Source of the DNA: Parvibaculaceae bacterium
GTDB taxonomy: Bacteria > Pseudomonadota > Alphaproteobacteria > Parvibaculales > Parvibaculaceae
Length of the DNA stretch: 64,000 bases
Reading direction: 5' to 3'
Assembly: GCA_029209985.1 (NCBI GenBank)
Contig: JARGNZ010000008.1
Span: 5,054-69,053, forward strand
Part shown: positions 1 through 64,000 of the stretch, piece after piece
How the letters are laid out: every line of letters begins with the position of its first letter
How positions within the stretch are numbered: position 1 is the first letter of the stretch
Translations under genes and position numbers: made by a program
The notes under the pieces: model-generated
Told to the model about the DNA's origin: nothing
What the model saw: only the letters and a program-made list of their open reading frames with translations
The model's database searches: none

Positions 1-614
1 CCGCAATCGCAAATGCAGTCGCGAACAGCTCAGCTTCCGCTCGCCCTGCCGCGCCTGCGCAAAGCGCCAATCCATTCAATTTTGATAGCCTCGCAGGCTT
101 AACCACCAACCAGCCCACCACGTCTCAAAGTTCAGGAGCCGCCCTCATTCGCGTGGGAACATTGCCAGGGCAAACACAGCCCTCTCAAGTTCCAAGCTCC
201 GCCATTGCAATGCAAATGAATAAGAACATTCAAAAAGGCGTCAGCAATTTTGAAATTCGGTTGGACCCCGCACAACTGGGACGTGTCGACGTCAAAATGG
301 AAATCTCCACAGATGGCCGCCTAACCGCCCACATGGTTGTGGAAAGCCCAGAGACACTCGACTTGTTGCGTAAGGATGCCAATGCCCTCGAGAAAGCCTT
401 GACCAATGCTGGTTTAGAAATGGATGACGAAGGCATGACCTTCTCTCTATCAGAAGACAACCAGCAAACGGCGTCTCAAGAAGCAGAGACCGACGGGAAC
501 CACACCTCCGCGTCCACATCAGATCAAGACGCAAGTGCGGAGGATGACGCCCTCGCAACCGCGCCCACCTACTACTTCGCAAACAACGCATCAGGCGTAG
601 ACATCCGCGTCTAA
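1..614 (+). CDS. fliK: Flagellar hook-length control protein FliK, C-terminal part (5' truncated by window edge)
   Basis: The frame is open from base 3 to the stop at 612-614, so at least 204 residues of a longer protein are present; the internal GTG at 153 is not the true start. FliK is the secreted molecular ruler that sets hook length and switches the flagellar export apparatus. The stretch NFEIRLDPAQLGRVDVKMEI followed by a helix rich in charged residues is the typical Flg_hook C-terminal domain, which contacts FlhB. An Ala/Ser/Thr/Gln-rich low-complexity region precedes it, and the tail is acidic. It lies just upstream of flgD, the usual alphaproteobacterial neighbour. The name is well supported by domain and context; the N-terminal ruler part is not visible. 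Confidence 0.88.
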   Translation, partial: AIANAVANSSASARPAAPAQSANPFNFDSLAGLTTNQPTTSQSSGAALIRVGTLPGQTQPSQVPSSAIAMQMNKNIQKGVSNFEIRLDPAQLGRVDVKMEISTDGRLTAHMVVESPETLDLLRKDANALEKALTNAGLEMDDEGMTFSLSEDNQQTASQEAETDGNHTSASTSDQDASAEDDALATAPTYYFANNASGVDIRV

Positions 615-666
615 TGATTTGACGCCTTCACACCGCCGCAACGTCTACGTTCAAAAGGGTAAGAAA

Positions 667-1425
667 ATGGCTCTCGAAATTTACGGTTCAAATCCAGCCT
701 ACGTGTATCAGCAGGTTTCTACTGAAGCGACGGCTGACGAGGATGCCACCGCGTTCAATGCAGATTTCAATACATTCGTCGCCCTTTTGACCACACAATT
801 GCAGCACCAAGATCCGACCTCCCCTATGGAGTCGGCTGAGTTTACAAATCAGCTTGTGCAATATGCTGAGGTTGAACAAGCCATTGCAACAAATGATCAC
901 CTCGAAAAACTCATCGCCATTGAAGGGGCAAACTCCGCAGCGACAGCCGTCAATTACATTGGCAAGGAAGTGCTCACACTCGGCAGCACCACCTCCCTCG
1001 TCGATGACCAAGCGACTTGGGACTACTCCCTCGAGACGGATGCGCCGGAAACCTCCATCACCGTTTATAATTCAGATGGCGTGGAAGTGTATTCCACAAA
1101 AGTTGAAGCCGAAGCTGGCAGCAACACATTTGAATGGGATGGAGAAAACGAAGACGGCGTTAAACAAGCTGACGGTCTCTATCATATTGAAATCGAACCT
1201 CTCGATGAGGACGGGCTAGAAGTCGCCTCTTCCATCATGGTGGCCGGCATTGTCACCGGCGTGGACTTCTCCTCCACCACCCCAATCGTCACTATTGGCG
1301 ACACAGCCTTTGTTGCCTCAGACATTCTTCAAGTGCGAGAGCAAACCACTGTGAGCGATGAAGACGACACCTCCGACGATACGGACAGCACCGATAGCGA
1401 AGACGACAACAATACCACCAGTTAG
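667..1425 (+). CDS. flgD: Flagellar hook capping protein FlgD
   Basis: 252 residues. FlgD is the scaffold that caps the growing hook and guides FlgE assembly. The N-terminal signature is visible: FNTFVALLTTQLQHQDPTSP, then MESAEFTNQLVQYAEVEQAI; a FlgD Ig-like/Tudor region follows (residues about 85-190, with NTFEWDGENEDGV). The last 25 residues are almost only Asp, Ser, Thr, Glu and Asn, an acidic tail of unknown role. Start: ATG 667 behind AGGGTAAG; an upstream in-frame TTG at 619 lacks a ribosome site and would add 16 non-conserved residues. The gene starts 52 nt after fliK and is probably cotranscribed with it. Confidence 0.93.
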   Translation: MALEIYGSNPAYVYQQVSTEATADEDATAFNADFNTFVALLTTQLQHQDPTSPMESAEFTNQLVQYAEVEQAIATNDHLEKLIAIEGANSAATAVNYIGKEVLTLGSTTSLVDDQATWDYSLETDAPETSITVYNSDGVEVYSTKVEAEAGSNTFEWDGENEDGVKQADGLYHIEIEPLDEDGLEVASSIMVAGIVTGVDFSSTTPIVTIGDTAFVASDILQVREQTTVSDEDDTSDDTDSTDSEDDNNTTS

Positions 1426-1575
1426 GACGCTTAAGGGCGTATTTGCCAGCAATACGTATCGATTTGACACACTAAGCATTTGATTTTCATAGATTTTTTA
1501 CTATGGCACTTAGCCTTTTCTTAAAACCAACCCGCTAAGTTGAATGCAAGTTTCGAGTGCGGAGATTGGACAAAC

Positions 1576-1851
1576 ATGAGCGAGCAACATTCATCTAGAG
1601 GCAACTATGTCATCGGTCCCGATGGCAGTCCCCTCACTATCGCCGACTTGCCACCAGCCAATACCAAACGCTGGGTCATCCGTCGTAAAGCGGAAGTCGT
1701 GGCAGCGGTCAGAGGTGGATTGATCAGCCTAGAAGAAGCCTGCCGTCGGTACACGCTGACCGTGGAAGAGTTCCTAAGTTGGCAACGATCGATCGAAAAA
1801 CACGGTCTTGCGGGTCTGCGCGCTACTCGCGTCCAACAATATCGGCAGTAA
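1576..1851 (+). CDS. sciP: SciP, small CtrA-inhibitory protein (DUF1153)
   Basis: 91 residues. In Caulobacter, SciP binds the CtrA response regulator and blocks CtrA-activated transcription in part of the cell cycle. The family core is clear: VIGPDGSPLTIADLPPANT, then KRWVIRRKAEVV and a helix-turn-helix-like block GGLISLEEACRRYTLTVEEF. Start: ATG 1576, with GGAG 11 nt upstream; a TTG at 1540 would add 12 residues that the family lacks. The gene stands alone between flgD and the fliF operon, followed by its own terminator. In Caulobacter sciP is likewise close to fliF, so the location is conserved. Function is inferred from the family. Confidence 0.9.
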   Translation: MSEQHSSRGNYVIGPDGSPLTIADLPPANTKRWVIRRKAEVVAAVRGGLISLEEACRRYTLTVEEFLSWQRSIEKHGLAGLRATRVQQYRQ

Positions 1852-1884
1852 GATTAAATTGTACTGCGTGCTTATTGCCTATCA

Positions 1885-1918
1885 AAACCGGCGGCCTTCC
1901 TAGGCTGCCGGTTTTTTT
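1885..1918 (+). terminator. Rho-independent terminator after sciP
   Basis: The 12-bp arms AAACCGGCGGCC and GGCTGCCGGTTT pair fully if one G-U pair is allowed, around a 6-nt loop, and end in a run of T. It separates sciP from the fliF operon. Confidence 0.9.
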
Positions 1919-1939
1919 ATCCCCATTACTCACCGATCC

Positions 1940-1997
1940 TTAACAGATATTAACCAAAATGAATGCAATTAATGTCGCCTCGTTAAGTATCTGTTTA
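1940..1997 (+). promoter_or_regulatory. Candidate CtrA binding sites upstream of fliF
   Basis: Two gapped TTAA pairs are visible: TTAA (1940-1943) and TTAA (1950-1953) with a 6-nt spacer, the second reading TTAACC; and TTAA (1983-1986) and TTTA (1994-1997) with the canonical 7-nt spacer. The Caulobacter CtrA consensus is TTAA-N7-TTAA and the fliF operon there is a direct CtrA target. Neither site here is a perfect match, so binding is an inference. The rest of 1919-2143 is leader sequence with no gene. Confidence 0.5.
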
Positions 1998-2143
1998 GCC
2001 TAACCCGGTAATTTTTGCCTACGGGATAACCTGGAAGGGGTTTCAGGTTTGGAGTGGGGCAAAGAATTTGCACCTCCCTAGAAGTGAACTAAACGAGCGA
2101 ACCGAGGAACGGTTGCCTGTTTTGCGTCAAATTGGGTGGTAGT

Positions 2144-3853
2144 GTGAACAGCTTTGCTGAATTTCTGAAATCTATGGGCATGGGCCGCATTGTGGCTCTC
2201 GGCATTGTCGGTATGGCCCTCATTGGTTTCTTTGCCTATGTGACCGTTCGCATCAGCGAGCCGCAAATGGCACTCATGTATTCCGAACTCTCCCAAGACG
2301 ATGCCGCGCAAGTCATCAGTGAACTCGATCTTCTCTCCATCCCTTACACATTAGGGGGCGACGGCACAAAAATCTTTGTCCCACAAGACAAAGTGCTACG
2401 CCTGCGCCTATCCATGGCAGAACGCGGCCTTCCTAAAGGCGGCAGCGTTGGATATGAAATCTTCGACAACACAGACACCCTCGGCACCACAAGCTTTGTG
2501 CAAAACCTAAACTACATGCGCGCCTTAGAAGGCGAGCTGTCCCGCACCATCGGCGAAATTGTTCAGGTTCAAAGTGCGCGGGTACATTTGGTTTTGCCGG
2601 AGCGTGAAATTTTCTCTCGTGAACGTCGCGAACCAAGCGCCTCTATTGTGCTGCGCGTGCGTGGCGATTTAGGCCGTGCGCAAGTCAAATCAATTCAGCA
2701 CTTAGTTTCTTCTGCTGTGCAGGGCCTCAAGCCCGGCAAAGTGTCCATCATCGACGAGCAAGGTAATCTTCTTGCCTCTGGTGCAGACGAAGAAGAAGGC
2801 GCCATTGTTTCTGGTGCACTCGAAGAACGTAACTTGAACTATGAATCACGCGTACGTAAGCAAGTTGAAACCATCGTGGCCTCCATCGTCGGCCCCGACA
2901 AAGCACGGGTTGAAGTCTCCGCCGAGCTGAACCTCAATCGCGTCACCCGCACATCCGACACCTATGATCCAGAAAGCCAAGTTGCCCGGTCAACACAAAC
3001 TGAAGAAGAAAACTCTTCCGCCGCAAACGGCGCTGCAGCCCAAAACGGCGTCACCGTTGGCAACGCCTTGCCTGAAGCAGGCGCTGGAGGCGAAGGTGCT
3101 GGCGGCAACAAAGAATCTTCAAACCGCGTCACCGAAACCGTCAACTACGAAATTTCACATACGACAGAAACACAAATTCAAGAAGCCGGTGGCATTAAAC
3201 GTCTCTCTGTCGCGGTTCTTGTTGATGGCACATATGCCCAGCAAGCAGATGGCTCCGTTGTTTATGCCCCACGCTCAGAAGAAGACCTTGCAAAAATCAA
3301 TACCTTGGTGCGCTCAGCTATTGGCTTTGACACAGAGCGCGGCGACCAAGTTGAAGTCATCAACCTTCAATTTGCAGCGCGTGAACTTCCAGAACCTTTG
3401 ATGAATGAAGAAGAAACGTTTCTATCTCTCACCAAAGCGGATTACTTCCGCATTGGCGAGTCTGCAACCTTGGCTATCCTCACCGTGATTGTCTTATTGA
3501 TGGTCGTGCGCCCTCTTCTGCGCCGGGTCATTAGCGGTGAAAACATGATTGCTGCAAACGGCGCAACCCTTGCCCTAGCAGGTGCCAGCGCTGGCGGCGG
3601 AACTGGGACGGACGGAGAGCAAGCCATGCTCCCACCGGGGGTGCAAGCACAACTGGCAGGCGTTGCCGCCGGAAACGGCGCGGGCCTTGAAGGGGCCGAA
3701 AATGCAGAAAACCCGATTGAGTCCATGATCGACATCGCAAAAATTGAGGGACAAGTACGTGAATCGTCCCTCAAGAAAGTAGCCGAAATCATCGGGAACC
3801 ATCCTGATGAAACGATGTCTATCTTGCGCAGCTGGTTACATGAGGAAGAATAG
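2144..3853 (+). CDS. fliF: Flagellar MS-ring protein FliF
   Basis: 569 residues from the chosen GTG. FliF forms the membrane-embedded MS ring, the platform for the export gate and the C ring. Membrane segments lie near residues 14-36 ([19 protein letters not shown]) and 440-460 ([15 protein letters not shown]). Between them is the YscJ/FliF periplasmic ring-building domain ([26 protein letters not shown]) and a Gly/Ala/Asn-rich linker around residue 300. The C-terminal end, [20 protein letters not shown], is the FliG-binding helix. No ATG lies at the right place: GTG 2144 ([12 protein letters not shown]) fits family N-termini, TTG 2132 is an alternative. First gene of a long operon. Confidence 0.94.
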
Positions 3854-3855
3854 AC

Positions 3856-4878
3856 ATGGCTAAACCGGCAAAAGATGATATTTCCAAATTCACTGGCTCT
3901 GAAAAAGCGGCAATCTTTATGTTGTCCCTTTCAGACGACCATGCCGCTGCCATTTGGGATCTGTTTGATGATGATGAGATTAAAGAAATCTCTCAAACAA
4001 TGGCGTCTCTAGGCGCTATTCAATCCACCGTTGTTGAAAAGCTACTGGTCGAATTCACCTCTCGCATGTCTTCTGCTGGGTCCATCGTTGGGTCATTTGA
4101 CAGCACCGAACGCTTGCTCAAGCGCTTCTTACCAGAAGACCGTGTCGACAACGTCATGGAAGAAATTCGTGGCCCAGCCGGTCGCACCATGTGGGAAAAG
4201 CTTGGCAACGTAAACGAGCAGGTCCTCGCCTCTTACCTCAAGAACGAGTACCCCCAAACCGTTGCCGTTGTTTTATCCAAAATCAAATCAGAACACGCCG
4301 CTCGTGTTCTCGGGCACTTGCCAGAAGACTTCGCCCTTGAAGTCATCACCCGCATGCTGCGCATGGAAGCGGTACAAAAAGACATTTTGGAAAAAGTGGA
4401 ACAAACACTCCGCGCCGAATTTATGTCTAACCTATCGCGCACAAACCGCCGCGACAGCCATGAATTGATGGCCGAAATCTTCAACAATTTCGATCGCCAA
4501 ACCGAAACGCGGTTCATGACCTCTTTGGAAGAGCGCAACCGTGAAGCAGCCGAGAAGATCAAATCTCTGATGTTCACATTTGAAGATCTCTCCAAATTGG
4601 ACCCGACCAGCGTACAAACACTTCTGCGCGCGGTAGACAAAGACAAACTCGGCCTTGCGCTGAAAGGTGCCTCAGACTCCCTCAAGGATCTGTTCTTCAC
4701 CAACATGTCTGAGCGCGCCGCGAAAATTTTGAAAGAAGACATGGAAGTGATGGGGCCTGTGCGCCTACGTGATGTAGACGAAGCGCAAATGTTGATGGTC
4801 AACACCGCAAAAGATTTAGCTGCCAAAGGTGAAATTATGTTGGCAGAAAACAAATCAGAAGATGAGTTGGTGTACTAA
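3856..4878 (+). CDS. fliG: Flagellar motor switch protein FliG
   Basis: 340 residues, normal length. FliG is the C-ring protein that transmits torque from the stator to the rotor. The N-terminal FliF-binding domain ([19 protein letters not shown]), the middle armadillo domain ([32 protein letters not shown] with the EHPQ-equivalent) and the charged C-terminal torque helix ([20 protein letters not shown]) are all present. It begins 2 nt after fliF and its stop overlaps the fliH start by one base, so translation is probably coupled. Confidence 0.96.
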
Positions 4879-5540
4879 TGGCAACCTCAACCCCAGCAAA
4901 ACAACCGGTCGTAAAGAAATTTGCTTTTGACACTGTGTTTGAAGAAAACGGCGCCGTGCACGAAGGCCCGAACAGCACAGCCCACCGCGCCAGCACCGAC
5001 ACACATATTGAAATGATGAAAGCCGCCGCCTATGAGCAAGGCATGGCGGATGCACGTGCCGAACTCGAAAACAAATCCGAAGATACGCAAGCCAACTTGC
5101 TACAAAAGCTTTTGGCTACAACCCAAACACTGATGTCGGCCGCCGATCAAAATGCACGCGCGAGTCAACAAACTGCGACCGAAATTGCTCATAAAATTGC
5201 GATGACCTTAGCCCCGGCAATGATCAAACGAGAACCTGTCGCAGAGGTTAAGGCTGTAATTGCCGATTGCTTGCAACACCTCCACCGCGAACCACACCTT
5301 GCTGTTCGGGTGAGTGAAAGTGCACTAGAAGAAACCCGCCCTTACGTGGAGAAAATGGCACACGAATGCGGGATTGAAGAACGTGTCTTGCTTTTAGCCG
5401 ACCCAAGCTTGGGTGACAGCGACTGTAAAGTCGAATGGAGCGAAGGTGGCGTATCACGCTCTCAAAATGAAATCGAAGAAGAAATCACTCTCATCATTAA
5501 CCGGTACCTAGATGCCTTGTCGCCCACCGGCGCAGCATAA
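4878..5540 (+). CDS. fliH: Flagellar export ATPase regulator FliH (FlbE-like)
   Basis: 220 residues starting at the A of the fliG stop codon. FliH is the peripheral stator of the FliI ATPase of the flagellar type III export apparatus. The sequence is divergent, as FliH usually is: a polar N-terminus, a helical heptad region (about residues 60-120, EQGMADARAELENKS) and a C-terminal FliH/HrpE-type domain (VRVSESALEETRPYVEKMA, LLADPSLGDSDCKVEWSEGG). The DPSL..GDC..EW pattern is diagnostic. Position between fliG and fliN matches Caulobacter flbE. fliI itself lies far away at 14.1 kb on the other strand. Confidence 0.85.
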   Translation: MATSTPAKQPVVKKFAFDTVFEENGAVHEGPNSTAHRASTDTHIEMMKAAAYEQGMADARAELENKSEDTQANLLQKLLATTQTLMSAADQNARASQQTATEIAHKIAMTLAPAMIKREPVAEVKAVIADCLQHLHREPHLAVRVSESALEETRPYVEKMAHECGIEERVLLLADPSLGDSDCKVEWSEGGVSRSQNEIEEEITLIINRYLDALSPTGAA

Positions 5541-5589
5541 CAAACATTAACGAGCAGAAGGGACCTCCCCTTCATTGCAGGAGACTAAA

Positions 5590-5958
5590 ATGGCTGACGA
5601 TACAGAAAACATGAATCTGCCAGACCTTGCCGCTTCAAACCAAGGCACCCCGGCAACCTCTTCCAGTAATGCGGAAGATATGAATCCAGAAGATGGCGAA
5701 GCCGAACGCAATGCGACCGACCTAGAAGCTGTGTTTGATATTCCCGTCCACGTATCTGCCATCTTGGGCAAGTCTCATATCGAAGTGAGTGAACTGCTCA
5801 AACTAGACGAAGGCACCATCATCGAATTGGACCGCAAGGTCGGTGAAGCCATCGACATTTACGTCAACGACCGCCTCGTGGCACGTGGCGAAGTTGTGGT
5901 TGTGGAAGAACGCCTCGGCGTCACCATGACTGAAATCATCAAAAGCGGCATCAACTAA
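5590..5958 (+). CDS. fliN: Flagellar motor switch protein FliN
   Basis: 122 residues. FliN forms the lower C ring and binds CheY-phosphate and FliH. The C-terminal SpoA domain is complete: FDIPVHVSAILGKSHIEVSE, LLKLDEGTIIELDRKVGE, and the end RLGVTMTEIIKSG. The first 40 residues are an acidic, unstructured leader. Start: ATG 5590 with AGGAG about 7 nt upstream; a TTG at 5575 lies inside that ribosome site and is unlikely. 49 nt follow fliH, the largest gap in this operon section; a TTAACG half-site lies in it. Confidence 0.94.
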   Translation: MADDTENMNLPDLAASNQGTPATSSSNAEDMNPEDGEAERNATDLEAVFDIPVHVSAILGKSHIEVSELLKLDEGTIIELDRKVGEAIDIYVNDRLVARGEVVVVEERLGVTMTEIIKSGIN

Positions 5959-5975
5959 AAGGTTTTAGAACTCAA

Positions 5976-6743
5976 ATGGATTTCGCCACACTCATAGGCT
6001 TGATTGCTGCTTTCGCCCTAGTCGCCCTCGCGGTTCTTCTAGGCGGCGATGCCACAGCCTTTTTCAATGTCAGAGCTGCATTGATCGTTATTGGTGGAAC
6101 CTTTGCGGTGACCCTTATTTCATTCCGCATGTCTGAAATTTCAACGGCCTTTTCAGCCGCATGGCGGACACTCAAAGTGGTTGGGTCCCATGACACAGCC
6201 ACCACAGAAAATCTATTACACATGGCAGATGCACACCGCAAAGAAGGCATTCGAGGCGTAGAGCGCCATCTGCCAAAATTGCGCCAGAATGTATTTGTCA
6301 AACAAGCCATCTCCCTCATCATCGACGGCATAAACCCGGATGAAGTAGAGCAAATGCTCAATTCTGAATTATCCGCACGGGCACAGAAAGATGTCCGCTC
6401 CGCACAAGTTTTACGGCGTGCTGCCGAAGTCGCCCCCGCAATGGGCCTTATCGGCACGTTGGTTGGTCTTGTTCAAATGTTGGCAGACCTCAACGACCCG
6501 ACACAAATCGCACCAGCCATGGCTGTTGCGCTAATCACCACTTTTTACGGCGCGATTTTAGGCAACATGTTGTTTGCCCCGCTTGCCAGTAAAATTGAAC
6601 GCAATTCACAAGAAGAAAACGCAAAGCTCTTTCTATACGCCACAAGCGTGGCTGCCATTGGCCGCCAAGAAAGTCCCCGTCGTCTTCAAATGGTTCTCAA
6701 TTCGATGTTGCCACCAGCCGAACAAATTCGTCTGTACAACTAA
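5976..6743 (+). CDS. MotA/TolQ/ExbB-family membrane protein (MotA/PomA-like)
   Basis: 255 residues. The family forms ion channels that drive rotation together with a MotB-type partner. Four hydrophobic segments are visible, near residues 3-22, 34-52, 150-172 (APAMGLIGTLVGLVQML) and 182-204 (AMAVALITTFYGAILGNMLF); the motif MGLIGTLVGLVQMLADLNDP is the classic MotA/PomA signature and the polar loop with charged residues (KEGIRGVE, KLRQNVF) corresponds to the FliG-contacting loop. No motB-like gene occurs in the window, so the stator partner is elsewhere or this is a second, specialised MotA. Placement between fliN and flbD in the class II operon is notable. Confidence 0.85.
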   Translation: MDFATLIGLIAAFALVALAVLLGGDATAFFNVRAALIVIGGTFAVTLISFRMSEISTAFSAAWRTLKVVGSHDTATTENLLHMADAHRKEGIRGVERHLPKLRQNVFVKQAISLIIDGINPDEVEQMLNSELSARAQKDVRSAQVLRRAAEVAPAMGLIGTLVGLVQMLADLNDPTQIAPAMAVALITTFYGAILGNMLFAPLASKIERNSQEENAKLFLYATSVAAIGRQESPRRLQMVLNSMLPPAEQIRLYN

Positions 6744-6768
6744 GTTACGGTCTTAAGGAGTATTACAA

Positions 6769-8136
6769 ATGCGCTTGCTCATTGTTGGAACCCTCAACGG
6801 ACAGCTCTCAACCGCCACTAAAATGGCGATGGATAAGGGCGCCAAAGTTGTACACGCCGAAAGCATCGACCAAGCCATGGCCTCACTGCGGTCTGGCAAT
6901 GGAGCTGATTTGGTGATGGTCGAAGTCTCCCTCGACATTGCGCGGTTGATCAATCAACTCCAAGCCGAACACATCTATGTGCCGATCGTCGCCTGCGGCG
7001 TAGAGGCCGATGCCCAAGCAGCGGTAAATGCCATTCGCAGCGGGGCTAAAGAATACATTCCCCTACCACCAGATGCAGATCTGATCGCGGCCGTCTTGGC
7101 AGCTGTCTCAGAAGAAAGCCATCAAATGGTTTTCCAAGACCCTGCAATGGGCGATGTCATCAAACTTGCCGACCAAATTGCCCCGTCTGAAGCCAGCGTA
7201 CTGATCACGGGGGAGTCCGGGTCTGGTAAAGAAGTGATGGCCCGCTACGTCCACCGCAAATCACGCCGCAAAGAAGCCCCTTTCATTTCCGTAAACTGCG
7301 CGGCCATTCCAGAAAATCTATTGGAATCTGAATTGTTTGGGCACGAAAAAGGTGCCTTCACCGGCGCTGTGGCTCGACGCATTGGTAAATTTGAAGAAGC
7401 AGACGGCGGCACGTTGTTACTCGATGAAATCAGCGAAATTGATGTCCGCCTTCAAGCCAAATTGCTCCGCGCCATCCAAGAACGTGAAATTGACCGGGTG
7501 GGCGGCAAAGCACCAGTAAAGATCAACATCCGTATTTTGGCGACCTCTAACCGTAACCTCTTAGGCGAAGTAGAAGCTGGCACTTTCCGCGAAGATTTAT
7601 TTTACCGCTTGAACGTGGTCAACCTAAACCTTCTGCCACTGCGCGAGCGCCCTGCCGATATTATGGCTTTGGCAGATCACTTCGTGCGCAAATACGCCAA
7701 AGTAAATGGCCTACAAACCAAGCCTTTCACCGAGCAGGCCCGTCAATATCTCTCCAACCACCACTGGAGCGGCAACGTACGTGAGCTAGAAAACACAATG
7801 CACCGCGCCATCTTGTTGGCAGCTGGTCCTGAGATCGATGTGGAAGCTATTCGCTTGCCAGACGGCAGTCGTTTGCAAGGGGGCGCGTCCCCACAAACTG
7901 ACATCATTCAGCAAGCGGCCAACACCGCCGAAGCCGTCAGCCGCAATATGGTCGGCTCAACGGTAGCTGAGATGGAACAAGGTCTCATCATCGACACCCT
8001 AGAGCATTGCTTGGGCAATCGTACCCATGCGGCAAATATTCTAGGCATCTCAATTCGCACTTTGCGCAACAAATTAAAACAATACACCGATCAAGGGGTT
8101 TCCGTGCCCCAACCCGGTGGTGAAGCCCGCGCATAG
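6769..8136 (+). CDS. flbD: FlbD, sigma-54-dependent flagellar transcription activator
   Basis: 455 residues. FlbD activates late flagellar genes with sigma-54 and, in Caulobacter, represses fliF. Order: receiver-like domain 1-115; AAA+ domain with Walker A GESGSGKE (about 147-154), the sigma-54-contacting GAFTGA loop (about 194-199), Walker B GGTLLLDEISEI and the arginine finger region FREDLFYRLNVV; C-terminal Fis-type helix-turn-helix ANILGISIRTLRNKLKQY. The receiver lacks the N-terminal acidic pair (it starts MRLLIVGTLNG) and has Glu-Val where the phospho-acceptor Asp is expected (DLVMVEVSL), so it is probably not controlled by phosphorylation. In Caulobacter FliX controls FlbD; no fliX is in the window. 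Confidence 0.92.
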   Translation: MRLLIVGTLNGQLSTATKMAMDKGAKVVHAESIDQAMASLRSGNGADLVMVEVSLDIARLINQLQAEHIYVPIVACGVEADAQAAVNAIRSGAKEYIPLPPDADLIAAVLAAVSEESHQMVFQDPAMGDVIKLADQIAPSEASVLITGESGSGKEVMARYVHRKSRRKEAPFISVNCAAIPENLLESELFGHEKGAFTGAVARRIGKFEEADGGTLLLDEISEIDVRLQAKLLRAIQEREIDRVGGKAPVKINIRILATSNRNLLGEVEAGTFREDLFYRLNVVNLNLLPLRERPADIMALADHFVRKYAKVNGLQTKPFTEQARQYLSNHHWSGNVRELENTMHRAILLAAGPEIDVEAIRLPDGSRLQGGASPQTDIIQQAANTAEAVSRNMVGSTVAEMEQGLIIDTLEHCLGNRTHAANILGISIRTLRNKLKQYTDQGVSVPQPGGEARA

Positions 8137-8176
8137 AGCCTCTACTCTTTAAAGTCGTCTGACCGAAAGTTCGTTC

Positions 8177-10321
8177 ATGAGTGATATAACCACAACAAAT
8201 ACTGCCGCTCCGGCCTCTGGCACGTCTCCTGCCGGTGGTGGCTTTAACTTAGACAGAATACTCGCGCAGCTTTCTAAGCGCAGTGATCTGGCTTTACCTG
8301 CAGGTATTTTGACCATCCTCGTGGTGCTCATCCTACCCATGCCTGCCTTTCTGTTGGATTTTTCACTCGCCATTTCTCTGACGTTTTCTTTCCTCGTTCT
8401 CATGACCGCGCTTTTCATTAAGCGCCCCTTAGAATTTAGCTCTTTTCCTGCGGTTCTGTTGATTGCAACAATGATCCGTTTGGCCCTCAACCTCGCATCC
8501 ACGCGGTTGATCTTGAGCAAAGGTCACGAAGGCACCGATGCAGCCGGGGGCGTCATTGAAGCGTTCGGTAACTTTGTCATGCAAGGCAATGTTGTGATTG
8601 GCGTTATCGTGTTTGCGATCCTTGTCATCGTCAACTTCGTCGTCATCACCAAAGGTTCAGGCCGGATTGCCGAAGTGGCTGCCCGGTTCAGTTTGGATTC
8701 TATGCCTGGCAAACAAATGGCAATCGACGCCGATTTGTCCGCTGGCTTGATTGACGAAGACACCGCAAAACGCCGCCGGGCGGAAGTCGAACAGGAATCC
8801 TCCTTCTTTGGTGCCATGGATGGTGCCTCAAAGTTTGTGCGTGGGGATGCCGTCGCGGGCCTTCTCATCACCTTTATCAATGTGATCGGTGGGATCATCA
8901 TCGGCGTGGGTCAAATGGAAATGAGCTTTGCAGATGCTGGCTCAACCTATTCATTGCTGACCATTGGTGATGGCCTTGTCAGCCAAATCCCTGCATTGGT
9001 TGTGTCCACCGCCGCAGGCTTGTTGGTGTCCAAAGCGGGCATCGAAGGCCCGGCAGACGAAGCACTCTTCAGCCAACTTTCCCACTACCCTCAGGCATTG
9101 GCCATGGTCTCATTCGTGATGGCGGTAATGGCCTTTTTGCCGGGCATTCCAGCCATTCCATTTTTGTTGTTGTCTGGCGCTGCGGGCGGGCTTGCCTATT
9201 ATCTCATTCAAAGCCGAACGCAAAAAGAAGAAGAAGTCGTCAAGGCCGAGAAAGACAAAGTTGAGCTAGAAGCTGCAGAACCAAAAGACGAACCTATTTC
9301 TTCCACCCTCAAAATGGATGAATTGCGTTTGGAAATTGGCTACGGACTGCTGCCGTTGATCAACGACAAAGAAGGTCAAAAACTAACAGATCAAATCAAA
9401 GCGCTGCGCAAACAATTTGCGATCGATATGGGCTTTGTCATGCCGCCTGTGCGTATTCTCGACAACATGCAATTAGACGCCAACAAATACTCCATCGCGG
9501 TCAAAGAGGTAGAGGCTGGCGAAGGCGAAGTCTACATGCGTCAACTGTTGGTCATGGATCCCCACGGCAACAAAATCGACCTGCCCGGCATTGCCACAAA
9601 AGAACCAGCCTTCGGCCTGCCAGCAACATGGATTGACGAAACCCTGCGCGAGGAAGCTGCATTTCGGGGTCTCACGGTGGTCGATCCGCCAACCGTGCTC
9701 ACCACACACCTCACCGAAATCATCAAAGACAACATGTCTTATTTACTATCTTACGGCGAGGTGCAGAAGTTGCTGGACGAATTGCCACAAGGGCACAAGA
9801 AGCTGCTCGACGATTTGATCCCAACGCACATCAATGTCACGGGTATTCAGCGCATTTTGCAGAACCTCTTGTCAGAACGCATTTCCATTCGCGACCTTCC
9901 TTCCATTATGGAAGGCATCGCGGAGGCAACTGGCCATACAAAAAGCCTGGTGCAAATGACGGAGCATGTGCGCATGCGTCTTTCCCGCCAGATCTGCTCA
10001 ACCTTTGGATCGCACACAGGCGAGCTTGCCCTTATTCCGCTTTCCCCTGTATGGGAAGAAGCCTTTATTGAAGCCCTCACCGGGCCGGGGGAAGACAAAC
10101 AACTCGCAATGGCTCCAAGCCAATTGCAAGAGTTCATTACAAAAGTACGCGAAGTATTTGAGCAAGCAGCCCGCGATGGCGAAGTCCCCGTCCTGCTGAC
10201 CAGCCCAGCTATTCGCCCATACGTGCGCTCCATCATCGAACGGTTCCGGCCACAAACGACAATCTTGTCTCAAAACGAAGTGCACCCGAAAGCCAAACTG
10301 CGCACCATTGCCGCCATCTAA
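8177..10321 (+). CDS. flhA: Flagellar type III export gate protein FlhA
   Basis: 714 residues, full length. FlhA is the large proton-driven export gate component that docks substrate-chaperone complexes. The N-terminal half (about residues 35-345) carries eight hydrophobic segments and the signature loop FSLDSMPGKQMAIDADLSAG with nearby KRRRAEVE; the C-terminal cytosolic domain (about 365-714) has DFVMPPVRILDN-like and ETLREEAAFRGLTVVDP blocks typical of FlhA. ATG 8177 starts the gene. It follows flbD by 40 nt and precedes flhF by 51 nt in the same operon. Confidence 0.97.
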   Translation: MSDITTTNTAAPASGTSPAGGGFNLDRILAQLSKRSDLALPAGILTILVVLILPMPAFLLDFSLAISLTFSFLVLMTALFIKRPLEFSSFPAVLLIATMIRLALNLASTRLILSKGHEGTDAAGGVIEAFGNFVMQGNVVIGVIVFAILVIVNFVVITKGSGRIAEVAARFSLDSMPGKQMAIDADLSAGLIDEDTAKRRRAEVEQESSFFGAMDGASKFVRGDAVAGLLITFINVIGGIIIGVGQMEMSFADAGSTYSLLTIGDGLVSQIPALVVSTAAGLLVSKAGIEGPADEALFSQLSHYPQALAMVSFVMAVMAFLPGIPAIPFLLLSGAAGGLAYYLIQSRTQKEEEVVKAEKDKVELEAAEPKDEPISSTLKMDELRLEIGYGLLPLINDKEGQKLTDQIKALRKQFAIDMGFVMPPVRILDNMQLDANKYSIAVKEVEAGEGEVYMRQLLVMDPHGNKIDLPGIATKEPAFGLPATWIDETLREEAAFRGLTVVDPPTVLTTHLTEIIKDNMSYLLSYGEVQKLLDELPQGHKKLLDDLIPTHINVTGIQRILQNLLSERISIRDLPSIMEGIAEATGHTKSLVQMTEHVRMRLSRQICSTFGSHTGELALIPLSPVWEEAFIEALTGPGEDKQLAMAPSQLQEFITKVREVFEQAARDGEVPVLLTSPAIRPYVRSIIERFRPQTTILSQNEVHPKAKLRTIAAI

Positions 10322-10372
10322 ACTGAGCAAAGCACAGCGTGATGGATCACTAGAGAGAAAGTAACCGACCCA

Positions 10373-11551
10373 GTGCGACTAAGAACTTTCAGTGCGACCA
10401 GCTTAACAGCGGCAATGGAACAAGTACGCGTCGCCTTGGGCGATGAGGCCATCATTGTCTCTTCTTACACAAAAGAAGATGGGCGCGTTGAAATCACAGC
10501 CGCATTGGAACTTCGCGCACCCCCACCGCGCAAAGACCTCCCCACGAGCGTGATCTCTTTAGAAGATGAATTACGCAAACGCTTACGGGAAACGCTCAAG
10601 CCCGGCACGACAGACACCGAAAAACCGGGGGCATCGGACCAACGCCAGCCAATTGAGCCAGCTGAACCAGTGCCCAACAGACCACCCCTGCCCTTCAGCA
10701 GCGACCAACTACGCGCTTGCATGCGCCAGCACAACACACCAGACAAACTATCTGACGAGTTGGTACAAATTGCCGAAGGCAAAAGCGCCCAAGGTGCGCT
10801 TGATGCCTTGGCCTACGCATTAGATTTGCGGTTTAAGTTTGAACCCATTCCCGTGTTGCCCGCACATCCCCTGATGATGATTGGCATGGCGGGAAGCGGT
10901 AAAACCGTTACAACGGCAAAACTGGCGGTCCGCGCCATACTTGAAGGCATAGACGCCGAACTGATTACGACAGATACCAACCGCACCGGCGCTCTTGCAC
11001 AATCCAAAGCCTACGGCGAACTGATGGATCTGCCCGTCACCCAAGCAGAAGATGCCAATGCCCTTGGCCTCTTGCTCGACAAACGCAGTGATTTAGCCGC
11101 GCAAATACCAACCGAAAAACAACTCCCGTGCTTCATTGATACCGCCAGCACCAATCCGTTCGATCCCCTAGATCGCAGTTTGATGATCCAATTATCACAA
11201 ACTGCCGCCCACACCGGCGGCGCAGAACCAGTGCTCATTGCCAGCGCGTTGACAGACCCCGCAATTTCAATCGAAAGCGCAGACATTTATGCCCACCTTG
11301 GCGTTCGCCGGTTTGTCGCAACCCAAGTTGACATTGCCCGCCGCATCGGTGGCTTTCTCAATTTGGCAGATGCCACCGGACTGGCCTTTTCCAATGCCAG
11401 CATAACGCCCTATCTTGCGCGCGGCCTCACACGCCTCGACCCCATGCGCTTGGCACGTCTTATTCTAGGGGAATCTCTGGAAACACCAGAGCTAGCACCC
11501 CCACCTCAAAATTCGCGCGCCCTAGCGCATGACCATACGGAGCTCTCATGA
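10373..11551 (+). CDS. flhF: FlhF, SRP-type GTPase for flagellar placement
   Basis: 392 residues, GTG start (VRLRTFSATSLTAAMEQVR, a conserved FlhF N-terminus). FlhF marks the pole and recruits early flagellar parts in polar flagellates. A Pro-rich linker (about 45-110) leads to the N and G domains; the P-loop GMAGSGKTVTTAKLA is near residue 172, and TTDTNRTGALAQ matches the SRP insertion motif. Two nucleotide motifs are worn: the G3 motif reads DTAST instead of DTAGR, and the G4 motif TKLD is TQVD. GTP binding may therefore be weak. It overlaps flhG by 4 nt (ATGA). Confidence 0.85.
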   Translation: MRLRTFSATSLTAAMEQVRVALGDEAIIVSSYTKEDGRVEITAALELRAPPPRKDLPTSVISLEDELRKRLRETLKPGTTDTEKPGASDQRQPIEPAEPVPNRPPLPFSSDQLRACMRQHNTPDKLSDELVQIAEGKSAQGALDALAYALDLRFKFEPIPVLPAHPLMMIGMAGSGKTVTTAKLAVRAILEGIDAELITTDTNRTGALAQSKAYGELMDLPVTQAEDANALGLLLDKRSDLAAQIPTEKQLPCFIDTASTNPFDPLDRSLMIQLSQTAAHTGGAEPVLIASALTDPAISIESADIYAHLGVRRFVATQVDIARRIGGFLNLADATGLAFSNASITPYLARGLTRLDPMRLARLILGESLETPELAPPPQNSRALAHDHTELS

Positions 11552-12351
11552 GCACTCAAAACATCATCACCGTCGCATCCGGCAAAGGCGGCGTCGGGAA
11601 AACTTGGTTCGCTATCACGCTGGCCCACGCGTTTGCTCAACGAGGCGAAAACATTCTCCTCATCGATGGCGATCTAGGGTTAGCAAACGTCGATGTGCAA
11701 TTGGGCCTTGCCCCCTCCCACGATCTTGGCAGCGTCATTGCGGGCCAAGTCGCACTCGAAGACGCCCTGACCCGCGTTGAAACCGGCAACAAAAATGCAG
11801 GCAGTTTCGACGTGCTTGCAGGTAAATCAGGGTCCGGTGTTCTCTCTGCCCTCTCCCATGCAGAAGTCGCCAACTTACACCAAGGCATCCAATCTCTAGC
11901 TAGTCAGTATGACCGAGTGATTGTAGATTTGGCCGCTGGTGTGGATGCAAATGTCTTACAATTATGCGAACACAACGGCACAACATTGACGCTTGTAAAT
12001 GGAGAACCAACCTCCCTCACCGATGCTTATGCCCTCATAAAGTTGGTTCACATGAACCATCCCCACGCCGATTTGCGTGTCGTGGCCAACATGGCAGAAG
12101 ACAAAGCAGACGGGCAGCGCATCTTCGGCGCCTTGAACAAAGCCTGCGCAACCTTCCTAGATATTAACCTTACAAGCGCGGGTATCATCCCACGCGATGA
12201 CACGATCCGCGACACAATCCGCCATCAAACAGCATTATTATACCGCCACCCCGGCAGTAAGGCCGCCCAAGCTGTTCTTAAAATTGCCGAAAACCTCATA
12301 GTTTCAGCCAAAAAAACAACCGCTCCCCCCACCAGCCGGAAAAGCGCGTAA
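11548..12351 (+). CDS. flhG: FlhG/FleN, MinD-like ATPase controlling flagellar number
   Basis: 267 residues. FlhG restricts flagellar number and works with FlhF. The deviant Walker A motif SGKGGVGKTWFAITLAHAF (residues 11-29), Walker B NILLIDGDLGLANVDVQLGL and the conserved VIVDLAAGVD (switch II) identify the MinD/ParA family, and the flhF neighbour decides for FlhG over MinD. There is no long C-terminal amphipathic helix as in true MinD, though the tail is basic. Last gene of the fliF operon core. Confidence 0.9.
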   Translation: MSTQNIITVASGKGGVGKTWFAITLAHAFAQRGENILLIDGDLGLANVDVQLGLAPSHDLGSVIAGQVALEDALTRVETGNKNAGSFDVLAGKSGSGVLSALSHAEVANLHQGIQSLASQYDRVIVDLAAGVDANVLQLCEHNGTTLTLVNGEPTSLTDAYALIKLVHMNHPHADLRVVANMAEDKADGQRIFGALNKACATFLDINLTSAGIIPRDDTIRDTIRHQTALLYRHPGSKAAQAVLKIAENLIVSAKKTTAPPTSRKSA

Positions 12352-12614
12352 ACCTACATTATACATTTTGGTTTGCGCCATTGCGTTTTCGAGTATGCTT
12401 TCAAGGTCAAATGAATGTGCGCCGTCACAGATGCGTTAACCTACCGGACTACACATGAACTCCGGTGGCACATGCACCGAAACGATGGGCATTCAAACAG
12501 CTGCCAACGCTATTCGATACGTCGACATTAATTGATACGTCAACGCGAAGACGACCATGAGACAAATTCATTAGGCAGTCTCATAGATTCACGGCAACAC
12601 CATGGGGGGTTTTC
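12352..12614 (+). promoter_or_regulatory. Intergenic region with one TTAACC site
   Basis: 263 bp without a credible gene. It contains GTTAACC (TTAACC at 12436-12441), resembling the CtrA half-site seen before fliF and ctrA, and a strong ribosome site GGGGGG at 12604-12609 for the next gene. No clear sigma-54 promoter was found. The spacing suggests that the following small gene has its own promoter. Confidence 0.35.
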
Positions 12615-12938
12615 ATGGACAACCAATACCTAGACCAAGCTTTGATGCTTTTTCAGCAAGGGTTTGACACCGTCAACTCAATTCAAGGCTTGATCATTGC
12701 GCTGATCGCAGCGTTTTTGATGAAGTTTTACCGCCAGATTATTGTCTGGTCGCTTGTAGCCACACTGGCGCACGAAGTTGCCAATGTTGTGCAACGTGTG
12801 ATGGCGAATGATCCAAGTCCGCTGCCAAATTTTGCAGACCTTGACGGCGATCTCAAAATGATTGGGATCCGGTTCCTTGGTTTTCTCATCGCTATATCTA
12901 TTTTATACATGCTGCGCCGCCTCTTCTTAAAGCGCTAA
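12615..12938 (+). CDS. Small membrane protein of unknown function
   Basis: 107 residues with two hydrophobic stretches, about 21-45 (QGLIIALIAAFLMKFYRQII, VWSLVAT) and 84-100 (RFLGFLIAISILYMLRR), separated by a soluble loop with PNFADLDGD. The C-terminus is basic (LRRLFLKR). I do not recognise the family. ATG 12615 has a G6 ribosome site 5 nt upstream and a perfect terminator follows 12 nt after the stop, so it is a real expressed unit. It lies between the flagellar operon and yajQ; a flagellar link is only a guess from position. Confidence 0.75.
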   Translation: MDNQYLDQALMLFQQGFDTVNSIQGLIIALIAAFLMKFYRQIIVWSLVATLAHEVANVVQRVMANDPSPLPNFADLDGDLKMIGIRFLGFLIAISILYMLRRLFLKR

Positions 12939-12950
12939 CAGCACAACAAC

Positions 12951-12978
12951 AAAAGCCCGGCATCTTTGCCGGGCTTTT
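12951..12978. terminator. Bidirectional terminator between the small membrane gene and yajQ
   Basis: Perfect 12-bp arms AAAAGCCCGGCA and TGCCGGGCTTTT with a 4-nt loop; T runs on both strands. It serves the + strand gene ending at 12938 and the - strand yajQ ending at 13001. Confidence 0.93.
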
Positions 12979-13000
12979 CGTATTGTCGGACAATCGCTGA

Positions 13001-13486
13001 CTAATCTCTAAAATTCTCATACTGCAGCGGTTGCTCCAAGTCTTGTCCTTTCAAAAAGGCAATCACATCCTGTAGGTCATCGCGTTTTTTCCCCGTAACC
13101 CGTAGTTCTTCCCCCTGAATGGCAATTTGCACTTTCAGCTTTTGAGCCTTGATGTCTTTAACCAGCTTTTTGGCCAAGTCAGTCGCAATCCCATTTTTCA
13201 GCAAAACCTTTTGGCGCACACTTTGACCAGCCGCCTGCTCTACCACTTGATAATCCAGCACACGGGGATCAATTTTGCGCTTAGACATCTGACCTTGCAG
13301 AATTTCATGGACCTGTTTCAACTTCAGGTCGTCATCCGCCAAAATGGTCAACCCCTCCTCAGTCACTTCAACCGAGCAGTTCGCACCTTTGAAATCATAA
13401 CGCTGGCCGACTTCGCGCATGACATTCGCCACGCCGTTTTCCACTTCAGCCATATCGAGTTTGGAAACAACATCAAATGAAGGCAT
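13001..13486 (-). CDS. yajQ: YajQ family nucleotide-binding protein
   Basis: 161 residues, the standard family length. YajQ proteins are cytoplasmic, bind nucleotides (cyclic di-GMP in some species) and RNA. The start MPSFDVVSKLDMAEVENGV and the internal FKGANCSVE, ILADDDLKLKQVHEILQGQM and DPRVLDYQ blocks are diagnostic. An upstream in-frame start at 13567 would add 27 residues not found in the family; ATG 13486 is preferred, with GGAACGG upstream. The role here is unknown; a c-di-GMP link to motility is possible but only inferred from the neighbours. Confidence 0.93.
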   Translation of the reverse strand: MPSFDVVSKLDMAEVENGVANVMREVGQRYDFKGANCSVEVTEEGLTILADDDLKLKQVHEILQGQMSKRKIDPRVLDYQVVEQAAGQSVRQKVLLKNGIATDLAKKLVKDIKAQKLKVQIAIQGEELRVTGKKRDDLQDVIAFLKGQDLEQPLQYENFRD

Positions 13487-13657
13487 ATCCGTTCCATATC
13501 TTGAGGCGACAGCCACCAAAATCCTCAAACTTGGCTCTTTGAAGGGCCAGAGGAAATCGGCTATCACAATTTGGACAACACATTACCCCGTCACCCTCAA
13601 GGAACCAACCCCGAACATGCCCCTTACCCCCACGCTTTCCATCGGAAAGCTCAGTGA

Positions 13658-14092
13658 TTAGGTGTTGAATTCTGCTTCGTGAGACGTGCGTCGATGCAGG
13701 GCTAACGCCACTTCATCAAGCTCTTGCTGCTCGACACGCGCCAGCTTCCCACGCACACGGCGCTTACGGGATTCCTCGATAAGCTCATATTTTTTGAGCT
13801 CTCGATAAGCTGAAGCTAAATCATCCTTAGCGGACTCAAGCTGCATACTCACATCATTGATGGATTGCAGAATATTCTCGCGACGATCACGCATAGATTT
13901 TGCAAACATTGGATATGCATAATGAGCAATATCTGAAATGCCAGCCTTTTCCTGTTCAGCTTGGACCTGTTGATCCAAGTCGTGTTCACGCCGCCGGAAT
14001 TCTTCCAGCATTGTTTCTAATTCCGCCACTTGTCTGCGGCGTTCGTCCACCTGAAACCGATTTAATCGGATCAGGGATTCGCGGCTCTTCAT
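13658..14092 (-). CDS. fliJ: Flagellar export protein FliJ
   Basis: 144 residues, nearly all charged helix: a long antiparallel coiled coil (about 10-130, for example LETMLEEFRRREHDLDQQV). FliJ is the stalk of the FliI hexamer and escorts export chaperones. The N-terminus SLIRLNRFQVDERRRQVAEL matches FliJ (usual pattern L..L.R...DE.RR.L). It starts 16 nt after fliI, its expected operon partner. Individual residues are poorly conserved in the family, so the name rests on length, coiled coil and context. Confidence 0.87.
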   Translation of the reverse strand: MKSRESLIRLNRFQVDERRRQVAELETMLEEFRRREHDLDQQVQAEQEKAGISDIAHYAYPMFAKSMRDRRENILQSINDVSMQLESAKDDLASAYRELKKYELIEESRKRRVRGKLARVEQQELDEVALALHRRTSHEAEFNT

Positions 14093-14108
14093 TGGTCAGC
14101 CTCCTCGG

Positions 14109-15428
14109 CTATTCCTCGCCCTTTCCTAGGATTTCGGCGAGCATCGCAAACCCAGTATCTCGGTTGGTCGTTTCCACCTTCCCTTGAGACAAATAAGCCT
14201 CCAGTTCAGGTTGATAGCGGATCGCACGATCCACTTGTGGGTCAGACCCCGGCCTATAAGCACCCAGACGAATGAGTTCTTCCATATCGTCATAAGCACT
14301 TAGCAAACCCCGTGCCTGTTGGATCAACTTCTGTTGGTCCAACTCATTGCACCCTGGCATGGTACGAGAAATAGATTTCAAAATGTTTATCGCCGGGTAT
14401 CTTCCCCGCTCGGCAATAGACCTTTCCATCACAATATGCCCGTCCAGTATGCCTCTTACGGCATCTGCTACAGGTTCATTATGATCATCTCCCTCGACCA
14501 AAACTGTAAAGAGGCCCGTAATCGAGCCTTGTCCTGCACCCGGTCCTGCCCGTTCGAGCAGCCGAGGCAGCTCAGAAAAGACAGTCGGTGTGTATCCTTT
14601 TGCGGCAGGTGGTTCACCAATGGACAGTCCGATTTCTCGTTGTGCCATTGCGAAACGGGTCACGCTGTCCATCATGCACAGCACGTCCTGATCCTGATCC
14701 CGGAAATATTCCGCCACAGTCATTGTTAAAAGCGCTGCTTGCTTGCGCATTAATGCAGACTCATCAGATGTCGCAACCACAACAACGGCGCGTTTCAGGC
14801 CTTCTTCGCCCAAATCATCTTCAATAAATTCTTGTACTTCCCGGCCCCGTTCGCCGATCAACCCAATCACGGCCACATCAGCTTCTGTGTTTCGGGCAAT
14901 CATCGACATCATCACCGACTTACCAACGCCCGAACCGGCAAAAATGCCCAATCTTTGGCCCTTGCAACACGTAACAAACGTATTGAGTGCCCGCAGCCCC
15001 AAATCAATAGGGCCTTGCACCCGGCCACGTTGATGCGGCAACGGCGGCGCATTGCGCACAGAATAAGGCTGAATACCTTGCGGCAGAGGACCTTTGCCAT
15101 CGATAGGTTCCCCCATCGCATTAATAACACGGCCAAGCCAAGCAGATGTTGGATGGAAAAGAGGTTCATCAGAGGCGACGGTCGCTTTACAGCCCACCCC
15201 CACGCCGTCCAGCGTACTAAAGGGCAAACAAAGGGCACGATCAGCCTTAAAGCCAATCACTTCAGCCGGCACATTACGCCCCAACCGCCCTTCAATCAGC
15301 AACCGAGAGCCAACGCTCATCGCATGAAGCGGACCTGCAACTTCCACAAGCAAGCCCTGCACGCTGGCCACCCGGCCATAATGCTGCACGCTTTGAATTT
15401 CATTTAGTTCTGCAAGTACTGCTTGCAC
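14109..15428 (-). CDS. fliI: Flagellum-specific export ATPase FliI
   Basis: 439 residues. FliI is the F1-beta-like ATPase of the flagellar export apparatus. Visible: N-terminal beta-barrel (about 15-90), Walker [12 protein letters not shown] (about 160-170), [19 protein letters not shown], Walker B region [20 protein letters not shown] and [19 protein letters not shown]. The only suitable start is GTG 15428. fliJ follows directly. The gene diverges from ctrA across a 379-bp regulatory region. Confidence 0.96.
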
Positions 15429-15807
15429 GTGGTGCCCGCCCAGATTCCAATCAAACGGACCAACTCCGCTTACTAGGCGTATTTTGCCTACAAGCCGTTA
15501 AGAGGACGTAAACCTTGACGGGGCATTGCAAATTTTACGTGTGGTCGGGAGAGCAAATTAAGGAGAATTATCCCGAAACAGTCCACCAGTTAGCCCAAAA
15601 GGCCCTAAAGATGGATAATTTTGGCAATAATCCTCTCTAAATCATTCTAATTTTTCCCGGTTTGGCGCAGTTTTTGACAATTATCGTAAATTTTTCACAT
15701 AAATCTTCATTCTGATTAACCTTTGTTAACCAAATCACTTTACCTTGTATTTATGGATTAACCGAGGGGGCCGGATACGGGTAACCGTTGTACCGGTGAG
15801 CAAGTCA
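15429..15807. promoter_or_regulatory. Divergent fliI/ctrA control region with TTAACC motifs
   Basis: 379 bp with no gene of its own. Three TTAACC hexamers occur on the ctrA side at 15716-15721, 15726-15731 and 15758-15763; the first two are a direct repeat with a 4-nt gap, so the TTAA cores are 6 nt apart, as at the fliF site. The segment 15640-15735 is AT-rich. CtrA autoregulates ctrA in Caulobacter and the half-site there is TTAACCAT-like, so these are good autoregulation candidates. A possible sigma-54-like TTGGCGCAGTTTTTGAC at 15663 lacks the invariant GC and was not accepted. Confidence 0.5.
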
Positions 15808-16521
15808 ATGCGAGTTTTGCTTATTGAAGACGACAGCGCAACAGCCCAAAGTATTGAGCTGATGCTTAAATCAGAAGGCTTTAATGTCTATACGACCGAT
15901 CTCGGCGAAGAGGGGATCGATCTAGGCAAGCTGTATGATTACGATATCATTCTACTGGACCTAAACCTTCCAGATATGAGCGGCTATGAAGTCCTCAAAT
16001 CATTGCGGACAGGCAAGATCCAGACGCCAATTCTCATTCTGTCCGGCATGGCTGGCATCGAGAATAAAGTGCGCGGTCTCGGCTTCGGTGCCGACGATTA
16101 TATGACCAAACCTTTCCATAAAGACGAATTGGTTGCACGGATCCACGCTGTTGTGCGTCGCTCCAAAGGGCACTCACAATCTGTCATCACCACCGGCAAG
16201 CTGGTTGTGAACTTGGATACCAAAACAGTTGAAGTTGCAGGCCAACGCGTGCACCTCACCGGTAAAGAATATCAAATGCTCGAATTACTCTCCTTGCGTA
16301 AGGGCACGACCCTGACCAAAGAGATGTTCCTAAACCACCTATATGGCGGCATGGACGAGCCAGAACTCAAAATTATCGACGTCTTCATTTGTAAGCTCCG
16401 CAAAAAGCTGGCAACAGCAACCGATGGCGAGCACTACATTGAAACAGTCTGGGGCCGTGGCTACGTATTGCGCGATCCCATTGAGACAGAAATGAGCGAG
16501 CCTGCACAGGCATCCGCTTAA
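15808..16521 (+). CDS. ctrA: Cell-cycle response regulator CtrA
   Basis: 237 residues. CtrA is the OmpR-family master regulator of alphaproteobacterial cell cycle and motility genes. Receiver: [20 protein letters not shown], phospho-acceptor Asp in [20 protein letters not shown], and [23 protein letters not shown]-binding winged helix: [44 protein letters not shown]. These blocks are near-identical to CtrA of other orders. ATG 15808 is chosen because CtrA always starts at MRVLLIEDD; an open frame continues 21 codons upstream from TTG/ATG-poor sequence and is leader. Confidence 0.96.
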
Positions 16522-16550
16522 CAAATTTTCTCCGGCCTATCTGGCGGAAT

Positions 16551-16580
16551 AAAGGGCACCTTCTTTTGAAGGTGCCCTTT
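16551..16580 (+). terminator. Rho-independent terminator after ctrA
   Basis: Perfect 13-bp arms AAAGGGCACCTTC and GAAGGTGCCCTTT, loop TTTT, followed by TTTG. Confidence 0.93.
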
Positions 16581-16601
16581 TTGTTTATCCGGCACTGAAA
16601 C

Positions 16602-16638
16602 GACAAACGCCGAGCCTTTAACAGGCCCGGCGTTTGTC
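16602..16638 (-). terminator. Terminator-like hairpin after cheR
   Basis: 15-nt arms GACAAACGCCGAGCC and GGCCCGGCGTTTGTC with one mismatch and a 7-nt loop, 25 nt beyond the cheR stop. The following T tract on the - strand is short, so termination may be partial. Confidence 0.7.
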
Positions 16639-16663
16639 AGATTATCAAAAGCAATTGGTTGGT

Positions 16664-17512
16664 TTACGCGACAGCGCTGGTATTCATACGGTCTGCATCC
16701 GCACCAGCAGGCACATATACCCCCCGACACCCTTTAAGAGGCTTAAAGGCATCGGTAATACCGATCACAGTTTCTGCGGCACCCAGCACCAGAAACCCAT
16801 CAGGTGACAATTGGCGCACCATGCGTTCAAGAATTTGCGCTTTGGTCTTTTGATCAAAGTAAATCAAAACATTGCGGCAGAAGATAACGTCAAAATTCCC
16901 AAGGCTTTTGAAGTCCTCAAGCAAATTCAATTTGCGATATTGAACCATGTTCCGAATTTTGTCCGACAGCTCCCAATCATGCCCCACCTGCGTGAAATGC
17001 TTCACGAGATAATTGATCGGCAGGCCACGCTGCACCTCAAACTGAGTATAACGGCCAAGCTTAGCCCGGCGCAGAACCTCAGCAGAAAGATCCGTTCCAA
17101 CAATTTCCTGACGCCAGCCCGGCATTTGAGAGCTAAGCTCATCAAGTTGCATCCCCAATGAATAAGGCTCTTGCCCTGTGGACGCAGCCGCACACCAGAC
17201 ACGGAATTTTTTCAATCCGCCGCGTGTTTCCAACAAATGCGGCAGGATTACTTTTTCGAACATTTCAAACGGGGTCTTATCCCGAAAGAAAAAAGATTCA
17301 TTGGTCGTCATCGCCTCGGTAATTTGGTCATGGAGAGGCCCCGAACGGGTCATCTTCATTTTACCGACAAGACCCTCGATATCTTCCATCCCCGCATCAC
17401 GCGCGATGGGCAGCAATCGACTTTCGATCAAATATTCTTTGTTGCTCGTCAATACGAGGCCGGAACTGTCCTTTAGAAAGGTCGCCAAATATTCAAAATC
17501 AGCTTGTCTCAT
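16664..17512 (-). CDS. cheR: Chemotaxis protein methyltransferase CheR
   Basis: 282 residues. CheR transfers methyl groups from S-adenosylmethionine to glutamates of chemoreceptors. N-terminal CheR_N helices (residues 1-60, YLATFLKDSSGLVLTSNKEY) precede the SAM-binding domain: FRVWCAAASTGQEPYSLGM (motif I), IVGTDLSAEVLRRAKLGRY, FDVIFCRNVLIYFDQKTKAQ and a final VLGAAETVIG. Overlaps cheB by 4 nt; last gene of the operon. Confidence 0.96.
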   Translation of the reverse strand: MRQADFEYLATFLKDSSGLVLTSNKEYLIESRLLPIARDAGMEDIEGLVGKMKMTRSGPLHDQITEAMTTNESFFFRDKTPFEMFEKVILPHLLETRGGLKKFRVWCAAASTGQEPYSLGMQLDELSSQMPGWRQEIVGTDLSAEVLRRAKLGRYTQFEVQRGLPINYLVKHFTQVGHDWELSDKIRNMVQYRKLNLLEDFKSLGNFDVIFCRNVLIYFDQKTKAQILERMVRQLSPDGFLVLGAAETVIGITDAFKPLKGCRGVYVPAGADADRMNTSAVA

Positions 17513-18666
17513 GCCCGTCCTCCATTAATCAATGTCACCAGCGTCTTAGCTACTTGGCCAAGAGGCACCACTTTGTGGCAAATACCTGCTTGAGCTACCG
17601 CCCCCGGCATGCCCCAGACAACGCTACTTGCTTCATCTTGAGCGATAACCGTGCCGCCTTGCGCTTGTACTTTTTGCGCGCCCGCGCACCCGTCATGCCC
17701 CATCCCAGTCAAGATGCAGGATAAAATACCTGCCCCGTAAACCGGCACCATACTTTCCAACATGGGATCAACAGCCGGCTTGCAAAAGTTCACCGGCTCC
17801 CCGTCATCAAGTTTAATAAACACATCTGCGCCGCGTTTTTTCAGGAGCATATGCTTGCCCCCTGGCGCCACATAAATACTGCCCGCCTCGACTTTCATAT
17901 CGTCCGCGCCTTCAACACATCGCCCCCCCGTAACGCCGCCAATGTGTTCCGCCAGAATGGCGGTGAACGTGGCTGGCATATGCTGAGTGACGAACACAGG
18001 CACTTTCGACAAGATCGGCTTCAAGCCCTCAAAAACCTCAAACAAAGCCTTCGGTCCACCTGTGGAACTGCCAATCGCAAGCACCTTCGGCATGACATGA
18101 GACGCTGTAACCGTCGTAATCGCACCTTTATGAAGGTTCCCAGCACGTTCAGGGGTTGCCCCACGTTGAACCGTTGAGGCAAGACCAGGCCGCGCGGGAG
18201 AACGAGCGGCAAGACCAATTTTTTTGCCGCCAATAGCCCGAATGCGATTGATGAGTTCTTCTTGAAACTCTGCGGAAGCATGCCCACTTTTGGTCGCTTC
18301 CGGTTTGGGGACATAATCCGTTGCCCCCAACGCAAGTGCTTTCATGGAAATGTCTGCATTGCGCCGTGTCAGCGTTGAGGCCATCAGCACACGCACACCC
18401 GGCGATGCTTTCAACAAAAGAGGAAGAGCCGTTAGGCCATCCATGACCGGCATTTCAATGTCCAGCACAACCAAATCAACATTTGCTTTGGCAATCTGGT
18501 CTACCGCATCTTGGCCGTTCCGGCAGGCGGCAACAACTTCAATGTCATCCAACGCATTAAGCCAGCGGGAGATCAATCCACGAATGACGATGGAATCATC
18601 CACGACCATCACCCGGATTACTTTTCCCGCAGATTTTGCAGTTGAGGTTTGAGAAACAACGTTCAC
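17509..18666 (-). CDS. cheB: Chemotaxis protein-glutamate methylesterase CheB
   Basis: 385 residues. CheB removes methyl groups and deamidates receptors when phosphorylated. Receiver domain residues about 18-135 with acceptor Asp in VDLVVLDIEMPVMDGL; Pro/Ala linker about 140-185; catalytic domain with Ser in IGSSTGGPKALFEV, His in VFVTQHMPATFTAILAEH and Asp in ILTGMGHDGCAGAQ, the complete triad. Directly follows cheY with no spacer and overlaps cheR by ATGA. Confidence 0.96.
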   Translation of the reverse strand: MNVVSQTSTAKSAGKVIRVMVVDDSIVIRGLISRWLNALDDIEVVAACRNGQDAVDQIAKANVDLVVLDIEMPVMDGLTALPLLLKASPGVRVLMASTLTRRNADISMKALALGATDYVPKPEATKSGHASAEFQEELINRIRAIGGKKIGLAARSPARPGLASTVQRGATPERAGNLHKGAITTVTASHVMPKVLAIGSSTGGPKALFEVFEGLKPILSKVPVFVTQHMPATFTAILAEHIGGVTGGRCVEGADDMKVEAGSIYVAPGGKHMLLKKRGADVFIKLDDGEPVNFCKPAVDPMLESMVPVYGAGILSCILTGMGHDGCAGAQKVQAQGGTVIAQDEASSVVWGMPGAVAQAGICHKVVPLGQVAKTLVTLINGGRA

Positions 18667-19032
18667 TTAAACCAACCCCGCCTCAGCAAATTTGGATTCA
18701 ATGATTTCACGGTCGAAAGGCTTCATGATGTACTCATTCGCCCCCGCAGAAATAGCTTCCGTGATGTGCCCCATATCATTCTCTGTGGTGCAGAAAACAA
18801 CAACCGGGTCGCTACCACCCTGTTCTTTACGCAATGACCGAAGAAATTCCATGCCATCCATGACCGGCATATTCCAGTCTAACAAAACCGCATCAGGCAT
18901 TTGCTCACGGCACTTATCAAGTGCGACCTGCCCGTCTTCAGCTTCTTTAATAGCAAAATCCAATTCCTCCAAGATGCGTCGCGCTACTTTTCGGATCACA
19001 GAACTATCATCAACAACTAGACATGTTTTCAT
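18667..19032 (-). CDS. cheY: Chemotaxis response regulator CheY
   Basis: 121 residues, a single receiver domain. CheY-phosphate binds FliM/FliN and changes motor rotation. Acidic pair in CLVVDDSSVIRKVARRILEE, acceptor Asp in PDAVLLDWNMPVMDGMEFL, Thr in VVFCTTENDMGHI and Lys in EYIMKPFDREII. ATG 19032 is chosen over the in-frame codon at 19047 because GGAG sits 7 nt upstream of it and because CheY proteins begin just before the first beta strand. Confidence 0.95.
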   Translation of the reverse strand: MKTCLVVDDSSVIRKVARRILEELDFAIKEAEDGQVALDKCREQMPDAVLLDWNMPVMDGMEFLRSLRKEQGGSDPVVVFCTTENDMGHITEAISAGANEYIMKPFDREIIESKFAEAGLV

Positions 19033-19071
19033 CACTTCACTCCTCACCCTACTGTACGAAATAGGGAAAAA

Positions 19072-19557
19072 TCACGCGGCTTTAGATTCTTTGGTAAGGT
19101 CCAGAACCTTGTCCACATCCAGAATAATCATCAACTTCTGATCAAGACGCTGCACACCGATTGAAACAGCCTGCCAGCGCGGATCCAGATTGGTCGGGTT
19201 GCGTTCGAGGTCTGCATCACGCACGCGTAAAACTTCCCCCACGCTATCAATGACCAGCCCGTAGGACTCCCCACGATATTCCACGCCAACGGCCATATTC
19301 GTAACATCGCCTTCACGTTCCGGCAGTCCCAACCGCTTACGCATATCGATCACAGTGACAATGCGTCCACGCAGGTTCAAAACGCCCGCCACTTCCGGCA
19401 TCGACAAGGGCACCCGCGTCACTTGTTGCGGCATGAAAACATCTTGTACTTTTGGCACAGATATTCCAAAGAGCTGATCAGCGATATTGACGGTAATATA
19501 CTCAGACGTGTCGCTGCTACTTACCAACTCGCCACCAATTGTGTTGGGGTTACTCAT
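19072..19557 (-). CDS. cheW: Chemotaxis coupling protein CheW
   Basis: 161 residues, one CheW domain covering nearly the whole protein. CheW links chemoreceptors to CheA. Typical blocks are EYITVNIADQLFGISVPKVQ, the RVPLSMPEVAGVLNLRGRIV motif and GLVIDSVGEVLRV. Its start overlaps the cheA stop by 4 nt. Confidence 0.95.
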   Translation of the reverse strand: MSNPNTIGGELVSSSDTSEYITVNIADQLFGISVPKVQDVFMPQQVTRVPLSMPEVAGVLNLRGRIVTVIDMRKRLGLPEREGDVTNMAVGVEYRGESYGLVIDSVGEVLRVRDADLERNPTNLDPRWQAVSIGVQRLDQKLMIILDVDKVLDLTKESKAA

Positions 19558-22301
19558 GCGGCCTCTCCTTTAAGAACAAGCATTTCGTTGAGAACTTGGA
19601 TCAAACCTTCGCGGTCGAATTTGGCAACATAGTCGTCAAATCCAGCTTCACGGCCTCGCGCAACGTCTTCCTCAGTCCCGTGTGCGGACAAAGCAATCAC
19701 CGGCGTATCCGTCCATGCCTCATCTTTTTTCAACGAAGCAACAAACTCGTATCCGTTCACGCCTGGCATCTCGATATCAGAGATAATGACATCAAACATT
19801 TCGCCCGCATCTCGGAGTGCCCAAGCTTCTTCGGCACTGGCGGCTTGTGTCACCTTGTATCCAGACATCGAAAGCTGCGGCAACAACATGGAGCGGAAGA
19901 AAGGACTATCATCAACCAGCAACAATCGCTTGCTTGCTGTCGTCAACAGCCGCTCCGGCTTGCGGAACCAGTCTGCAAAGACACGGGTGAGATAATGTCC
20001 AACATCCAAAATTTCCGTTGCTTGATCGCGAATGACCGCAGACCCAAGAATACCTGAGGCCTCTGAGGTCAACTCAACATCGAGACGGTCTGTCACAATA
20101 TCGACGATCTCATCAACGGCCAAACCAACCGACCGCTCATCTTCCGTGAAGACCAACACCGCTTGGCGCCCTTCACTACGCAGCGGCGTCCCTTCGGATA
20201 CGTGCATAATCGGCATCAAACGCCCACGGTACTGCACAAGGCTCATACCGTTTGAGTTTTCTAATTGCTTAACATCGAATTCTTCCAAGCGTGTCACAAG
20301 AGACAATGGAACAGCTTTTGGTTCCGGCGTACCAGCACGGAAGACCAACAAGGATGTTTCACTCTCATCAGCAGATTGTGAATTAGACTCTTCTGCCGCT
20401 TCAATAGTATCTGACAATTCACCGCTAATTGTTTGAGCAATGCCGTTCGGGTCCATAATCATGATAACGCTACCGTCACCCAAAATTGTATTCCCAGAGA
20501 ACATGCTGATGTCACGCAGCAGTGTCGCCGCCGGTTTCACAACAATTTCCTCAGTGTCAAAAACGCTATCAACAACAACCCCAAAAGACTGTTCGCCAAC
20601 ACGTGTCACCACAATAAAGGCTTCTTCATGCGCCCGAATACGCTCCTCAGCATTTTCAGCTGAATCGCCTGTCCGTTTGGAATGCAGCAATTCATCTAAG
20701 AAAACCAATGGCAGCAAACGGTTGCGCAACCTAAGAACAGGCGTGTCATTAATTTTTTCAATGCGATGTTCAGAATCTGATTTCGCCCGAACAAGCTCAA
20801 CAACCGCGAGCTGTGGAATGGCAAAACGCTCTTTACAAGATTCAACAATCAGCGCTGAGACAATCGCCAAGGTAAGCGGGATCTTGATGGTAAAGGTTGT
20901 GCCCTTACCCGTCGTCGAACGTAGATCTACAGAACCACCGATCAACTCGATGTTTGTACGCACCACATCCATGCCCACACCGCGACCAGAAACGCTGGTT
21001 ACCGCAGCCGCTGTTGAGAAACCAGCGTTGAAGATGTAGCGGAAAATTTGACTTTCCGTCATGCCCTCCAACTCAGATTCCGTCGCCAGTCCATTAGACA
21101 AAACTTTGGCTTTAATTTTTTCAGCGTCCAATCCACGACCATCATCGGCAATTTCAATGATGATGTGACCGCCTTCGTGATACGCACGCAGCGTCACTCT
21201 ACCCCGGTCTCCTTTTCCCGCCTCAATGCGTTCAGCCGTGGTTTCCAACCCATGATCAGCAGAATTTCGGACCATATGGGTCAGCGGGTCTTTGATCAGA
21301 TCAAGAACTTGGCGGTCCAACTCAGTGTCCGCACCAATCATTTCCAGATCGATTTTCTTATCAAGCTCTTTTGAAAGGTCGCGCACAATACGCGGGAGTT
21401 TCTGCCACGCATTGCCAATAGGTTGCATCCGCGTTTTCATCACCGCTTCTTGCAATTCACCTGTCACACCGGACAACCGTTGCAATGGCACTTTGAATTC
21501 GCTGTCATCCATCCGACGCACCATTTCCATCAGCTGGTTGCGTGTCAGCACCAACTCAGAAACCATCGTCATCAGGTTTTCCAATGTATCCACATTCACG
21601 CGGATAGATTGATTTGCAATACTAGATTCTTTGCGCGGCGCCTCTCCCCCAGCGTCTGCTTTTGCCATATCCCCAGCAGCTGGTTTGTCGTCGGCCTTCG
21701 CCTCAATGTCTTGTGGTTCAGAGGTTTGCAATGTTTCCTGCATCGACTCTGGCACCGCAAGCTCAGGACCTTCAGCTTCTTGGAAAGCCCGTTCAAGCTC
21801 ATCCAACGTCACCTCGCCCGGCATAACCGCGCGTTCAGTGTTATCAGCCACATCAATAGCAGCTTCAGGCTCCACTTCCGGCTCAGGCTCAGCGACAGCT
21901 TGTGTGGCTTCAACAACCCCGCCATCTGCTTCAACCGCCAAATTAGCTAATTGCCCAATGAGGTCATTATCGTCGCCCTCAGGCTCACATTCGCTTTCTT
22001 CAAGTCCGCCGAGAATTTCTTTTAGACGGTCAATCGAATGCAAAATCACAGTCACACCGTCATTGGTAACCGGCGATCCATCCCGGTATTTCCCCATGAG
22101 TGTTTCTGCAGCGTGCGCAAGAGATTCCAATCTTGGTAATCCAAGAAACCCACATGTTCCTTTGATTGTATGTACCAAACGGAAAATATTGCCCAAAATG
22201 TCTTCATTGTTGGGATCTTGCTCAAACTTCACAAGCTCAACGTCAACAACGTCTAGGCTTTCATTTGTTTCCGTAAGAAACTCTCGTAACAGATCGTCCA
22301 T
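19554..22301 (-). CDS. cheA: Hybrid chemotaxis histidine kinase CheA with two CheW-type domains and a receiver
   Basis: 915 residues, longer than a classical CheA (about 650). Order: HPt domain with phospho-His 44 in FRLVHTIKGTCGFLGL; a Glu/Asp/Ala-rich linker (about 115-225) with no obvious CheY-binding P2 domain; dimerisation helices (about 230-300); HATPase with HMVRNSADHGLE and ADDGRGLD; one CheW-like domain (about 445-590); a second, weaker one (about 640-770, VQYRGRLMPIMHV); and a C-terminal receiver (about 790-905, acceptor Asp in FDVIISDIEMPGVNGYEF). The fused receiver may act as phosphate sink or adaptation element. First gene of the che operon. Confidence 0.94.
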   Translation of the reverse strand: MDDLLREFLTETNESLDVVDVELVKFEQDPNNEDILGNIFRLVHTIKGTCGFLGLPRLESLAHAAETLMGKYRDGSPVTNDGVTVILHSIDRLKEILGGLEESECEPEGDDNDLIGQLANLAVEADGGVVEATQAVAEPEPEVEPEAAIDVADNTERAVMPGEVTLDELERAFQEAEGPELAVPESMQETLQTSEPQDIEAKADDKPAAGDMAKADAGGEAPRKESSIANQSIRVNVDTLENLMTMVSELVLTRNQLMEMVRRMDDSEFKVPLQRLSGVTGELQEAVMKTRMQPIGNAWQKLPRIVRDLSKELDKKIDLEMIGADTELDRQVLDLIKDPLTHMVRNSADHGLETTAERIEAGKGDRGRVTLRAYHEGGHIIIEIADDGRGLDAEKIKAKVLSNGLATESELEGMTESQIFRYIFNAGFSTAAAVTSVSGRGVGMDVVRTNIELIGGSVDLRSTTGKGTTFTIKIPLTLAIVSALIVESCKERFAIPQLAVVELVRAKSDSEHRIEKINDTPVLRLRNRLLPLVFLDELLHSKRTGDSAENAEERIRAHEEAFIVVTRVGEQSFGVVVDSVFDTEEIVVKPAATLLRDISMFSGNTILGDGSVIMIMDPNGIAQTISGELSDTIEAAEESNSQSADESETSLLVFRAGTPEPKAVPLSLVTRLEEFDVKQLENSNGMSLVQYRGRLMPIMHVSEGTPLRSEGRQAVLVFTEDERSVGLAVDEIVDIVTDRLDVELTSEASGILGSAVIRDQATEILDVGHYLTRVFADWFRKPERLLTTASKRLLLVDDSPFFRSMLLPQLSMSGYKVTQAASAEEAWALRDAGEMFDVIISDIEMPGVNGYEFVASLKKDEAWTDTPVIALSAHGTEEDVARGREAGFDDYVAKFDREGLIQVLNEMLVLKGEAA

Positions 22302-22582
22302 GCCCTACTCCTCAATGCTCGCAGCATATAAGTCAGTTTGCGATACCCCTCCCCGAAAAATTCAAGGGACCCGCTTGGCCATATAGTTGCTGAAACATCT
22401 TAAAAAGCTCTGAAACCCTGTACCTTAGAAGGCAAAAATTCCCGCATAAGCTGATCGTAGGGTGAAACCTCCTATGTACCGGGAGCTAAAAATCCCAACC
22501 AATGTGCGGGTAAATGCAAAATGGCCCTTCGTTTGAGCAACGAAAGGCCATTGAAAAATTTTAGATAAATAATCAAAAAATC
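22302..22582 (-). promoter_or_regulatory. che operon upstream region with chpT terminator
   Basis: 281 bp between the chpT stop and the cheA start, both on the - strand. At 22520-22552 the arms AATGGCCCTTCGTT and AACGAAAGGCCATT form a 14-bp hairpin with one mismatch and a 5-nt loop, followed on the - strand by TTTTGC: the likely chpT terminator. The remaining 200 bp should hold the che promoter, but I could not identify convincing -35/-10 or -24/-12 elements. GAGGAG lies just before cheA. Confidence 0.7.
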
Positions 22583-23305
22583 TTACGAATCTGGACCCGC
22601 AACGAACACAAAACACTCATCAAGCATGTTGGCGTGCAACGGATACCCAATTGAGCGCGCCACCAAACCGGTGAAATAAGGCTGCACCGCACGGGCATCT
22701 AAGGTGTCGTCGTTTTGACGCCCTTGAATATATTGCTCAACCTCAACCGGCACACGCGCGCCCCGTCCCGTGGACTTGATCATAAATGTAGGGCTCTCCG
22801 CAGCCCCCGTGATCGCAACATCAATAACGCCGCCCCGTGGAATGGCTGAGATACCAATCAAAATCATATTGAGAAGCAATTTGATCATGTCTTTTGGCAA
22901 CGTCACAACCGGCCCAGACCAATTCATCTCCGGCTTTTCACAATCCATCAAAGCTTCGGCAACAGATTTGGCATCCATCAAATCCAAATGCGCCCCCGCA
23001 GACCCAGCCGCCCCAAAAGCCAAGCGAGCAAATTGAAGTTTAGCAGACGCTTGTTTTGCACTTTGTTTAATCAAGTCCATCGCATGAACATGCATCTCAG
23101 CATCATCATCTTCGTCGAGCACTTCCAAACCATTTGAAATGGCTCCGACTGGACTAATCACATCGTGACACACCCGACTGCACAACAGCGCCCCAAGTTC
23201 GAGCGCCGAAAGCTCCTCCCCTTTGGTCAGCACCGGCGTCGCCTCAACAGCCTCGCTTGTGTCAGCAGAAGGAGGGGTTGCGTCTGTATTTGTTGGTTCG
23301 GTCAT
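22583..23305 (-). CDS. chpT: ChpT-type histidine phosphotransferase
   Basis: 240 residues. ChpT passes phosphate from the CckA kinase to CtrA and CpdR. The phospho-His helix CSRVCHDVISPVGAISNGLE is the ChpT signature, followed by a second helix (AMDLIKQSAKQASAKLQFAR) of the dimerisation bundle and a degenerate ATPase-like fold (KLLLNMILIGISAIPRGG) that cannot bind ATP in known homologues. Start: ATG 23305 rather than the in-frame codon at 23344; the N-terminal 30 residues are Thr/Ala/Glu-rich linker. Placement next to the chemotaxis operon is notable because its known partner ctrA lies 6 kb away. Confidence 0.88.
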   Translation of the reverse strand: MTEPTNTDATPPSADTSEAVEATPVLTKGEELSALELGALLCSRVCHDVISPVGAISNGLEVLDEDDDAEMHVHAMDLIKQSAKQASAKLQFARLAFGAAGSAGAHLDLMDAKSVAEALMDCEKPEMNWSGPVVTLPKDMIKLLLNMILIGISAIPRGGVIDVAITGAAESPTFMIKSTGRGARVPVEVEQYIQGRQNDDTLDARAVQPYFTGLVARSIGYPLHANMLDECFVFVAGPDS

Positions 23306-23514
23306 GTTTGCCTCAGAATTTTGCCACTGAATCGTCATTAACACTCAATGAAACCGGTGACCAGCCCCAATACAACTCTAAAAAGCAGCTTACCACTCAA
23401 AACCCGCATTCCGGTCAATTTTCAAACCCTTTCCCCCAATACACTTGACGCGCAGGCCTCAGAGTGCTGATCTCGCCGAAATTAGCGACTGAAGCAGCAT
23501 TGCAGGGAAAACCG

Positions 23515-24327
23515 GTGACCGAACACTCTACAGAACACTCTATTGACTACAAAAGCTTGACCGATGGCCTGCGTGCCATCGCTCAGTCCGCCGCAACCGT
23601 TATCATGTCTCATTACGTCACCGAAATCGTCGTCGACCACAAAGACGACAACAGCCCGGTCACAATCGCCGATAAACAAGGCGAAGAAATTATTCTAGCC
23701 GGATTGCAAAAGCTCGCACCCCAAATCCCCATTGTCTCTGAAGAAGCCGCCTCCGAGGGACATATCCCTGATTTTGGAGATCGTTTCTTTTTGGTCGATC
23801 CCCTAGACGGCACACGCGAATTCATCAATAAGAACGGCGAATTTACAGTCAACATCGCGCTAATCGAAAACGGCGTGCCCACCGCAGGCGTGGTCTATGC
23901 CCCCGCCATTGGGCGTATGTTCTTTGCCCAAGGCCCTTCCCAAGCTTTTGAACAAAAGCTCCCCAATGGGGAAGCCGGGGAAGCCCCCATTGCCATTAAA
24001 GTACGCACACCCGATGAAGATGGCCTGACCGTCGTTGCCTCACGCTCTCACCGCGACGAACGCACAGACGAATATCTCAACCATTACAAAATTAAAAACT
24101 TTGTTGCGGCTGGTTCCTCTTTGAAGTTCTGCCTCGTGGCCGCAGGTGATGCAGACCTTTACCCCCGCCATGGACGCACGATGGAATGGGACACCGCAGC
24201 AGGGCATGCTGTCTTGGCAGCAGCAGGCGGCAGTGTCACCCAACTAGATGGCACACCGTTCCTATATGGCAAATCAGAGCGCGGGCTAGACAATCCCTTC
24301 TTCGTCGCAAAAGGCGGCGTCGCCTAA
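23515..24327 (+). CDS. cysQ: 3'(2'),5'-bisphosphate nucleotidase CysQ
   Basis: 270 residues from the chosen GTG. CysQ hydrolyses 3'-phosphoadenosine 5'-phosphate from sulfate assimilation and related transfers. The inositol-monophosphatase fold metal site is complete: SEEAA (about residue 75), the DPLDGT motif followed by REFI, and the second motif WDTAAGHAVLAAAGG near the end. AGGGA lies 8 nt before GTG 23515; an upstream GTG at 23464 is in frame but poorly placed. Single gene followed by a strong terminator. Confidence 0.92.
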   Translation: MTEHSTEHSIDYKSLTDGLRAIAQSAATVIMSHYVTEIVVDHKDDNSPVTIADKQGEEIILAGLQKLAPQIPIVSEEAASEGHIPDFGDRFFLVDPLDGTREFINKNGEFTVNIALIENGVPTAGVVYAPAIGRMFFAQGPSQAFEQKLPNGEAGEAPIAIKVRTPDEDGLTVVASRSHRDERTDEYLNHYKIKNFVAAGSSLKFCLVAAGDADLYPRHGRTMEWDTAAGHAVLAAAGGSVTQLDGTPFLYGKSERGLDNPFFVAKGGVA

Positions 24328-24362
24328 AGGTGTCAATCACCCCGGCCTCAACCAGCCTCAAA

Positions 24363-24404
24363 ACGCAAAAGAGCGGCATCCAAATGGGTGCCGCTCTTTT
24401 GCGT
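24363..24404. terminator. Bidirectional terminator between cysQ and the fnr-type gene
   Basis: Perfect 16-bp arms ACGCAAAAGAGCGGCA and TGCCGCTCTTTTGCGT around a 10-nt loop; convergent genes on both sides. Confidence 0.93.
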
Positions 24405-24431
24405 TAACATAAGCCGGAAGGTCACCCTCCC

Positions 24432-25175
24432 CTAAACCCCGTCGGCTAAGTCCTGCAAAGCCTCAAGATCATTGATCATCAATCGATTGCGTTCCCCCAA
24501 GGTAATCGCCTCGACCTTACGTAACTTAGTAAAGGTCCGGCTCACGGTCTCCACCGTAAGCCCCAAGTAATCCCCCATATCAGTCCGGCTCATCGGCACT
24601 TCAAGCTCCAGCGCACTTTCCCCACGCCCCTGCGCCCGGCAACTCATCCAAATTAAAAAGGAAGCCACCCGTTCCATCGCAGTCTTACGCCCCAATAACA
24701 ACATATGATCTTCAGAGGCAGCCACATTCGCCGCCATCATTTTCACCAATCGCTGCCCCAAAGGCGGGGCTTCAACAGACAGTCCTTCAAACTTTTCGCG
24801 CGGAAGTTGGCACAACTTTGAAGCTCCCAAGGCTTCCACGGTCACCGCATAATCAGCTTGATAAGGCAACCCAACAAAATCGCCTTTGAAAGCAAATCCC
24901 GTAATCTGACGGCGTCCATCAGAAAGCAATTTGTAAAGCTTAAAAGCGCCATTGAGCACAACGTAATACGCGTTCAGCTCATCCCCCTCGAATACAAGGC
25001 AATCGCCCGTCCCAATATCTTTATGTCTGGAATGAACTGATAGTTCCGTCAATTCACCGTTATTGAGAGAGCCACAAACGGCCCGGTGGCGCACATCGCA
25101 ACTCGCGCACGGATTTGGCATATTGCTCTCGTCCAACACCGACGCACCAGACTCGATATTTATTTGCGATTTCAA
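24432..25175 (-). CDS. Fnr-type oxygen-sensing transcription regulator (FnrL/FnrN-like)
   Basis: 247 residues counted from TTG 25175. Crp/Fnr family activators of this class hold a [4Fe-4S] cluster that is destroyed by oxygen. All four ligands can be seen: Cys23, Cys26 and Cys34 (PCASCDVRHRAVC) and Cys122 (KLCQLPREKF, aligning with Cys122 of E. coli FNR). The cyclic-nucleotide-like barrel spans about 45-150; the helix-turn-helix DMGDYLGLTVETVSRTFTKL has the E-x-x-S-R recognition pattern for TTGAT half-sites. No ATG fits well; ATG 25121 (MPNPCASC) is an alternative. It lies near the cco cluster, which carries a matching box. Confidence 0.9.
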   Translation of the reverse strand: MKSQINIESGASVLDESNMPNPCASCDVRHRAVCGSLNNGELTELSVHSRHKDIGTGDCLVFEGDELNAYYVVLNGAFKLYKLLSDGRRQITGFAFKGDFVGLPYQADYAVTVEALGASKLCQLPREKFEGLSVEAPPLGQRLVKMMAANVAASEDHMLLLGRKTAMERVASFLIWMSCRAQGRGESALELEVPMSRTDMGDYLGLTVETVSRTFTKLRKVEAITLGERNRLMINDLEALQDLADGV

Positions 25176-25896
25176 AACATGACCACCAATTCGCGAAACA
25201 CCAACTATTCTTGAGCCCCTAGAGTACGCCTAGCACATACCGCGTTCAAGCAAGCAATCCCACACCTCAAGTGTAAAATACACATTCCCGGCCACAATCA
25301 TTTCTAATCATTCTCAGTCGCGACAAATCGAGAGTAACCGCGCCATAGAGCACGCCGCATGAATAAACTGAAAATAAGATAGGTGAGCCGGCACCGGGTT
25401 CAAACTAGCCCCCCGACCGTGAACCACGGTGCCGGCCGCCGCTGCCCTTTCCAAACAGGAAAAGGCGCGGACTTGCAGTGTGAATGGAATACCAAGAGCT
25501 GCATCAGGAGATGTGTCTATAAATATCCCTAGGGTGAGCAAAAAATTGCCTCACTCTCCCCTCACAATAGATAACTACGCAATCCTTGTGCCGCTAGGGC
25601 GCTCTCCAAATGTCACATATGGGGTCATACTGACACACCCCCCTTAAAACAATAGCGATTCATATCATTCATTGCAGCAACAAATCCAGACTTTTGTCCC
25701 AATTTGATACGCCCTATCTGTTACCATGTCATATCTATTCCACGCTTAGGTGGACAAACTTAAAGTACGGCACCACTTCGTACAGCTGTCATTCACATGG
25801 CATATGGTATTTGAGGGCAAAAGAGGTGCAAAAGCTGGAAAAACCGTTCTGCGGATTTTGACCACGCCCAACGAGGGCACCAAATCGAGGGAAATC
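25176..25896. other. Long intergenic region with strong RNA-like secondary structure
   Basis: About 720 bp without a credible protein gene. The centre holds a striking inverted repeat: GCCGGCACCGGGTTCA (25387-25402) against TGAACCACGGTGCCGGC (25420-25436), 16 pairs with a single bulged A and a 17-nt C-rich loop. A second hairpin follows directly (CCCTTTCC, loop AAACA, GGAAAAGG; 25446-25465) and TGCAG/CTGCA arms lie at 25474 and 25498. GC content here exceeds that of the flanks. This looks like a structured RNA gene or leader of unassigned class; strand is unclear. A 6S-like RNA is conceivable but I could not establish it. The remainder, including the fnr promoter side, shows nothing further. 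Confidence 0.45.
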
Positions 25897-26538
25897 ATGC
25901 AAACTACACGCTCTAAAGCGACCCAGAAACAAAACATCCTACGCACCAGCCTCATTGTACTGAGTGCATGTCTTGTAGGCGCCCTTTCCCTTGCCGCTCC
26001 GGCACTGGCCGCCAGCAAAGGCCAACAAGCCCCAGAGGTCGATGGCCGAGACAAAAACACCTACACCGAAGAAGAAGTCATCAACGCAGGTAAAGAATTT
26101 CTAGGCGGTACCGCACAGGGCCTCGCCAATGTTGTGCACAAAATTTTCGCAGAGTTTGGCGAACCAAACGCCTACATTCGCGGTGAAGAAGCAGGCGGCG
26201 CAATCGGCGTTGGTCTTATGTACGGCGATGGCCTGTTGGTGATGAAGAACGGCACCTCGCAAAAAGTCTATTGGCAAGGTCCAAGTGCTGGATGGGATTT
26301 TGGCGGAAATGCCGCAAAGGTCTTCACGCTGGTGTATGACCTACCCACAACCCAAGCTATTTACCAACGCTTTCCAGGGGTTGAAGGCAGCGCCTATTTC
26401 GTGGGCGGCTTGGGCGTAACCTACCAGCGCCGGGGAGATGTTGTATTGGCCCCCATCCGCGCGGGGGTGGGCTTCCGCCTAGGTGCAAATGTTGGCTATT
26501 CCAAATATACAGCTGAGCGTGAATGGCTTCCCTTCTAA
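25897..26538 (+). CDS. eipA: EipA-family (DUF1134) periplasmic envelope protein
   Basis: 213 residues. EipA of Brucella is a small beta-barrel periplasmic protein needed for envelope integrity, and its gene is a CtrA target there. The N-terminus is a long signal peptide (basic start, then LIVLSACLVGALSLAAPALA, cleavage about residue 39). The mature part has the family pattern: EEVINAGKEFLGGTAQGLAN, GGAIGVGLMYGDGLLVMK, GPSAGWDFGGNAAKVFTLVY and GGLGVTYQRRGDVVLAPIRA. ATG 25897 follows GAGGGA; earlier in-frame codons from 25750 lack family similarity. Name assigned by family. Confidence 0.88.
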   Translation: MQTTRSKATQKQNILRTSLIVLSACLVGALSLAAPALAASKGQQAPEVDGRDKNTYTEEEVINAGKEFLGGTAQGLANVVHKIFAEFGEPNAYIRGEEAGGAIGVGLMYGDGLLVMKNGTSQKVYWQGPSAGWDFGGNAAKVFTLVYDLPTTQAIYQRFPGVEGSAYFVGGLGVTYQRRGDVVLAPIRAGVGFRLGANVGYSKYTAEREWLPF

Positions 26539-26548
26539 TAAGATAGCG

Positions 26549-26583
26549 AAAGCTCTTCCATTACTTGGGGTGGAAGAGCTTTT
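26549..26583 (+). terminator. Rho-independent terminator after eipA
   Basis: 12-nt arms AAAGCTCTTCCA and TGGAAGAGCTTT, loop of 10 nt, followed by a T run. Confidence 0.9.
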
Positions 26584-26681
26584 GACATGCACTAAGCTTA
26601 TATTTACACCTAAACCAATTCACATACCGCACAGCCACTCGACGCAGCCGCTGATGCACAATATCGGGATAGAGAACGACG

Positions 26682-27761
26682 ATGGTTGAGAGTTTAATGT
26701 TGATCGCACTGGGTTTCATGATCGCTACCTTCATCGGAATACTTCTTTCCCAATTCATCTGGCGCCGCGCTGTCACAGTGACCACACGCCGCTTGCAAGA
26801 TGGCCCGACCCTTCCCCTAGAGGACACCCCGTCCCAAGCTGACAGCGCTGCGGCACGCGAAAACGAAGCCGCCCTTCACGCCGTGCGCCAAGAACTTACG
26901 CAAGCGAAAGAAGAACTCAGCACCTCCAAAGCAACCATCGTGTCCCTGCAGTCTGCAGCCCAAGGCGACACAGCCGACAAAGGGAGTTTGGCGCAAGAAA
27001 TTGAGCAGAAAAACCAAGAAATTGAGCGGGTAACAGCCGAGCTTGCCAAATCCGATGCCAAGGTTGAAGCCGCCAAAGGCGCCCTCACTGAAGCAGAAAC
27101 AAAAATCCTGACCCTATCTTCAGATGCCGCCACCAAGGCAAAAGAAGTGACCGAGCTAAACCAAGCACTCAGTCAATCTAAACAGGAAGCGGAGACAGCC
27201 CAATCTGGCCGCCTCAAAGCGGAAGGCATTCTTGCCAACGTGTCAGCCGCAGCCACAGCGCTAATGGCCTCTTTAGCGACAGAGGCAGAGCCTGCTCAAA
27301 ACGAGGAAGCCGACGAACCCCATACAATGGCTGAAGCTGAGGACGACGAAACAACGGAAGAATCAGCAGAATCAGTCGAATCTGTTGAGGCAAGCGCAGA
27401 AGAGGTCTCTTCCGACACCCTGATTATGGCCGCATCCGAAGAAAAAATAGCGCCGCAAGAAGACGTCTCAAGCGAAACATCTCCATTAGCCGCCCTACAA
27501 GAAGAAACAGCGCCAGACCCAAGCTCTGAGCAGGACCGCTCTGCCCTTGTGGCAGCTGTTCCAACCCTTGATGAATTTAGTGCAGAAGACGAACGTCCCC
27601 AAAGCCCCAAAGACGCACAAGCAGAAAACCCAGAAGATAAGCGGCTTGCAGATGCACCTGCGGTTGACAGCAAAGCCGACGATGAGGCTTCCCTTGCCTC
27701 CGTCACCACCCTTGATGCGCGGATCGAAGCCCTCAAAGAAGGCGTTGCCTCCCCCGCCTAA
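26682..27761 (+). CDS. Membrane-anchored coiled-coil protein of unknown function
   Basis: 359 residues. One N-terminal membrane segment (residues 4-27, SLMLIALGFMIATFIGILLS) is followed by the basic RRAVTVTTRRL and a long predicted coiled coil (about 55-195, Glu/Ala/Lys/Gln-rich heptads such as LAQEIEQKNQEIERVTAEL). Residues 200-350 are acidic and low-complexity, rich in Glu, Ala, Ser and Asp, so probably disordered. The topology would place the coil in the cytoplasm. I do not recognise a family; a scaffold or division-related role could be imagined but nothing in sequence supports one. No clear partner; eipA upstream ends with a terminator. Confidence 0.8.
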   Translation: MVESLMLIALGFMIATFIGILLSQFIWRRAVTVTTRRLQDGPTLPLEDTPSQADSAAARENEAALHAVRQELTQAKEELSTSKATIVSLQSAAQGDTADKGSLAQEIEQKNQEIERVTAELAKSDAKVEAAKGALTEAETKILTLSSDAATKAKEVTELNQALSQSKQEAETAQSGRLKAEGILANVSAAATALMASLATEAEPAQNEEADEPHTMAEAEDDETTEESAESVESVEASAEEVSSDTLIMAASEEKIAPQEDVSSETSPLAALQEETAPDPSSEQDRSALVAAVPTLDEFSAEDERPQSPKDAQAENPEDKRLADAPAVDSKADDEASLASVTTLDARIEALKEGVASPA

Positions 27762-27819
27762 CGATCTAGGGGCGACTTTGACACCGCAACGCTTTTGAGG
27801 CCCTTAAACGCGTCCTACT

Positions 27820-27844
27820 GTCGCGCGTCAGCGAGACGCGCGAC
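27820..27844. repeat. GC-rich perfect hairpin before the cco operon
   Basis: Perfect 10-bp arms GTCGCGCGTC and GACGCGCGAC with loop AGCGA. No T tract follows on either strand, so it is not a standard terminator; it may be a factor-binding palindrome or an mRNA 3' end structure for the upstream gene. Confidence 0.55.
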
Positions 27845-27904
27845 GGAAACACACCTCGAAACCCAATGTTTTCCTTCTATTTTGATAATTTTTCTCTATG
27901 CCAC

Positions 27905-27918
27905 TTGATCTATGCCAA
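27905..27918 (+). promoter_or_regulatory. Candidate FNR/FixK box upstream of ccoN
   Basis: TTGAT-CTAT-GCCAA matches the consensus TTGAT-N4-ATCAA at 8 of 10 positions; the left half is perfect. It lies 65-78 nt before the ccoN start, suitable for activation from about -41 of a promoter inside that gap. cco operons are FNR/FixK targets in most alphaproteobacteria, and an Fnr gene with the matching recognition residues is encoded at 24.4-25.2 kb. Confidence 0.6.
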
Positions 27919-27982
27919 GGCATGATTAAGAGCAGCGGTTTAAGACCGACCTTGGAGAACCATCAACTTGAGGGAGAAACTC

Positions 27983-29659
27983 ATGTCAGCTTCCAAAGAG
28001 GCGACATCTGGCACATTTGGACCCATGACCCTAGTGGTCGGGGCGGTCTTTATTGCGAGTGCGCTACTGAGCATCTTTGTCGCCGCCAGAACCCATGACG
28101 CCGTCATGGGGTTCCATATGGCACTATTCACCACCTTTTTCGTTCTGGGTGCCTTCTGGCTCGGCAAACGACATTTCGATGCTCTAGAACAACCATCTGA
28201 ACCGACCGCACAAGACGGCATCCAATATATGGATGGCCCAATTCGTGTGGCGACAATTGCAGCCCTTTTCTGGGGTATTGCAGGCTTTCTGGTGGGGTGC
28301 ATCATCGCATTCCAACTGGCATTCCCCGTTCTAAACCTCGACCTACCTTGGACCTCATTTGGCCGCCTACGGCCTTTGCACACATCAGCTGTTGTGTTTG
28401 CCTTTGGTGGCAATGCCCTCATCGCAACATCCCTCTATGTGGTGCAACGGACATGTAAAACGCGTCTGGCCGGCGACATCGCCCCTTGGTTCCTTGTTTG
28501 GGGCTATCAGCTTTTCATTGTTTTGGCAGCAACCGGCTATTTGCTCGGTGTCACCCAATCCAAAGAATACGCAGAACCAGAATGGTACGTTGACCTCTGG
28601 CTCACCATTGTTTGGGTAACCTATCTAGCGGTATTCCTCTTCACCCTTATGAAGCGGCGCGAGCCCCACATTTACGTGGCCAACTGGTTCTACCTTGCGT
28701 TCATTGTCACTATTGCAATGTTGCATTTGGTCAACAATGCCTCCCTACCCGTCTCTTGGTTTGAACCAAAGTCTTATAGCGCCTATTCCGGCGTGCAAGA
28801 TGCCCTCATTCAATGGTGGTACGGTCACAATGCCGTTGGCTTCTTCCTAACGGCTGGCTTCTTGGGCATGATGTATTACTTCGTGCCGAAACGCGCAGAA
28901 CGCCCTGTCTATTCCTACCGCCTATCCATCATCCACTTCTGGGCAATCATCTTCCTTTACATCTGGGCAGGTCCACACCATTTGCACTACACCGCCCTGC
29001 CAGATTGGGCACAAACCCTTGGCATGACCTTCTCTATCATGCTGTGGATGCCTTCATGGGGCGGAATGATCAATGGGCTTATGACCCTCTCCGGGGCATG
29101 GGACAAATTGCGGACCGACCCTGTCATCCGCATGTTGGTTGTTTCGGTTGCCTTCTACGGTATGAGCACATTTGAGGGGCCGGTTATGTCCATCAAAGCG
29201 GTGAACTCTTTGAGCCATTACACAGACTGGACCATTGGCCACGTACACTCAGGCGCATTGGGCTGGGTTGGCTTTGTTTCCTTTGGCGCGATTTATTGTT
29301 TGGTGCCATGGTTGTGGAAACGCAAAGAGCTTTATTCCCTACAATTAGTGAACTGGCACTTCTGGATCGCCACCATCGGCATTGTTTTCTACATCACAGC
29401 CATGTGGGTTTCTGGAATCATGCAAGGCCTAATGTGGCGGGCATATAACGACCTTGGTTTCCTCGATTATTCTTTCGTTGAATCCGTGGAAGCAATGCAT
29501 CCCTACTACATCATCCGTGCATGTGGTGGCGTTCTCTTCCTCATCGGTGCACTGATCATGGTCTACAACGTGTACAGAACCATCAAAGGTGACGTCCGTT
29601 CTTCCGAAAAACTCGACCCCGCTCCAGCAGGCCCCGGCCAGCTTATGGCTGCGGAATAG
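27983..29659 (+). CDS. ccoN: cbb3-type cytochrome c oxidase subunit I (CcoN)
   Basis: 558 residues. CcoN is the catalytic heme-copper subunit of the high-affinity oxidase; it holds heme b and the heme b3-CuB site. About twelve membrane segments. Metal-ligand histidines are in [45 protein letters not shown] and [15 protein letters not shown]. The N-terminal 90 residues contain two extra hydrophobic segments before the first core helix. ATG 27983 has GAGGGAG upstream; TTG 27968 overlaps that site. First gene of ccoNOQP. Confidence 0.97.
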
Positions 29660-29669
29660 GAGATCTTTG

Positions 29670-30386
29670 ATGAAACACTCAACGATTGAAAAGAACTCCA
29701 TCCTCCTTCTGGTGCTCACCCTTATTGTGGTGGCAATCGGCGGAATCGTGGAAATCATGCCGACCTTCCTCATCAACTCAACAGTTGAAGATGTGGATGG
29801 GGTCCGACCCTACTCTCCCCTCGAACTTGCCGGGCGCAACATCTATGTGCGTGAAGGGTGTTACACCTGCCACTCACAAATGATCCGCTCGCTCCGCTCT
29901 GAGGTGGAACGGTATGGCCCTTATTCATTGGCGGCGGAAAGTAAATATGACCGTCCCTTCCAATGGGGGTCAAAACGGACAGGGCCAGACCTTGCACGGG
30001 TTGGCGGCAAATACTCAAACGAATGGCACGCACTTCACATGACAAATCCTCGCGCTGTTGTGACGGAATCAATCATGCCGGGCTATGCGTTCCTTGCCAC
30101 CACTCCCCTCAACTTTGAACGCATAAATGAAGACCTGAAAACATTAGCGATGCTCGGCGATCCATATAATGAAGATATGATCGCCAATGCGGTTCAGGAT
30201 GTCATCGTTCAAGCCGACCCTGACGAAGATTATGACGACATGTTGGAACGCTATCCCGGCGCGGTTGTTGGAAACTTCGACAACAAACCAGGTGTGAGTG
30301 AACTCGATGCGCTCATTGCCTACCTGCAAATGCTGGGCACTTTGGTTGATTTCTCAGCCACTGATAGCACCGTTTACACCCAATAG
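29670..30386 (+). CDS. ccoO: cbb3-type cytochrome c oxidase subunit II (CcoO), monoheme
   Basis: 238 residues. CcoO is a membrane-anchored cytochrome c that feeds electrons to CcoN. One N-terminal membrane anchor (about 10-32) and one heme c site, CYTCH within [18 protein letters not shown]; the distal ligand is the Met in [14 protein letters not shown] 29670, preceded by GGAG, is the family start; in-frame codons from 29589 overlap ccoN and are not used. It begins 10 nt after ccoN. Confidence 0.96.
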
Positions 30387-30395
30387 GAGGGCACC

Positions 30396-30560
30396 ATGAG
30401 TTTTGAAAACTTCTCACATCTCGCGGGCACTTGGGGTTTGCTTGCTTTGTTGATCATGTTCACCATCGCAATCAGCTATGCCTTTTGGCCCACCAATCAG
30501 GAAAAATTCCGGGAAGCAGCCAATCTGCCACTGGACGACCAGGAGGAAAACCACTCATGA
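30396..30560 (+). CDS. ccoQ: cbb3 oxidase small subunit CcoQ
   Basis: 54 residues with one membrane helix (about 10-31, AGTWGLLALLIMFTIAISYA) and a polar tail starting FWPTNQEKF, typical for CcoQ/FixQ, which stabilises the oxidase complex. ATG 30396 follows GGAGGGC. It sits between ccoO and ccoP, and its stop overlaps the ccoP start (ATGA). Confidence 0.9.
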   Translation: MSFENFSHLAGTWGLLALLIMFTIAISYAFWPTNQEKFREAANLPLDDQEENHS

Positions 30561-31441
30561 CAAGTGCTCCTCACAAAGACGAAATCTCCGGTGTCGATAC
30601 AACCGGGCACGAATGGGATGGCATTCGTGAATTGAATAATCCACTGCCAAAGTGGTGGATTTATTCCTTCTACGTCTGCATCCTTTGGTCCATCGTCTAC
30701 TGGGTCCTCATGCCTGCATGGCCGATCCTCACCACGGACGGATGGACATACACAAAGGGACTTCTTGGATACTCCCAACGTGCGGTAGTCACCGAAGAAA
30801 TCCAAGATGCGCAGGCAAAACTGGCCCCTTTCCGCGATAAAATTGCGGCATCGGAGTTCTCAGAAATTGTCACCAACCCCGAGCTTATGAGCATAGCGGT
30901 TGCCGGTGGTAAAGCTGCTTTCGGTGATAATTGTGCTCCCTGTCACGGGTCTGGGGCGCAAGGGGCCGTTGGCTTTCCAAACCTAAATGATGATGATTGG
31001 ATTTGGGGTGGATCACTTGATGAAATCCACACCACACTCCAACACGGGATTCGGTGGGACGCGGATGATGACAGTCGCTTCTCTCAAATGCCTGCCTTCT
31101 TGGCAGACGAAATCCTAGAACGCGGTCAGGTAGAGGACGTGGCAACATATGTTCTCACATTGAACGGAAGTGCCGAAGCAAACGAGCAAAGCGCACGCGG
31201 AGCCGTTGTATTTGCCGAACAATGCGCCAGTTGCCATGGGGCAGATGGCACCGGCAACATGGAGCTTGGGGCCCCCAACTTGGCTGACCACATTTGGCTC
31301 TATGGAGGAGACTTACCCACCATTGTCGAAACGGTCTCTTACTCCCGCACCGGGGTGATGCCTGCTTGGTCTACCCGCCTAAGTGAAGGCACCCTCAAAG
31401 AGCTTGCTCTTTACGTCCACTCTCTGGGCGGCGGTCAATAA
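30557..31441 (+). CDS. ccoP: cbb3-type cytochrome c oxidase subunit III (CcoP), diheme
   Basis: 294 residues. CcoP accepts electrons from soluble cytochrome c. The N-terminus has the conserved GHEWDGIRELNNPLPKWW followed by a membrane helix (YSFYVCILWSIVYWVLM). Two cytochrome c domains carry CAPCH and CASCH heme sites, near residues 133 and 226, each with a downstream Met (SQMPAFL, GVMPAWS). Start ATG 30557 overlaps ccoQ by 4 nt, showing translational coupling. Confidence 0.97.
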   Translation: MTSAPHKDEISGVDTTGHEWDGIRELNNPLPKWWIYSFYVCILWSIVYWVLMPAWPILTTDGWTYTKGLLGYSQRAVVTEEIQDAQAKLAPFRDKIAASEFSEIVTNPELMSIAVAGGKAAFGDNCAPCHGSGAQGAVGFPNLNDDDWIWGGSLDEIHTTLQHGIRWDADDDSRFSQMPAFLADEILERGQVEDVATYVLTLNGSAEANEQSARGAVVFAEQCASCHGADGTGNMELGAPNLADHIWLYGGDLPTIVETVSYSRTGVMPAWSTRLSEGTLKELALYVHSLGGGQ

Positions 31442-31448
31442 CGAAATC

Positions 31449-31497
31449 TAATCCGGCCTCATATAGTCTTCCCAAAGAACTGTATGAGGCCGGATTA
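31449..31497 (+). terminator. Terminator-like hairpin after ccoP
   Basis: Perfect 15-bp arms TAATCCGGCCTCATA and TATGAGGCCGGATTA around a 19-nt loop, 7 nt after the ccoP stop, followed by TTTCCTATTTT. It probably reduces read-through from ccoNOQP into ccoG. Confidence 0.75.
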
Positions 31498-31503
31498 TTT
31501 CCT

Positions 31504-31613
31504 ATTTTAGAAAGAACCTGCACAGCGCACCCTAAAGTTTGTCAACCAGTCGCATGACAAATCATCGCAGGGACAATGTGCACTCCCCTTTTTCGGCAGG
31601 TTCTTTCTAAAAT
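31504..31613. repeat. 110-bp element bounded by 18-bp perfect inverted repeats
   Basis: ATTTTAGAAAGAACCTGC at 31504-31521 is exactly inverted as GCAGGTTCTTTCTAAAAT at 31596-31613. Inside lies a second dyad, TTTGTCA (31538-31544) and TGACAAA (31555-31561). The whole could fold into one long hairpin. It occupies the ccoP-ccoG gap right after the ccoP terminator. No target-site duplication is visible. It may be a MITE-like remnant, an attenuator-type leader of ccoG, or a factor-binding site; no second copy is seen in the window. Confidence 0.7.
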
Positions 31614-31683
31614 AACGGGAATTAGACGACCCCTTTCTCCCAAACGGCACCTCTATGAGCCGTGTCTTCAAGATGAGAATCTG

Positions 31684-33237
31684 ATGACCACTACGACCGA
31701 CATAAACGACACCAGCTCACCTCTCAGCACCCTTGTGCAAGAAGCCAAAGGCCTCGCTGCCGCGCCTCATGATGCATATCACGACGACGGCGAAACCCAC
31801 GTTGCGGTTAATTCAGAACGCAACCGGCCCCTCTATGCCTCACGCATCAAAGTGTACCCCAAGCTGGCAAAAGGCTTTTTCCGTCGCATTAAGTGGGCGG
31901 TTATGCTGGTAACACTTGGGATTTATTATGTCACCCCGTGGATCCGTTGGGACAGAGGGTTGAATGCGCCTGACCAAGCAGTGCTCATCGACTTCCCTCA
32001 TCGCAAATTCTACTTCTTCTTTATCGAGATTTGGCCCCAAGAAGTTTACTACATCACCGGCCTCCTCATTCTCGCTTCCTTTGTGCTCTTTCTTGTCACA
32101 TCCATCGCCGGGCGCGTGTGGTGCGGCTATGCCTGTCCGCAAACAGTTTGGACCGATCTATTTATTTACGTCGAAAAATGGATCGAAGGCGATAGAAACG
32201 CACGCATCAAGCTAGACAAAGCCCCATTGAGCCTGTCTAAAATCAGCAAAAAGGTCTCAAAACACAGTATTTGGCTACTCATCGCCTTTGCGACCGGCGG
32301 GGCCTGGGTTTTCTATTTTGATGACGCCCCCACTCTTGCCAACAATCTGCTCAACCTATCTGCGGACCCATCCGCCTACATGTTCATCGGATTATTTGCT
32401 GCATCAACCTACCTTCTCGGAGGATTGGCCCGCGAACAAGTATGCACCTACATGTGTCCTTGGCCACGTATCCAAGGGGCCATGTTCGACGATGACTCAC
32501 TGCTTGTTTCCTACAAAGATGATCGCGGCGAAAGCCGTGGCAAACATAAAAAGGGAGCCAGTTGGGAAGGTCGCGGCGACTGCATAGATTGCGGTGCCTG
32601 CGTCGCAGTTTGCCCGATGGGCATCGACATTCGCGATGGGATGCAATTGGAATGTATTCAGTGCGCTTTGTGCATCGACGCGTGTAACGATGTCATGAAA
32701 AAAGTAGACCGCCCCCTCAACCTCATTGGATATGACACGCCAGCCAACAAAGAGCGCCGCCTTAAAGGCCTGCCAGAAGTCGCCGTCAACCTACTGCGCC
32801 CGCGCACTGTCATTTATACATTTCTGCTGATCGCTGTAAGTGCATTCATGCTCACAACTTTGGTCACGCGCGCAACGATAGATTTGAACGTATTGCGCGA
32901 CAGAAACCCTCTCTTTGTTCAACTCTCCGACGGGGCTTTGCGCAATGGCTATACAATTAAGGTCATCAACAAAGAGCACGTGCCGCAAGTTTTCCGAGTG
33001 TCCCTCGAAGGCATAACAGGGGCTGTTTTAAGTCGCCAATTTGTAGGCCATGAAAACGTCTCCGACATCAACGTGCCAGCAGATAGCCTGAAAAGTGTAA
33101 AATTCTATATTACCCTACCCTATGCAAACCGAGGTCAACTGGACAATGGCGAAGCAGATCTCAATATTGTTGTGCAAAACCTAACCACACAAGAAACCGT
33201 CAAAAATGCCACCGTGTTTAGAGGCCCCGAAGACTAA
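31684..33237 (+). CDS. ccoG: cbb3 oxidase assembly ferredoxin CcoG (FixG)
   Basis: 517 residues. CcoG is a membrane cupric reductase that prepares copper for oxidase assembly. Several membrane segments occur in the first 290 residues; GYACPQTVWTDLF and YMCPWPRIQGAMFDD are family hallmarks. Two ferredoxin [4Fe-4S] sites follow: CIDCGACVAVCPMG (about residue 300) and CIQCALCIDACNDVM (about 323). A last helix and a C-terminal Ig-like domain complete it. ATG 31684 is used; in-frame codons from 31576 run through the inverted repeat and are leader. Confidence 0.96.
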   Translation: MTTTTDINDTSSPLSTLVQEAKGLAAAPHDAYHDDGETHVAVNSERNRPLYASRIKVYPKLAKGFFRRIKWAVMLVTLGIYYVTPWIRWDRGLNAPDQAVLIDFPHRKFYFFFIEIWPQEVYYITGLLILASFVLFLVTSIAGRVWCGYACPQTVWTDLFIYVEKWIEGDRNARIKLDKAPLSLSKISKKVSKHSIWLLIAFATGGAWVFYFDDAPTLANNLLNLSADPSAYMFIGLFAASTYLLGGLAREQVCTYMCPWPRIQGAMFDDDSLLVSYKDDRGESRGKHKKGASWEGRGDCIDCGACVAVCPMGIDIRDGMQLECIQCALCIDACNDVMKKVDRPLNLIGYDTPANKERRLKGLPEVAVNLLRPRTVIYTFLLIAVSAFMLTTLVTRATIDLNVLRDRNPLFVQLSDGALRNGYTIKVINKEHVPQVFRVSLEGITGAVLSRQFVGHENVSDINVPADSLKSVKFYITLPYANRGQLDNGEADLNIVVQNLTTQETVKNATVFRGPED

Positions 33238-33291
33238 CTACGGGCCGGTAAGAGCAGATCCAGCGTCTCTTGAAAATAAAGGACACCCAAG

Positions 33292-33837
33292 ATGAGTAAT
33301 TCATCCCAGACCAAACCAACCACAGACTTTCGTCCGGCAAAATGGTTTGGCGAAATCAAGGGACATCATTTCCTCATTGGGTTGGTTTGTTTTTTTGGGA
33401 TGATTTTCCTTGTAAACGGTGTGCTCGCCTATTTCGCTCTCACAACCTTTGATGGGATCGAAAACCCGCAAGCCAATCGCAATGGGAAAAACTTCAAAGA
33501 AATTCAACAAAACGCGCAAGCCCAAATTGCCCTCGGTTGGCAAACTGAATTTGACACACAAGTTGAAACAATTGGCGACACCCTAGCTTTGACTGTGATT
33601 GCCACCCTAAATGACAACACGCAAGCCCCCCTAGATGGCTTGACGACCACAATAGCCCTCTGGCACCCCACGACACAAAAAATGGACGTAACACGCCCCA
33701 TGACCCCCTTAGGCAACGGGCAGTATCGTGCTTCCCTTCCTTTAGGCCAATTAGGAAACTGGAACTTGCGCATCATCGCAGGCGACATGGCGACACAAAA
33801 ATACTCTTACCAAAAACGTATTTTTCTCAAACCGTAA
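33292..33837 (+). CDS. ccoH: FixH/CcoH family oxidase assembly protein
   Basis: 181 residues. One membrane helix near the N-terminus (about 27-50, FLIGLVCFFGMIFLVNGVLA) and a periplasmic beta-rich domain with TFDGIENPQANRNGKNF and the terminal NLRIIAGDMATQKYSYQKRI. FixH helps assemble the cbb3 complex. 54 nt separate it from ccoG and 17 nt from ccoI. The family is variable; the call rests on topology, the E..F.GI...P pattern and the gene order GHIS. Confidence 0.9.
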   Translation: MSNSSQTKPTTDFRPAKWFGEIKGHHFLIGLVCFFGMIFLVNGVLAYFALTTFDGIENPQANRNGKNFKEIQQNAQAQIALGWQTEFDTQVETIGDTLALTVIATLNDNTQAPLDGLTTTIALWHPTTQKMDVTRPMTPLGNGQYRASLPLGQLGNWNLRIIAGDMATQKYSYQKRIFLKP

Positions 33838-33854
33838 AAGAAACACCCTGCCTC

Positions 33855-36149
33855 ATGTCAAATTCAGTGGCCAATCCGCAGCAAGCACCTGAGATACCCG
33901 CAGCGCTTCCCAGCTCATCCAATCTCTATACCCGGATGAACACAGAAGGCATTGCGGAAATGGATTTGATTGTGCCCGGCATGCATTGTGCTGGATGCTT
34001 GGGAAAAGTTGAACGCGGCCTAGGCAGCGTAGACGGCATCATCTATACCCGCGCAAACCTGTCGACAAAGCGGGTCAAAGTAAAATGGCATCCCGAACAA
34101 GCCAACAGCGACGTGGTCCTCAACACCCTCTCCACACTTGGGTTTGAAGCCACCCCCTTCGACACACGCATCCTAAATGCAGCCGACACCGAAGAGAGCA
34201 AAAAGCTTTTGCGGGCTGTCGGCGTTGCAGGCTTTGCGGCGGCAAATGTGATGCTGTTGTCTGTATCTGTGTGGTCTGGCTTGGTAAGTGATATGGATGA
34301 AGGCACACGTGCATTTTTCCACTGGCTTTCCGCGTTGATCGCCTTACCCGCCGTCGCTTATTCGGGCCAAGTTTTTTTCAAATCTGCCTTCAACGCCCTA
34401 CGCCACAAGCAGATGAATATGGATGTGCCGATTGCCTTGGCCGTTATCCTTGCCTCTGCCATGAGCTTATCTCAAGCCGCTGCCAATGCCGAACATGTGT
34501 ACTTTGATGCCAGCATCTCTCTTCTCTTCTTTTTGCTGATCGGGCGTTACTTAGATGTTGCCGCCAGACAGCAAGCCTGTTCTGTCGCCCAAAACCTGCT
34601 TTCTCTACGTGCCCAATCCGCCCTCTGTGAAAATCCAGACGGCACATGGAGCCACCGTCCCTTACAAGAAGTAACACCGGGAATGCGCGTGATGGTCGCC
34701 GCCGGACAGCACATCCCCGTCGATGCTGACGTGGTTGAAGGCACGAGCGCCATTGATGCAAGTTTGGTAACAGGCGAAACCATGCCTATTGAGGTCCATA
34801 CCGGACAACCTGTTTTCGCGGGCACGTTGAATATGGATGCCCCCCTCACCCTCCAAGTGACCAAAGCAGAAGACGACACCCTGCTGGCTGAAATCGTGCG
34901 CCTTATGGAAGCCGCAGAACAAGCCCGCGCGGGCTATGTCCGATTGGCTGACCGGATTTCACAAGCCTATGCGCCCGCTGTCCACATATTAGCGGCTATC
35001 ACGTTCCTAGGGTGGGTTGCGCTGGGTGCAGGCTGGCATACAGGGCTCATCAATGCCATCGCGGTGCTCATCATCACGTGCCCCTGCGCCCTTGGCCTTG
35101 CAGTGCCTGTCGTGCAAGTGGTCGCCAGCGGCCGCCTACTCAAACAAGGCGTCCTCATAAAATCCCCCGATGGCCTAGAAAAGCTCGCGCAAATTGATAC
35201 GGTCGTCTTCGATAAAACAGGCACCCTCACGATCGGTCAACCAACCCTTCTCAACCCGGAAGCCCTTTCGGGCCTTGAAAAGGAGACCACCCCAACCGTT
35301 GAGGACATCTGGCACCTCGCCTTTTCTCTTGCTCAGAAAAGCGCCCATCCCCTGTCCAAAGCACTGGTTCGCGCGGCTCATAAGCACGTAACCGCACCCT
35401 CTCTCAATTTAGAGAATGTGCAGGAAGTCCCCGGACAAGGGCTACACGCGACATATAAAGGAAAGGCGATCCACCTAGGCAAACGCAGCTTCATGCCTTC
35501 TGCACCCGCCCCTCAACAGACGCAAGCGCCCACGCAAACCCTCGAACTATGGCTGGAGCAAGAAGGGAACACGCCCATTTGCCTGAAATTCGCCGATGCG
35601 CTCCGCCCGGATGCAGTCCAAACCATTGTGCAGCTCACACAAATGGGGCTCACTGTCGAGCTGCTGTCTGGTGACCTACAAAATAATGTCGAGAAAGTAG
35701 CGTCCAAATTAAACATACCCACGGCGTTAGCGATGCAATCACCGGCAGATAAAATCGCACATCTACAAAAACTCACCACCGCTGGGCGTAAAATACTGAT
35801 GGTGGGAGATGGCCTCAATGATGCCCCGGCCCTCAAAACAGCCTTTGTTTCAATGTCCCCCGCCTCAGCCTCAGACATATCTCAAACCGCTGCCGACTTT
35901 ATTTTCCAGAACAAATCTTTGAGCGCCGTGCCTCAAACAATTAGCGTTGCTCGAAAGGCCAATATTTTGGTTAAACAAAACTTTGGTCTCGCATTCCTCT
36001 ATAACGCCGTCGCTATTCCGCTTGCCATGATGGGATACGTCACCCCACTCATCGCCGCCGTTGCCATGTCAACCTCCTCGCTCACAGTCATCGGCAATGC
36101 CATGAGACTTAATTTTGGGAAACAGACAGACGGAGCCTCTCAACCATGA
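33855..36149 (+). CDS. ccoI: Copper-transporting P1B-type ATPase CcoI (FixI)
   Basis: 764 residues. CcoI delivers copper across the membrane for CuB of the cbb3 oxidase. N-terminal metal-binding domain with CAGC in VPGMHCAGCLGKVERGL (about residue 45); membrane metal site TCPCALGLAVPV; actuator TGET; phosphorylation site FDKTGTLT; ATP-binding hinge GDGLNDAPAL. Eight hydrophobic segments. The GMHCAGCL spacing is typical of FixI rather than of CopA. Overlaps ccoS by 4 nt. Confidence 0.96.
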   Translation: MSNSVANPQQAPEIPAALPSSSNLYTRMNTEGIAEMDLIVPGMHCAGCLGKVERGLGSVDGIIYTRANLSTKRVKVKWHPEQANSDVVLNTLSTLGFEATPFDTRILNAADTEESKKLLRAVGVAGFAAANVMLLSVSVWSGLVSDMDEGTRAFFHWLSALIALPAVAYSGQVFFKSAFNALRHKQMNMDVPIALAVILASAMSLSQAAANAEHVYFDASISLLFFLLIGRYLDVAARQQACSVAQNLLSLRAQSALCENPDGTWSHRPLQEVTPGMRVMVAAGQHIPVDADVVEGTSAIDASLVTGETMPIEVHTGQPVFAGTLNMDAPLTLQVTKAEDDTLLAEIVRLMEAAEQARAGYVRLADRISQAYAPAVHILAAITFLGWVALGAGWHTGLINAIAVLIITCPCALGLAVPVVQVVASGRLLKQGVLIKSPDGLEKLAQIDTVVFDKTGTLTIGQPTLLNPEALSGLEKETTPTVEDIWHLAFSLAQKSAHPLSKALVRAAHKHVTAPSLNLENVQEVPGQGLHATYKGKAIHLGKRSFMPSAPAPQQTQAPTQTLELWLEQEGNTPICLKFADALRPDAVQTIVQLTQMGLTVELLSGDLQNNVEKVASKLNIPTALAMQSPADKIAHLQKLTTAGRKILMVGDGLNDAPALKTAFVSMSPASASDISQTAADFIFQNKSLSAVPQTISVARKANILVKQNFGLAFLYNAVAIPLAMMGYVTPLIAAVAMSTSSLTVIGNAMRLNFGKQTDGASQP

Positions 36150-36349
36150 ATGCACTCCTTCTGCTCATTCCCATCGCCCTTGGTCTTGGTATTTTGGGTC
36201 TCCTGGCCTTCCTGTGGTCCATCAAATCCGGCCAATTCGACGATCTAGAAGGCGCTGCCGAGCGCATTCTCTATGATGATGATGCCCCCCTCCCTTCAGA
36301 AGGGCACGCCCCCCAAAATGCCGAAAATGCGGCTAAAGAAGACATTTAG
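36146..36349 (+). CDS. ccoS: cbb3 oxidase maturation protein CcoS (FixS)
   Basis: 67 residues. One membrane helix (about 4-28) followed by WSIKSGQFDDLEGAAERILY, the FixS signature, then an Asp/Pro/Ala-rich tail. CcoS is needed for cofactor insertion into the oxidase. The start overlaps the ccoI stop (ATGA). End of ccoGHIS. Confidence 0.93.
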   Translation: MNALLLLIPIALGLGILGLLAFLWSIKSGQFDDLEGAAERILYDDDAPLPSEGHAPQNAENAAKEDI

Positions 36350-36445
36350 GCCTACAAAATCCCCCAAAAACTAACCTTTTGGTCAATTAAACCTTTATTT
36401 GTTTTCCTTGGCTAGACTGCACGCACAGGTCTAAAGGGGACAAAA

Positions 36446-37408
36446 ATGGACGGGCGCACACTTAAAAAACTTGGCTTGCTTTCACTCGCAATTTTATTTG
36501 CTGGCATTGCCGCATGTGATGATGCGCCAGAACGCCCCTTACGGTTCGGGTCAACCCTTTGGCCTGGTTATGAGCCGCCCTTTATCATCAACGACTTTAA
36601 TCCAGAAGCCGCCGAGACACTGACGCCCATTCAATTTTTGTCAGCAACTGAAGTCATCCAAGCATTTCGCAATGGCTCATTAGATGTGGTCGGTCTCACA
36701 CTTGATGAAACCATCACCTTGCAAGCGATGGGTGCCGACGTGACGGTCATTCTCATTGCAGACATTTCAAACGGCGGCGATGTCATTCTCGCACGTCCCG
36801 GCATCACATCCATCAAAGAGCTAACCGGCAAAAAAGTCGCCGTTGAAACGACAGCTCTAGGTGCCTTCATTTTGACCAGAGCACTGGAAAAAAACGGAAT
36901 GGATTCTCAAGAAATCCTACCGGTTCTGACCACAAGCATGCGCATGGTCAGCACCTATACGGATGGAGAGGTAGATGCCGTTGTCACCTATGAACCGCAT
37001 CGCACAAAATTATTACGATTGGGCGCAAAAGAAGTTTTCACAAGTAAAGACATGCCTGGAGAGATCATTGACGTGGTCGTTGTCGACCGCACACTCATAG
37101 AAAAACGACCAGAAGATTTGAAAAAATTCGTCGACCTCTGGCTTGAAGGCGTTGCCATCATAAACACCAGCAAACAGGCCGATGAGCTTATCGCAAGCCG
37201 TCATCAGCTCAGCGCAGAAGAGGTGAGAAGCTCCTATCAAGGCCTCATCTTGCCAGATCGTGCTGCAAACAAAGACTTCTTCAAGGACGATGCTGTCAAG
37301 ATCACAGCCTTAACAAAACGCCTAGAAAAAGTTCTGTCTGAAAATAAGTTGATCCAGCCTGACATTAAGACTGACCAGCTTTTCGATGGTCAATTCGTCG
37401 TGGAGTAA
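36446..37408 (+). CDS. Periplasmic substrate-binding lipoprotein (NMT1/SsuA-like), no transporter partner
   Basis: 320 residues. A lipoprotein signal peptide ends at Cys24 (LLSLAILFAGIAAC). The mature part matches the nitrate/sulfonate/thiamine-precursor binding-protein superfamily: LRFGSTLWPGYEPPFI, SATEVIQAFRNGSLDVVGL, LTGKKVAVETTALGAFIL, DGEVDAVVTYEPHRTKLL. Such proteins normally feed an ABC importer, but no permease or ATPase gene is nearby. Instead the next gene, 4 nt after, is a membrane histidine kinase with a periplasmic domain, so this protein is probably the ligand sensor for that kinase. The ligand cannot be told. GGGGA ribosome site before ATG 36446. Confidence 0.85.
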   Translation: MDGRTLKKLGLLSLAILFAGIAACDDAPERPLRFGSTLWPGYEPPFIINDFNPEAAETLTPIQFLSATEVIQAFRNGSLDVVGLTLDETITLQAMGADVTVILIADISNGGDVILARPGITSIKELTGKKVAVETTALGAFILTRALEKNGMDSQEILPVLTTSMRMVSTYTDGEVDAVVTYEPHRTKLLRLGAKEVFTSKDMPGEIIDVVVVDRTLIEKRPEDLKKFVDLWLEGVAIINTSKQADELIASRHQLSAEEVRSSYQGLILPDRAANKDFFKDDAVKITALTKRLEKVLSENKLIQPDIKTDQLFDGQFVVE

Positions 37409-37412
37409 TGCG

Positions 37413-39461
37413 ATGCTTAGCATCTCCCTACGACGTTTAATGCCACTATTGGCGCTTGCGTTGGCAATGTCCGTCATTGGCTATCAATATTGGTATATGT
37501 CGAGCAAGCTTTCCGAAAAGCAATTGCAGGATGATCGGTACTTCCTCGCAGCGTTGGCCTCTCAATTACAAAACCAATTGAGCAAGGCGATTTATAGCGC
37601 CGATGATGATTTGATCCACGAAGCTTTGATGAGTTCGAGCTTTACACGTGAAATACGTACTGCATTATTTATAAACTCCGATGGAAATGTCAGCCACGCA
37701 ACCGATTTCGCTCTGATAGGGCGCCACACAGCCACTCTTCCACAGATTGATGTGCACAGCTTTGCCGACATTGTAAAAAAGGGACAAGCTTTTTTAGACT
37801 TAGAACATCCCCATCATCATATTGTAAGTTACACCCCGATCAGTCTTCAGCGCCAAGAAAGTGAGCTGCGGCCCTCGCGCGTAGGGTGGCTTATTCTGGA
37901 ATATGATACCGCCTACGGACAGGCAACTCTCAACAAAACCATCAATGATGTAACCGGCAAAACAGCCCTATTTGTTTGCATCCTCATTGCAGCTTTAAGC
38001 CTGCTGCTGCGCTATACGTTAACAAATCGCATGGAGAGCTTACTGCGCGTAACCGATAGTATCGCACGAGGAAATTTGGAAGAAACATCCGACCTCAAGG
38101 GAAGGGACGAGTTTTCTCAAATTGCACGTTCCATCAACCACATGGCGCGAAATCTGAACACGGTTCAAAAAGATTTACGAGCCAGCCAAACTCTTTTGAC
38201 GAACGCCCAGCGATTGGCAGGTCTAACCAGTTGGCGGTGGGACCCAATCGGAAAAAAAATGATATGGTCCGAAAATGCCGAAGAAATTTTGGGGAACGGT
38301 ATTGCCAAAATAAACTGGTTTACCAATCGCATCGATCTGGATTCAGTTCATCCAGAAGACAAAGAAATATTCAGCAACGCTTTAAGTGATGCCGTCCTCA
38401 GATTAAAATCAGGCACAGCAACATTTAGATTGATCAGCGCTTCAGGGGAGACGAAATGGATCGAGTTTCAAAGTGAAGTTGATGGGGATGTTGAAGGTCC
38501 GGCCACTCAAATTTTTGGGGCCTTCCTCGATATCACCAACTTGAAAAATGCAGAGGTAAATCTGCGCGAACTCAACACCAACCTTGAAAATCGCGTCGAA
38601 GTCCGCACCCAAGAACTCAACCATTCGAATGTACGTCTGCTAGAAGCGCTTGATGACCTAAAAGAAACACAAGCAGGGCTGATTGAAGCAGAAAAAATGG
38701 CTTCCTTGGGTGGATTGGTCGCCGGCATTTCCCATGAGATTAATACCCCCATTGGCGTAAGCGTCACCGCTATTAGCCACCTTGAAAGAGTCCAAGCCGA
38801 CATTGAAAAAGAATTTTTAGCAGGAACTTTGGAAAAAGAGACCTTTCAAAAACAACTCGCGTCCAGTCAAGAAGCCGTTCGCATTGTGCTCTCTAATTTG
38901 CGCCGCGCCCGCAATTTGATCGCAAGCTTCAAACGTGTCTCTGTTGACCATTCAAGCGGCGCGGACGCTCAGTTCGACCTCAAAACATTGTTCGATGATG
39001 CGCTTTTGAGCCTATCGCCTAAGTTACGCATGACCAAACATAAGGTCAATTTGAGCACGACAGGGTCAGTATGCTTAGAAGCTGACCCCGGCGCTCTTCA
39101 CCAAATTCTCAACAATCTAGTGATGAACGCCCTTCTTCATGCTTTTCCTGATATTGAGGAAGGGGTCGTCAGCATCAACATCGATGGCAGCGGCGAGGAT
39201 GTCACCATCACCTTTGAAGATAATGGCATTGGCATGTCACCAGAAATCAGCGCCCGCATCTTCGAGCCTTTTTTCACCACGAAACGCGGACAAGGCGGCA
39301 GCGGGCTTGGTATGCACATCATATATAATCTGGTCACACAAACATTGAATGGCAAAATACAGTGCCTCAGCACTCCCGGCAAAGGCACCCGCTTTACAAT
39401 CTGCTTGCCCGGCTCTTTACGTGTTCACGCCACAAGCGCGCCCAACACCTCTGTTGCCTAA
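37413..39461 (+). CDS. Transmembrane PAS sensor histidine kinase, partner of the binding lipoprotein
   Basis: 682 residues. Order: membrane helix (about 8-28); periplasmic domain (about 30-185); second helix (TALFVCILIAALSLLLRYTL); HAMP (about 205-260, RVTDSIARGNLEE); PAS with PAC (about 270-385, FRLISASGETKWIEFQSE); coiled coil (about 390-430); HisKA with phospho-His in LVAGISHEINTPIGVSV (about 440); HATPase with LHQILNNLVMNALLHAF, FEDNGIGMSPEI and GQGGSGLGMHI. No receiver domain. ATG 37413 has GGAG in the end of the preceding gene. No response regulator is adjacent, so the output is unknown. The kinase fold is certain; its signal is inferred from the neighbour. Confidence 0.93.
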   Translation: MLSISLRRLMPLLALALAMSVIGYQYWYMSSKLSEKQLQDDRYFLAALASQLQNQLSKAIYSADDDLIHEALMSSSFTREIRTALFINSDGNVSHATDFALIGRHTATLPQIDVHSFADIVKKGQAFLDLEHPHHHIVSYTPISLQRQESELRPSRVGWLILEYDTAYGQATLNKTINDVTGKTALFVCILIAALSLLLRYTLTNRMESLLRVTDSIARGNLEETSDLKGRDEFSQIARSINHMARNLNTVQKDLRASQTLLTNAQRLAGLTSWRWDPIGKKMIWSENAEEILGNGIAKINWFTNRIDLDSVHPEDKEIFSNALSDAVLRLKSGTATFRLISASGETKWIEFQSEVDGDVEGPATQIFGAFLDITNLKNAEVNLRELNTNLENRVEVRTQELNHSNVRLLEALDDLKETQAGLIEAEKMASLGGLVAGISHEINTPIGVSVTAISHLERVQADIEKEFLAGTLEKETFQKQLASSQEAVRIVLSNLRRARNLIASFKRVSVDHSSGADAQFDLKTLFDDALLSLSPKLRMTKHKVNLSTTGSVCLEADPGALHQILNNLVMNALLHAFPDIEEGVVSINIDGSGEDVTITFEDNGIGMSPEISARIFEPFFTTKRGQGGSGLGMHIIYNLVTQTLNGKIQCLSTPGKGTRFTICLPGSLRVHATSAPNTSVA

Positions 39462-39480
39462 CAGCATAAGAACACCCGGC

Positions 39481-40326
39481 TTAGTCAATGTGAACCAATC
39501 CGCGATACGCATGCCAACTGGCGTGCCCAATCAGTGGAAAAGCCACAACCATACCCACCATGAAAGTCGCCATGCCCACGACCGTTACCATGGTGATGAT
39601 CCATCCCCACAACATCATCGGCCAAAAGTTTTCTTGAACCGTCCGCAAGCTTAGGAGCATGGCTGATAACGCATCAACATCGCGCACCAGTAACATAGGC
39701 ACCGAGATCACGCTGATTGAAAAACAGAAAACAGCAAACACCCCGCCCAAAAGGGACCCGACCACAAGCAGACCGAGCCCGTGCGGCGTGAACAACAAGG
39801 TCGGCAAAAAGTTTTCTAAACTGGGCATCACTTGTGAGCCGAAGAACAGCGCAAACAGCAAAAGCGCAATACGCATCCAAACCAGCAACAAAAGCGAAAG
39901 AACAAAGGCAAGAAAAGCTAATTGCGAGGGGGCCTTTGCCTTCACAAAAAAGACCGCCCTAAGGCTGAGTGCCTCCCCGGCCTCACGCCGTCGGCTCGCC
40001 TCATACATGCCCATCGCCAACATGGGGCCCAACAACATAAAGCCCGCCCCAAGCGCCAAAGCAACTGGCCCCCATTGGGCTACAAACATGCCACCGACAA
40101 TGAGAAAGGAAAGTGCCGCAAACCCAGCCCCATAACAAAGGCTATAAAGGGGCATGGCCGAAAAATCTGCCCACCCCGCAGCGAGCCAACTCCATGGCGC
40201 ATCTGCCCTAATTTTTTTAATATGTGCTTCACCAGCACTCCCAAGCGAAAGTGTCACTTGTTTTCCCCCTCCGCGTTCCGCGCTCTTTTTAGATACGTTC
40301 CGCTTTCCATTTGCCATTTCAGCCAT
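39481..40326 (-). CDS. DUF2189 family integral membrane protein
   Basis: 281 residues, about six membrane segments between residues 60 and 275 (for example AALSFLIVGGMFVAQWGPVA, VGMATFMVGMVVAFPLIGHA). The conserved DUF2189 elements are PWSWLAAGWADF near the N-terminus, LGPMLAMGMYEASRRREAGE in the middle and GHASWHAYRGLV at the end. Function of the family is unknown. ATG 40326 follows a strong GGAGGA; a further in-frame ATG at 40380 has none. It converges on the kinase gene with 19 nt between the stops. Confidence 0.88.
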   Translation of the reverse strand: MAEMANGKRNVSKKSAERGGGKQVTLSLGSAGEAHIKKIRADAPWSWLAAGWADFSAMPLYSLCYGAGFAALSFLIVGGMFVAQWGPVALALGAGFMLLGPMLAMGMYEASRRREAGEALSLRAVFFVKAKAPSQLAFLAFVLSLLLLVWMRIALLLFALFFGSQVMPSLENFLPTLLFTPHGLGLLVVGSLLGGVFAVFCFSISVISVPMLLVRDVDALSAMLLSLRTVQENFWPMMLWGWIITMVTVVGMATFMVGMVVAFPLIGHASWHAYRGLVHID

Positions 40327-40796
40327 GGCTTTTCCTCCGCTGGGGACCACCCGATCGATATAGTAGGTGTCAGAGATCAAAATGAAAGCACTTGAGCCAT
40401 TTTGACGCGGTTTTTTAGTAAAAACTCAGCGAAACCATCCAAAGCAGACCAAATACAGAAATTTTGGGCATTCATTTTTCAGAATCGATTCTTGCACGGG
40501 ACCGTTTTCGAGAAGTTATTTTCAGATTCGGACCTCAGCCACAGTCAACAGCCCCCATGAGTCGAGAGCTGAAAATTCTTCATAATTGAACGCGAAATAT
40601 TATTACAAATCTTGGTGGCGTTGAGATAAGAAATTACAAAAAATCCGCTCCCCACTAAAGTGCGCTGCGGCATTCGGGCACAGCTCAAAAAAATATTTTG
40701 AGAATACGGAGTATTTTTACAAACAATATCAATGACTTGAGGAATTTGATACTGACTATCATGTAATTACGTATGTGTGCACCGCACAAAACATTG
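40327..40796. other. Intergenic stretch without recognised gene
   Basis: 470 bp, AT-rich in the second half. It should contain the promoter of the DUF2189 gene. A TCAAAAAAATATTTTGA dyad at 40685-40701 is visible. A second promoter-like pair, CTTGAG at 40736 and TATCATGT at 40758, could serve the small RNA downstream under a heat-shock-type sigma factor, but this is weak. No protein gene is credible here. Confidence 0.4.
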
Positions 40797-40825
40797 TTGA
40801 CAATTCGTCAGAAACTAACGATAAC
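40797..40825 (+). promoter_or_regulatory. Sigma-70-like promoter of the CCUCCUCCC small RNA
   Basis: TTGACA at 40797-40802 (perfect -35), 17-nt spacer, GATAAC at 40820-40825 (4 of 6 with TATAAT). Transcription would begin near 40831-40833, immediately before the first hairpin of the small RNA. Confidence 0.7.
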
Positions 40826-40830
40826 TGCTC

Positions 40831-40926
40831 TCGAAAGACGCAGCCACCCCTCCTCCCAAGGCTTGCGTCTTGCGTTAAATGGCCGTCTGTGCTCCCTCCT
40901 CCTCCTCCCTTGCACAGACGGCTTTT
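40831..40926 (+). ncRNA. Small RNA with two CCUCCUCCC hairpin loops (cuckoo / CcsR / alpha-r14 type)
   Basis: About 95 nt. Hairpin 1: AAGACGCA (40835-40842) pairs with TGCGTCTT (40864-40871), GCC with GGC inside, and the loop ACCCCTCCTCCCAA contains CCTCCTCCC. Hairpin 2: GCCGTCTGTGC (40882-40892) pairs perfectly with GCACAGACGGC (40912-40922); its 19-nt loop is pure pyrimidine and again contains CCTCCTCCC; TTTT follows, so it doubles as terminator. Exposed CCUCCUCCC is complementary to Shine-Dalgarno sequences. This is the architecture of the alphaproteobacterial cuckoo family (CcsR RNAs of Rhodobacter, alpha-r14 of rhizobia), stress-linked post-transcriptional regulators. A good promoter sits in register. 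Family membership is inferred from structure. Confidence 0.8.
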
Positions 40927-40985
40927 AGCCGCCACACCAGCAGCTCCCCCTTTCAAAGTTTAGAAATTACACGGCTCTGATATGA

Positions 40986-41492
40986 TCAGGCGCTGTCAGA
41001 CGTGGCCGACCGAATGGTGACTGGACGAAACACAGCACCCACCACCGGTCCGCTCATCCATGCCCGCATGTCCCAAGTAGCCGGAGGACTGTTGCCCGCC
41101 GACGGGCCCTCAACCGGCCCCTGCGCTTCATCACGCCCCCCCAGGATCACCCACACCTTGCCAGCCTCAAAAGCGTGCTCCCTGTCAAATCTCGAAGGAA
41201 CCGCTTGGCTGCTTGGATGGGAATGATAAAAGCCAATCACCTCTTGAGCATCCTGAGCCGCACGCGCACGGCGATGCGCCTCAAAAAGTGCTTTAGGGTC
41301 AATCTCAAAAAACTGGGTCTGGTCTTTAGGGCTGGTATTAAGCGTATCGATCACATCGCACACCCGCCATCCGGTTGGTGTCCTCTGGCCCATGAGGATA
41401 CCGCACGCTTCATTGGGAAAAGCCACCGCTGCAGCCTTTTCCATGGCACCACGCCAACAAACATCTAAAATGAGCGTGGCAGCGGCCTCCAT
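40986..41492 (-). CDS. JAMM/Mov34 (M67) metallopeptidase-like protein
   Basis: 168 residues. The zinc-binding JAMM signature is complete: HSHPSSQAVPSRFD (H-x-H-x7-S-x2-D) with an upstream Glu in NEACGILMG. Bacterial members of this type resemble archaeal JAMM proteases and the peptidases that trim sulfur-carrier or ubiquitin-like proteins. No ubiquitin-like carrier, ThiS/MoaD or E1-like gene is adjacent, so the substrate is open. It overlaps the upstream gene by one base (TAATG) and is cotranscribed with it. Confidence 0.88.
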   Translation of the reverse strand: MEAAATLILDVCWRGAMEKAAAVAFPNEACGILMGQRTPTGWRVCDVIDTLNTSPKDQTQFFEIDPKALFEAHRRARAAQDAQEVIGFYHSHPSSQAVPSRFDREHAFEAGKVWVILGGRDEAQGPVEGPSAGNSPPATWDMRAWMSGPVVGAVFRPVTIRSATSDSA

Positions 41493-41878
41493 TACTCAGG
41501 CACGGCGACAGTTGGCGTCAACACCAATTCACGCACAACCTCTCCCGTATCAGGGTCCAGCAACATCACAGAACGCCCTTGCGGCTGTTTTAGGTCCACC
41601 GCGAGATAGTCTTTGCCAAAATATGTCCGCAAAACCTCTGCATCCGCTGGAATCTCTACCAAAACACGTCCATTGGTGGTGGATTTCATCGTCGAGAAGC
41701 GATAGGCAATGGTTCCCATGACCGAGAGGAATCCAAGAATGAGGATAATCCCCATTCCGATGACACCGGCCAACATCCGTTTCTGGCGAGCTGAAAGTTC
41801 CGGCTTAAGACCTTCGCCATCAATTGAGCTATGATGCTCGTCCACTTCTGCAGCCATTTGATGGGTACTCTCTGCCAT
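41492..41878 (-). CDS. Single-pass membrane protein (DUF6476-like)
   Basis: 128 residues. Polar N-terminus, one membrane helix (about 36-62, LAGVIGMGIILILGFLSVMG), and a small extracytoplasmic domain with VEIPADAEVLRTYFGKDYLA and VMLLDPDTGEVVRE. The overall pattern fits a short alphaproteobacterial family of unknown function usually found beside rluD. ATG 41878 is preceded by AGGAG; the in-frame TTG at 41899 is less likely. The start codon physically overlaps the divergent rluD start. Confidence 0.75.
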   Translation of the reverse strand: MAESTHQMAAEVDEHHSSIDGEGLKPELSARQKRMLAGVIGMGIILILGFLSVMGTIAYRFSTMKSTTNGRVLVEIPADAEVLRTYFGKDYLAVDLKQPQGRSVMLLDPDTGEVVRELVLTPTVAVPE

Positions 41879-42929
41879 GTCTTCTCCTGATCTTCCCAAT
41901 GTTGATAGTCATTTAGACGCTGCCGACGAAACCGTCGAACTAACCGTCACCGACGCAGACACGTCCCAACGCTTGGATCGCTTTCTTGCCGCCGCCCTAG
42001 AGGACCGCGAAGCGCCCCCAAGCCGTTCTCGTATTCATGCCCTTATTGCACAAGGCCGCCTAAGCAGGCTCACCCCGCAGGGTTCGCGGACGATAAGCGA
42101 CAGGTCTTACCGGGTCAAACTCGATGAGGTGTATACGCTCATCATTCCCGCCCCCTTGCCTGCAACGCCGATCGCCCAAGACATCCCATTAGATATTCTA
42201 TACGAGGATGACACCCTCATTGTCGTCAATAAAGCCGCAGGCATGGTTGTGCATCCAGCACCCGGCGCACTAGATGGCACCTTGGTCAATGCCCTGCTGG
42301 CCCATTGTGGCGACAGCTTCCAAGGCATTGGCGGCGAACAACGCCCCGGCATCGTGCACCGCCTAGATAAAGAAACCTCTGGTGTCATGGTCGTGGCCAA
42401 AACAGAGCCTGCCCTGCATCACCTCCAACTACAATTCGCCGCCCACGGACGTGATGGCCGCTTAGAACGTGCCTATACCGCCCTCGCATGGGGGGAAATT
42501 CAGCCCCCAAAAGGGTCCGTTGATGCACCAATCGCCAGGTCCCCACACAATCGGCGTAAAATGGCTGTGCGCAAAACCGGCGGCAGAGAGTCAATCACAC
42601 ACTTTGAAGTGCGCAAATCATTTGGCGACCCGATCATCGTGAGCCAAGTTGAATGCCGCTTGGAAACAGGCCGTACACACCAAATTCGCGTCCACCTCAC
42701 CCACATGGGCCATCCTTTGCTCGGCGACCCAACCTATGGCGGCAGTCAAAAAACCCGCCACAACAAGCTCACAGAGGGCGCACAAAACGCTTTGGCAGAC
42801 CTCAGCCGCCAAGCCCTGCACGCCCACGAATTAGGCTTTGACCATCCCAAAACAGGTGAACATATGGTTTTTCGCCAAGAATTACCGGATGATATGGCCA
42901 AATTGATTGCTGAACTCACTGATATGTGA
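41877..42929 (+). CDS. rluD: 23S rRNA pseudouridine synthase RluD-type
   Basis: 350 residues. Makes pseudouridines in helix 69 of 23S rRNA. An S4 RNA-binding domain (about 30-90, SQRLDRFLAAAL to YRVKLDEVYTL) precedes the catalytic domain with HRLDKETSGVMVVAKT (catalytic Asp), LETGRTHQIRVHLTHMGHPL and GDPTYGG. RluD rather than RluC is likely from the S4 domain and length, but not certain. ATG 41877 is the only suitable start; no purine-rich site precedes it, so translation may be leaderless or weak. Confidence 0.9.
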   Translation: MSSPDLPNVDSHLDAADETVELTVTDADTSQRLDRFLAAALEDREAPPSRSRIHALIAQGRLSRLTPQGSRTISDRSYRVKLDEVYTLIIPAPLPATPIAQDIPLDILYEDDTLIVVNKAAGMVVHPAPGALDGTLVNALLAHCGDSFQGIGGEQRPGIVHRLDKETSGVMVVAKTEPALHHLQLQFAAHGRDGRLERAYTALAWGEIQPPKGSVDAPIARSPHNRRKMAVRKTGGRESITHFEVRKSFGDPIIVSQVECRLETGRTHQIRVHLTHMGHPLLGDPTYGGSQKTRHNKLTEGAQNALADLSRQALHAHELGFDHPKTGEHMVFRQELPDDMAKLIAELTDM

Positions 42930-42952
42930 CTTTGAGACGCGATTTTGCCCTT

Positions 42953-42981
42953 TTATCCCTGTCAACCATTCCCCATATAAT
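42953..42981 (+). promoter_or_regulatory. Candidate rpoH promoter
   Basis: A perfect -10 TATAAT at 42976-42981 with a poor -35 (TTATCC, 17-nt spacer). It would give an rpoH leader of about 130 nt. Confidence 0.4.
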
Positions 42982-43120
42982 GTGGGAAGCAGGGATGCGG
43001 TTACACAGGCCTACCTCTGCAAAGCGTGAGTACAGGGACCGGCCTTTTGGCGCTATTCTGGGCATCTAATTTAGGGGTCCAAGGTCGCATGTAAGGAACG
43101 AACCCAAGAGGGAGAACACC

Positions 43121-44119
43121 ATGTCGAAAACACCTACCAGCACCGCTACCAAAAAAGCAGCGGCAAAAAAAGCGGCACCAAAAGCTCCGACAAAAAAAGC
43201 GACTTCCTCCTCCGCCAAATCCATCATGCCCGCCATGACCCCCGAGGGTAGCCTGTCCAAATATTTGCAGGAAATTCGCAAATTTCCAATGCTGGAACCG
43301 CAAGAAGAATACATGCTGGGCAAACGCTGGAAAGAGCATGAAGATTCCGAAGCAGCGCACCGTATGGTAACAAGCCACTTGCGCCTTGTGGCCAAAATTG
43401 CCATGGGCTATCGCGGCTACGGCCTGCCCATTGGGGAAGTCATTTCGGAAGGCAACGTGGGCCTTATGCAGGCGGTCAAACGGTTTGAGCCTGAAAAAGG
43501 ATTCCGCTTGGCAACGTATGCCATGTGGTGGATCCGCGCGTCCATCCAAGAATATATTTTGCGTTCTTGGTCATTGGTCAAAATCGGCACCACAGCAGCG
43601 CAAAAGAAACTCTTCTTCAATTTGCGCAAAGTAAAAGGCCAACTCAAAGCCTTTGAAGAAGGAGACTTGCACCCCGAAACGGTCAGCGAAATCTCCACAC
43701 GCCTTGGTGTGACCGAGACAGAAGTGATCACAATGAACCGGCGCATGTCCGGCCCTGATAACTCCCTCAATGCGCCTCTACGCCATGACGGGGAAGACGG
43801 GGAAGAGTGGCAAGATTGGCTCGTCGATGAAAGCGCAGACCAAGAAGTGGAGCTGGGTGACCAAGAAGAATTGAACCAGCGCCGCGACATGCTTGCCTTG
43901 GCCATGCAGGAGCTGAACGAACGCGAAATGGACATCCTCACGGAGCGACGCTTGAAAGATAGCCCTTCGACATTGGAGCAATTGTCTCAGAAATATAGCA
44001 TCAGTCGGGAACGGGTCCGCCAAATTGAAGTACGGGCCTTTGAGAAGCTTCAAAAAGCAATGCACAAAGCCATGCAGTCCCAACAGATCGACCATCGCGA
44101 AGCCCTTGAAGCAATGTAG
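43121..44119 (+). CDS. rpoH: RNA polymerase sigma-32 factor RpoH with a basic N-terminal extension
   Basis: 332 residues. RpoH directs heat-shock and stress transcription. Core: LSKYLQEIRKFPMLEPQEEY (region 1.2), HRMVTSHLRLVAKIAMGYRG (2.1), FRLATYAMWWIRASIQEYIL (2.3-2.4), the RpoH box QKKLFFNLRKVKGQ, and region 4 SISRERVRQIEVRAFEKLQ. Unusual: about 35 extra N-terminal residues made almost only of Lys, Ala, Thr, Pro and Ser (KKAAAKKAAPKAPTKKAT), like a histone H1 tail. The start is sound (GGGAG before ATG 43121). Followed by its own terminator. Confidence 0.95.
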   Translation: MSKTPTSTATKKAAAKKAAPKAPTKKATSSSAKSIMPAMTPEGSLSKYLQEIRKFPMLEPQEEYMLGKRWKEHEDSEAAHRMVTSHLRLVAKIAMGYRGYGLPIGEVISEGNVGLMQAVKRFEPEKGFRLATYAMWWIRASIQEYILRSWSLVKIGTTAAQKKLFFNLRKVKGQLKAFEEGDLHPETVSEISTRLGVTETEVITMNRRMSGPDNSLNAPLRHDGEDGEEWQDWLVDESADQEVELGDQEELNQRRDMLALAMQELNEREMDILTERRLKDSPSTLEQLSQKYSISRERVRQIEVRAFEKLQKAMHKAMQSQQIDHREALEAM

Positions 44120-44148
44120 GGCGACCTATCTCGTACATGACAGACAAT

Positions 44149-44174
44149 AAAACCGCGCCTCACAGCGCGGTTTT
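44149..44174 (+). terminator. Rho-independent terminator after rpoH
   Basis: Perfect 10-bp arms AAAACCGCGC and GCGCGGTTTT with a 6-nt loop. Confidence 0.92.
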
Positions 44175-44271
44175 ATAATAAGCCCCAAGGCAATCTCACA
44201 TTTTCATGCCCAATTTATTTGAGCACAAGAAACGGGAAGCCTTTTAAGGTGAAACCCATCATACTTCCCCC

Positions 44272-45363
44272 ATGACAGATCAAGCCACCTCCACATCACG
44301 GGAAGACCCAGAAGCCCTGCTATGGGACGCCATTGAAAACCGGCGAACAACCCTAGATGGCATCCTTTATTTTGGCGTGGTCACCACTGGTATATATTGC
44401 CGCCCCTCCTGCCCAGCACGGCGTCCCAAGCGCGAGAATGTGCGCTTCTTTTCATCTCCTCACGCATGCCGAGAAGCCGGTCTACGCGCCTGCAAACGCT
44501 GTCACCCAGATGAAATTGCATCCGAGCAACGCCATTTGCTGCACCTGTGCCAATTACTCGAAAACACCGACCCCATCCCCTCTCTCGCCAGCCTTGCCCG
44601 CACGACCGGATTGTCCAAATCACACGTCCAGAAGCTTTTCAAAGCAAAGCTCGGCGTCAGTCCAAAACAATACGGCGAAGCATTGCGCCATAACCGGTTT
44701 CGCGATGCCATCAAACAAGGGGCTGACATCACCAACGCTATCTACGAAGCAGGCTACGGCGCCCCCAGCCGCTTCTATGAAAAAGGGAAGAAACGCTTAG
44801 GCATGTCCCCAGCAGCCTATCGCAAAGGAGCCCCCGACATGGACATCGTTTGGACAATTCGCCCATCAGCCCTCGGAAACCTATTGGTCGCCGCCACCCA
44901 CAAAGGGCTTTCCTTTGTGGCCATGGGAGAAACCGCCCGCATGCTAGAAGAAATGCATGCAGACTTTCCAAATGCACAGGTCACTGAGCTGCCCCCAAGC
45001 ACAACACATCCAGTGGAAGGGTTCGCGGCCACCTTGGTCAATTACTTGGAAGGCAAAGAAGAGTGGAAACCACTGCCAACAGATGTTCAGTGCACGGCTT
45101 TTCAGGCAAAAGTATATGCCGCTCTTTGTGATATTCCCGCAGGCCAGACCCTCACTTATTCCCAATTGGCTGAAAAGATAGGCGCTCCTAAGTCAGTGCG
45201 CGCTGCGGCAAGTGCCTGTGCCCGAAACACAGTATCCCTCTCTGTGCCCTGCCACCGCATCTTGCCAAAAGCAGGGGGCGTGGGAGGCTACAGATGGGGA
45301 CCAGATCGAAAAGTGAAATTACTGGAAATGGAAAGTAAACTGGGAGACGACACAGAACACTAA
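44272..45363 (+). CDS. ada: Ada: methylation-damage sensor, AraC activator and O6-methylguanine methyltransferase
   Basis: 363 residues. Ada repairs methylated DNA by irreversible transfer to its own cysteines and activates repair genes. N-terminal zinc domain with Cys43, Cys47, Cys74 and Cys77 ([25 protein letters not shown]); AraC-type helix-turn-helix (about 95-185, [20 protein letters not shown]); C-terminal methyltransferase domain with SVPCHRILP active site. Length equals E. coli Ada. Its stop overlaps the convergent msrA stop by 4 nt. Confidence 0.95.
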
Positions 45364-46019
45364 ACGTCTGCGTCTACCCCTGTACCAATAGGGCACGTCA
45401 CCCCTGTTCCACCAAGGCCACAATATCCATTAGGCACTTTCGCCAAATATTGCTGGTGATAATCTTCTGCATAGAAGAACTCGGGAGCATCGATAATCTC
45501 AGTCGTAATGGCGCCTGCCCCATGAGAAGCCAACGCGGCCCCATAAACATCCTTGCTTGCCACAGCCGTAGATTTTTGCTCATCGTTATAAGTATAAATA
45601 CCGGATCGATATTGTGTGCCAACATCATTGCCCTGCTGCATGCCTTGGGTTGGATTATGCGCCTCCCAAAACACCTTCAACAGACCTGCATATGAAATGA
45701 CACGTGGGTCAAAGACAACAAGCACAACTTCATTGTGCCCGGTTTGCCCACTACAGACTTCCTCATAGGTTGGGTTAGGCGAAAAACCAGCGGCATAGCC
45801 AACAGCCGACACCCAAACACCCTCTTGCTCCCAAAACTTACGCTCAGCGCCCCAAAAGCACCCTAAGCCAAACATGGCCACACTCAAATGCTCTGGGAAC
45901 GGACCTTTTAAGGGGCGACCATTTACAAAATGCGTCTCAGCGGTCGGCAGAGGAGAAGACCGGCCCGGCAAAGCGGAAGTGGCCGTAGGCATTTCTGTTT
46001 TTTTTCGCATTCCAAACAT
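45360..46019 (-). CDS. msrA: Peptide methionine sulfoxide reductase MsrA
   Basis: 219 residues. MsrA reduces methionine-S-sulfoxide in proteins. The active site [11 protein letters not shown] is near residue 70; Cys residues in the C-terminal tail ([16 protein letters not shown]) serve as resolving cysteines, as in the E. coli-type enzyme. ATG 46019 follows AGGAG. The N-terminal part is about 45 residues longer than minimal MsrA and resembles the long E. coli-type enzyme. A repair enzyme next to ada, though on the opposite strand. Confidence 0.95.
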
Positions 46020-46090
46020 AAGGGTCTCCTTGAGTGCCACTGACCTCAAACCAAGTATGAAACCAATACGGGTGGCTATATTAGCAACAG

Positions 46091-46792
46091 TTAAACCCGC
46101 ACGCCATAAAACAAACTATCCGCAATGGCGCGGGCACCTTCTTTAGCCGAAATATGACGCCCTTTATCCATGCCAATCAATTTGCGTGTTAGCGCCCGCA
46201 TCGTAAAGGGCGTTCCAATGGCGGCAAGAAGCATAATGCTGGTCAAACCCGGTGGCAAAGGCCGCGCCTCTCCACGGTCCACCGCCCGCTGGAATAAAAC
46301 ATTCACAGTATCAGCAACCTCGCCCACAAAATTCTCATAAAGAAAATCAAACCGGGGCCCACCCAAAGCAGACTCATCAATAATGATCTTAAAATATTCC
46401 GCATGGTCCGATGCTGTCAGTGCAATCATATAGGTCGCTTCGTAAAGGCACTCAATTTCCTCACCCGGCGCAATATCAGGCGACAATAATTTTGTAGCCC
46501 CTGGCGGGATACGGCTAAACCCAAATTCCACCGCAGATTTCCAAAGCTGTTCTTTAGATGAAAAATAGTGATGAATGAGATTGTGGCTCACCCCCAGCTC
46601 ACGGGTGAGCTTACGAATAGAAACGCCTTCATACCCATGTTCAGCAAAAGCCTTCAGCGCAGCTTCCAATAAATCAGTTTGGGAAACAGCCTTATCCCCA
46701 GCCGCAGGCCGACCAGGCTTACGCTTTTTCAACAATGCAGGAGCCGAAGGGGCTAAATCAGACGTTCTCTCAGGTGTATCACTCATATTCAT
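46091..46792 (-). CDS. TetR family transcription regulator
   Basis: 233 residues. A Pro/Lys-rich N-terminus ([15 protein letters not shown]) leads to the TetR helix-turn-helix (about 40-85: [40 protein letters not shown]). The C-terminal ligand domain is unassigned. ATG 46792 or 46786 may start it. A palindrome, GACAATTGTC, overlaps a consensus TTGACA -35 just upstream, suggesting autorepression. Regulated genes are unknown; msrA lies 70 nt downstream on the same strand with its own ribosome site. Confidence 0.9.
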
Positions 46793-46819
46793 CTTTCAGG
46801 CGCTTAACAGTCAGGTAAG

Positions 46820-46848
46820 ACATAAGAGAATAATTGGACAATTGTCAA
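46820..46848 (-). promoter_or_regulatory. Promoter and palindromic operator of the TetR gene
   Basis: On the - strand TTGACA (46848-46843) is a perfect -35; TTATGT (46825-46820) lies 17 nt downstream as a weak -10. The 10-bp palindrome GACAATTGTC at 46837-46846 overlaps the -35, the classic position for repression. Confidence 0.5.
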
Positions 46849-46855
46849 GTATACG

Positions 46856-46886
46856 AAAAGGCCCCGTTCATAGAACGAGGCCTTTT
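46856..46886 (-). terminator. Rho-independent terminator after thiC
   Basis: 14-nt arms AAAAGGCCCCGTTC and GAACGAGGCCTTTT with one mismatch and a 3-nt loop; on the - strand it ends in CTTTTC, 22 nt beyond the thiC stop. Confidence 0.85.
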
Positions 46887-46907
46887 GCATGCATGATATA
46901 CCTAAAG

Positions 46908-48848
<1,941 letters not shown>

Positions 48849-48914
48849 TCAAGGCGGGGTCGGTAGAAAGACGCGCACACCACAGCATGCACACTTCTGA
48901 AAGCAGGTCACCCG

Positions 48915-49000
48915 TCCCTTCGCCGGCATGACCCGGATCAGGTTTTAAGGGTTCGGCTTACGCCATCTCAGACCCAATAAATAGATAGTGGGACACCCCT
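48915..49000 (-). ncRNA. TPP riboswitch upstream of thiC
   Basis: Read on the - strand the THI element is nearly consensus: GGGGTGTCCC, then GGGTCTGAGATGG, ACCCTT, AACCTGATCCGGGTCATGCC and GGCGAAGGGA. These are the pyrimidine- and diphosphate-sensing arms of the thiamine pyrophosphate aptamer. The aptamer end is about 150 nt from the thiC start; the expression platform lies in that gap, but I could not tell whether it ends transcription or hides the ribosome site. Confidence 0.95.
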
Positions 49001-49197
49001 CGGTTAGGTGCAGTGTGCCCTGCTCACGCGCCCACGTAAAGCACGAGATTGCCTTTAGGGCTGCTGCAGCGACAGGAACCAATTTCACATTCTCCTCGGG
49101 CCGCCGCTTGCATAAAACAACGATGGGAACCAATGTTTACAGGAGCCTGACACCTCAGGGGGCCACCCCCCTTAAACCCCTTCAGAAAGGATACCGA

Positions 49198-49593
49198 ATG
49201 ACCATTGAACTTTGGGTGCTCGTGTGGAGCGCCATCCTACTTTATGGCCTAATCTCCCTAAACTCCGGCGCAAACCTTTACTTTATGGGTATATCCTGGG
49301 GGGCGGGCAATCGAGACACAGCGCCCGCACAATCACCCGAATGGGTTATCCGCACAAAGCGGGCTTATACCAACCTCATTGAAAACCTTGTGCTCTACAT
49401 CGCCATAGCTGGAACCGCTCATATGGCCGGTGTCCACACAGAGATGACGATTACAGGCGCACAGATTTTCTTTATAGGTCGCCTAATCCATGCCTTCGCC
49501 TACGTCAGCGGTACAACAGTGCTTTGGCTTCGAACCATCGGTTACTTCACCGGCATCGCAGGCATGCTGCTTATTCTCATCGAGCTTCTTTGA
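49198..49593 (+). CDS. MAPEG family membrane protein
   Basis: 131 residues with four membrane segments (about 4-24, 55-78, 85-105, 110-130). The pattern RTKRAYTNLIENLVLYIAIA followed by IFFIGRLIHAFAYV is the MAPEG signature (membrane-associated eicosanoid and glutathione metabolism); bacterial members are poorly characterised. ATG 49198 follows AAAGGA. A longer frame upstream would run through the riboswitch region and is not used. A terminator follows. Confidence 0.88.
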   Translation: MTIELWVLVWSAILLYGLISLNSGANLYFMGISWGAGNRDTAPAQSPEWVIRTKRAYTNLIENLVLYIAIAGTAHMAGVHTEMTITGAQIFFIGRLIHAFAYVSGTTVLWLRTIGYFTGIAGMLLILIELL

Positions 49594-49602
49594 GGAAAAT
49601 GA

Positions 49603-49634
49603 AAAGGCCCAGCGTTTCTCAACACTGGGCCTTT
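49603..49634 (+). terminator. Rho-independent terminator after the MAPEG gene
   Basis: Perfect 10-bp arms AAAGGCCCAG and CTGGGCCTTT with a 12-nt loop. Confidence 0.85.
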
Positions 49635-49679
49635 CACATCGATCAGGCCTTCCTCAGAAAGCCCTTTTATTCTTCAAGC

Positions 49680-50255
49680 TTATGGCTGCACTTTAGCGGC
49701 AGCATCGGCAGCTGCATCAGAAGCAGCGTCTGATGCTGCATCGGCGGCAGCGTCTGTTGCTGAATCTTTAGCCGCGTCCATAGCCGCATCTGTTGCCGCG
49801 TCTTGAGCGGCATCTACAGCAGCGTCCGTTGCAGCGTCTTTAGCCGCATCAGTAGCCGCGTCGGTCGCCGCGTCTGTTGTCGCATCGCTCACAGCATCTG
49901 TCGCTGCATCCACTGCGGCACCAGCAGCATCCCCAGCCGCGTTCACAGCATCCGTTGCCATTTGACCCGCTTTATCCAACACCCCATTGCCGCTTTCTAA
50001 AGCGTCGCTGGTGTCCTCAGACGCCGCATCAGCCGCGTCAGTCGCATCAGCTGGTGTTGTGTCAGCCGCTGGCGCTTCCGTTGCAGGAACCGTCGCAGTA
50101 GGAACGGTTGCATCAGCTGCTGCCGGAGCTGTCTCTTCAGCCGCTGGTTTCGCAGATTCGGCCGCATCACCTGAATTATCTTCACAGCCCGCCACCATAA
50201 CAGCGCCAACCAGAGCGAAAGGCAAAAGTGCTTTTTTCATTAAATCAGTCATCAT
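49680..50255 (-). CDS. Lipoprotein with long Asp-Ala-Ala tetrapeptide repeats
   Basis: 191 residues. Lipoprotein signal peptide ending at Cys24 (ALVGAVMVAGC). Residues 30-95 are Ala, Thr, Pro, Glu and Asp; from about residue 105 to 187 the chain is built of near-perfect four-residue units DAAx (DAAT, DAAK, DAAV, DAAQ, DAAM, DAAS, some twenty copies). The composition resembles hydrophilic stress proteins of the LEA kind, but the 4-residue period differs from the LEA 11-mer. Strongly acidic. ATG 50255 follows GGGGATT; ATG 50240 (MKKALLP) is an alternative. I do not know its function; an outer-membrane-tethered spacer or ion-binding rod are possible. Confidence 0.8.
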   Translation of the reverse strand: MMTDLMKKALLPFALVGAVMVAGCEDNSGDAAESAKPAAEETAPAAADATVPTATVPATEAPAADTTPADATDAADAASEDTSDALESGNGVLDKAGQMATDAVNAAGDAAGAAVDAATDAVSDATTDAATDAATDAAKDAATDAAVDAAQDAATDAAMDAAKDSATDAAADAASDAASDAAADAAAKVQP

Positions 50256-50296
50256 AATCCCCGTAAGACAAGGCGATAAATCCGCCATAAACCAAC

Positions 50297-50313
50297 CATG
50301 AGAAACTCTCATG
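50297..50313. promoter_or_regulatory. Palindrome upstream of the repeat lipoprotein
   Basis: CATGAGA, 3-nt gap, TCTCATG: a perfect 7-bp dyad 42 nt before the start codon on the - strand. Possible regulator site; no factor can be named. The rest of 50256-50442 shows no gene. Confidence 0.35.
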
Positions 50314-50442
50314 AAGCTGCAGGCAAGCTACAACATCGAATATGAACAGTATCTGACACTCATTTGCGGCGGCTAGCTACACAAAAATGCGTAAATATCG
50401 ACAGGCCAGCCAAAAACATCACGCTACGGACAATGCAACCCA

Positions 50443-51735
50443 TTAATCCTCAAACGGATCACGCATCAAAATAGTATCGTCTCGCTCTGGAGAGGTAGAC
50501 AGAAGCGCAACGGGGCACTCAATCAACTCTTCGACGTAACGAACATATTTTACAGCTTGGGCTGGCAAATCGGCCCAACTACGCGCGCCGAAGGTTGTAT
50601 CTGACCACCCTTCCAGCGTTTCATAAATAGGTTCAACCCGAGCCTGCATGGCCGCATTGGCTGGCAAATAGTCATAATCTTTGCCGTCCAGCTTATACCC
50701 AACGCAGATTTTAATTTCATCGAATCCGTCAAGCACATCCAACTTGGTTAAGGCAATGCCATCAATGCCACTGGTCTTAATGACTTGGCGCACAAGCACC
50801 GCATCAAACCAACCACACCGGCGCTTACGGCCAGTAACAGTGCCCCACTCGTGTCCTTTTTCCCCAAGAAGCTGACCCGTCTCATCGTTCAGCTCAGTTG
50901 GGAATGGCCCCTCACCAACACGTGTGGTGTAGGCTTTGGTGATGCCAAGAGCATATTCAATCGCTTTTGGTCCCACACCAGACCCAATAGCAGCTTGCCC
51001 CGCAACCGTGTTGGAAGAAGTCACATAAGGGTATGTGCCATGATCGATATCAAGCAATGTCCCTTGGGCACCTTCAAACAAAATCCGCTTACCGGCTTTA
51101 CGCATATCAGCCAACAACCGCCATACAGTATCCATATGCGGCAAAATCCGAGGCGCAATCTCTAGCAACTTAGCAACCAAAGGAGCCGCTTCAAGCTCGT
51201 CCTGCCCCAATCCCCGACGAAGGGCATTGTGGTGGTGCAGCAACTTCTCAATTTTGTCGGGCAACGTATCCGGGTCCGCCAGATCCATCACACGAATCGC
51301 ACGGCGTCCCACCTTGTCTTCATAGGCCGGGCCGATGCCGCGTTTAGTCGTGCCAATTTTAGTATTTTTATTAGAGTTCTCACGAATTTCATCAAGCATC
51401 TGGTGAACAGGCAAGATGAGTGTCGCATTCTCAGCAATGCGCAGGTTTTCCGCCGTAACAGTCACCCCCTGTGTCGCCAATTTATCAATTTCACTGGTCA
51501 GCGCCCATGGATCAATCACAACCCCATTGCCCAACACAGACAGAGTGCCCGGACGCACAATGCCAGACGGCAACAGAGACAACTTGTAAGTCACCCCATC
51601 AATAACCAAAGTATGGCCGGCATTATGCCCCCCTTGGAAGCGCACAACCACATCTGCACGCTCTGAAAGCCAGTCAACAATCTTGCCTTTGCCTTCATCG
51701 CCCCATTGGGACCCGACCACTGCAACATTCGCCAT
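50443..51735 (-). CDS. purA: Adenylosuccinate synthetase PurA
   Basis: 430 residues, standard length. PurA makes adenylosuccinate from IMP, aspartate and GTP. N-terminal GTP-binding motif [21 protein letters not shown]-site [26 protein letters not shown] and the switch [10 protein letters not shown] are all present. ATG 51735 gives the family start [11 protein letters not shown]; the in-frame extension to 51768 is not conserved. It lies downstream of serA but is separated by a terminator. Confidence 0.97.
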
Positions 51736-51915
51736 TTCGTCACCGATAATTTGGAGGCGCCAGCTCAAAAGAGCGCGCCAAACACAAGGAAAGCCCCAAT
51801 AGGCGTTGATAACCCGGTGGGACTTTGTGCAGTTGTACTCTGTTCTGACAGATTTGCAAAGCCTCGGTGTCAGAACAAATTCAGCTGAAAATTTCCGCAG
51901 GATTCAGCCAAAAAA

Positions 51916-51938
51916 ATGGCCCCTTAAAAAGGGGCCAT
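51916..51938 (-). terminator. Rho-independent terminator after serA
   Basis: Perfect 10-bp arms ATGGCCCCTT and AAGGGGCCAT, 3-nt loop, followed on the - strand by a run of seven T. Confidence 0.93.
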
Positions 51939-51977
51939 CCGACTCAGCTGCATCACATACAATCTTGATGCCATCTA

Positions 51978-53564
51978 TTACGCAGTGAAGGTCAGTTCCT
52001 TAGCTTGCACAACATGCGGCAAGCCTTTCACAGCTGTCAAAACAGCATCAGGAATGGCGCTATCTACTTCGATCAAGGTAATGGCATCGCTACCAGCGCT
52101 ATCACGCCCAAGATTAAAGTTAGCAATGTTCAAACCAGCATCACCCAAGATAGAACCCAAACCACCGATAAAGCCCGGCTTGTCTTCATTCGTGACATAA
52201 AGCATGTGAGGAGCCAATTCGGCCTCCATGTTGATGCCTTTCACTTGGATTACCCGAGGACGACCGTCAGAGAAGATCGTGCCCGCAACAGAGCGCTCTT
52301 GGCGTTCCGTTTTAACTGTAAGGCGAATGTAAGTCTCATACGCCCCACGTGCTTCTTCACGGGTGATTTCGGTGATTTCAATGTCACGCTGCTTAGCCAA
52401 CACCGGCGCAGACACCATGTTCACATCAGCCAACAATGGCTTGAGAAGGCCGCACAAAGCCGCATTCGTCAGCGCCTTTGTATTCAACCCAGCCACATCA
52501 CCTTCATACTCGATGGTAACCGCTTCAATACCAGATTCAGTCAGTTGACCCGCAAAAGAACCAAGCTGATCAGCCAGCTTCACATAGGGCTCAAGCTTAG
52601 GCGCTTCTTCAGCAGAGATGGACGGCATGTTGATCGCATTTGTAACCGCCCCATCCAGAAGATAGTCAGCCATTTGTTCAGCAACTTGCAAAGCCACGTT
52701 CTCTTGTGCTTCAGAAGTAGACGCGCCCAAGTGAGGCGTACAAATAACTTGTTCCATGCCAAACAAAGCGTTCTCTTTAGCAGGCTCAACTTCAAACACA
52801 TCCAGCGCCACCCCAGCAACTTTGCCGCTTTCCAGTGCCACTTTCAAATCAGCTTCAACGATCAAGCCACCGCGTGCACAGTTCACAATCCGAACGCCAT
52901 CTTTCATTTTCGCAAATGCAGACGCATCGATGATGCCACGTGTTTTGTCGATCAACGGGGTGTGCAAAGTAATGAAGTCAGAACGCTTGAACAATTCGTC
53001 CAGTTCAACCTTCTCAACGCCCATGTCTTTTGCACGTTCAGGGGTAAGGAATGGATCAAACGCCACAACCTTCATACGCAAGCCCAACGCCCGGTCAGCA
53101 ACAATAGACCCGATGTTGCCGCACCCAATGACGCCAAGTGTTTTAGCCGTAACTTCAACACCCATGAATTTTGATTTTTCCCACTTGCCCGCATGTGTAG
53201 ATGCATTGGCTTGAGGAATATCGCGGGCAACGGCCATCATCATTGAAATGGCGTGCTCAGCAGTTGTGATGGAGTTACCGAAAGGCGTGTTCATCACGAT
53301 CATGCCGCGTGCCGTAGCCGCAGGAATATCGATGTTATCGACACCGATACCAGCCCGGCCAATAACTTTCAGATTATCCGCAGCCGCAATAACTGCTTCC
53401 GTAGCTTTGGTCGCAGAACGCACAGCCAAGCCGTCATACTGACCAATAATTTTAATCAGCTCATCACGGTCAAGGCCAGTGATCACATCTACTTCAACAC
53501 CGCGATCACGAAAAATCTGCGCAGCTGCTGGGCTCAATTTATCAGAGATAAGAACTTTAGGCAT
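51978..53564 (-). CDS. serA: D-3-phosphoglycerate dehydrogenase SerA
   Basis: 528 residues, long (type I) form. SerA starts serine synthesis by oxidising 3-phosphoglycerate. Substrate domain; NAD-binding GCGNIGSIVADRALGL; catalytic Arg in NCARGGLIVEADL, Glu in DVFEVEPAKEN and His in TPHLGASTSEAQ; then an intervening domain (about 320-450) and a C-terminal ACT domain (about 455-528, MLYVTNEDKPGFIGGLGSIL) for serine feedback. ATG 53564 follows AGGAGG. Downstream partner of serC. Confidence 0.96.
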   Translation of the reverse strand: MPKVLISDKLSPAAAQIFRDRGVEVDVITGLDRDELIKIIGQYDGLAVRSATKATEAVIAAADNLKVIGRAGIGVDNIDIPAATARGMIVMNTPFGNSITTAEHAISMMMAVARDIPQANASTHAGKWEKSKFMGVEVTAKTLGVIGCGNIGSIVADRALGLRMKVVAFDPFLTPERAKDMGVEKVELDELFKRSDFITLHTPLIDKTRGIIDASAFAKMKDGVRIVNCARGGLIVEADLKVALESGKVAGVALDVFEVEPAKENALFGMEQVICTPHLGASTSEAQENVALQVAEQMADYLLDGAVTNAINMPSISAEEAPKLEPYVKLADQLGSFAGQLTESGIEAVTIEYEGDVAGLNTKALTNAALCGLLKPLLADVNMVSAPVLAKQRDIEITEITREEARGAYETYIRLTVKTERQERSVAGTIFSDGRPRVIQVKGINMEAELAPHMLYVTNEDKPGFIGGLGSILGDAGLNIANFNLGRDSAGSDAITLIEVDSAIPDAVLTAVKGLPHVVQAKELTFTA

Positions 53565-53657
53565 ATCAGCCTCCTTTAAGAGGGCGAACTGGGAAAGCAC
53601 AAAGCTTGCCCGTCCGACATATATTTGAAAATCAAAAAGTCAAAAATACGAAAGCGT

Positions 53658-54818
53658 CTATTTAGACGCTTCAGCAAATGCCCAGTCGAGCCATGGCAAC
53701 AATGCTTGCATGTCAGCCAACTCAATCGTTGCCCCTGCCCAAATCCGAAGACCTGCAGGCGCATCACGGTATGCACCGATGTCATAGGCGATACCTTCGC
53801 CGTCCAGCAGCGTTACGATTTTCTTAGCGAAAGCCGTTTGCTCCTCATCAGACAGTGCGGTAATGGCCGGATCGACAACTTTAAGGCAAACCGATGTGTT
53901 GGAACGTGCATTCACGTCTTCACACAAGAAGTCGACCCAAGAAGTTTTCTCAACCCATTCAGCCATCAATGCCAAGTTCGCATCAGCCCGTCCAATCAAA
54001 GACGACAGACCACCAATGCTTTCTGACCATTTCAGCGCATCAAGATAATCTTCAACTGCCAACATAGAAGGCGTGTTGATTGTCTCACCCTTAAAGATGC
54101 CTTCGATCAATTTACCACCTTTAGTAAGGCGGAAAATTTTCGGCAACGGCCAAGGCGGCGTATAGTTTTCCAACCGCTCCACAGCCCGTGGAGACAAAAT
54201 AAGGATGCCGTGTGCAGCTTCGCCGCCCAAAACTTTCTGCCAAGAAAAAGTCGTAACATCCAGCTTGTTCCAAGCAAGGTCCTGCGCAAATGCAGCAGAC
54301 GTTGCATCACAAATGGTCAAGCCTTCACGATCGTCCGCGATCCAGTCACCATTGGGAACCCGCACACCAGAGGTCGTGCCATTCCAAGTAAAAACAACAT
54401 CATTGTTGAAATCGACTGCGCCCAAATCTGGGAGCTGCCCGTAAGGCGCTTCCAATTTGCGGACATTGTCCAGCTTGAGCTGTTTTACCACATCGGTAAC
54501 CCAACCAGAGCCGAAGCTCTCCCAAGCCATCATGTCAACACCGCGTGCGCCTAACAATGACCAAAGCGCCATTTCAACAGCGCCCGTGTCAGACGCAGCA
54601 ACAATGCCGATACGATAATCGTCGGGCACGCCCAATACAGAACGTGTGCGATCGATGGCTTCGGCAAGCTTAGCTTTACCGATCTTTGCCCGGTGCGACC
54701 GGCCCAAAGCTGCATCTTCAAGATTTTTGAGTGACCAACCGGGACGCTTAGAGCATGGCCCAGAAGAGAAATGTGGATTCGACGGACGGTGGTCCGGAAT
54801 AGTAGTGCTAGCTGTCAT
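53658..54818 (-). CDS. serC: Phosphoserine aminotransferase SerC
   Basis: 386 residues. SerC converts 3-phosphohydroxypyruvate to phosphoserine with PLP. The start [20 protein letters not shown] and [10 protein letters not shown] are typical of the alphaproteobacterial/archaeal-type SerC subfamily; the PLP lysine is in [18 protein letters not shown] 54818 is preceded by GAGGG. First gene of serC-serA; a leader RNA candidate lies upstream. Confidence 0.95.
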
Positions 54819-54900
54819 AGCTACCCTCACAGATAGAAGCCTCTCGTTGGGGAGAGGTGGCCCGAGACCGATATAGGCTTCCCCCACGCTCAAGTCAAAT
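54819..54900 (-). ncRNA. Candidate serC leader RNA
   Basis: Between the serC start and about 54900 two competing hairpins can form on the - strand: CCTCTC/GAGAGG (54840-54857, 6-nt loop) and GAAGCCT (54836-54842) with AGGCTTC (54875-54881). They share bases 54840-54842, so they exclude each other; the element ends next to the ribosome site of serC. A serC leader motif is known from alphaproteobacteria at this position. Identity with that family is inferred from context and structure. The rest of the gap to 55059 shows no gene. Confidence 0.5.
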
Positions 54901-55059
54901 CACGAAGGGCCATTCACGCATTTAGAGTAAAGAAATCCTAAGCAGAGAGATCAAACGGCTCAAAAACTCACAAGAAAATGGCGGAAAACCGGGAGTATAT
55001 AAAAATTCAGCCCCAAGACTCAATCCTCCAACCCCACCCAACCAGATATCGAGCAGTCT

Positions 55060-56433
55060 CTAATAAGCCATCTCGGTAAACACAGGCTCCACAGACTCAT
55101 TCCAAACACTATGGTAACGGTCGAGCAAATCCTGCGCCCGGCACTGGCCGCGCTCCAGCACGTCATCAATGGCCGATAAGAACAAAGTCTCATCGCTGCC
55201 CATGCCGTCCATCCGTCCACGGGCTTTCAATCCAGCCCGTGACAAAGCCGCCACTTCACGCGCAATATCCAAGACCTTGCGATCTCTAAACGGCGTTTGC
55301 AGGGCTGTTTTCGGCACTTGGTTACGCAGAGCATCACGCTCTTCCTCGGTCCAGTCTTTCACCAAGTCCCAAGCCGCATCCAATGTGTTGGAATCGTAAA
55401 GTAAGCCAACCCAAATAGCCGGGAGGCCGCAAATTTTGCCCCACAAACCATCGTCAGCACCGCGCATTTCCAAGAATTTCTTCATGCGCACTTCCGGAAA
55501 AATGGTGGTCAGGTGATTTTCCCAATCCGTCATGGTCGGCAGCTCACCTTCAAAACCTTCCAACTTACCAGCTAAAAAGTCTCGGAAAGAACGTCCCGCC
55601 ACATCATGATACACACCGTTGCGATACACAAAATACATCGGCACATCTAAGGCATAGTCAACGTATTGCTCATAGGAAAAGCCCTCGTCAAAAACGAAGG
55701 GCAACATCCCCGTGCGATTATTGTCTGTATCAGTCCACACATGAGAGCGTTTAGATAGAAAGCCATTCGGCTTTCCTTCCGTAAACGGAGAATTAGCAAA
55801 CATCGCTGTAATAATTGGCTGCAATGCCAACCCAACACGGAATTTTTTCACCATGTCGGCTTCTCTACCAAAATCCAAATTCACCTGAACGGTACAGGAG
55901 CGATACATCATATCCAGCCCCATGCTGCCGGTTTTTTGCATGTAGCGCGTCATAATCCCGTAACGCCCTTTTGGCATCTGCGGGGTTTCTGCCCGTGTCC
56001 ACTTAGGAGAAAAGCCAAGGCCCAAAAAGCTAATACCCAGCTCTGTGCCCACCTCTTTCACCTGCGCCAAATGGGTATGCACTTCCGAGCACGTTTGGTG
56101 CAATGTCTCAAGCGGCGCGCCCGAAAGTTCAAATTGTCCGCCCGGCTCCAACGAAATATTAGCAAAAGAATTATCCGCACTCGACAGGCCAATAATATTG
56201 TCGCCTTCCATCGTCGGCAACCAGCCAAACTTCGTCATGCCTTGCAGCATTGCGCGGATGCCATTGTCTCCCCCGTAAGGGACAGGCTCATGCGTATTCA
56301 CGCGGAAGGGGAACTTCTCATGCTCGGTGCCAATACGCCAGGTCGACGCATCTGGTTTTTCACCCGACTGCAGATAGGCAATAAGCTCATCGCGTCCACC
56401 GACGGTGTCGTCACCCTTCACGAGAGTACTCAT
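55060..56433 (-). CDS. gshA: Glutamate-cysteine ligase (plant/alphaproteobacterial type)
   Basis: 457 residues. Makes gamma-glutamylcysteine, the first step to glutathione. Motifs of the plant-like class: [12 protein letters not shown] near the N-terminus, [39 protein letters not shown], and [20 protein letters not shown]. The whole protein is a single GCS2-type domain. Single gene; no gshB in the window. Confidence 0.93.
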
Positions 56434-56644
56434 ATCTCAGCCCTTTTCTTCCGAACGGTTGCGCCCACACATCACTTTAGCTCAATAGCAGCGTAACGGC
56501 TCTCAGCGTCTTAACGAGGTTCGGATCGTTATTTTAGGTCTATACCCAATATATTCACCCTGATGTAGGAGGCTTACTGGATAGGTACAAGGTCTTAAAA
56601 CAAAACCCACAATAAATGAGCGGATATTTTCACATCCCCCGCCA
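56434..56644 (-). other. Short intergenic gap between gshA and rsmE
   Basis: 211 bp, AT-rich towards rsmE, without a gene or a clear hairpin terminator. Presumably carries the gshA promoter. Confidence 0.3.
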
Positions 56645-57436
56645 TTAAGGCGACGGTTTCTGCCAATCTCCAAGCACCAACTGGACAACGCTCAACGCAG
56701 CAACAGCCGCCGTATCTGCCCGCATGATTCGTGGCCCTAATGACAGAACAACCGTATCGTCGCGCTTCAACAAGCGTGCACGCTCGCCGGGGTCAAAACC
56801 ACCTTCTGGTCCAATAAGGACCGCAAGCGGCTCACCCCCACTTTTCAGTGCCTGCAAACTCTCTAAGGCCGCACCCGACTGGGCAGTTTCATCACAAAAA
56901 ATGAGACGGCGCCCCGGTGCCATTTCTGCCCAACGATCCAACACCGCATCCAATTTCAATGCCGGCTCAAGGCTTGGCACGCTCACCAACCCACATTGCT
57001 CAGCCGCCTCCACCAAGTTCGCCCGCAGCCTGTCTTCATTCACCCGCGATACCATCGTGCGCCGTGTCATCACCGGCATCACTTTACCAGCACCCATTTC
57101 GGCAGCTTTCTGTACCATATAGTCTAACCGCGCGCGTTTGATCGGAGCGAACAAAAGCCAAATATCAGGAAGGGATTGGTGCGGGCGTGTCTGCTCAACA
57201 ACGCTTAATGTGAGCCCCCTCTTGCCCAACTGGCTCACCTGTGCGCGCCATTCCCCCGCGACACCGTTAAACAGCAAAACACTTTCACCAAGCTTGAGGC
57301 GCATCACATGAATGAGATAATGGCTTTGGTTTTTGTCCGGCTCATAAGTCGCGTCGGGCTCAAGAGGTGCATTCACAAACAGCCGACATTTACCAGTGCC
57401 ACAATGGTCTGGCCCCTCCTCGTCACGTTTTGCCAT
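56645..57436 (-). CDS. rsmE: 16S rRNA (uracil1498-N3)-methyltransferase RsmE
   Basis: 263 residues. A SPOUT methyltransferase that modifies U1498 of 16S rRNA. N-terminal PUA-like domain (HYLIHVMRLKLGESVLLFNG); knotted catalytic domain with LIGPEGGFDPGERA and SLGPRIMRADTAAVAALSVV, the SAM-binding knot. N-terminal 15 residues contain two cysteines and a histidine (HCGTGKCRLF) not usual in the family. Diverges from ubiA. Confidence 0.94.
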   Translation of the reverse strand: MAKRDEEGPDHCGTGKCRLFVNAPLEPDATYEPDKNQSHYLIHVMRLKLGESVLLFNGVAGEWRAQVSQLGKRGLTLSVVEQTRPHQSLPDIWLLFAPIKRARLDYMVQKAAEMGAGKVMPVMTRRTMVSRVNEDRLRANLVEAAEQCGLVSVPSLEPALKLDAVLDRWAEMAPGRRLIFCDETAQSGAALESLQALKSGGEPLAVLIGPEGGFDPGERARLLKRDDTVVLSLGPRIMRADTAAVAALSVVQLVLGDWQKPSP

Positions 57437-57577
57437 AGCCTCACCTCATGTTGCCCATTTCGTATTCCAGTGAAGACATATCACTGGGTACGTTCATTTT
57501 TCGAGCTATGCTATAGCCAACAACGCAATAACCAGCAATTCTATAAATACCTCGCCAAATCAACAAAAGAGATCCCT

Positions 57578-58576
57578 ATGCACGCCCAGCCTCCCCTCCC
57601 AGAAAACGGCCAAGTTGCTGATGCCACAGATAAAAATTGGGTAGACCGCTGGGCACCAAAGTCAACCCGCCCCTACTTACGGCTCGCACGGGCAGACCGC
57701 ACAATTGGGTCATGGCTGCTATTTTGGCCCAGCGCATGGGCGATCGCTTTTGCCGCCACGCAATATCGTCACCTTCCCATATCCCCAACATGGCCTTGGC
57801 TGGGCATGGAAGCTTACCCGCTACCCGACCTGTGGCTCCTGTGCCTTTTCCTTGTCGGCTCCTTTGTGATGCGCGGCGCGGGATGCACGATCAATGATAT
57901 TGCAGATCGAAATTTTGATGGGCAAGTAGAGCGGTCACGGTCGCGCCCCCTCCCCTCAGGCCAGATATCTGTGGCCCAAGCCTTCCTTTTTCTAGCTCTT
58001 CAGTGCCTCATTGGGCTTGTCATTCTGCTCAATCTCAACACCTATTCCATTGTGCTCGGCGCAGCCTCCCTGCTGCCCATCACCATCTACCCTTTCATGA
58101 AACGCATCACCTATTGGCCTCAAGCCGCACTCGGCCTCACATTTAACTGGGGTGCATTGTTGGGGTGGACCGCTGTGACCGGCTCACTAGATGTGGCTCC
58201 TTTCATCCTGTATTTCGGCGCAATCTTTTGGACAATTGGGTATGACACCATCTATGCCCATCAAGACAAAACCGATGACGCGGCCCTCGGCCTCAAATCC
58301 AGCGCCCTCCGGTTAGGAGAAAAGACAAAGCCAGCCCTCGTCATCTTCTACAGCATCACCACGCTCAGCTTGCTGGCCACTGGGTACATTGTAGGCATGA
58401 GCGGCTTCTATTATCTCACCATAGGCTTCGCAATATGGCACTTGTATCGTCAAATTCGGCGCACAGATATTCATAACCCAGCCCGCTGTCTTTCTGTTTT
58501 CCGTTCCAACAGAGACTTTGGCGCTTTGGTATTCGGCGCTATTTTGGCTGGCGGCCTCGGCTCTGCCCCTTTTTAG
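57578..58576 (+). CDS. ubiA: 4-hydroxybenzoate octaprenyltransferase UbiA
   Basis: 332 residues. UbiA attaches the polyprenyl tail in ubiquinone synthesis. Eight or nine membrane segments; the two Asp-rich motifs NDIADRNFDGQVERSRSRPL and YDTIYAHQDKTDDAALGLKS bind the diphosphate through magnesium; LRLARADRTIGSWLLFWPS is the family N-terminus. ATG 57578 (AAGAGAT upstream) is the right start; the frame is open for a further 90 codons upstream but these lie opposite rsmE. Confidence 0.95.
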   Translation: MHAQPPLPENGQVADATDKNWVDRWAPKSTRPYLRLARADRTIGSWLLFWPSAWAIAFAATQYRHLPISPTWPWLGMEAYPLPDLWLLCLFLVGSFVMRGAGCTINDIADRNFDGQVERSRSRPLPSGQISVAQAFLFLALQCLIGLVILLNLNTYSIVLGAASLLPITIYPFMKRITYWPQAALGLTFNWGALLGWTAVTGSLDVAPFILYFGAIFWTIGYDTIYAHQDKTDDAALGLKSSALRLGEKTKPALVIFYSITTLSLLATGYIVGMSGFYYLTIGFAIWHLYRQIRRTDIHNPARCLSVFRSNRDFGALVFGAILAGGLGSAPF

Positions 58577-58694
58577 AGACCCCGCGACCTCCTGACACAG
58601 AGCACACCCCTTGCATTATTGTGCACCGCACCATAAATAGAGTGAAGAGGCGTTATTCTGCGTCTCCTGACTAAATGAATGAATGAGGTAGACA

Positions 58695-58889
58695 ATGTTC
58701 AGAGAATGGCTCCACGCTTCTGCAGTTGTCGCTGGTATCTTTGCGAGCGTCCCTTACTGGCGCGATGAAATGGAACACCAACATCGGCGTAAAAATCCCG
58801 ATGCAGTACCACAACCGCGCTCGGCAACAGCATCACATGCTGCAAAAGCCCCCGCGAATGATACTGCTGCAGCGCAGCACGCCGCTTAA
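58695..58889 (+). CDS. Small hypothetical protein
   Basis: 64 residues. A short hydrophobic segment (about 7-21, ASAVVAGIFASVPYW), then a polar, His/Arg/Glu stretch (DEMEHQHRRKN) and an Ala-rich tail. ATG 58695 is preceded by GAGGTAGACA and a strong terminator follows, so it is probably expressed. I do not recognise it. Confidence 0.6.
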   Translation: MFREWLHASAVVAGIFASVPYWRDEMEHQHRRKNPDAVPQPRSATASHAAKAPANDTAAAQHAA

Positions 58890-58905
58890 CAGCTGTCGCG
58901 TGCGC

Positions 58906-58966
58906 CAACCCCTTCGGGTTGCTAAATCGAAAAACCCCGGTTTGTTCAATCAAATCGGGGTTTTTT
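58906..58966 (+). terminator. Double hairpin terminator
   Basis: CAACCC with GGGTTG around CTTC (58906-58921), then AAAAACCCCG and CGGGGTTTTT extended by TTTG/CAAA around a 6-nt loop (58930-58966) and a T run. Confidence 0.85.
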
Positions 58967-58977
58967 CGGTCCGAAAA

Positions 58978-58993
58978 GTGAATACAAATTCAC
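58978..58993. promoter_or_regulatory. Operator-like palindrome 1 (TetR regulator)
   Basis: GTGAAT, spacer ACAA, ATTCAC. Shares the core TGAAT-N4-ATTCA, including spacer pattern AYAA, with palindrome 2 at 59094-59115. Confidence 0.55.
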
Positions 58994-59093
58994 ATCACCC
59001 ACCTAGATGACATGAAAGAATATTCATGCCCCTTGACCTAAAAAGAGAATCCTGCTTCATTGCCGGGATGTTCATGAACTAAGATTTCCCGCT

Positions 59094-59115
59094 GACTTGA
59101 ATATAAATTCAAGTC
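59094..59115. promoter_or_regulatory. Operator-like palindrome 2 (TetR regulator)
   Basis: GACTTGAAT, spacer ATAA, ATTCAAGTC: perfect 9-bp arms, ending 24 nt before the TetR start codon. Position and symmetry suit an autorepressor site. A further perfect 10-bp palindrome GTTCATGAAC is at 59070-59079. Confidence 0.65.
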
Positions 59116-59139
59116 GCGGCCTAGAAGGATCCACACCCC

Positions 59140-59781
59140 ATGGTCAGTCGCGTCGCAGAAAACCGTCGAAAAATCCTAAATGCCGCGCGTGAGCTGGTCC
59201 TCGAAGGGGGATTCGCTGCCGCGCAAATGTCGGCCGTTGCCGTCAGGGCAGGCGTCGCCACTGGGTCCCTGTACCGCTACTTCAAATCAAAAGATGAGCT
59301 CTGCCGTCAGGTTTTCCGCGAAGTGTCATCGCGCGAGATGAACCTATTAGCCAATATTGCAGAGAAACAAGGCTCAGCAACCGAGCGCCTCATTGAAGTG
59401 GCAGATAATTTTGCCGGACGCGCTGTACGGGGCCGCCGCTTGGCATTCGCCCTGCTCAATGAACCAGTAGACGTCGCATTGGCCGAAGAACGCCGCCGTT
59501 TCCGCCGCACACATGCTTCTATCTTCCAAGGCCTCATTGAAGAAGGCATCGCAAACGGTGAATTTGACAATGTTGATGCAGAAATCACCGCAGCGTGCAT
59601 TGCAGGCGCCATCCCAACCGCGCTTGTGGGACCTTTAGCCCCTGATAGTGATGTTCTGGATGCCCGTGGCGATGAGGTAGTCAAAAGTCTCGTTAACTTT
59701 GTCCTCAAATCAGTTGGCGCAAAACAACAACTCAACCAAAGCACGCCCCAAGCAAAGCCACACCAAACGACCGTGCAATAA
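59140..59781 (+). CDS. TetR family regulator, likely of the adjacent desaturase
   Basis: 213 residues. TetR helix-turn-helix in residues about 8-55 (ILNAARELVLEGGFAAAQMS, VAVRAGVATGSLYRYFKSKD). The C-terminal domain is of the type found in regulators that bind acyl-CoA or similar ligands, but I cannot assign a ligand. Two palindromes with a common core lie upstream. A fatty acid desaturase gene starts 60 nt downstream on the same strand, so lipid-responsive control is plausible. Confidence 0.9.
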   Translation: MVSRVAENRRKILNAARELVLEGGFAAAQMSAVAVRAGVATGSLYRYFKSKDELCRQVFREVSSREMNLLANIAEKQGSATERLIEVADNFAGRAVRGRRLAFALLNEPVDVALAEERRRFRRTHASIFQGLIEEGIANGEFDNVDAEITAACIAGAIPTALVGPLAPDSDVLDARGDEVVKSLVNFVLKSVGAKQQLNQSTPQAKPHQTTVQ

Positions 59782-59841
59782 GCTCAAGACATCTGCCGCA
59801 ATAGACGTTCAAAGAAGATACTATTCCGGGGAGGGAATAAA

Positions 59842-60855
59842 ATGATTGCAGCATCCGACCTGCTGACCCCTGCGCAACTCGCAGAAGTACGTAAACGCTC
59901 AGACTGGAAAGGCACCGGCCTTGTCCTGCATGCGTGGGCACTCATTTTTGGCGCTATGGCCCTCTTCGCCTTCTGGCCCAACCCACTCACCTATATTCTC
60001 GCTGTCTGCATCATTGGCACACGTATGCTTGGCCTCGCCATTTTAATGCATGATGGGGCCCACGGCGTCCTCACCGAAAACCAAAAGCTGAATATGTTTT
60101 TAAGTCAGTGGTTTTGTGCGATCCCCTTGCTTGCAGACACACATGCTTACCGCACCTATCACTTAAAACATCACGCCAACACGCAAACAGAAAAAGATCC
60201 AGACCTTATTTTGTCGGCCCCATTTCCCGTCACAAAAAAAAGCTTTCGCCGGAAAATGATCCGAGACCTCACCGGGCAAACAGCCTACCAGCAACGCAAA
60301 GCCCAATTCCAAAATGCCTTGGGCAACTCAGACCTCCCACTTGGTCAACGCCTCAACAACCTGCGCCAAAAACTTGGTAAGGGCATCGCAGTTAATCTAC
60401 TGTTGCTCGCAGGCTGCGCGGCCACCGGCCACGCCTATCTCTATGTCATCCTATGGGTTGTGCCATTCATGACATGGCAAATGGCCATCATCCGCATTCG
60501 TAACATTGCTGAGCACGCCATGGTGCCCGACAATGAAGACCCGTTCCGCAATGCCCGCACCACCCTCACCAATCCCCTCACCCGCCTATTTATGGCACCT
60601 TACGGTGTGAACTACCATGTAGAGCATCACTTGATGATGTGGGTCCCCTGCTACAACCTTCCTAAAGCCCGGAAGTATTTGCTGGAAAATGGTTTTGGGG
60701 ATCGCATGGAAAGTATGCCGGGTTATCGCGCAGTCATCAAGCTGGCCACCTCACGCCCCGACGATGAAGACAGACGAGGTGATCTTGTGCACAATTCCCG
60801 CCGTAAAAGAGTATCGGGCACCTTCGACGAAGGATATCAGGCCCCCGCCAACTAA
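59842..60855 (+). CDS. Membrane fatty acid desaturase
   Basis: 337 residues. Non-heme di-iron desaturase with the three histidine boxes: HDGAH (about residue 70), HLKHH (about 107) and HVEHH in GVNYHVEHHLMMW (about 258), plus the H in IRNIAEHAMV. Four hydrophobic segments (near 30-50, 50-70, 185-205, 205-220). It introduces a double bond into an acyl chain or a related lipid; position and substrate are unknown. GAGGGA before ATG 59842. Follows a TetR gene. Confidence 0.92.
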   Translation: MIAASDLLTPAQLAEVRKRSDWKGTGLVLHAWALIFGAMALFAFWPNPLTYILAVCIIGTRMLGLAILMHDGAHGVLTENQKLNMFLSQWFCAIPLLADTHAYRTYHLKHHANTQTEKDPDLILSAPFPVTKKSFRRKMIRDLTGQTAYQQRKAQFQNALGNSDLPLGQRLNNLRQKLGKGIAVNLLLLAGCAATGHAYLYVILWVVPFMTWQMAIIRIRNIAEHAMVPDNEDPFRNARTTLTNPLTRLFMAPYGVNYHVEHHLMMWVPCYNLPKARKYLLENGFGDRMESMPGYRAVIKLATSRPDDEDRRGDLVHNSRRKRVSGTFDEGYQAPAN

Positions 60856-60872
60856 AGGCCCTACAAAACTTT

Positions 60873-61550
60873 ATGAACACTCAGGCACCCGCGCCCCACC
60901 GTGACCCAGACACCTTCATTGCAACGCAAACACGTTTGTTAGCCTCTCCGCTGGTGCCTGAAATCCAACTACACCAAGCCACCGAAGACCTGCCCATTTG
61001 GAAAATGAGCGAAGAAGAGCTGGCCGATCACGGCATACCAGCACCTTTTTGGGCCTTTGCGTGGGCAGGTGGTCAAGCCATCGCCCGCTACCTGCTCGAC
61101 AAGCCAGCCTATGTGCAGGGCAAACGCATCCTAGATTTTGGCGCAGGTTCAGGCATCATTGCAATTGCAGCCCTCAAGGCCGGGGCAACGAGCGCCCTTA
61201 CCGCAGACATTGACCCCTTTGCCAAAAGCGCCTGCCACTTAAACGCCGTCGCAAACAATGTTCAGCTCACCGCGACCACCGAAAATCTCATCGGCTCCCC
61301 CAATACGGGTTGGGACATCGTGCTGGTGGGCGACATGTGTTATGAGCAACCCTTAGCTGGTGAAATTGAAAGCTGGTTACGCGGCCTTGTCGCCCAAGGC
61401 ACAGACGTTCTCATTGGCGACCCCGGCCGCACTTATCTCCCCAAGTCTGGTATGGAGAAAAAAGCAACGTACCGGGTGCAAACATCGCGGGCCTTAGAAG
61501 ACCTGGATGTCGGTTCAACCAAAGTGTGGCAACTTCTCGCCACCCGTTAA
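60873..61550 (+). CDS. Class I SAM methyltransferase, ETF-beta/L11 lysine methyltransferase-like
   Basis: 225 residues. SAM motif I is ILDFGAGSGIIAIAA (about 86-100), followed by ALTADIDPFA (motif II) and WDIVLVGDMCYEQPL. The DMCYE tetrad and the N-terminal TRLLASPLVPEIQLHQA are typical of bacterial homologues of ETFBKMT, which methylate lysines of electron transfer flavoprotein beta; L11-type substrates are the alternative. It starts 17 nt after the desaturase. Its stop overlaps the phzF stop by 4 nt. Confidence 0.85.
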   Translation: MNTQAPAPHRDPDTFIATQTRLLASPLVPEIQLHQATEDLPIWKMSEEELADHGIPAPFWAFAWAGGQAIARYLLDKPAYVQGKRILDFGAGSGIIAIAALKAGATSALTADIDPFAKSACHLNAVANNVQLTATTENLIGSPNTGWDIVLVGDMCYEQPLAGEIESWLRGLVAQGTDVLIGDPGRTYLPKSGMEKKATYRVQTSRALEDLDVGSTKVWQLLATR

Positions 61551-62347
61551 AGGGTGAAGGTGCCCTTTAGATAATCAGCACATTTCCCGCGCAAAAAGAC
61601 GCGGTCACCGCGCAGCTCACACAACACTGTGCCTCCCCGCTTGGAAACCTGTCTGGCTTTCAGCGTATTTTTCTTCAACCGTTTGGCCCAAAAGGGAGTG
61701 AGATCGCAGTGAGCAGAACCAGTCACCGGATCCTCATTAATGCCGTGTGCCGGGGCAAAGAACCGAGATACAAAGTCAAACTCTGCCTCATCCGAGCAAG
61801 GAGCTGTTGCAATAAGGCCGACATCCATCGGCCCTGTAATTTGCGCAAGCTTATAGACGTTCGGGGACAAATCAGCAATTTGCTGTGGATATTCAAATAC
61901 CGCCATCAGGTTCACGCCTTTCAGCAGCATAATAGGTTTGGCCCCAAGGGCCTCATCCAACCCATCCAACTTCACAGTTGGTCGCATGGGGCGCGCTGGA
62001 AAATCCATTTCCAACATGCCATCAGCCTGCTTGCTGACAATCAACTCACCACCCCCATATTGGAATTTGATCTCAGGCCTATCCCAACCTAAGTGAGAAA
62101 AAAGCACATGGGCCGTCGCAAGCGTTGCATGTCCACATAGCTCAACTTCCACCGTCGGCGTAAACCAACGCAGCCGAAAGCCATCTCCTTCAGGGACAAA
62201 GAAGGCTGTCTCCGCCAAGTTGTTTTCTGCCGCAAGCGCCTGCATCGTCTCATCTGAAAGCCATTCCTCAAGCGGCACAATAGCCGCTGGATTTCCTTCA
62301 AATACAGTGTCGGCAAAAGCGTCGACTTGAAAGAGATGCAGTTCCAT
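61547..62347 (-). CDS. PhzF family isomerase-like protein
   Basis: 266 residues, standard PhzF length. Two-fold diaminopimelate-epimerase fold; N-terminal FQVDAFADTVFEGNPAAIVP, the catalytic Glu in NLAETAFFVP, and LCGHATLATAHVLF are diagnostic, with DPVTGSAHC in the second half. PhzF acts in phenazine synthesis in some bacteria, but most members, and probably this one with no phenazine genes around, have unknown substrates. Confidence 0.93.
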   Translation of the reverse strand: MELHLFQVDAFADTVFEGNPAAIVPLEEWLSDETMQALAAENNLAETAFFVPEGDGFRLRWFTPTVEVELCGHATLATAHVLFSHLGWDRPEIKFQYGGGELIVSKQADGMLEMDFPARPMRPTVKLDGLDEALGAKPIMLLKGVNLMAVFEYPQQIADLSPNVYKLAQITGPMDVGLIATAPCSDEAEFDFVSRFFAPAHGINEDPVTGSAHCDLTPFWAKRLKKNTLKARQVSKRGGTVLCELRGDRVFLRGKCADYLKGTFTL

Positions 62348-62499
62348 AACCTATCCAATCTATTAAAACTCAAAATCACTCTGCACGAGTTGATCTGGGG
62401 TCAAAACATGGCTGCCCCAGCCGTCTATTTCAATGCGAAAAATAGAACGAGGTGAGAAAATTCAACAGATGAAGAGAGTAAAAGCGCCCCGCCAAAGGC

Positions 62500-63393
62500 C
62501 TACGCGTCGTCGCCAGCTTCAGGCTCAAGATAAAGCGGGTGCATATGATTGATCGGCCCATGCCCCTTGCCAAACCCGGGCGCTAAGCGAATAGCTTCGC
62601 GCACATAATCGCGGCCCACATTCACAGCCACATGCAAAGGAGCCCCTTGCGACAGCACCCCCGCAATTGCAGAAGCCAACGAGCAGCCCGTACCATGTGT
62701 GTGCACCGTCTCCAAGCGTTCAGCCGACATCACCTCGACCTGCTCTTCGGTCACCAGCACATCATGCACCAACGCATCGCTGCCATGCCCGCCTTTAACC
62801 AGCACCGCACCGCAGCCAAGGGCCAATAGAGCCTCGCCTGCACGTTTCTGATCATCCAACGTCTCCACCGGGAAGCCCGCCAGCACAGCCGCTTCCGGCA
62901 TATTCGGCGTAATCAAATCAGCAAGAGGTAATAATTTATCACGCAAGACAGTCACCGCCTCACGGTCCAGCAATCTGTCGCCACTTGTCGCCACCATCAC
63001 GGGGTCTACAACCAATTGACAATGTTCATCTGCCCTAGAAAGGCCCGCAATAACCGCCTCAACAACCTCAGTAGAATGAAGCATGCCCGTTTTGATCACA
63101 TCTGCGCCAATATCATCGAGAACCGCCAGCATTTGCGCCGTGATCAACTCTGGTGCAAGGCCATGCACATCCTGCACACCTAACGTATTCTGCACAGTAA
63201 TGGCGCTCACCGCTGTCGCAGCGTAAGCGCCCATCATCGTCACCGATTTGATATCGGCTTGAATACCTGCACCACCAGAGGAATCAGATCCAGCAACAAT
63301 CAGCACACGCCCTTGCGGTGCCGGGGCTTCAGCAAACTGATTAAGAAACTCAAGGTCGCCATCGCTCCCATTCGCATCATTGTCGCTCATCAT
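62500..63393 (-). CDS. thiD: Hydroxymethylpyrimidine/phosphomethylpyrimidine kinase ThiD
   Basis: 297 residues. ThiD phosphorylates HMP-phosphate, joining the pathway opened by ThiC (encoded 14 kb away here). Motifs: VLIVAGSDSSGGAGIQADIK, DPVMVATSGDRLL, ITPNMPEAAVLAG, TVHTHGTGCSLASAIAG. A polar 27-residue N-terminal extension precedes the fold. The start overlaps the glmM stop by one base (TAATG), giving coupled expression. Confidence 0.95.
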   Translation of the reverse strand: MMSDNDANGSDGDLEFLNQFAEAPAPQGRVLIVAGSDSSGGAGIQADIKSVTMMGAYAATAVSAITVQNTLGVQDVHGLAPELITAQMLAVLDDIGADVIKTGMLHSTEVVEAVIAGLSRADEHCQLVVDPVMVATSGDRLLDREAVTVLRDKLLPLADLITPNMPEAAVLAGFPVETLDDQKRAGEALLALGCGAVLVKGGHGSDALVHDVLVTEEQVEVMSAERLETVHTHGTGCSLASAIAGVLSQGAPLHVAVNVGRDYVREAIRLAPGFGKGHGPINHMHPLYLEPEAGDDA

Positions 63394-64000
63394 TAGGCAG
63401 CCACATGCTTGATTGCGGAAATCACATCATCCACGACGTTATTCACCAGCGACGCGTCATCTCCCTCGCCCATCACCCGGATCAAAGGTTCCGTACCAGA
63501 TTTACGCACCAACAAACGCCCACCATCTTTCAAGCGGCTCTCACCTTCTGCAATGGCGTCCTTTACATGTATGTCGTCCAAAGGCGCACCACCAGAAAAG
63601 CGGATGTTTTTAAGCAGTTGCGGCACAGGTTCAAACAAATTGCAAATCTCACTCGCAGGCTTGTCGGTTGATTTAAGCACCGACATCACTTGCAAGGCAG
63701 CAATCAATCCATCACCCGTCGTAGAAAAGTCAGACAAAACAATATGGCCAGATTGCTCTCCGCCAACATTAAAGCCCTTCGCCCGCATGGCTTCCACCAC
63801 ATAGCGGTCCCCCACTTGCGTGCGCTCCAAGCTCAAATCAATGTCTTTGAGAAAACGCTCCAACCCCAAGTTGGACATCACAGTTGCCACAATGCCCGGT
63901 GCGGTTAGCAGCTCCAGATTTTTCCAATTGCGCGCAACAAGCCCCATGATTTGATCGCCGTCAATGATCTCGCCTTTTTCATTGGCAACAATCACCCGGT
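63393..64000 (-). CDS. glmM: Phosphoglucosamine mutase GlmM, C-terminal part (truncated at window edge)
   Basis: The frame is open to the window edge, so about the last 202 residues are present. GlmM converts glucosamine-6-phosphate to glucosamine-1-phosphate for peptidoglycan. The end of the sugar-phosphate DGDADR region ([16 protein letters not shown]), [19 protein letters not shown] and the phosphate-binding [14 protein letters not shown] are seen. An internal GTG near 63995 is not the start. thiD follows. Confidence 0.93.

Follow-up and report, generated by a model that had tools for sequence, protein, structure and literature searches.

A conserved single-copy small RNA of the Parvibaculaceae with two anti-Shine-Dalgarno loops and putative PhaR and TetR sites at its promoter

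Results

A small RNA gene between the DUF2189 and JAMM genes

In the 64-kb stretch of Parvibaculaceae DNA that we analysed (hereafter the window), an intergenic locus has the features of a small RNA (sRNA) gene, and comparison with related genomes gives good support to its being a real, previously unannotated, single-copy gene that is orthologous throughout the Parvibaculaceae. By sequence comparison the locus comprises a predicted promoter, two hairpins with loops predicted to be unpaired, a palindrome, and a PhaR-type box, and a single-copy tetR gene elsewhere in the genome shares the palindrome. Our preferred reading, which we hold at a probability of roughly 0.7, is that the product would be a trans-acting RNA that masks Shine-Dalgarno sites and is gated by PhaR together with a TetR-family regulator of acyl-CoA and monooxygenase genes.

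The preliminary description of this DNA had proposed a promoter and two hairpins here, and both are present. The -35 hexamer TTGACA (40797–40802, + strand) is separated by 17 nt from the -10 hexamer GATAAC (40820–40825, +), the two together spanning 40797–40825; the former is invariant across 32 of 32 relatives, and GATA is kept in most of them. Based on the spacing from the -10 hexamer, a transcript of ~95 nt is predicted (40832–40926, +), beginning with hairpin 1 (40835–40871, +), whose loop at 40846–40859, ACCCCTCCTCCCAA, includes CCUCCUCCC. Hairpin 2 (40881–40923, +) has 12 bp and a 19-nt, all-pyrimidine loop at 40893–40911, TCCCTCCTCCTCCTCCCTT, and leads into TTTT (40923–40926, +), the U-tract of an intrinsic terminator, found in genera g1, g3, and g4. 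The fold of the locus (-42.4 kcal/mol, z -6.7) was equalled by none of 200 shuffles, and in all 32 copies the CCTCC stretches of the loops are predicted to be unpaired (p 0.95–1.00; ~1.0 for the hairpin 1 loop), so that the two CCUCCUCCC loops and TTTT end claimed earlier are borne out by sequence, fold, and, as described below, covariation. Both copies of the motif CCTCCTCCC in the 64-kb window are at the sRNA, compared with 0.31 expected in the window; 3 of 100 shuffles also have two, and CCTCCTCC words number 65 in the genome; motif count alone makes a weak case for an sRNA, and it is conservation that carries the case.

RpoH promoters are expected to carry a CTTG box. The base preceding TTGACA in the relatives is A (13), G (13), or T (5) and never C, thus this box is absent, and the promoter reads as sigma-70-like in every relative. 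These 32 promoter copies were found with a model of the transcript or by whole-locus similarity, without use of the promoter; in the loci L083–L105 the invariant TTGACA, GTCA, and GATA were imposed by the search pattern, and the promoter argument is therefore built on the copies found by the transcript model (R1, below). A 62-residue ORF overlying the locus looks spurious, as had been suspected, since 9 of 32 homologues have a stop in this frame among the first 42 codons counted from the -35 hexamer and, where the frame is open, the residues show no conservation from genus to genus.

The left neighbour of the sRNA encodes a DUF2189 membrane protein (39481–40326, -; PF09955, 2.2e-37) and the right neighbour, convergent with the sRNA, a Prok-JAB/JAMM protein (40986–41492, -; PF14464, 8.1e-22), followed by genes for an RluD-type pseudouridine synthase (41877–42929, +; PF00849) and an RpoH-type sigma factor (43121–44119, +; Sigma70_r2/r4). 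The DUF2189, RluD, and RpoH genes serve as synteny markers, which in the case of rpoH does not imply control of the sRNA: in most homologous loci the sRNA is followed by rluD and then rpoH, DUF2189 lies upstream of it in three genera, and the JAMM gene also adjoins it in genomes G001, G009, G015, G019, and G031, i.e., synteny holds where JAMM exists. Elsewhere in the window, a TPP riboswitch (48898–49010, -; 74.3 bits) and a serC leader (54816–54867, -; 61.3 bits) scored over threshold.

Conservation, covariation, and distribution

A sister species has 87% identity at the locus, including a double change in stem 1 from G-C to A-U. As this species was the sole match in a DNA BLAST search over the relatives, a covariance model was needed to go further; a BLAST search of plasmids with the sRNA gave no match. 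Our model, R1, was built on the transcript sequence alone, though partly from loci found by pattern, and it scored 71.9 bits at 40829–40926 in the window. It identified the sRNA in 37 of 40 Parvibaculaceae genomes, including all 27 that are near-complete and all five genera, with essentially one strong copy per genome, and over 385 alphaproteobacterial genomes it returned only family members and two weaker matches. One of the weaker matches (L142/L080, in the region G057:C1:245431–245802) consists of a DUF1127-type ORF followed by ~8 CCUCCUCCC hairpins; this array is a large CIN1-like locus, met here as a control. A search of 84,980 species with the promoter-plus-loop pattern gave only 23 loci (in Parvibaculum, Tepidicaulis, Rhodobiaceae, and unclassified Alphaproteobacteria or Hyphomicrobiales), many of which are the Parvibaculaceae genomes of the family survey.

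Among 18 relatives, compensatory double changes occur at 13 of 18 stem pairs, and the covariation score is 0.571, compared with 0.219 when shuffled and 0.15 or less when the alignment is slid. All six modelled pairs of hairpin 1 show double changes, as do 7 of the 12 pairs of hairpin 2, in which 99.1% of cells are paired; stem pairing and loop motifs are both kept in related genomes. The long pyrimidine stretch of the second loop, noted in the preliminary description, is genuine, but it is not a variant of this genome, a long C/U-rich loop being common in the relatives. In the genus g5 (Parvibaculum) copies of the L111–L128 group, hairpin 2 is followed by CCCTCCC-rich sequence in place of a U-tract, so the 3' end must form differently there. 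In one metagenome-assembled genome (L103; G021:C60:6545–6591) hairpin 2 has an inverted loop, purine-rich instead of pyrimidine-rich, which is either a flip of the hairpin loop or a misassembly.

Relationship to known anti-Shine-Dalgarno sRNAs

With hairpin modules, an anti-Shine-Dalgarno loop in each, and an alphaproteobacterial host, the locus is a cuckoo-type hairpin RNA in the broad sense, and its earlier assignment to the cuckoo/CcsR/ar14 kind of trans-type sRNA with two such loops was right. It had also been said to carry the full blueprint of that family, which overstates the likeness: the covariance search with the Rfam models gave 30.5 bits for ar14 (threshold 58.8), 21.1 for ar7 (60), and 14.9 for CcsR1 (65.3), all under threshold, whereas the positive control SmelA075 scored 89.9 bits in the ar14 model (RF02344). 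A chance match to ar14 elsewhere in the window's genome reached 29.9 bits; we therefore rejected Rfam alone as proof, its matches here being sub-threshold and nearly equalled by chance ones. Likewise, many ar14 matches in the relatives were rejected as orthologues, as they are other hairpins or chance terminators.

The closest likeness in design is to ar14 (RF02344; in Sinorhizobium meliloti NfeR1/Smr14C2 and SmelA075), which also has hairpin modules with unpaired CCUCCUCCC loops and variable stems, a stand-alone intergenic gene, and a U-tailed last hairpin; NfeR1 is in addition transcribed by sigma-70. However, ar14 sRNAs have three hairpins (PMC7143759) where the Parvibaculaceae sRNA has two, SmelA075 lacks the TetR-linked palindrome, the NfeR1 promoter is CTTAGAC-N17-CTATAT as against TTGACA-N17-GATAAC in the window, and the LsrB motif of NfeR1 (TGCA-N6-GCAT, at -72 to -60) contrasts with a TGC-N3-GCA box 7 bp upstream of the -35 hexamer. 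The CcsR1–4/CIN1 RNAs of Rhodobacter (RF02791) are likewise hairpin-built with CCUCCUCCC loops, but CcsR is processed from a DUF1127 (ccaF1) transcript made from an RpoHI/RpoHII promoter (PMC10253847), whereas the sRNA described here has a sigma-70-type promoter and, as the preliminary description correctly stated, no DUF1127 gene, its neighbours being DUF2189, JAMM, RluD, and RpoH. MmgR of S. meliloti (ar8) is repressed by PhaR, which binds the mmgR promoter, and the first of its loops carries an anti-Shine-Dalgarno motif (PMC12542648, PMC7143759); its PhaR site, TGTGCACCGCAGCA, has TGTGCACCGCA in common with the PhaR-type box of the window, but MmgR belongs to another sRNA family, with three stem loops and no Rfam cross-match. 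We regard the Parvibaculaceae sRNA as a solid case of a new lineage within a known kind of sRNA, its wiring being unusual and well conserved.

A palindrome shared with a tetR gene

Overlapping the -35 hexamer is the palindrome TGACA-ATT-CGTCA (40798–40810), a likely TetR operator, which differs by one mismatch (C for T) from the family consensus TGACA-N3-TGTCA. The form TGACA-N3-(T/C)GTCA covers the -35 hexamer in 32 of 32 copies, with the arms fixed save for that single T/C and the centre variable, and because a sigma-70 promoter has no need of the second arm, the palindrome is probably an operator. Exact palindromes number 3–8 per genome, counts modestly above chance; the palindromes shared by each of the six genomes examined, from five genera, are the ones at the sRNA and at tetR (in this comparison the sRNA palindrome of G000 has one mismatch). 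In 6 of 6 genomes, again from five genera, an orthologous TetR-family gene is immediately preceded by an exact palindrome, which more widely is present in 29 of 29 upstream regions of that gene, with 0.000 expected in shuffles. The tetR gene itself is single-copy and was found in 39 of 40 Parvibaculaceae genomes (27 of 27 near-complete ones). Motif and co-occurrence together point to this TetR protein as the candidate that would bind at the sRNA.

In three genera, pimC-like acyl-CoA dehydrogenase genes are also preceded by the palindrome, and further copies lie near genes for flavin monooxygenases, a P450, and short-chain dehydrogenases. Among the PDB relatives of the TetR protein are butyrolactone-type receptors (AvaR1) and, as a weaker match, a regulator of fatty-acid metabolism; its ligand is probably an acyl-CoA or a related metabolite. 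Two genus g5 (Parvibaculum) genomes (L147:1501 and L148:1501) have a PhaR-like TGC-N3-GCA box along with the TGACA palindrome upstream of a gene for a small membrane protein, which is followed by a MarR-like gene.

A PhaR-type box upstream of the promoter

At 40778–40789 (+), 7 bp upstream of the -35 hexamer, lies the putative PhaR operator box TGCACCGCACAA, an exact match to TGCRNYGCASMA, the PhaR consensus deduced with footprinting in Bradyrhizobium, where the PhaR site of the phaP1 promoter is 6 bp upstream of the -35 hexamer and PHB releases PhaR from DNA (PMC6201568). The consensus is found at a constant position upstream of the -35 hexamer in the relatives, exactly in 23 of 31 and with at most one mismatch in 30 of 31, with 0.01 exact matches expected in shuffles, and the centres of box and palindrome are 22–24 bp apart. 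A phaR gene is present both in the window's genome and in each of the five genera tested; the sRNA may belong to the PhaR regulon.

An exact PhaR consensus box also lies just upstream of SmelA075 on pSymA of S. meliloti (L227:338–349) and of its homologues L228–L231, with exact boxes at 5 of 7 such loci; the TGACA palindrome was not found at the SmelA075 loci, and SmelA075 is not listed in the published PhaR regulon paper. Control by storage polymer may thus be an old, overlooked trait of such sRNAs.

Discussion

Proposed mechanism and candidate targets

From these features we infer transcription, binding by the two regulators, the direction of regulation, and the kind of target. The sRNA would be transcribed by sigma-70 and act in trans, each of its loops pairing with purine-rich, GGGAGGAGG-like Shine-Dalgarno sites and so blocking ribosome binding; this mode of action is drawn from NfeR1 of S. 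meliloti, in which the same loops act redundantly and silence target leaders (PMC10746234, PMC7143759). PhaR would repress transcription while PHB is absent and TetR while its ligand is absent, the PhaR box and the TetR palindrome in the promoter suggesting release from two repressors and hence expression during storage and acyl catabolism. Levels of the sRNA would then rise during carbon storage and acyl-type catabolism, and it would trim the translation of mRNAs whose Shine-Dalgarno sites are strong. As for specific targets, exact GGGAGGAGG occurs 3–9 nt from an ATG four times in the window's genome, none of them before a convincing gene, and the scan was rejected as a target list as it gave nothing usable. 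The gene after tetR (L173:255–1286(-), L224) encodes a conserved protein with no Pfam or NCBIfam match, and in several genera its leader frequently contains GGGAGGA(GG); as this sequence could pair with the sRNA loops, to which it is complementary, the gene is a candidate target. We give even odds to the broader proposal that the sRNA would be the RNA arm of a carbon-storage and acyl-CoA circuit, gated by PHB-sensing PhaR and an autoregulated TetR repressor.

Alternative readings

The preliminary description called this a stress-type RNA, and a CcsR-like general stress sRNA under an RpoH-type sigma factor would indeed share the hairpin and loop design; a syntenic rpoH-type gene also lies 2.2 kb downstream. 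Adjacency to rpoH does not show control, however, and the TTGACA-17-GATA-type promoter without CTTG, the lack of DUF1127, and the CcsR1 score far below threshold leave this reading quite improbable; the stress label lacks support, and what the promoter has instead are a PhaR-type box and a TetR-linked palindrome. Another candidate reading is an NfeR1 equivalent that responds to nitrogen, is under the control of LsrB and NtrC, and silences ntrBC. In its favour, NfeR1 has been studied more closely than any other ar14 sRNA, carries the same loops, and is likewise under sigma-70 (PMC10746234), but the promoter hexamers and box layout differ and the palindrome sits on the -35 hexamer here, and we doubt this reading strongly.

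We also judge it unlikely that other proteins bind the palindrome and the TGC-N3-GCA box and that the palindrome at tetR is a coincidence: TGACA-N3-TGTCA does fit the T-N11-A spacing of, e.g., a LysR-type regulator, and the box centres are 22–24 bp apart, but this has to be set against the exact palindrome upstream of every one of the 29 orthologous tetR genes and the frequency of the exact PhaR consensus (23/31) over expectation. That the locus is only a terminator, attenuator, or DNA-level element between genes, with no sRNA, we consider very improbable indeed. In three genera, hairpin 2 with its U-tract would serve well as an intrinsic terminator; on the other side, the locus has its own conserved promoter and two covarying hairpins with conserved loops, the genus g5 copies lack the U-tract, and both flanking genes in the window are on the minus strand. 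The regulator-gated, Shine-Dalgarno-masking sRNA therefore remains our preferred reading.

Significance

Alphaproteobacterial anti-Shine-Dalgarno sRNAs are known mainly as stress and nitrogen sRNAs of rhizobia and Rhodobacter. At the Rfam thresholds the Parvibaculaceae branch is missed; it is a single-copy gene, near-universal in its family, and a pair of candidate regulators can be named for it. Parvibaculum and Tepidicaulis offer a cultivable, compact test case for how an sRNA that is generic in sequence may be made specific by the timing of its switch-on, and since S. meliloti SmelA075 also has the PhaR box, a general link of carbon storage to the tuning of translation can be tested directly. 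In the Parvibaculaceae, the switch of this sRNA appears to answer to carbon storage and fatty-acid-type metabolism, and not to heat or light stress.
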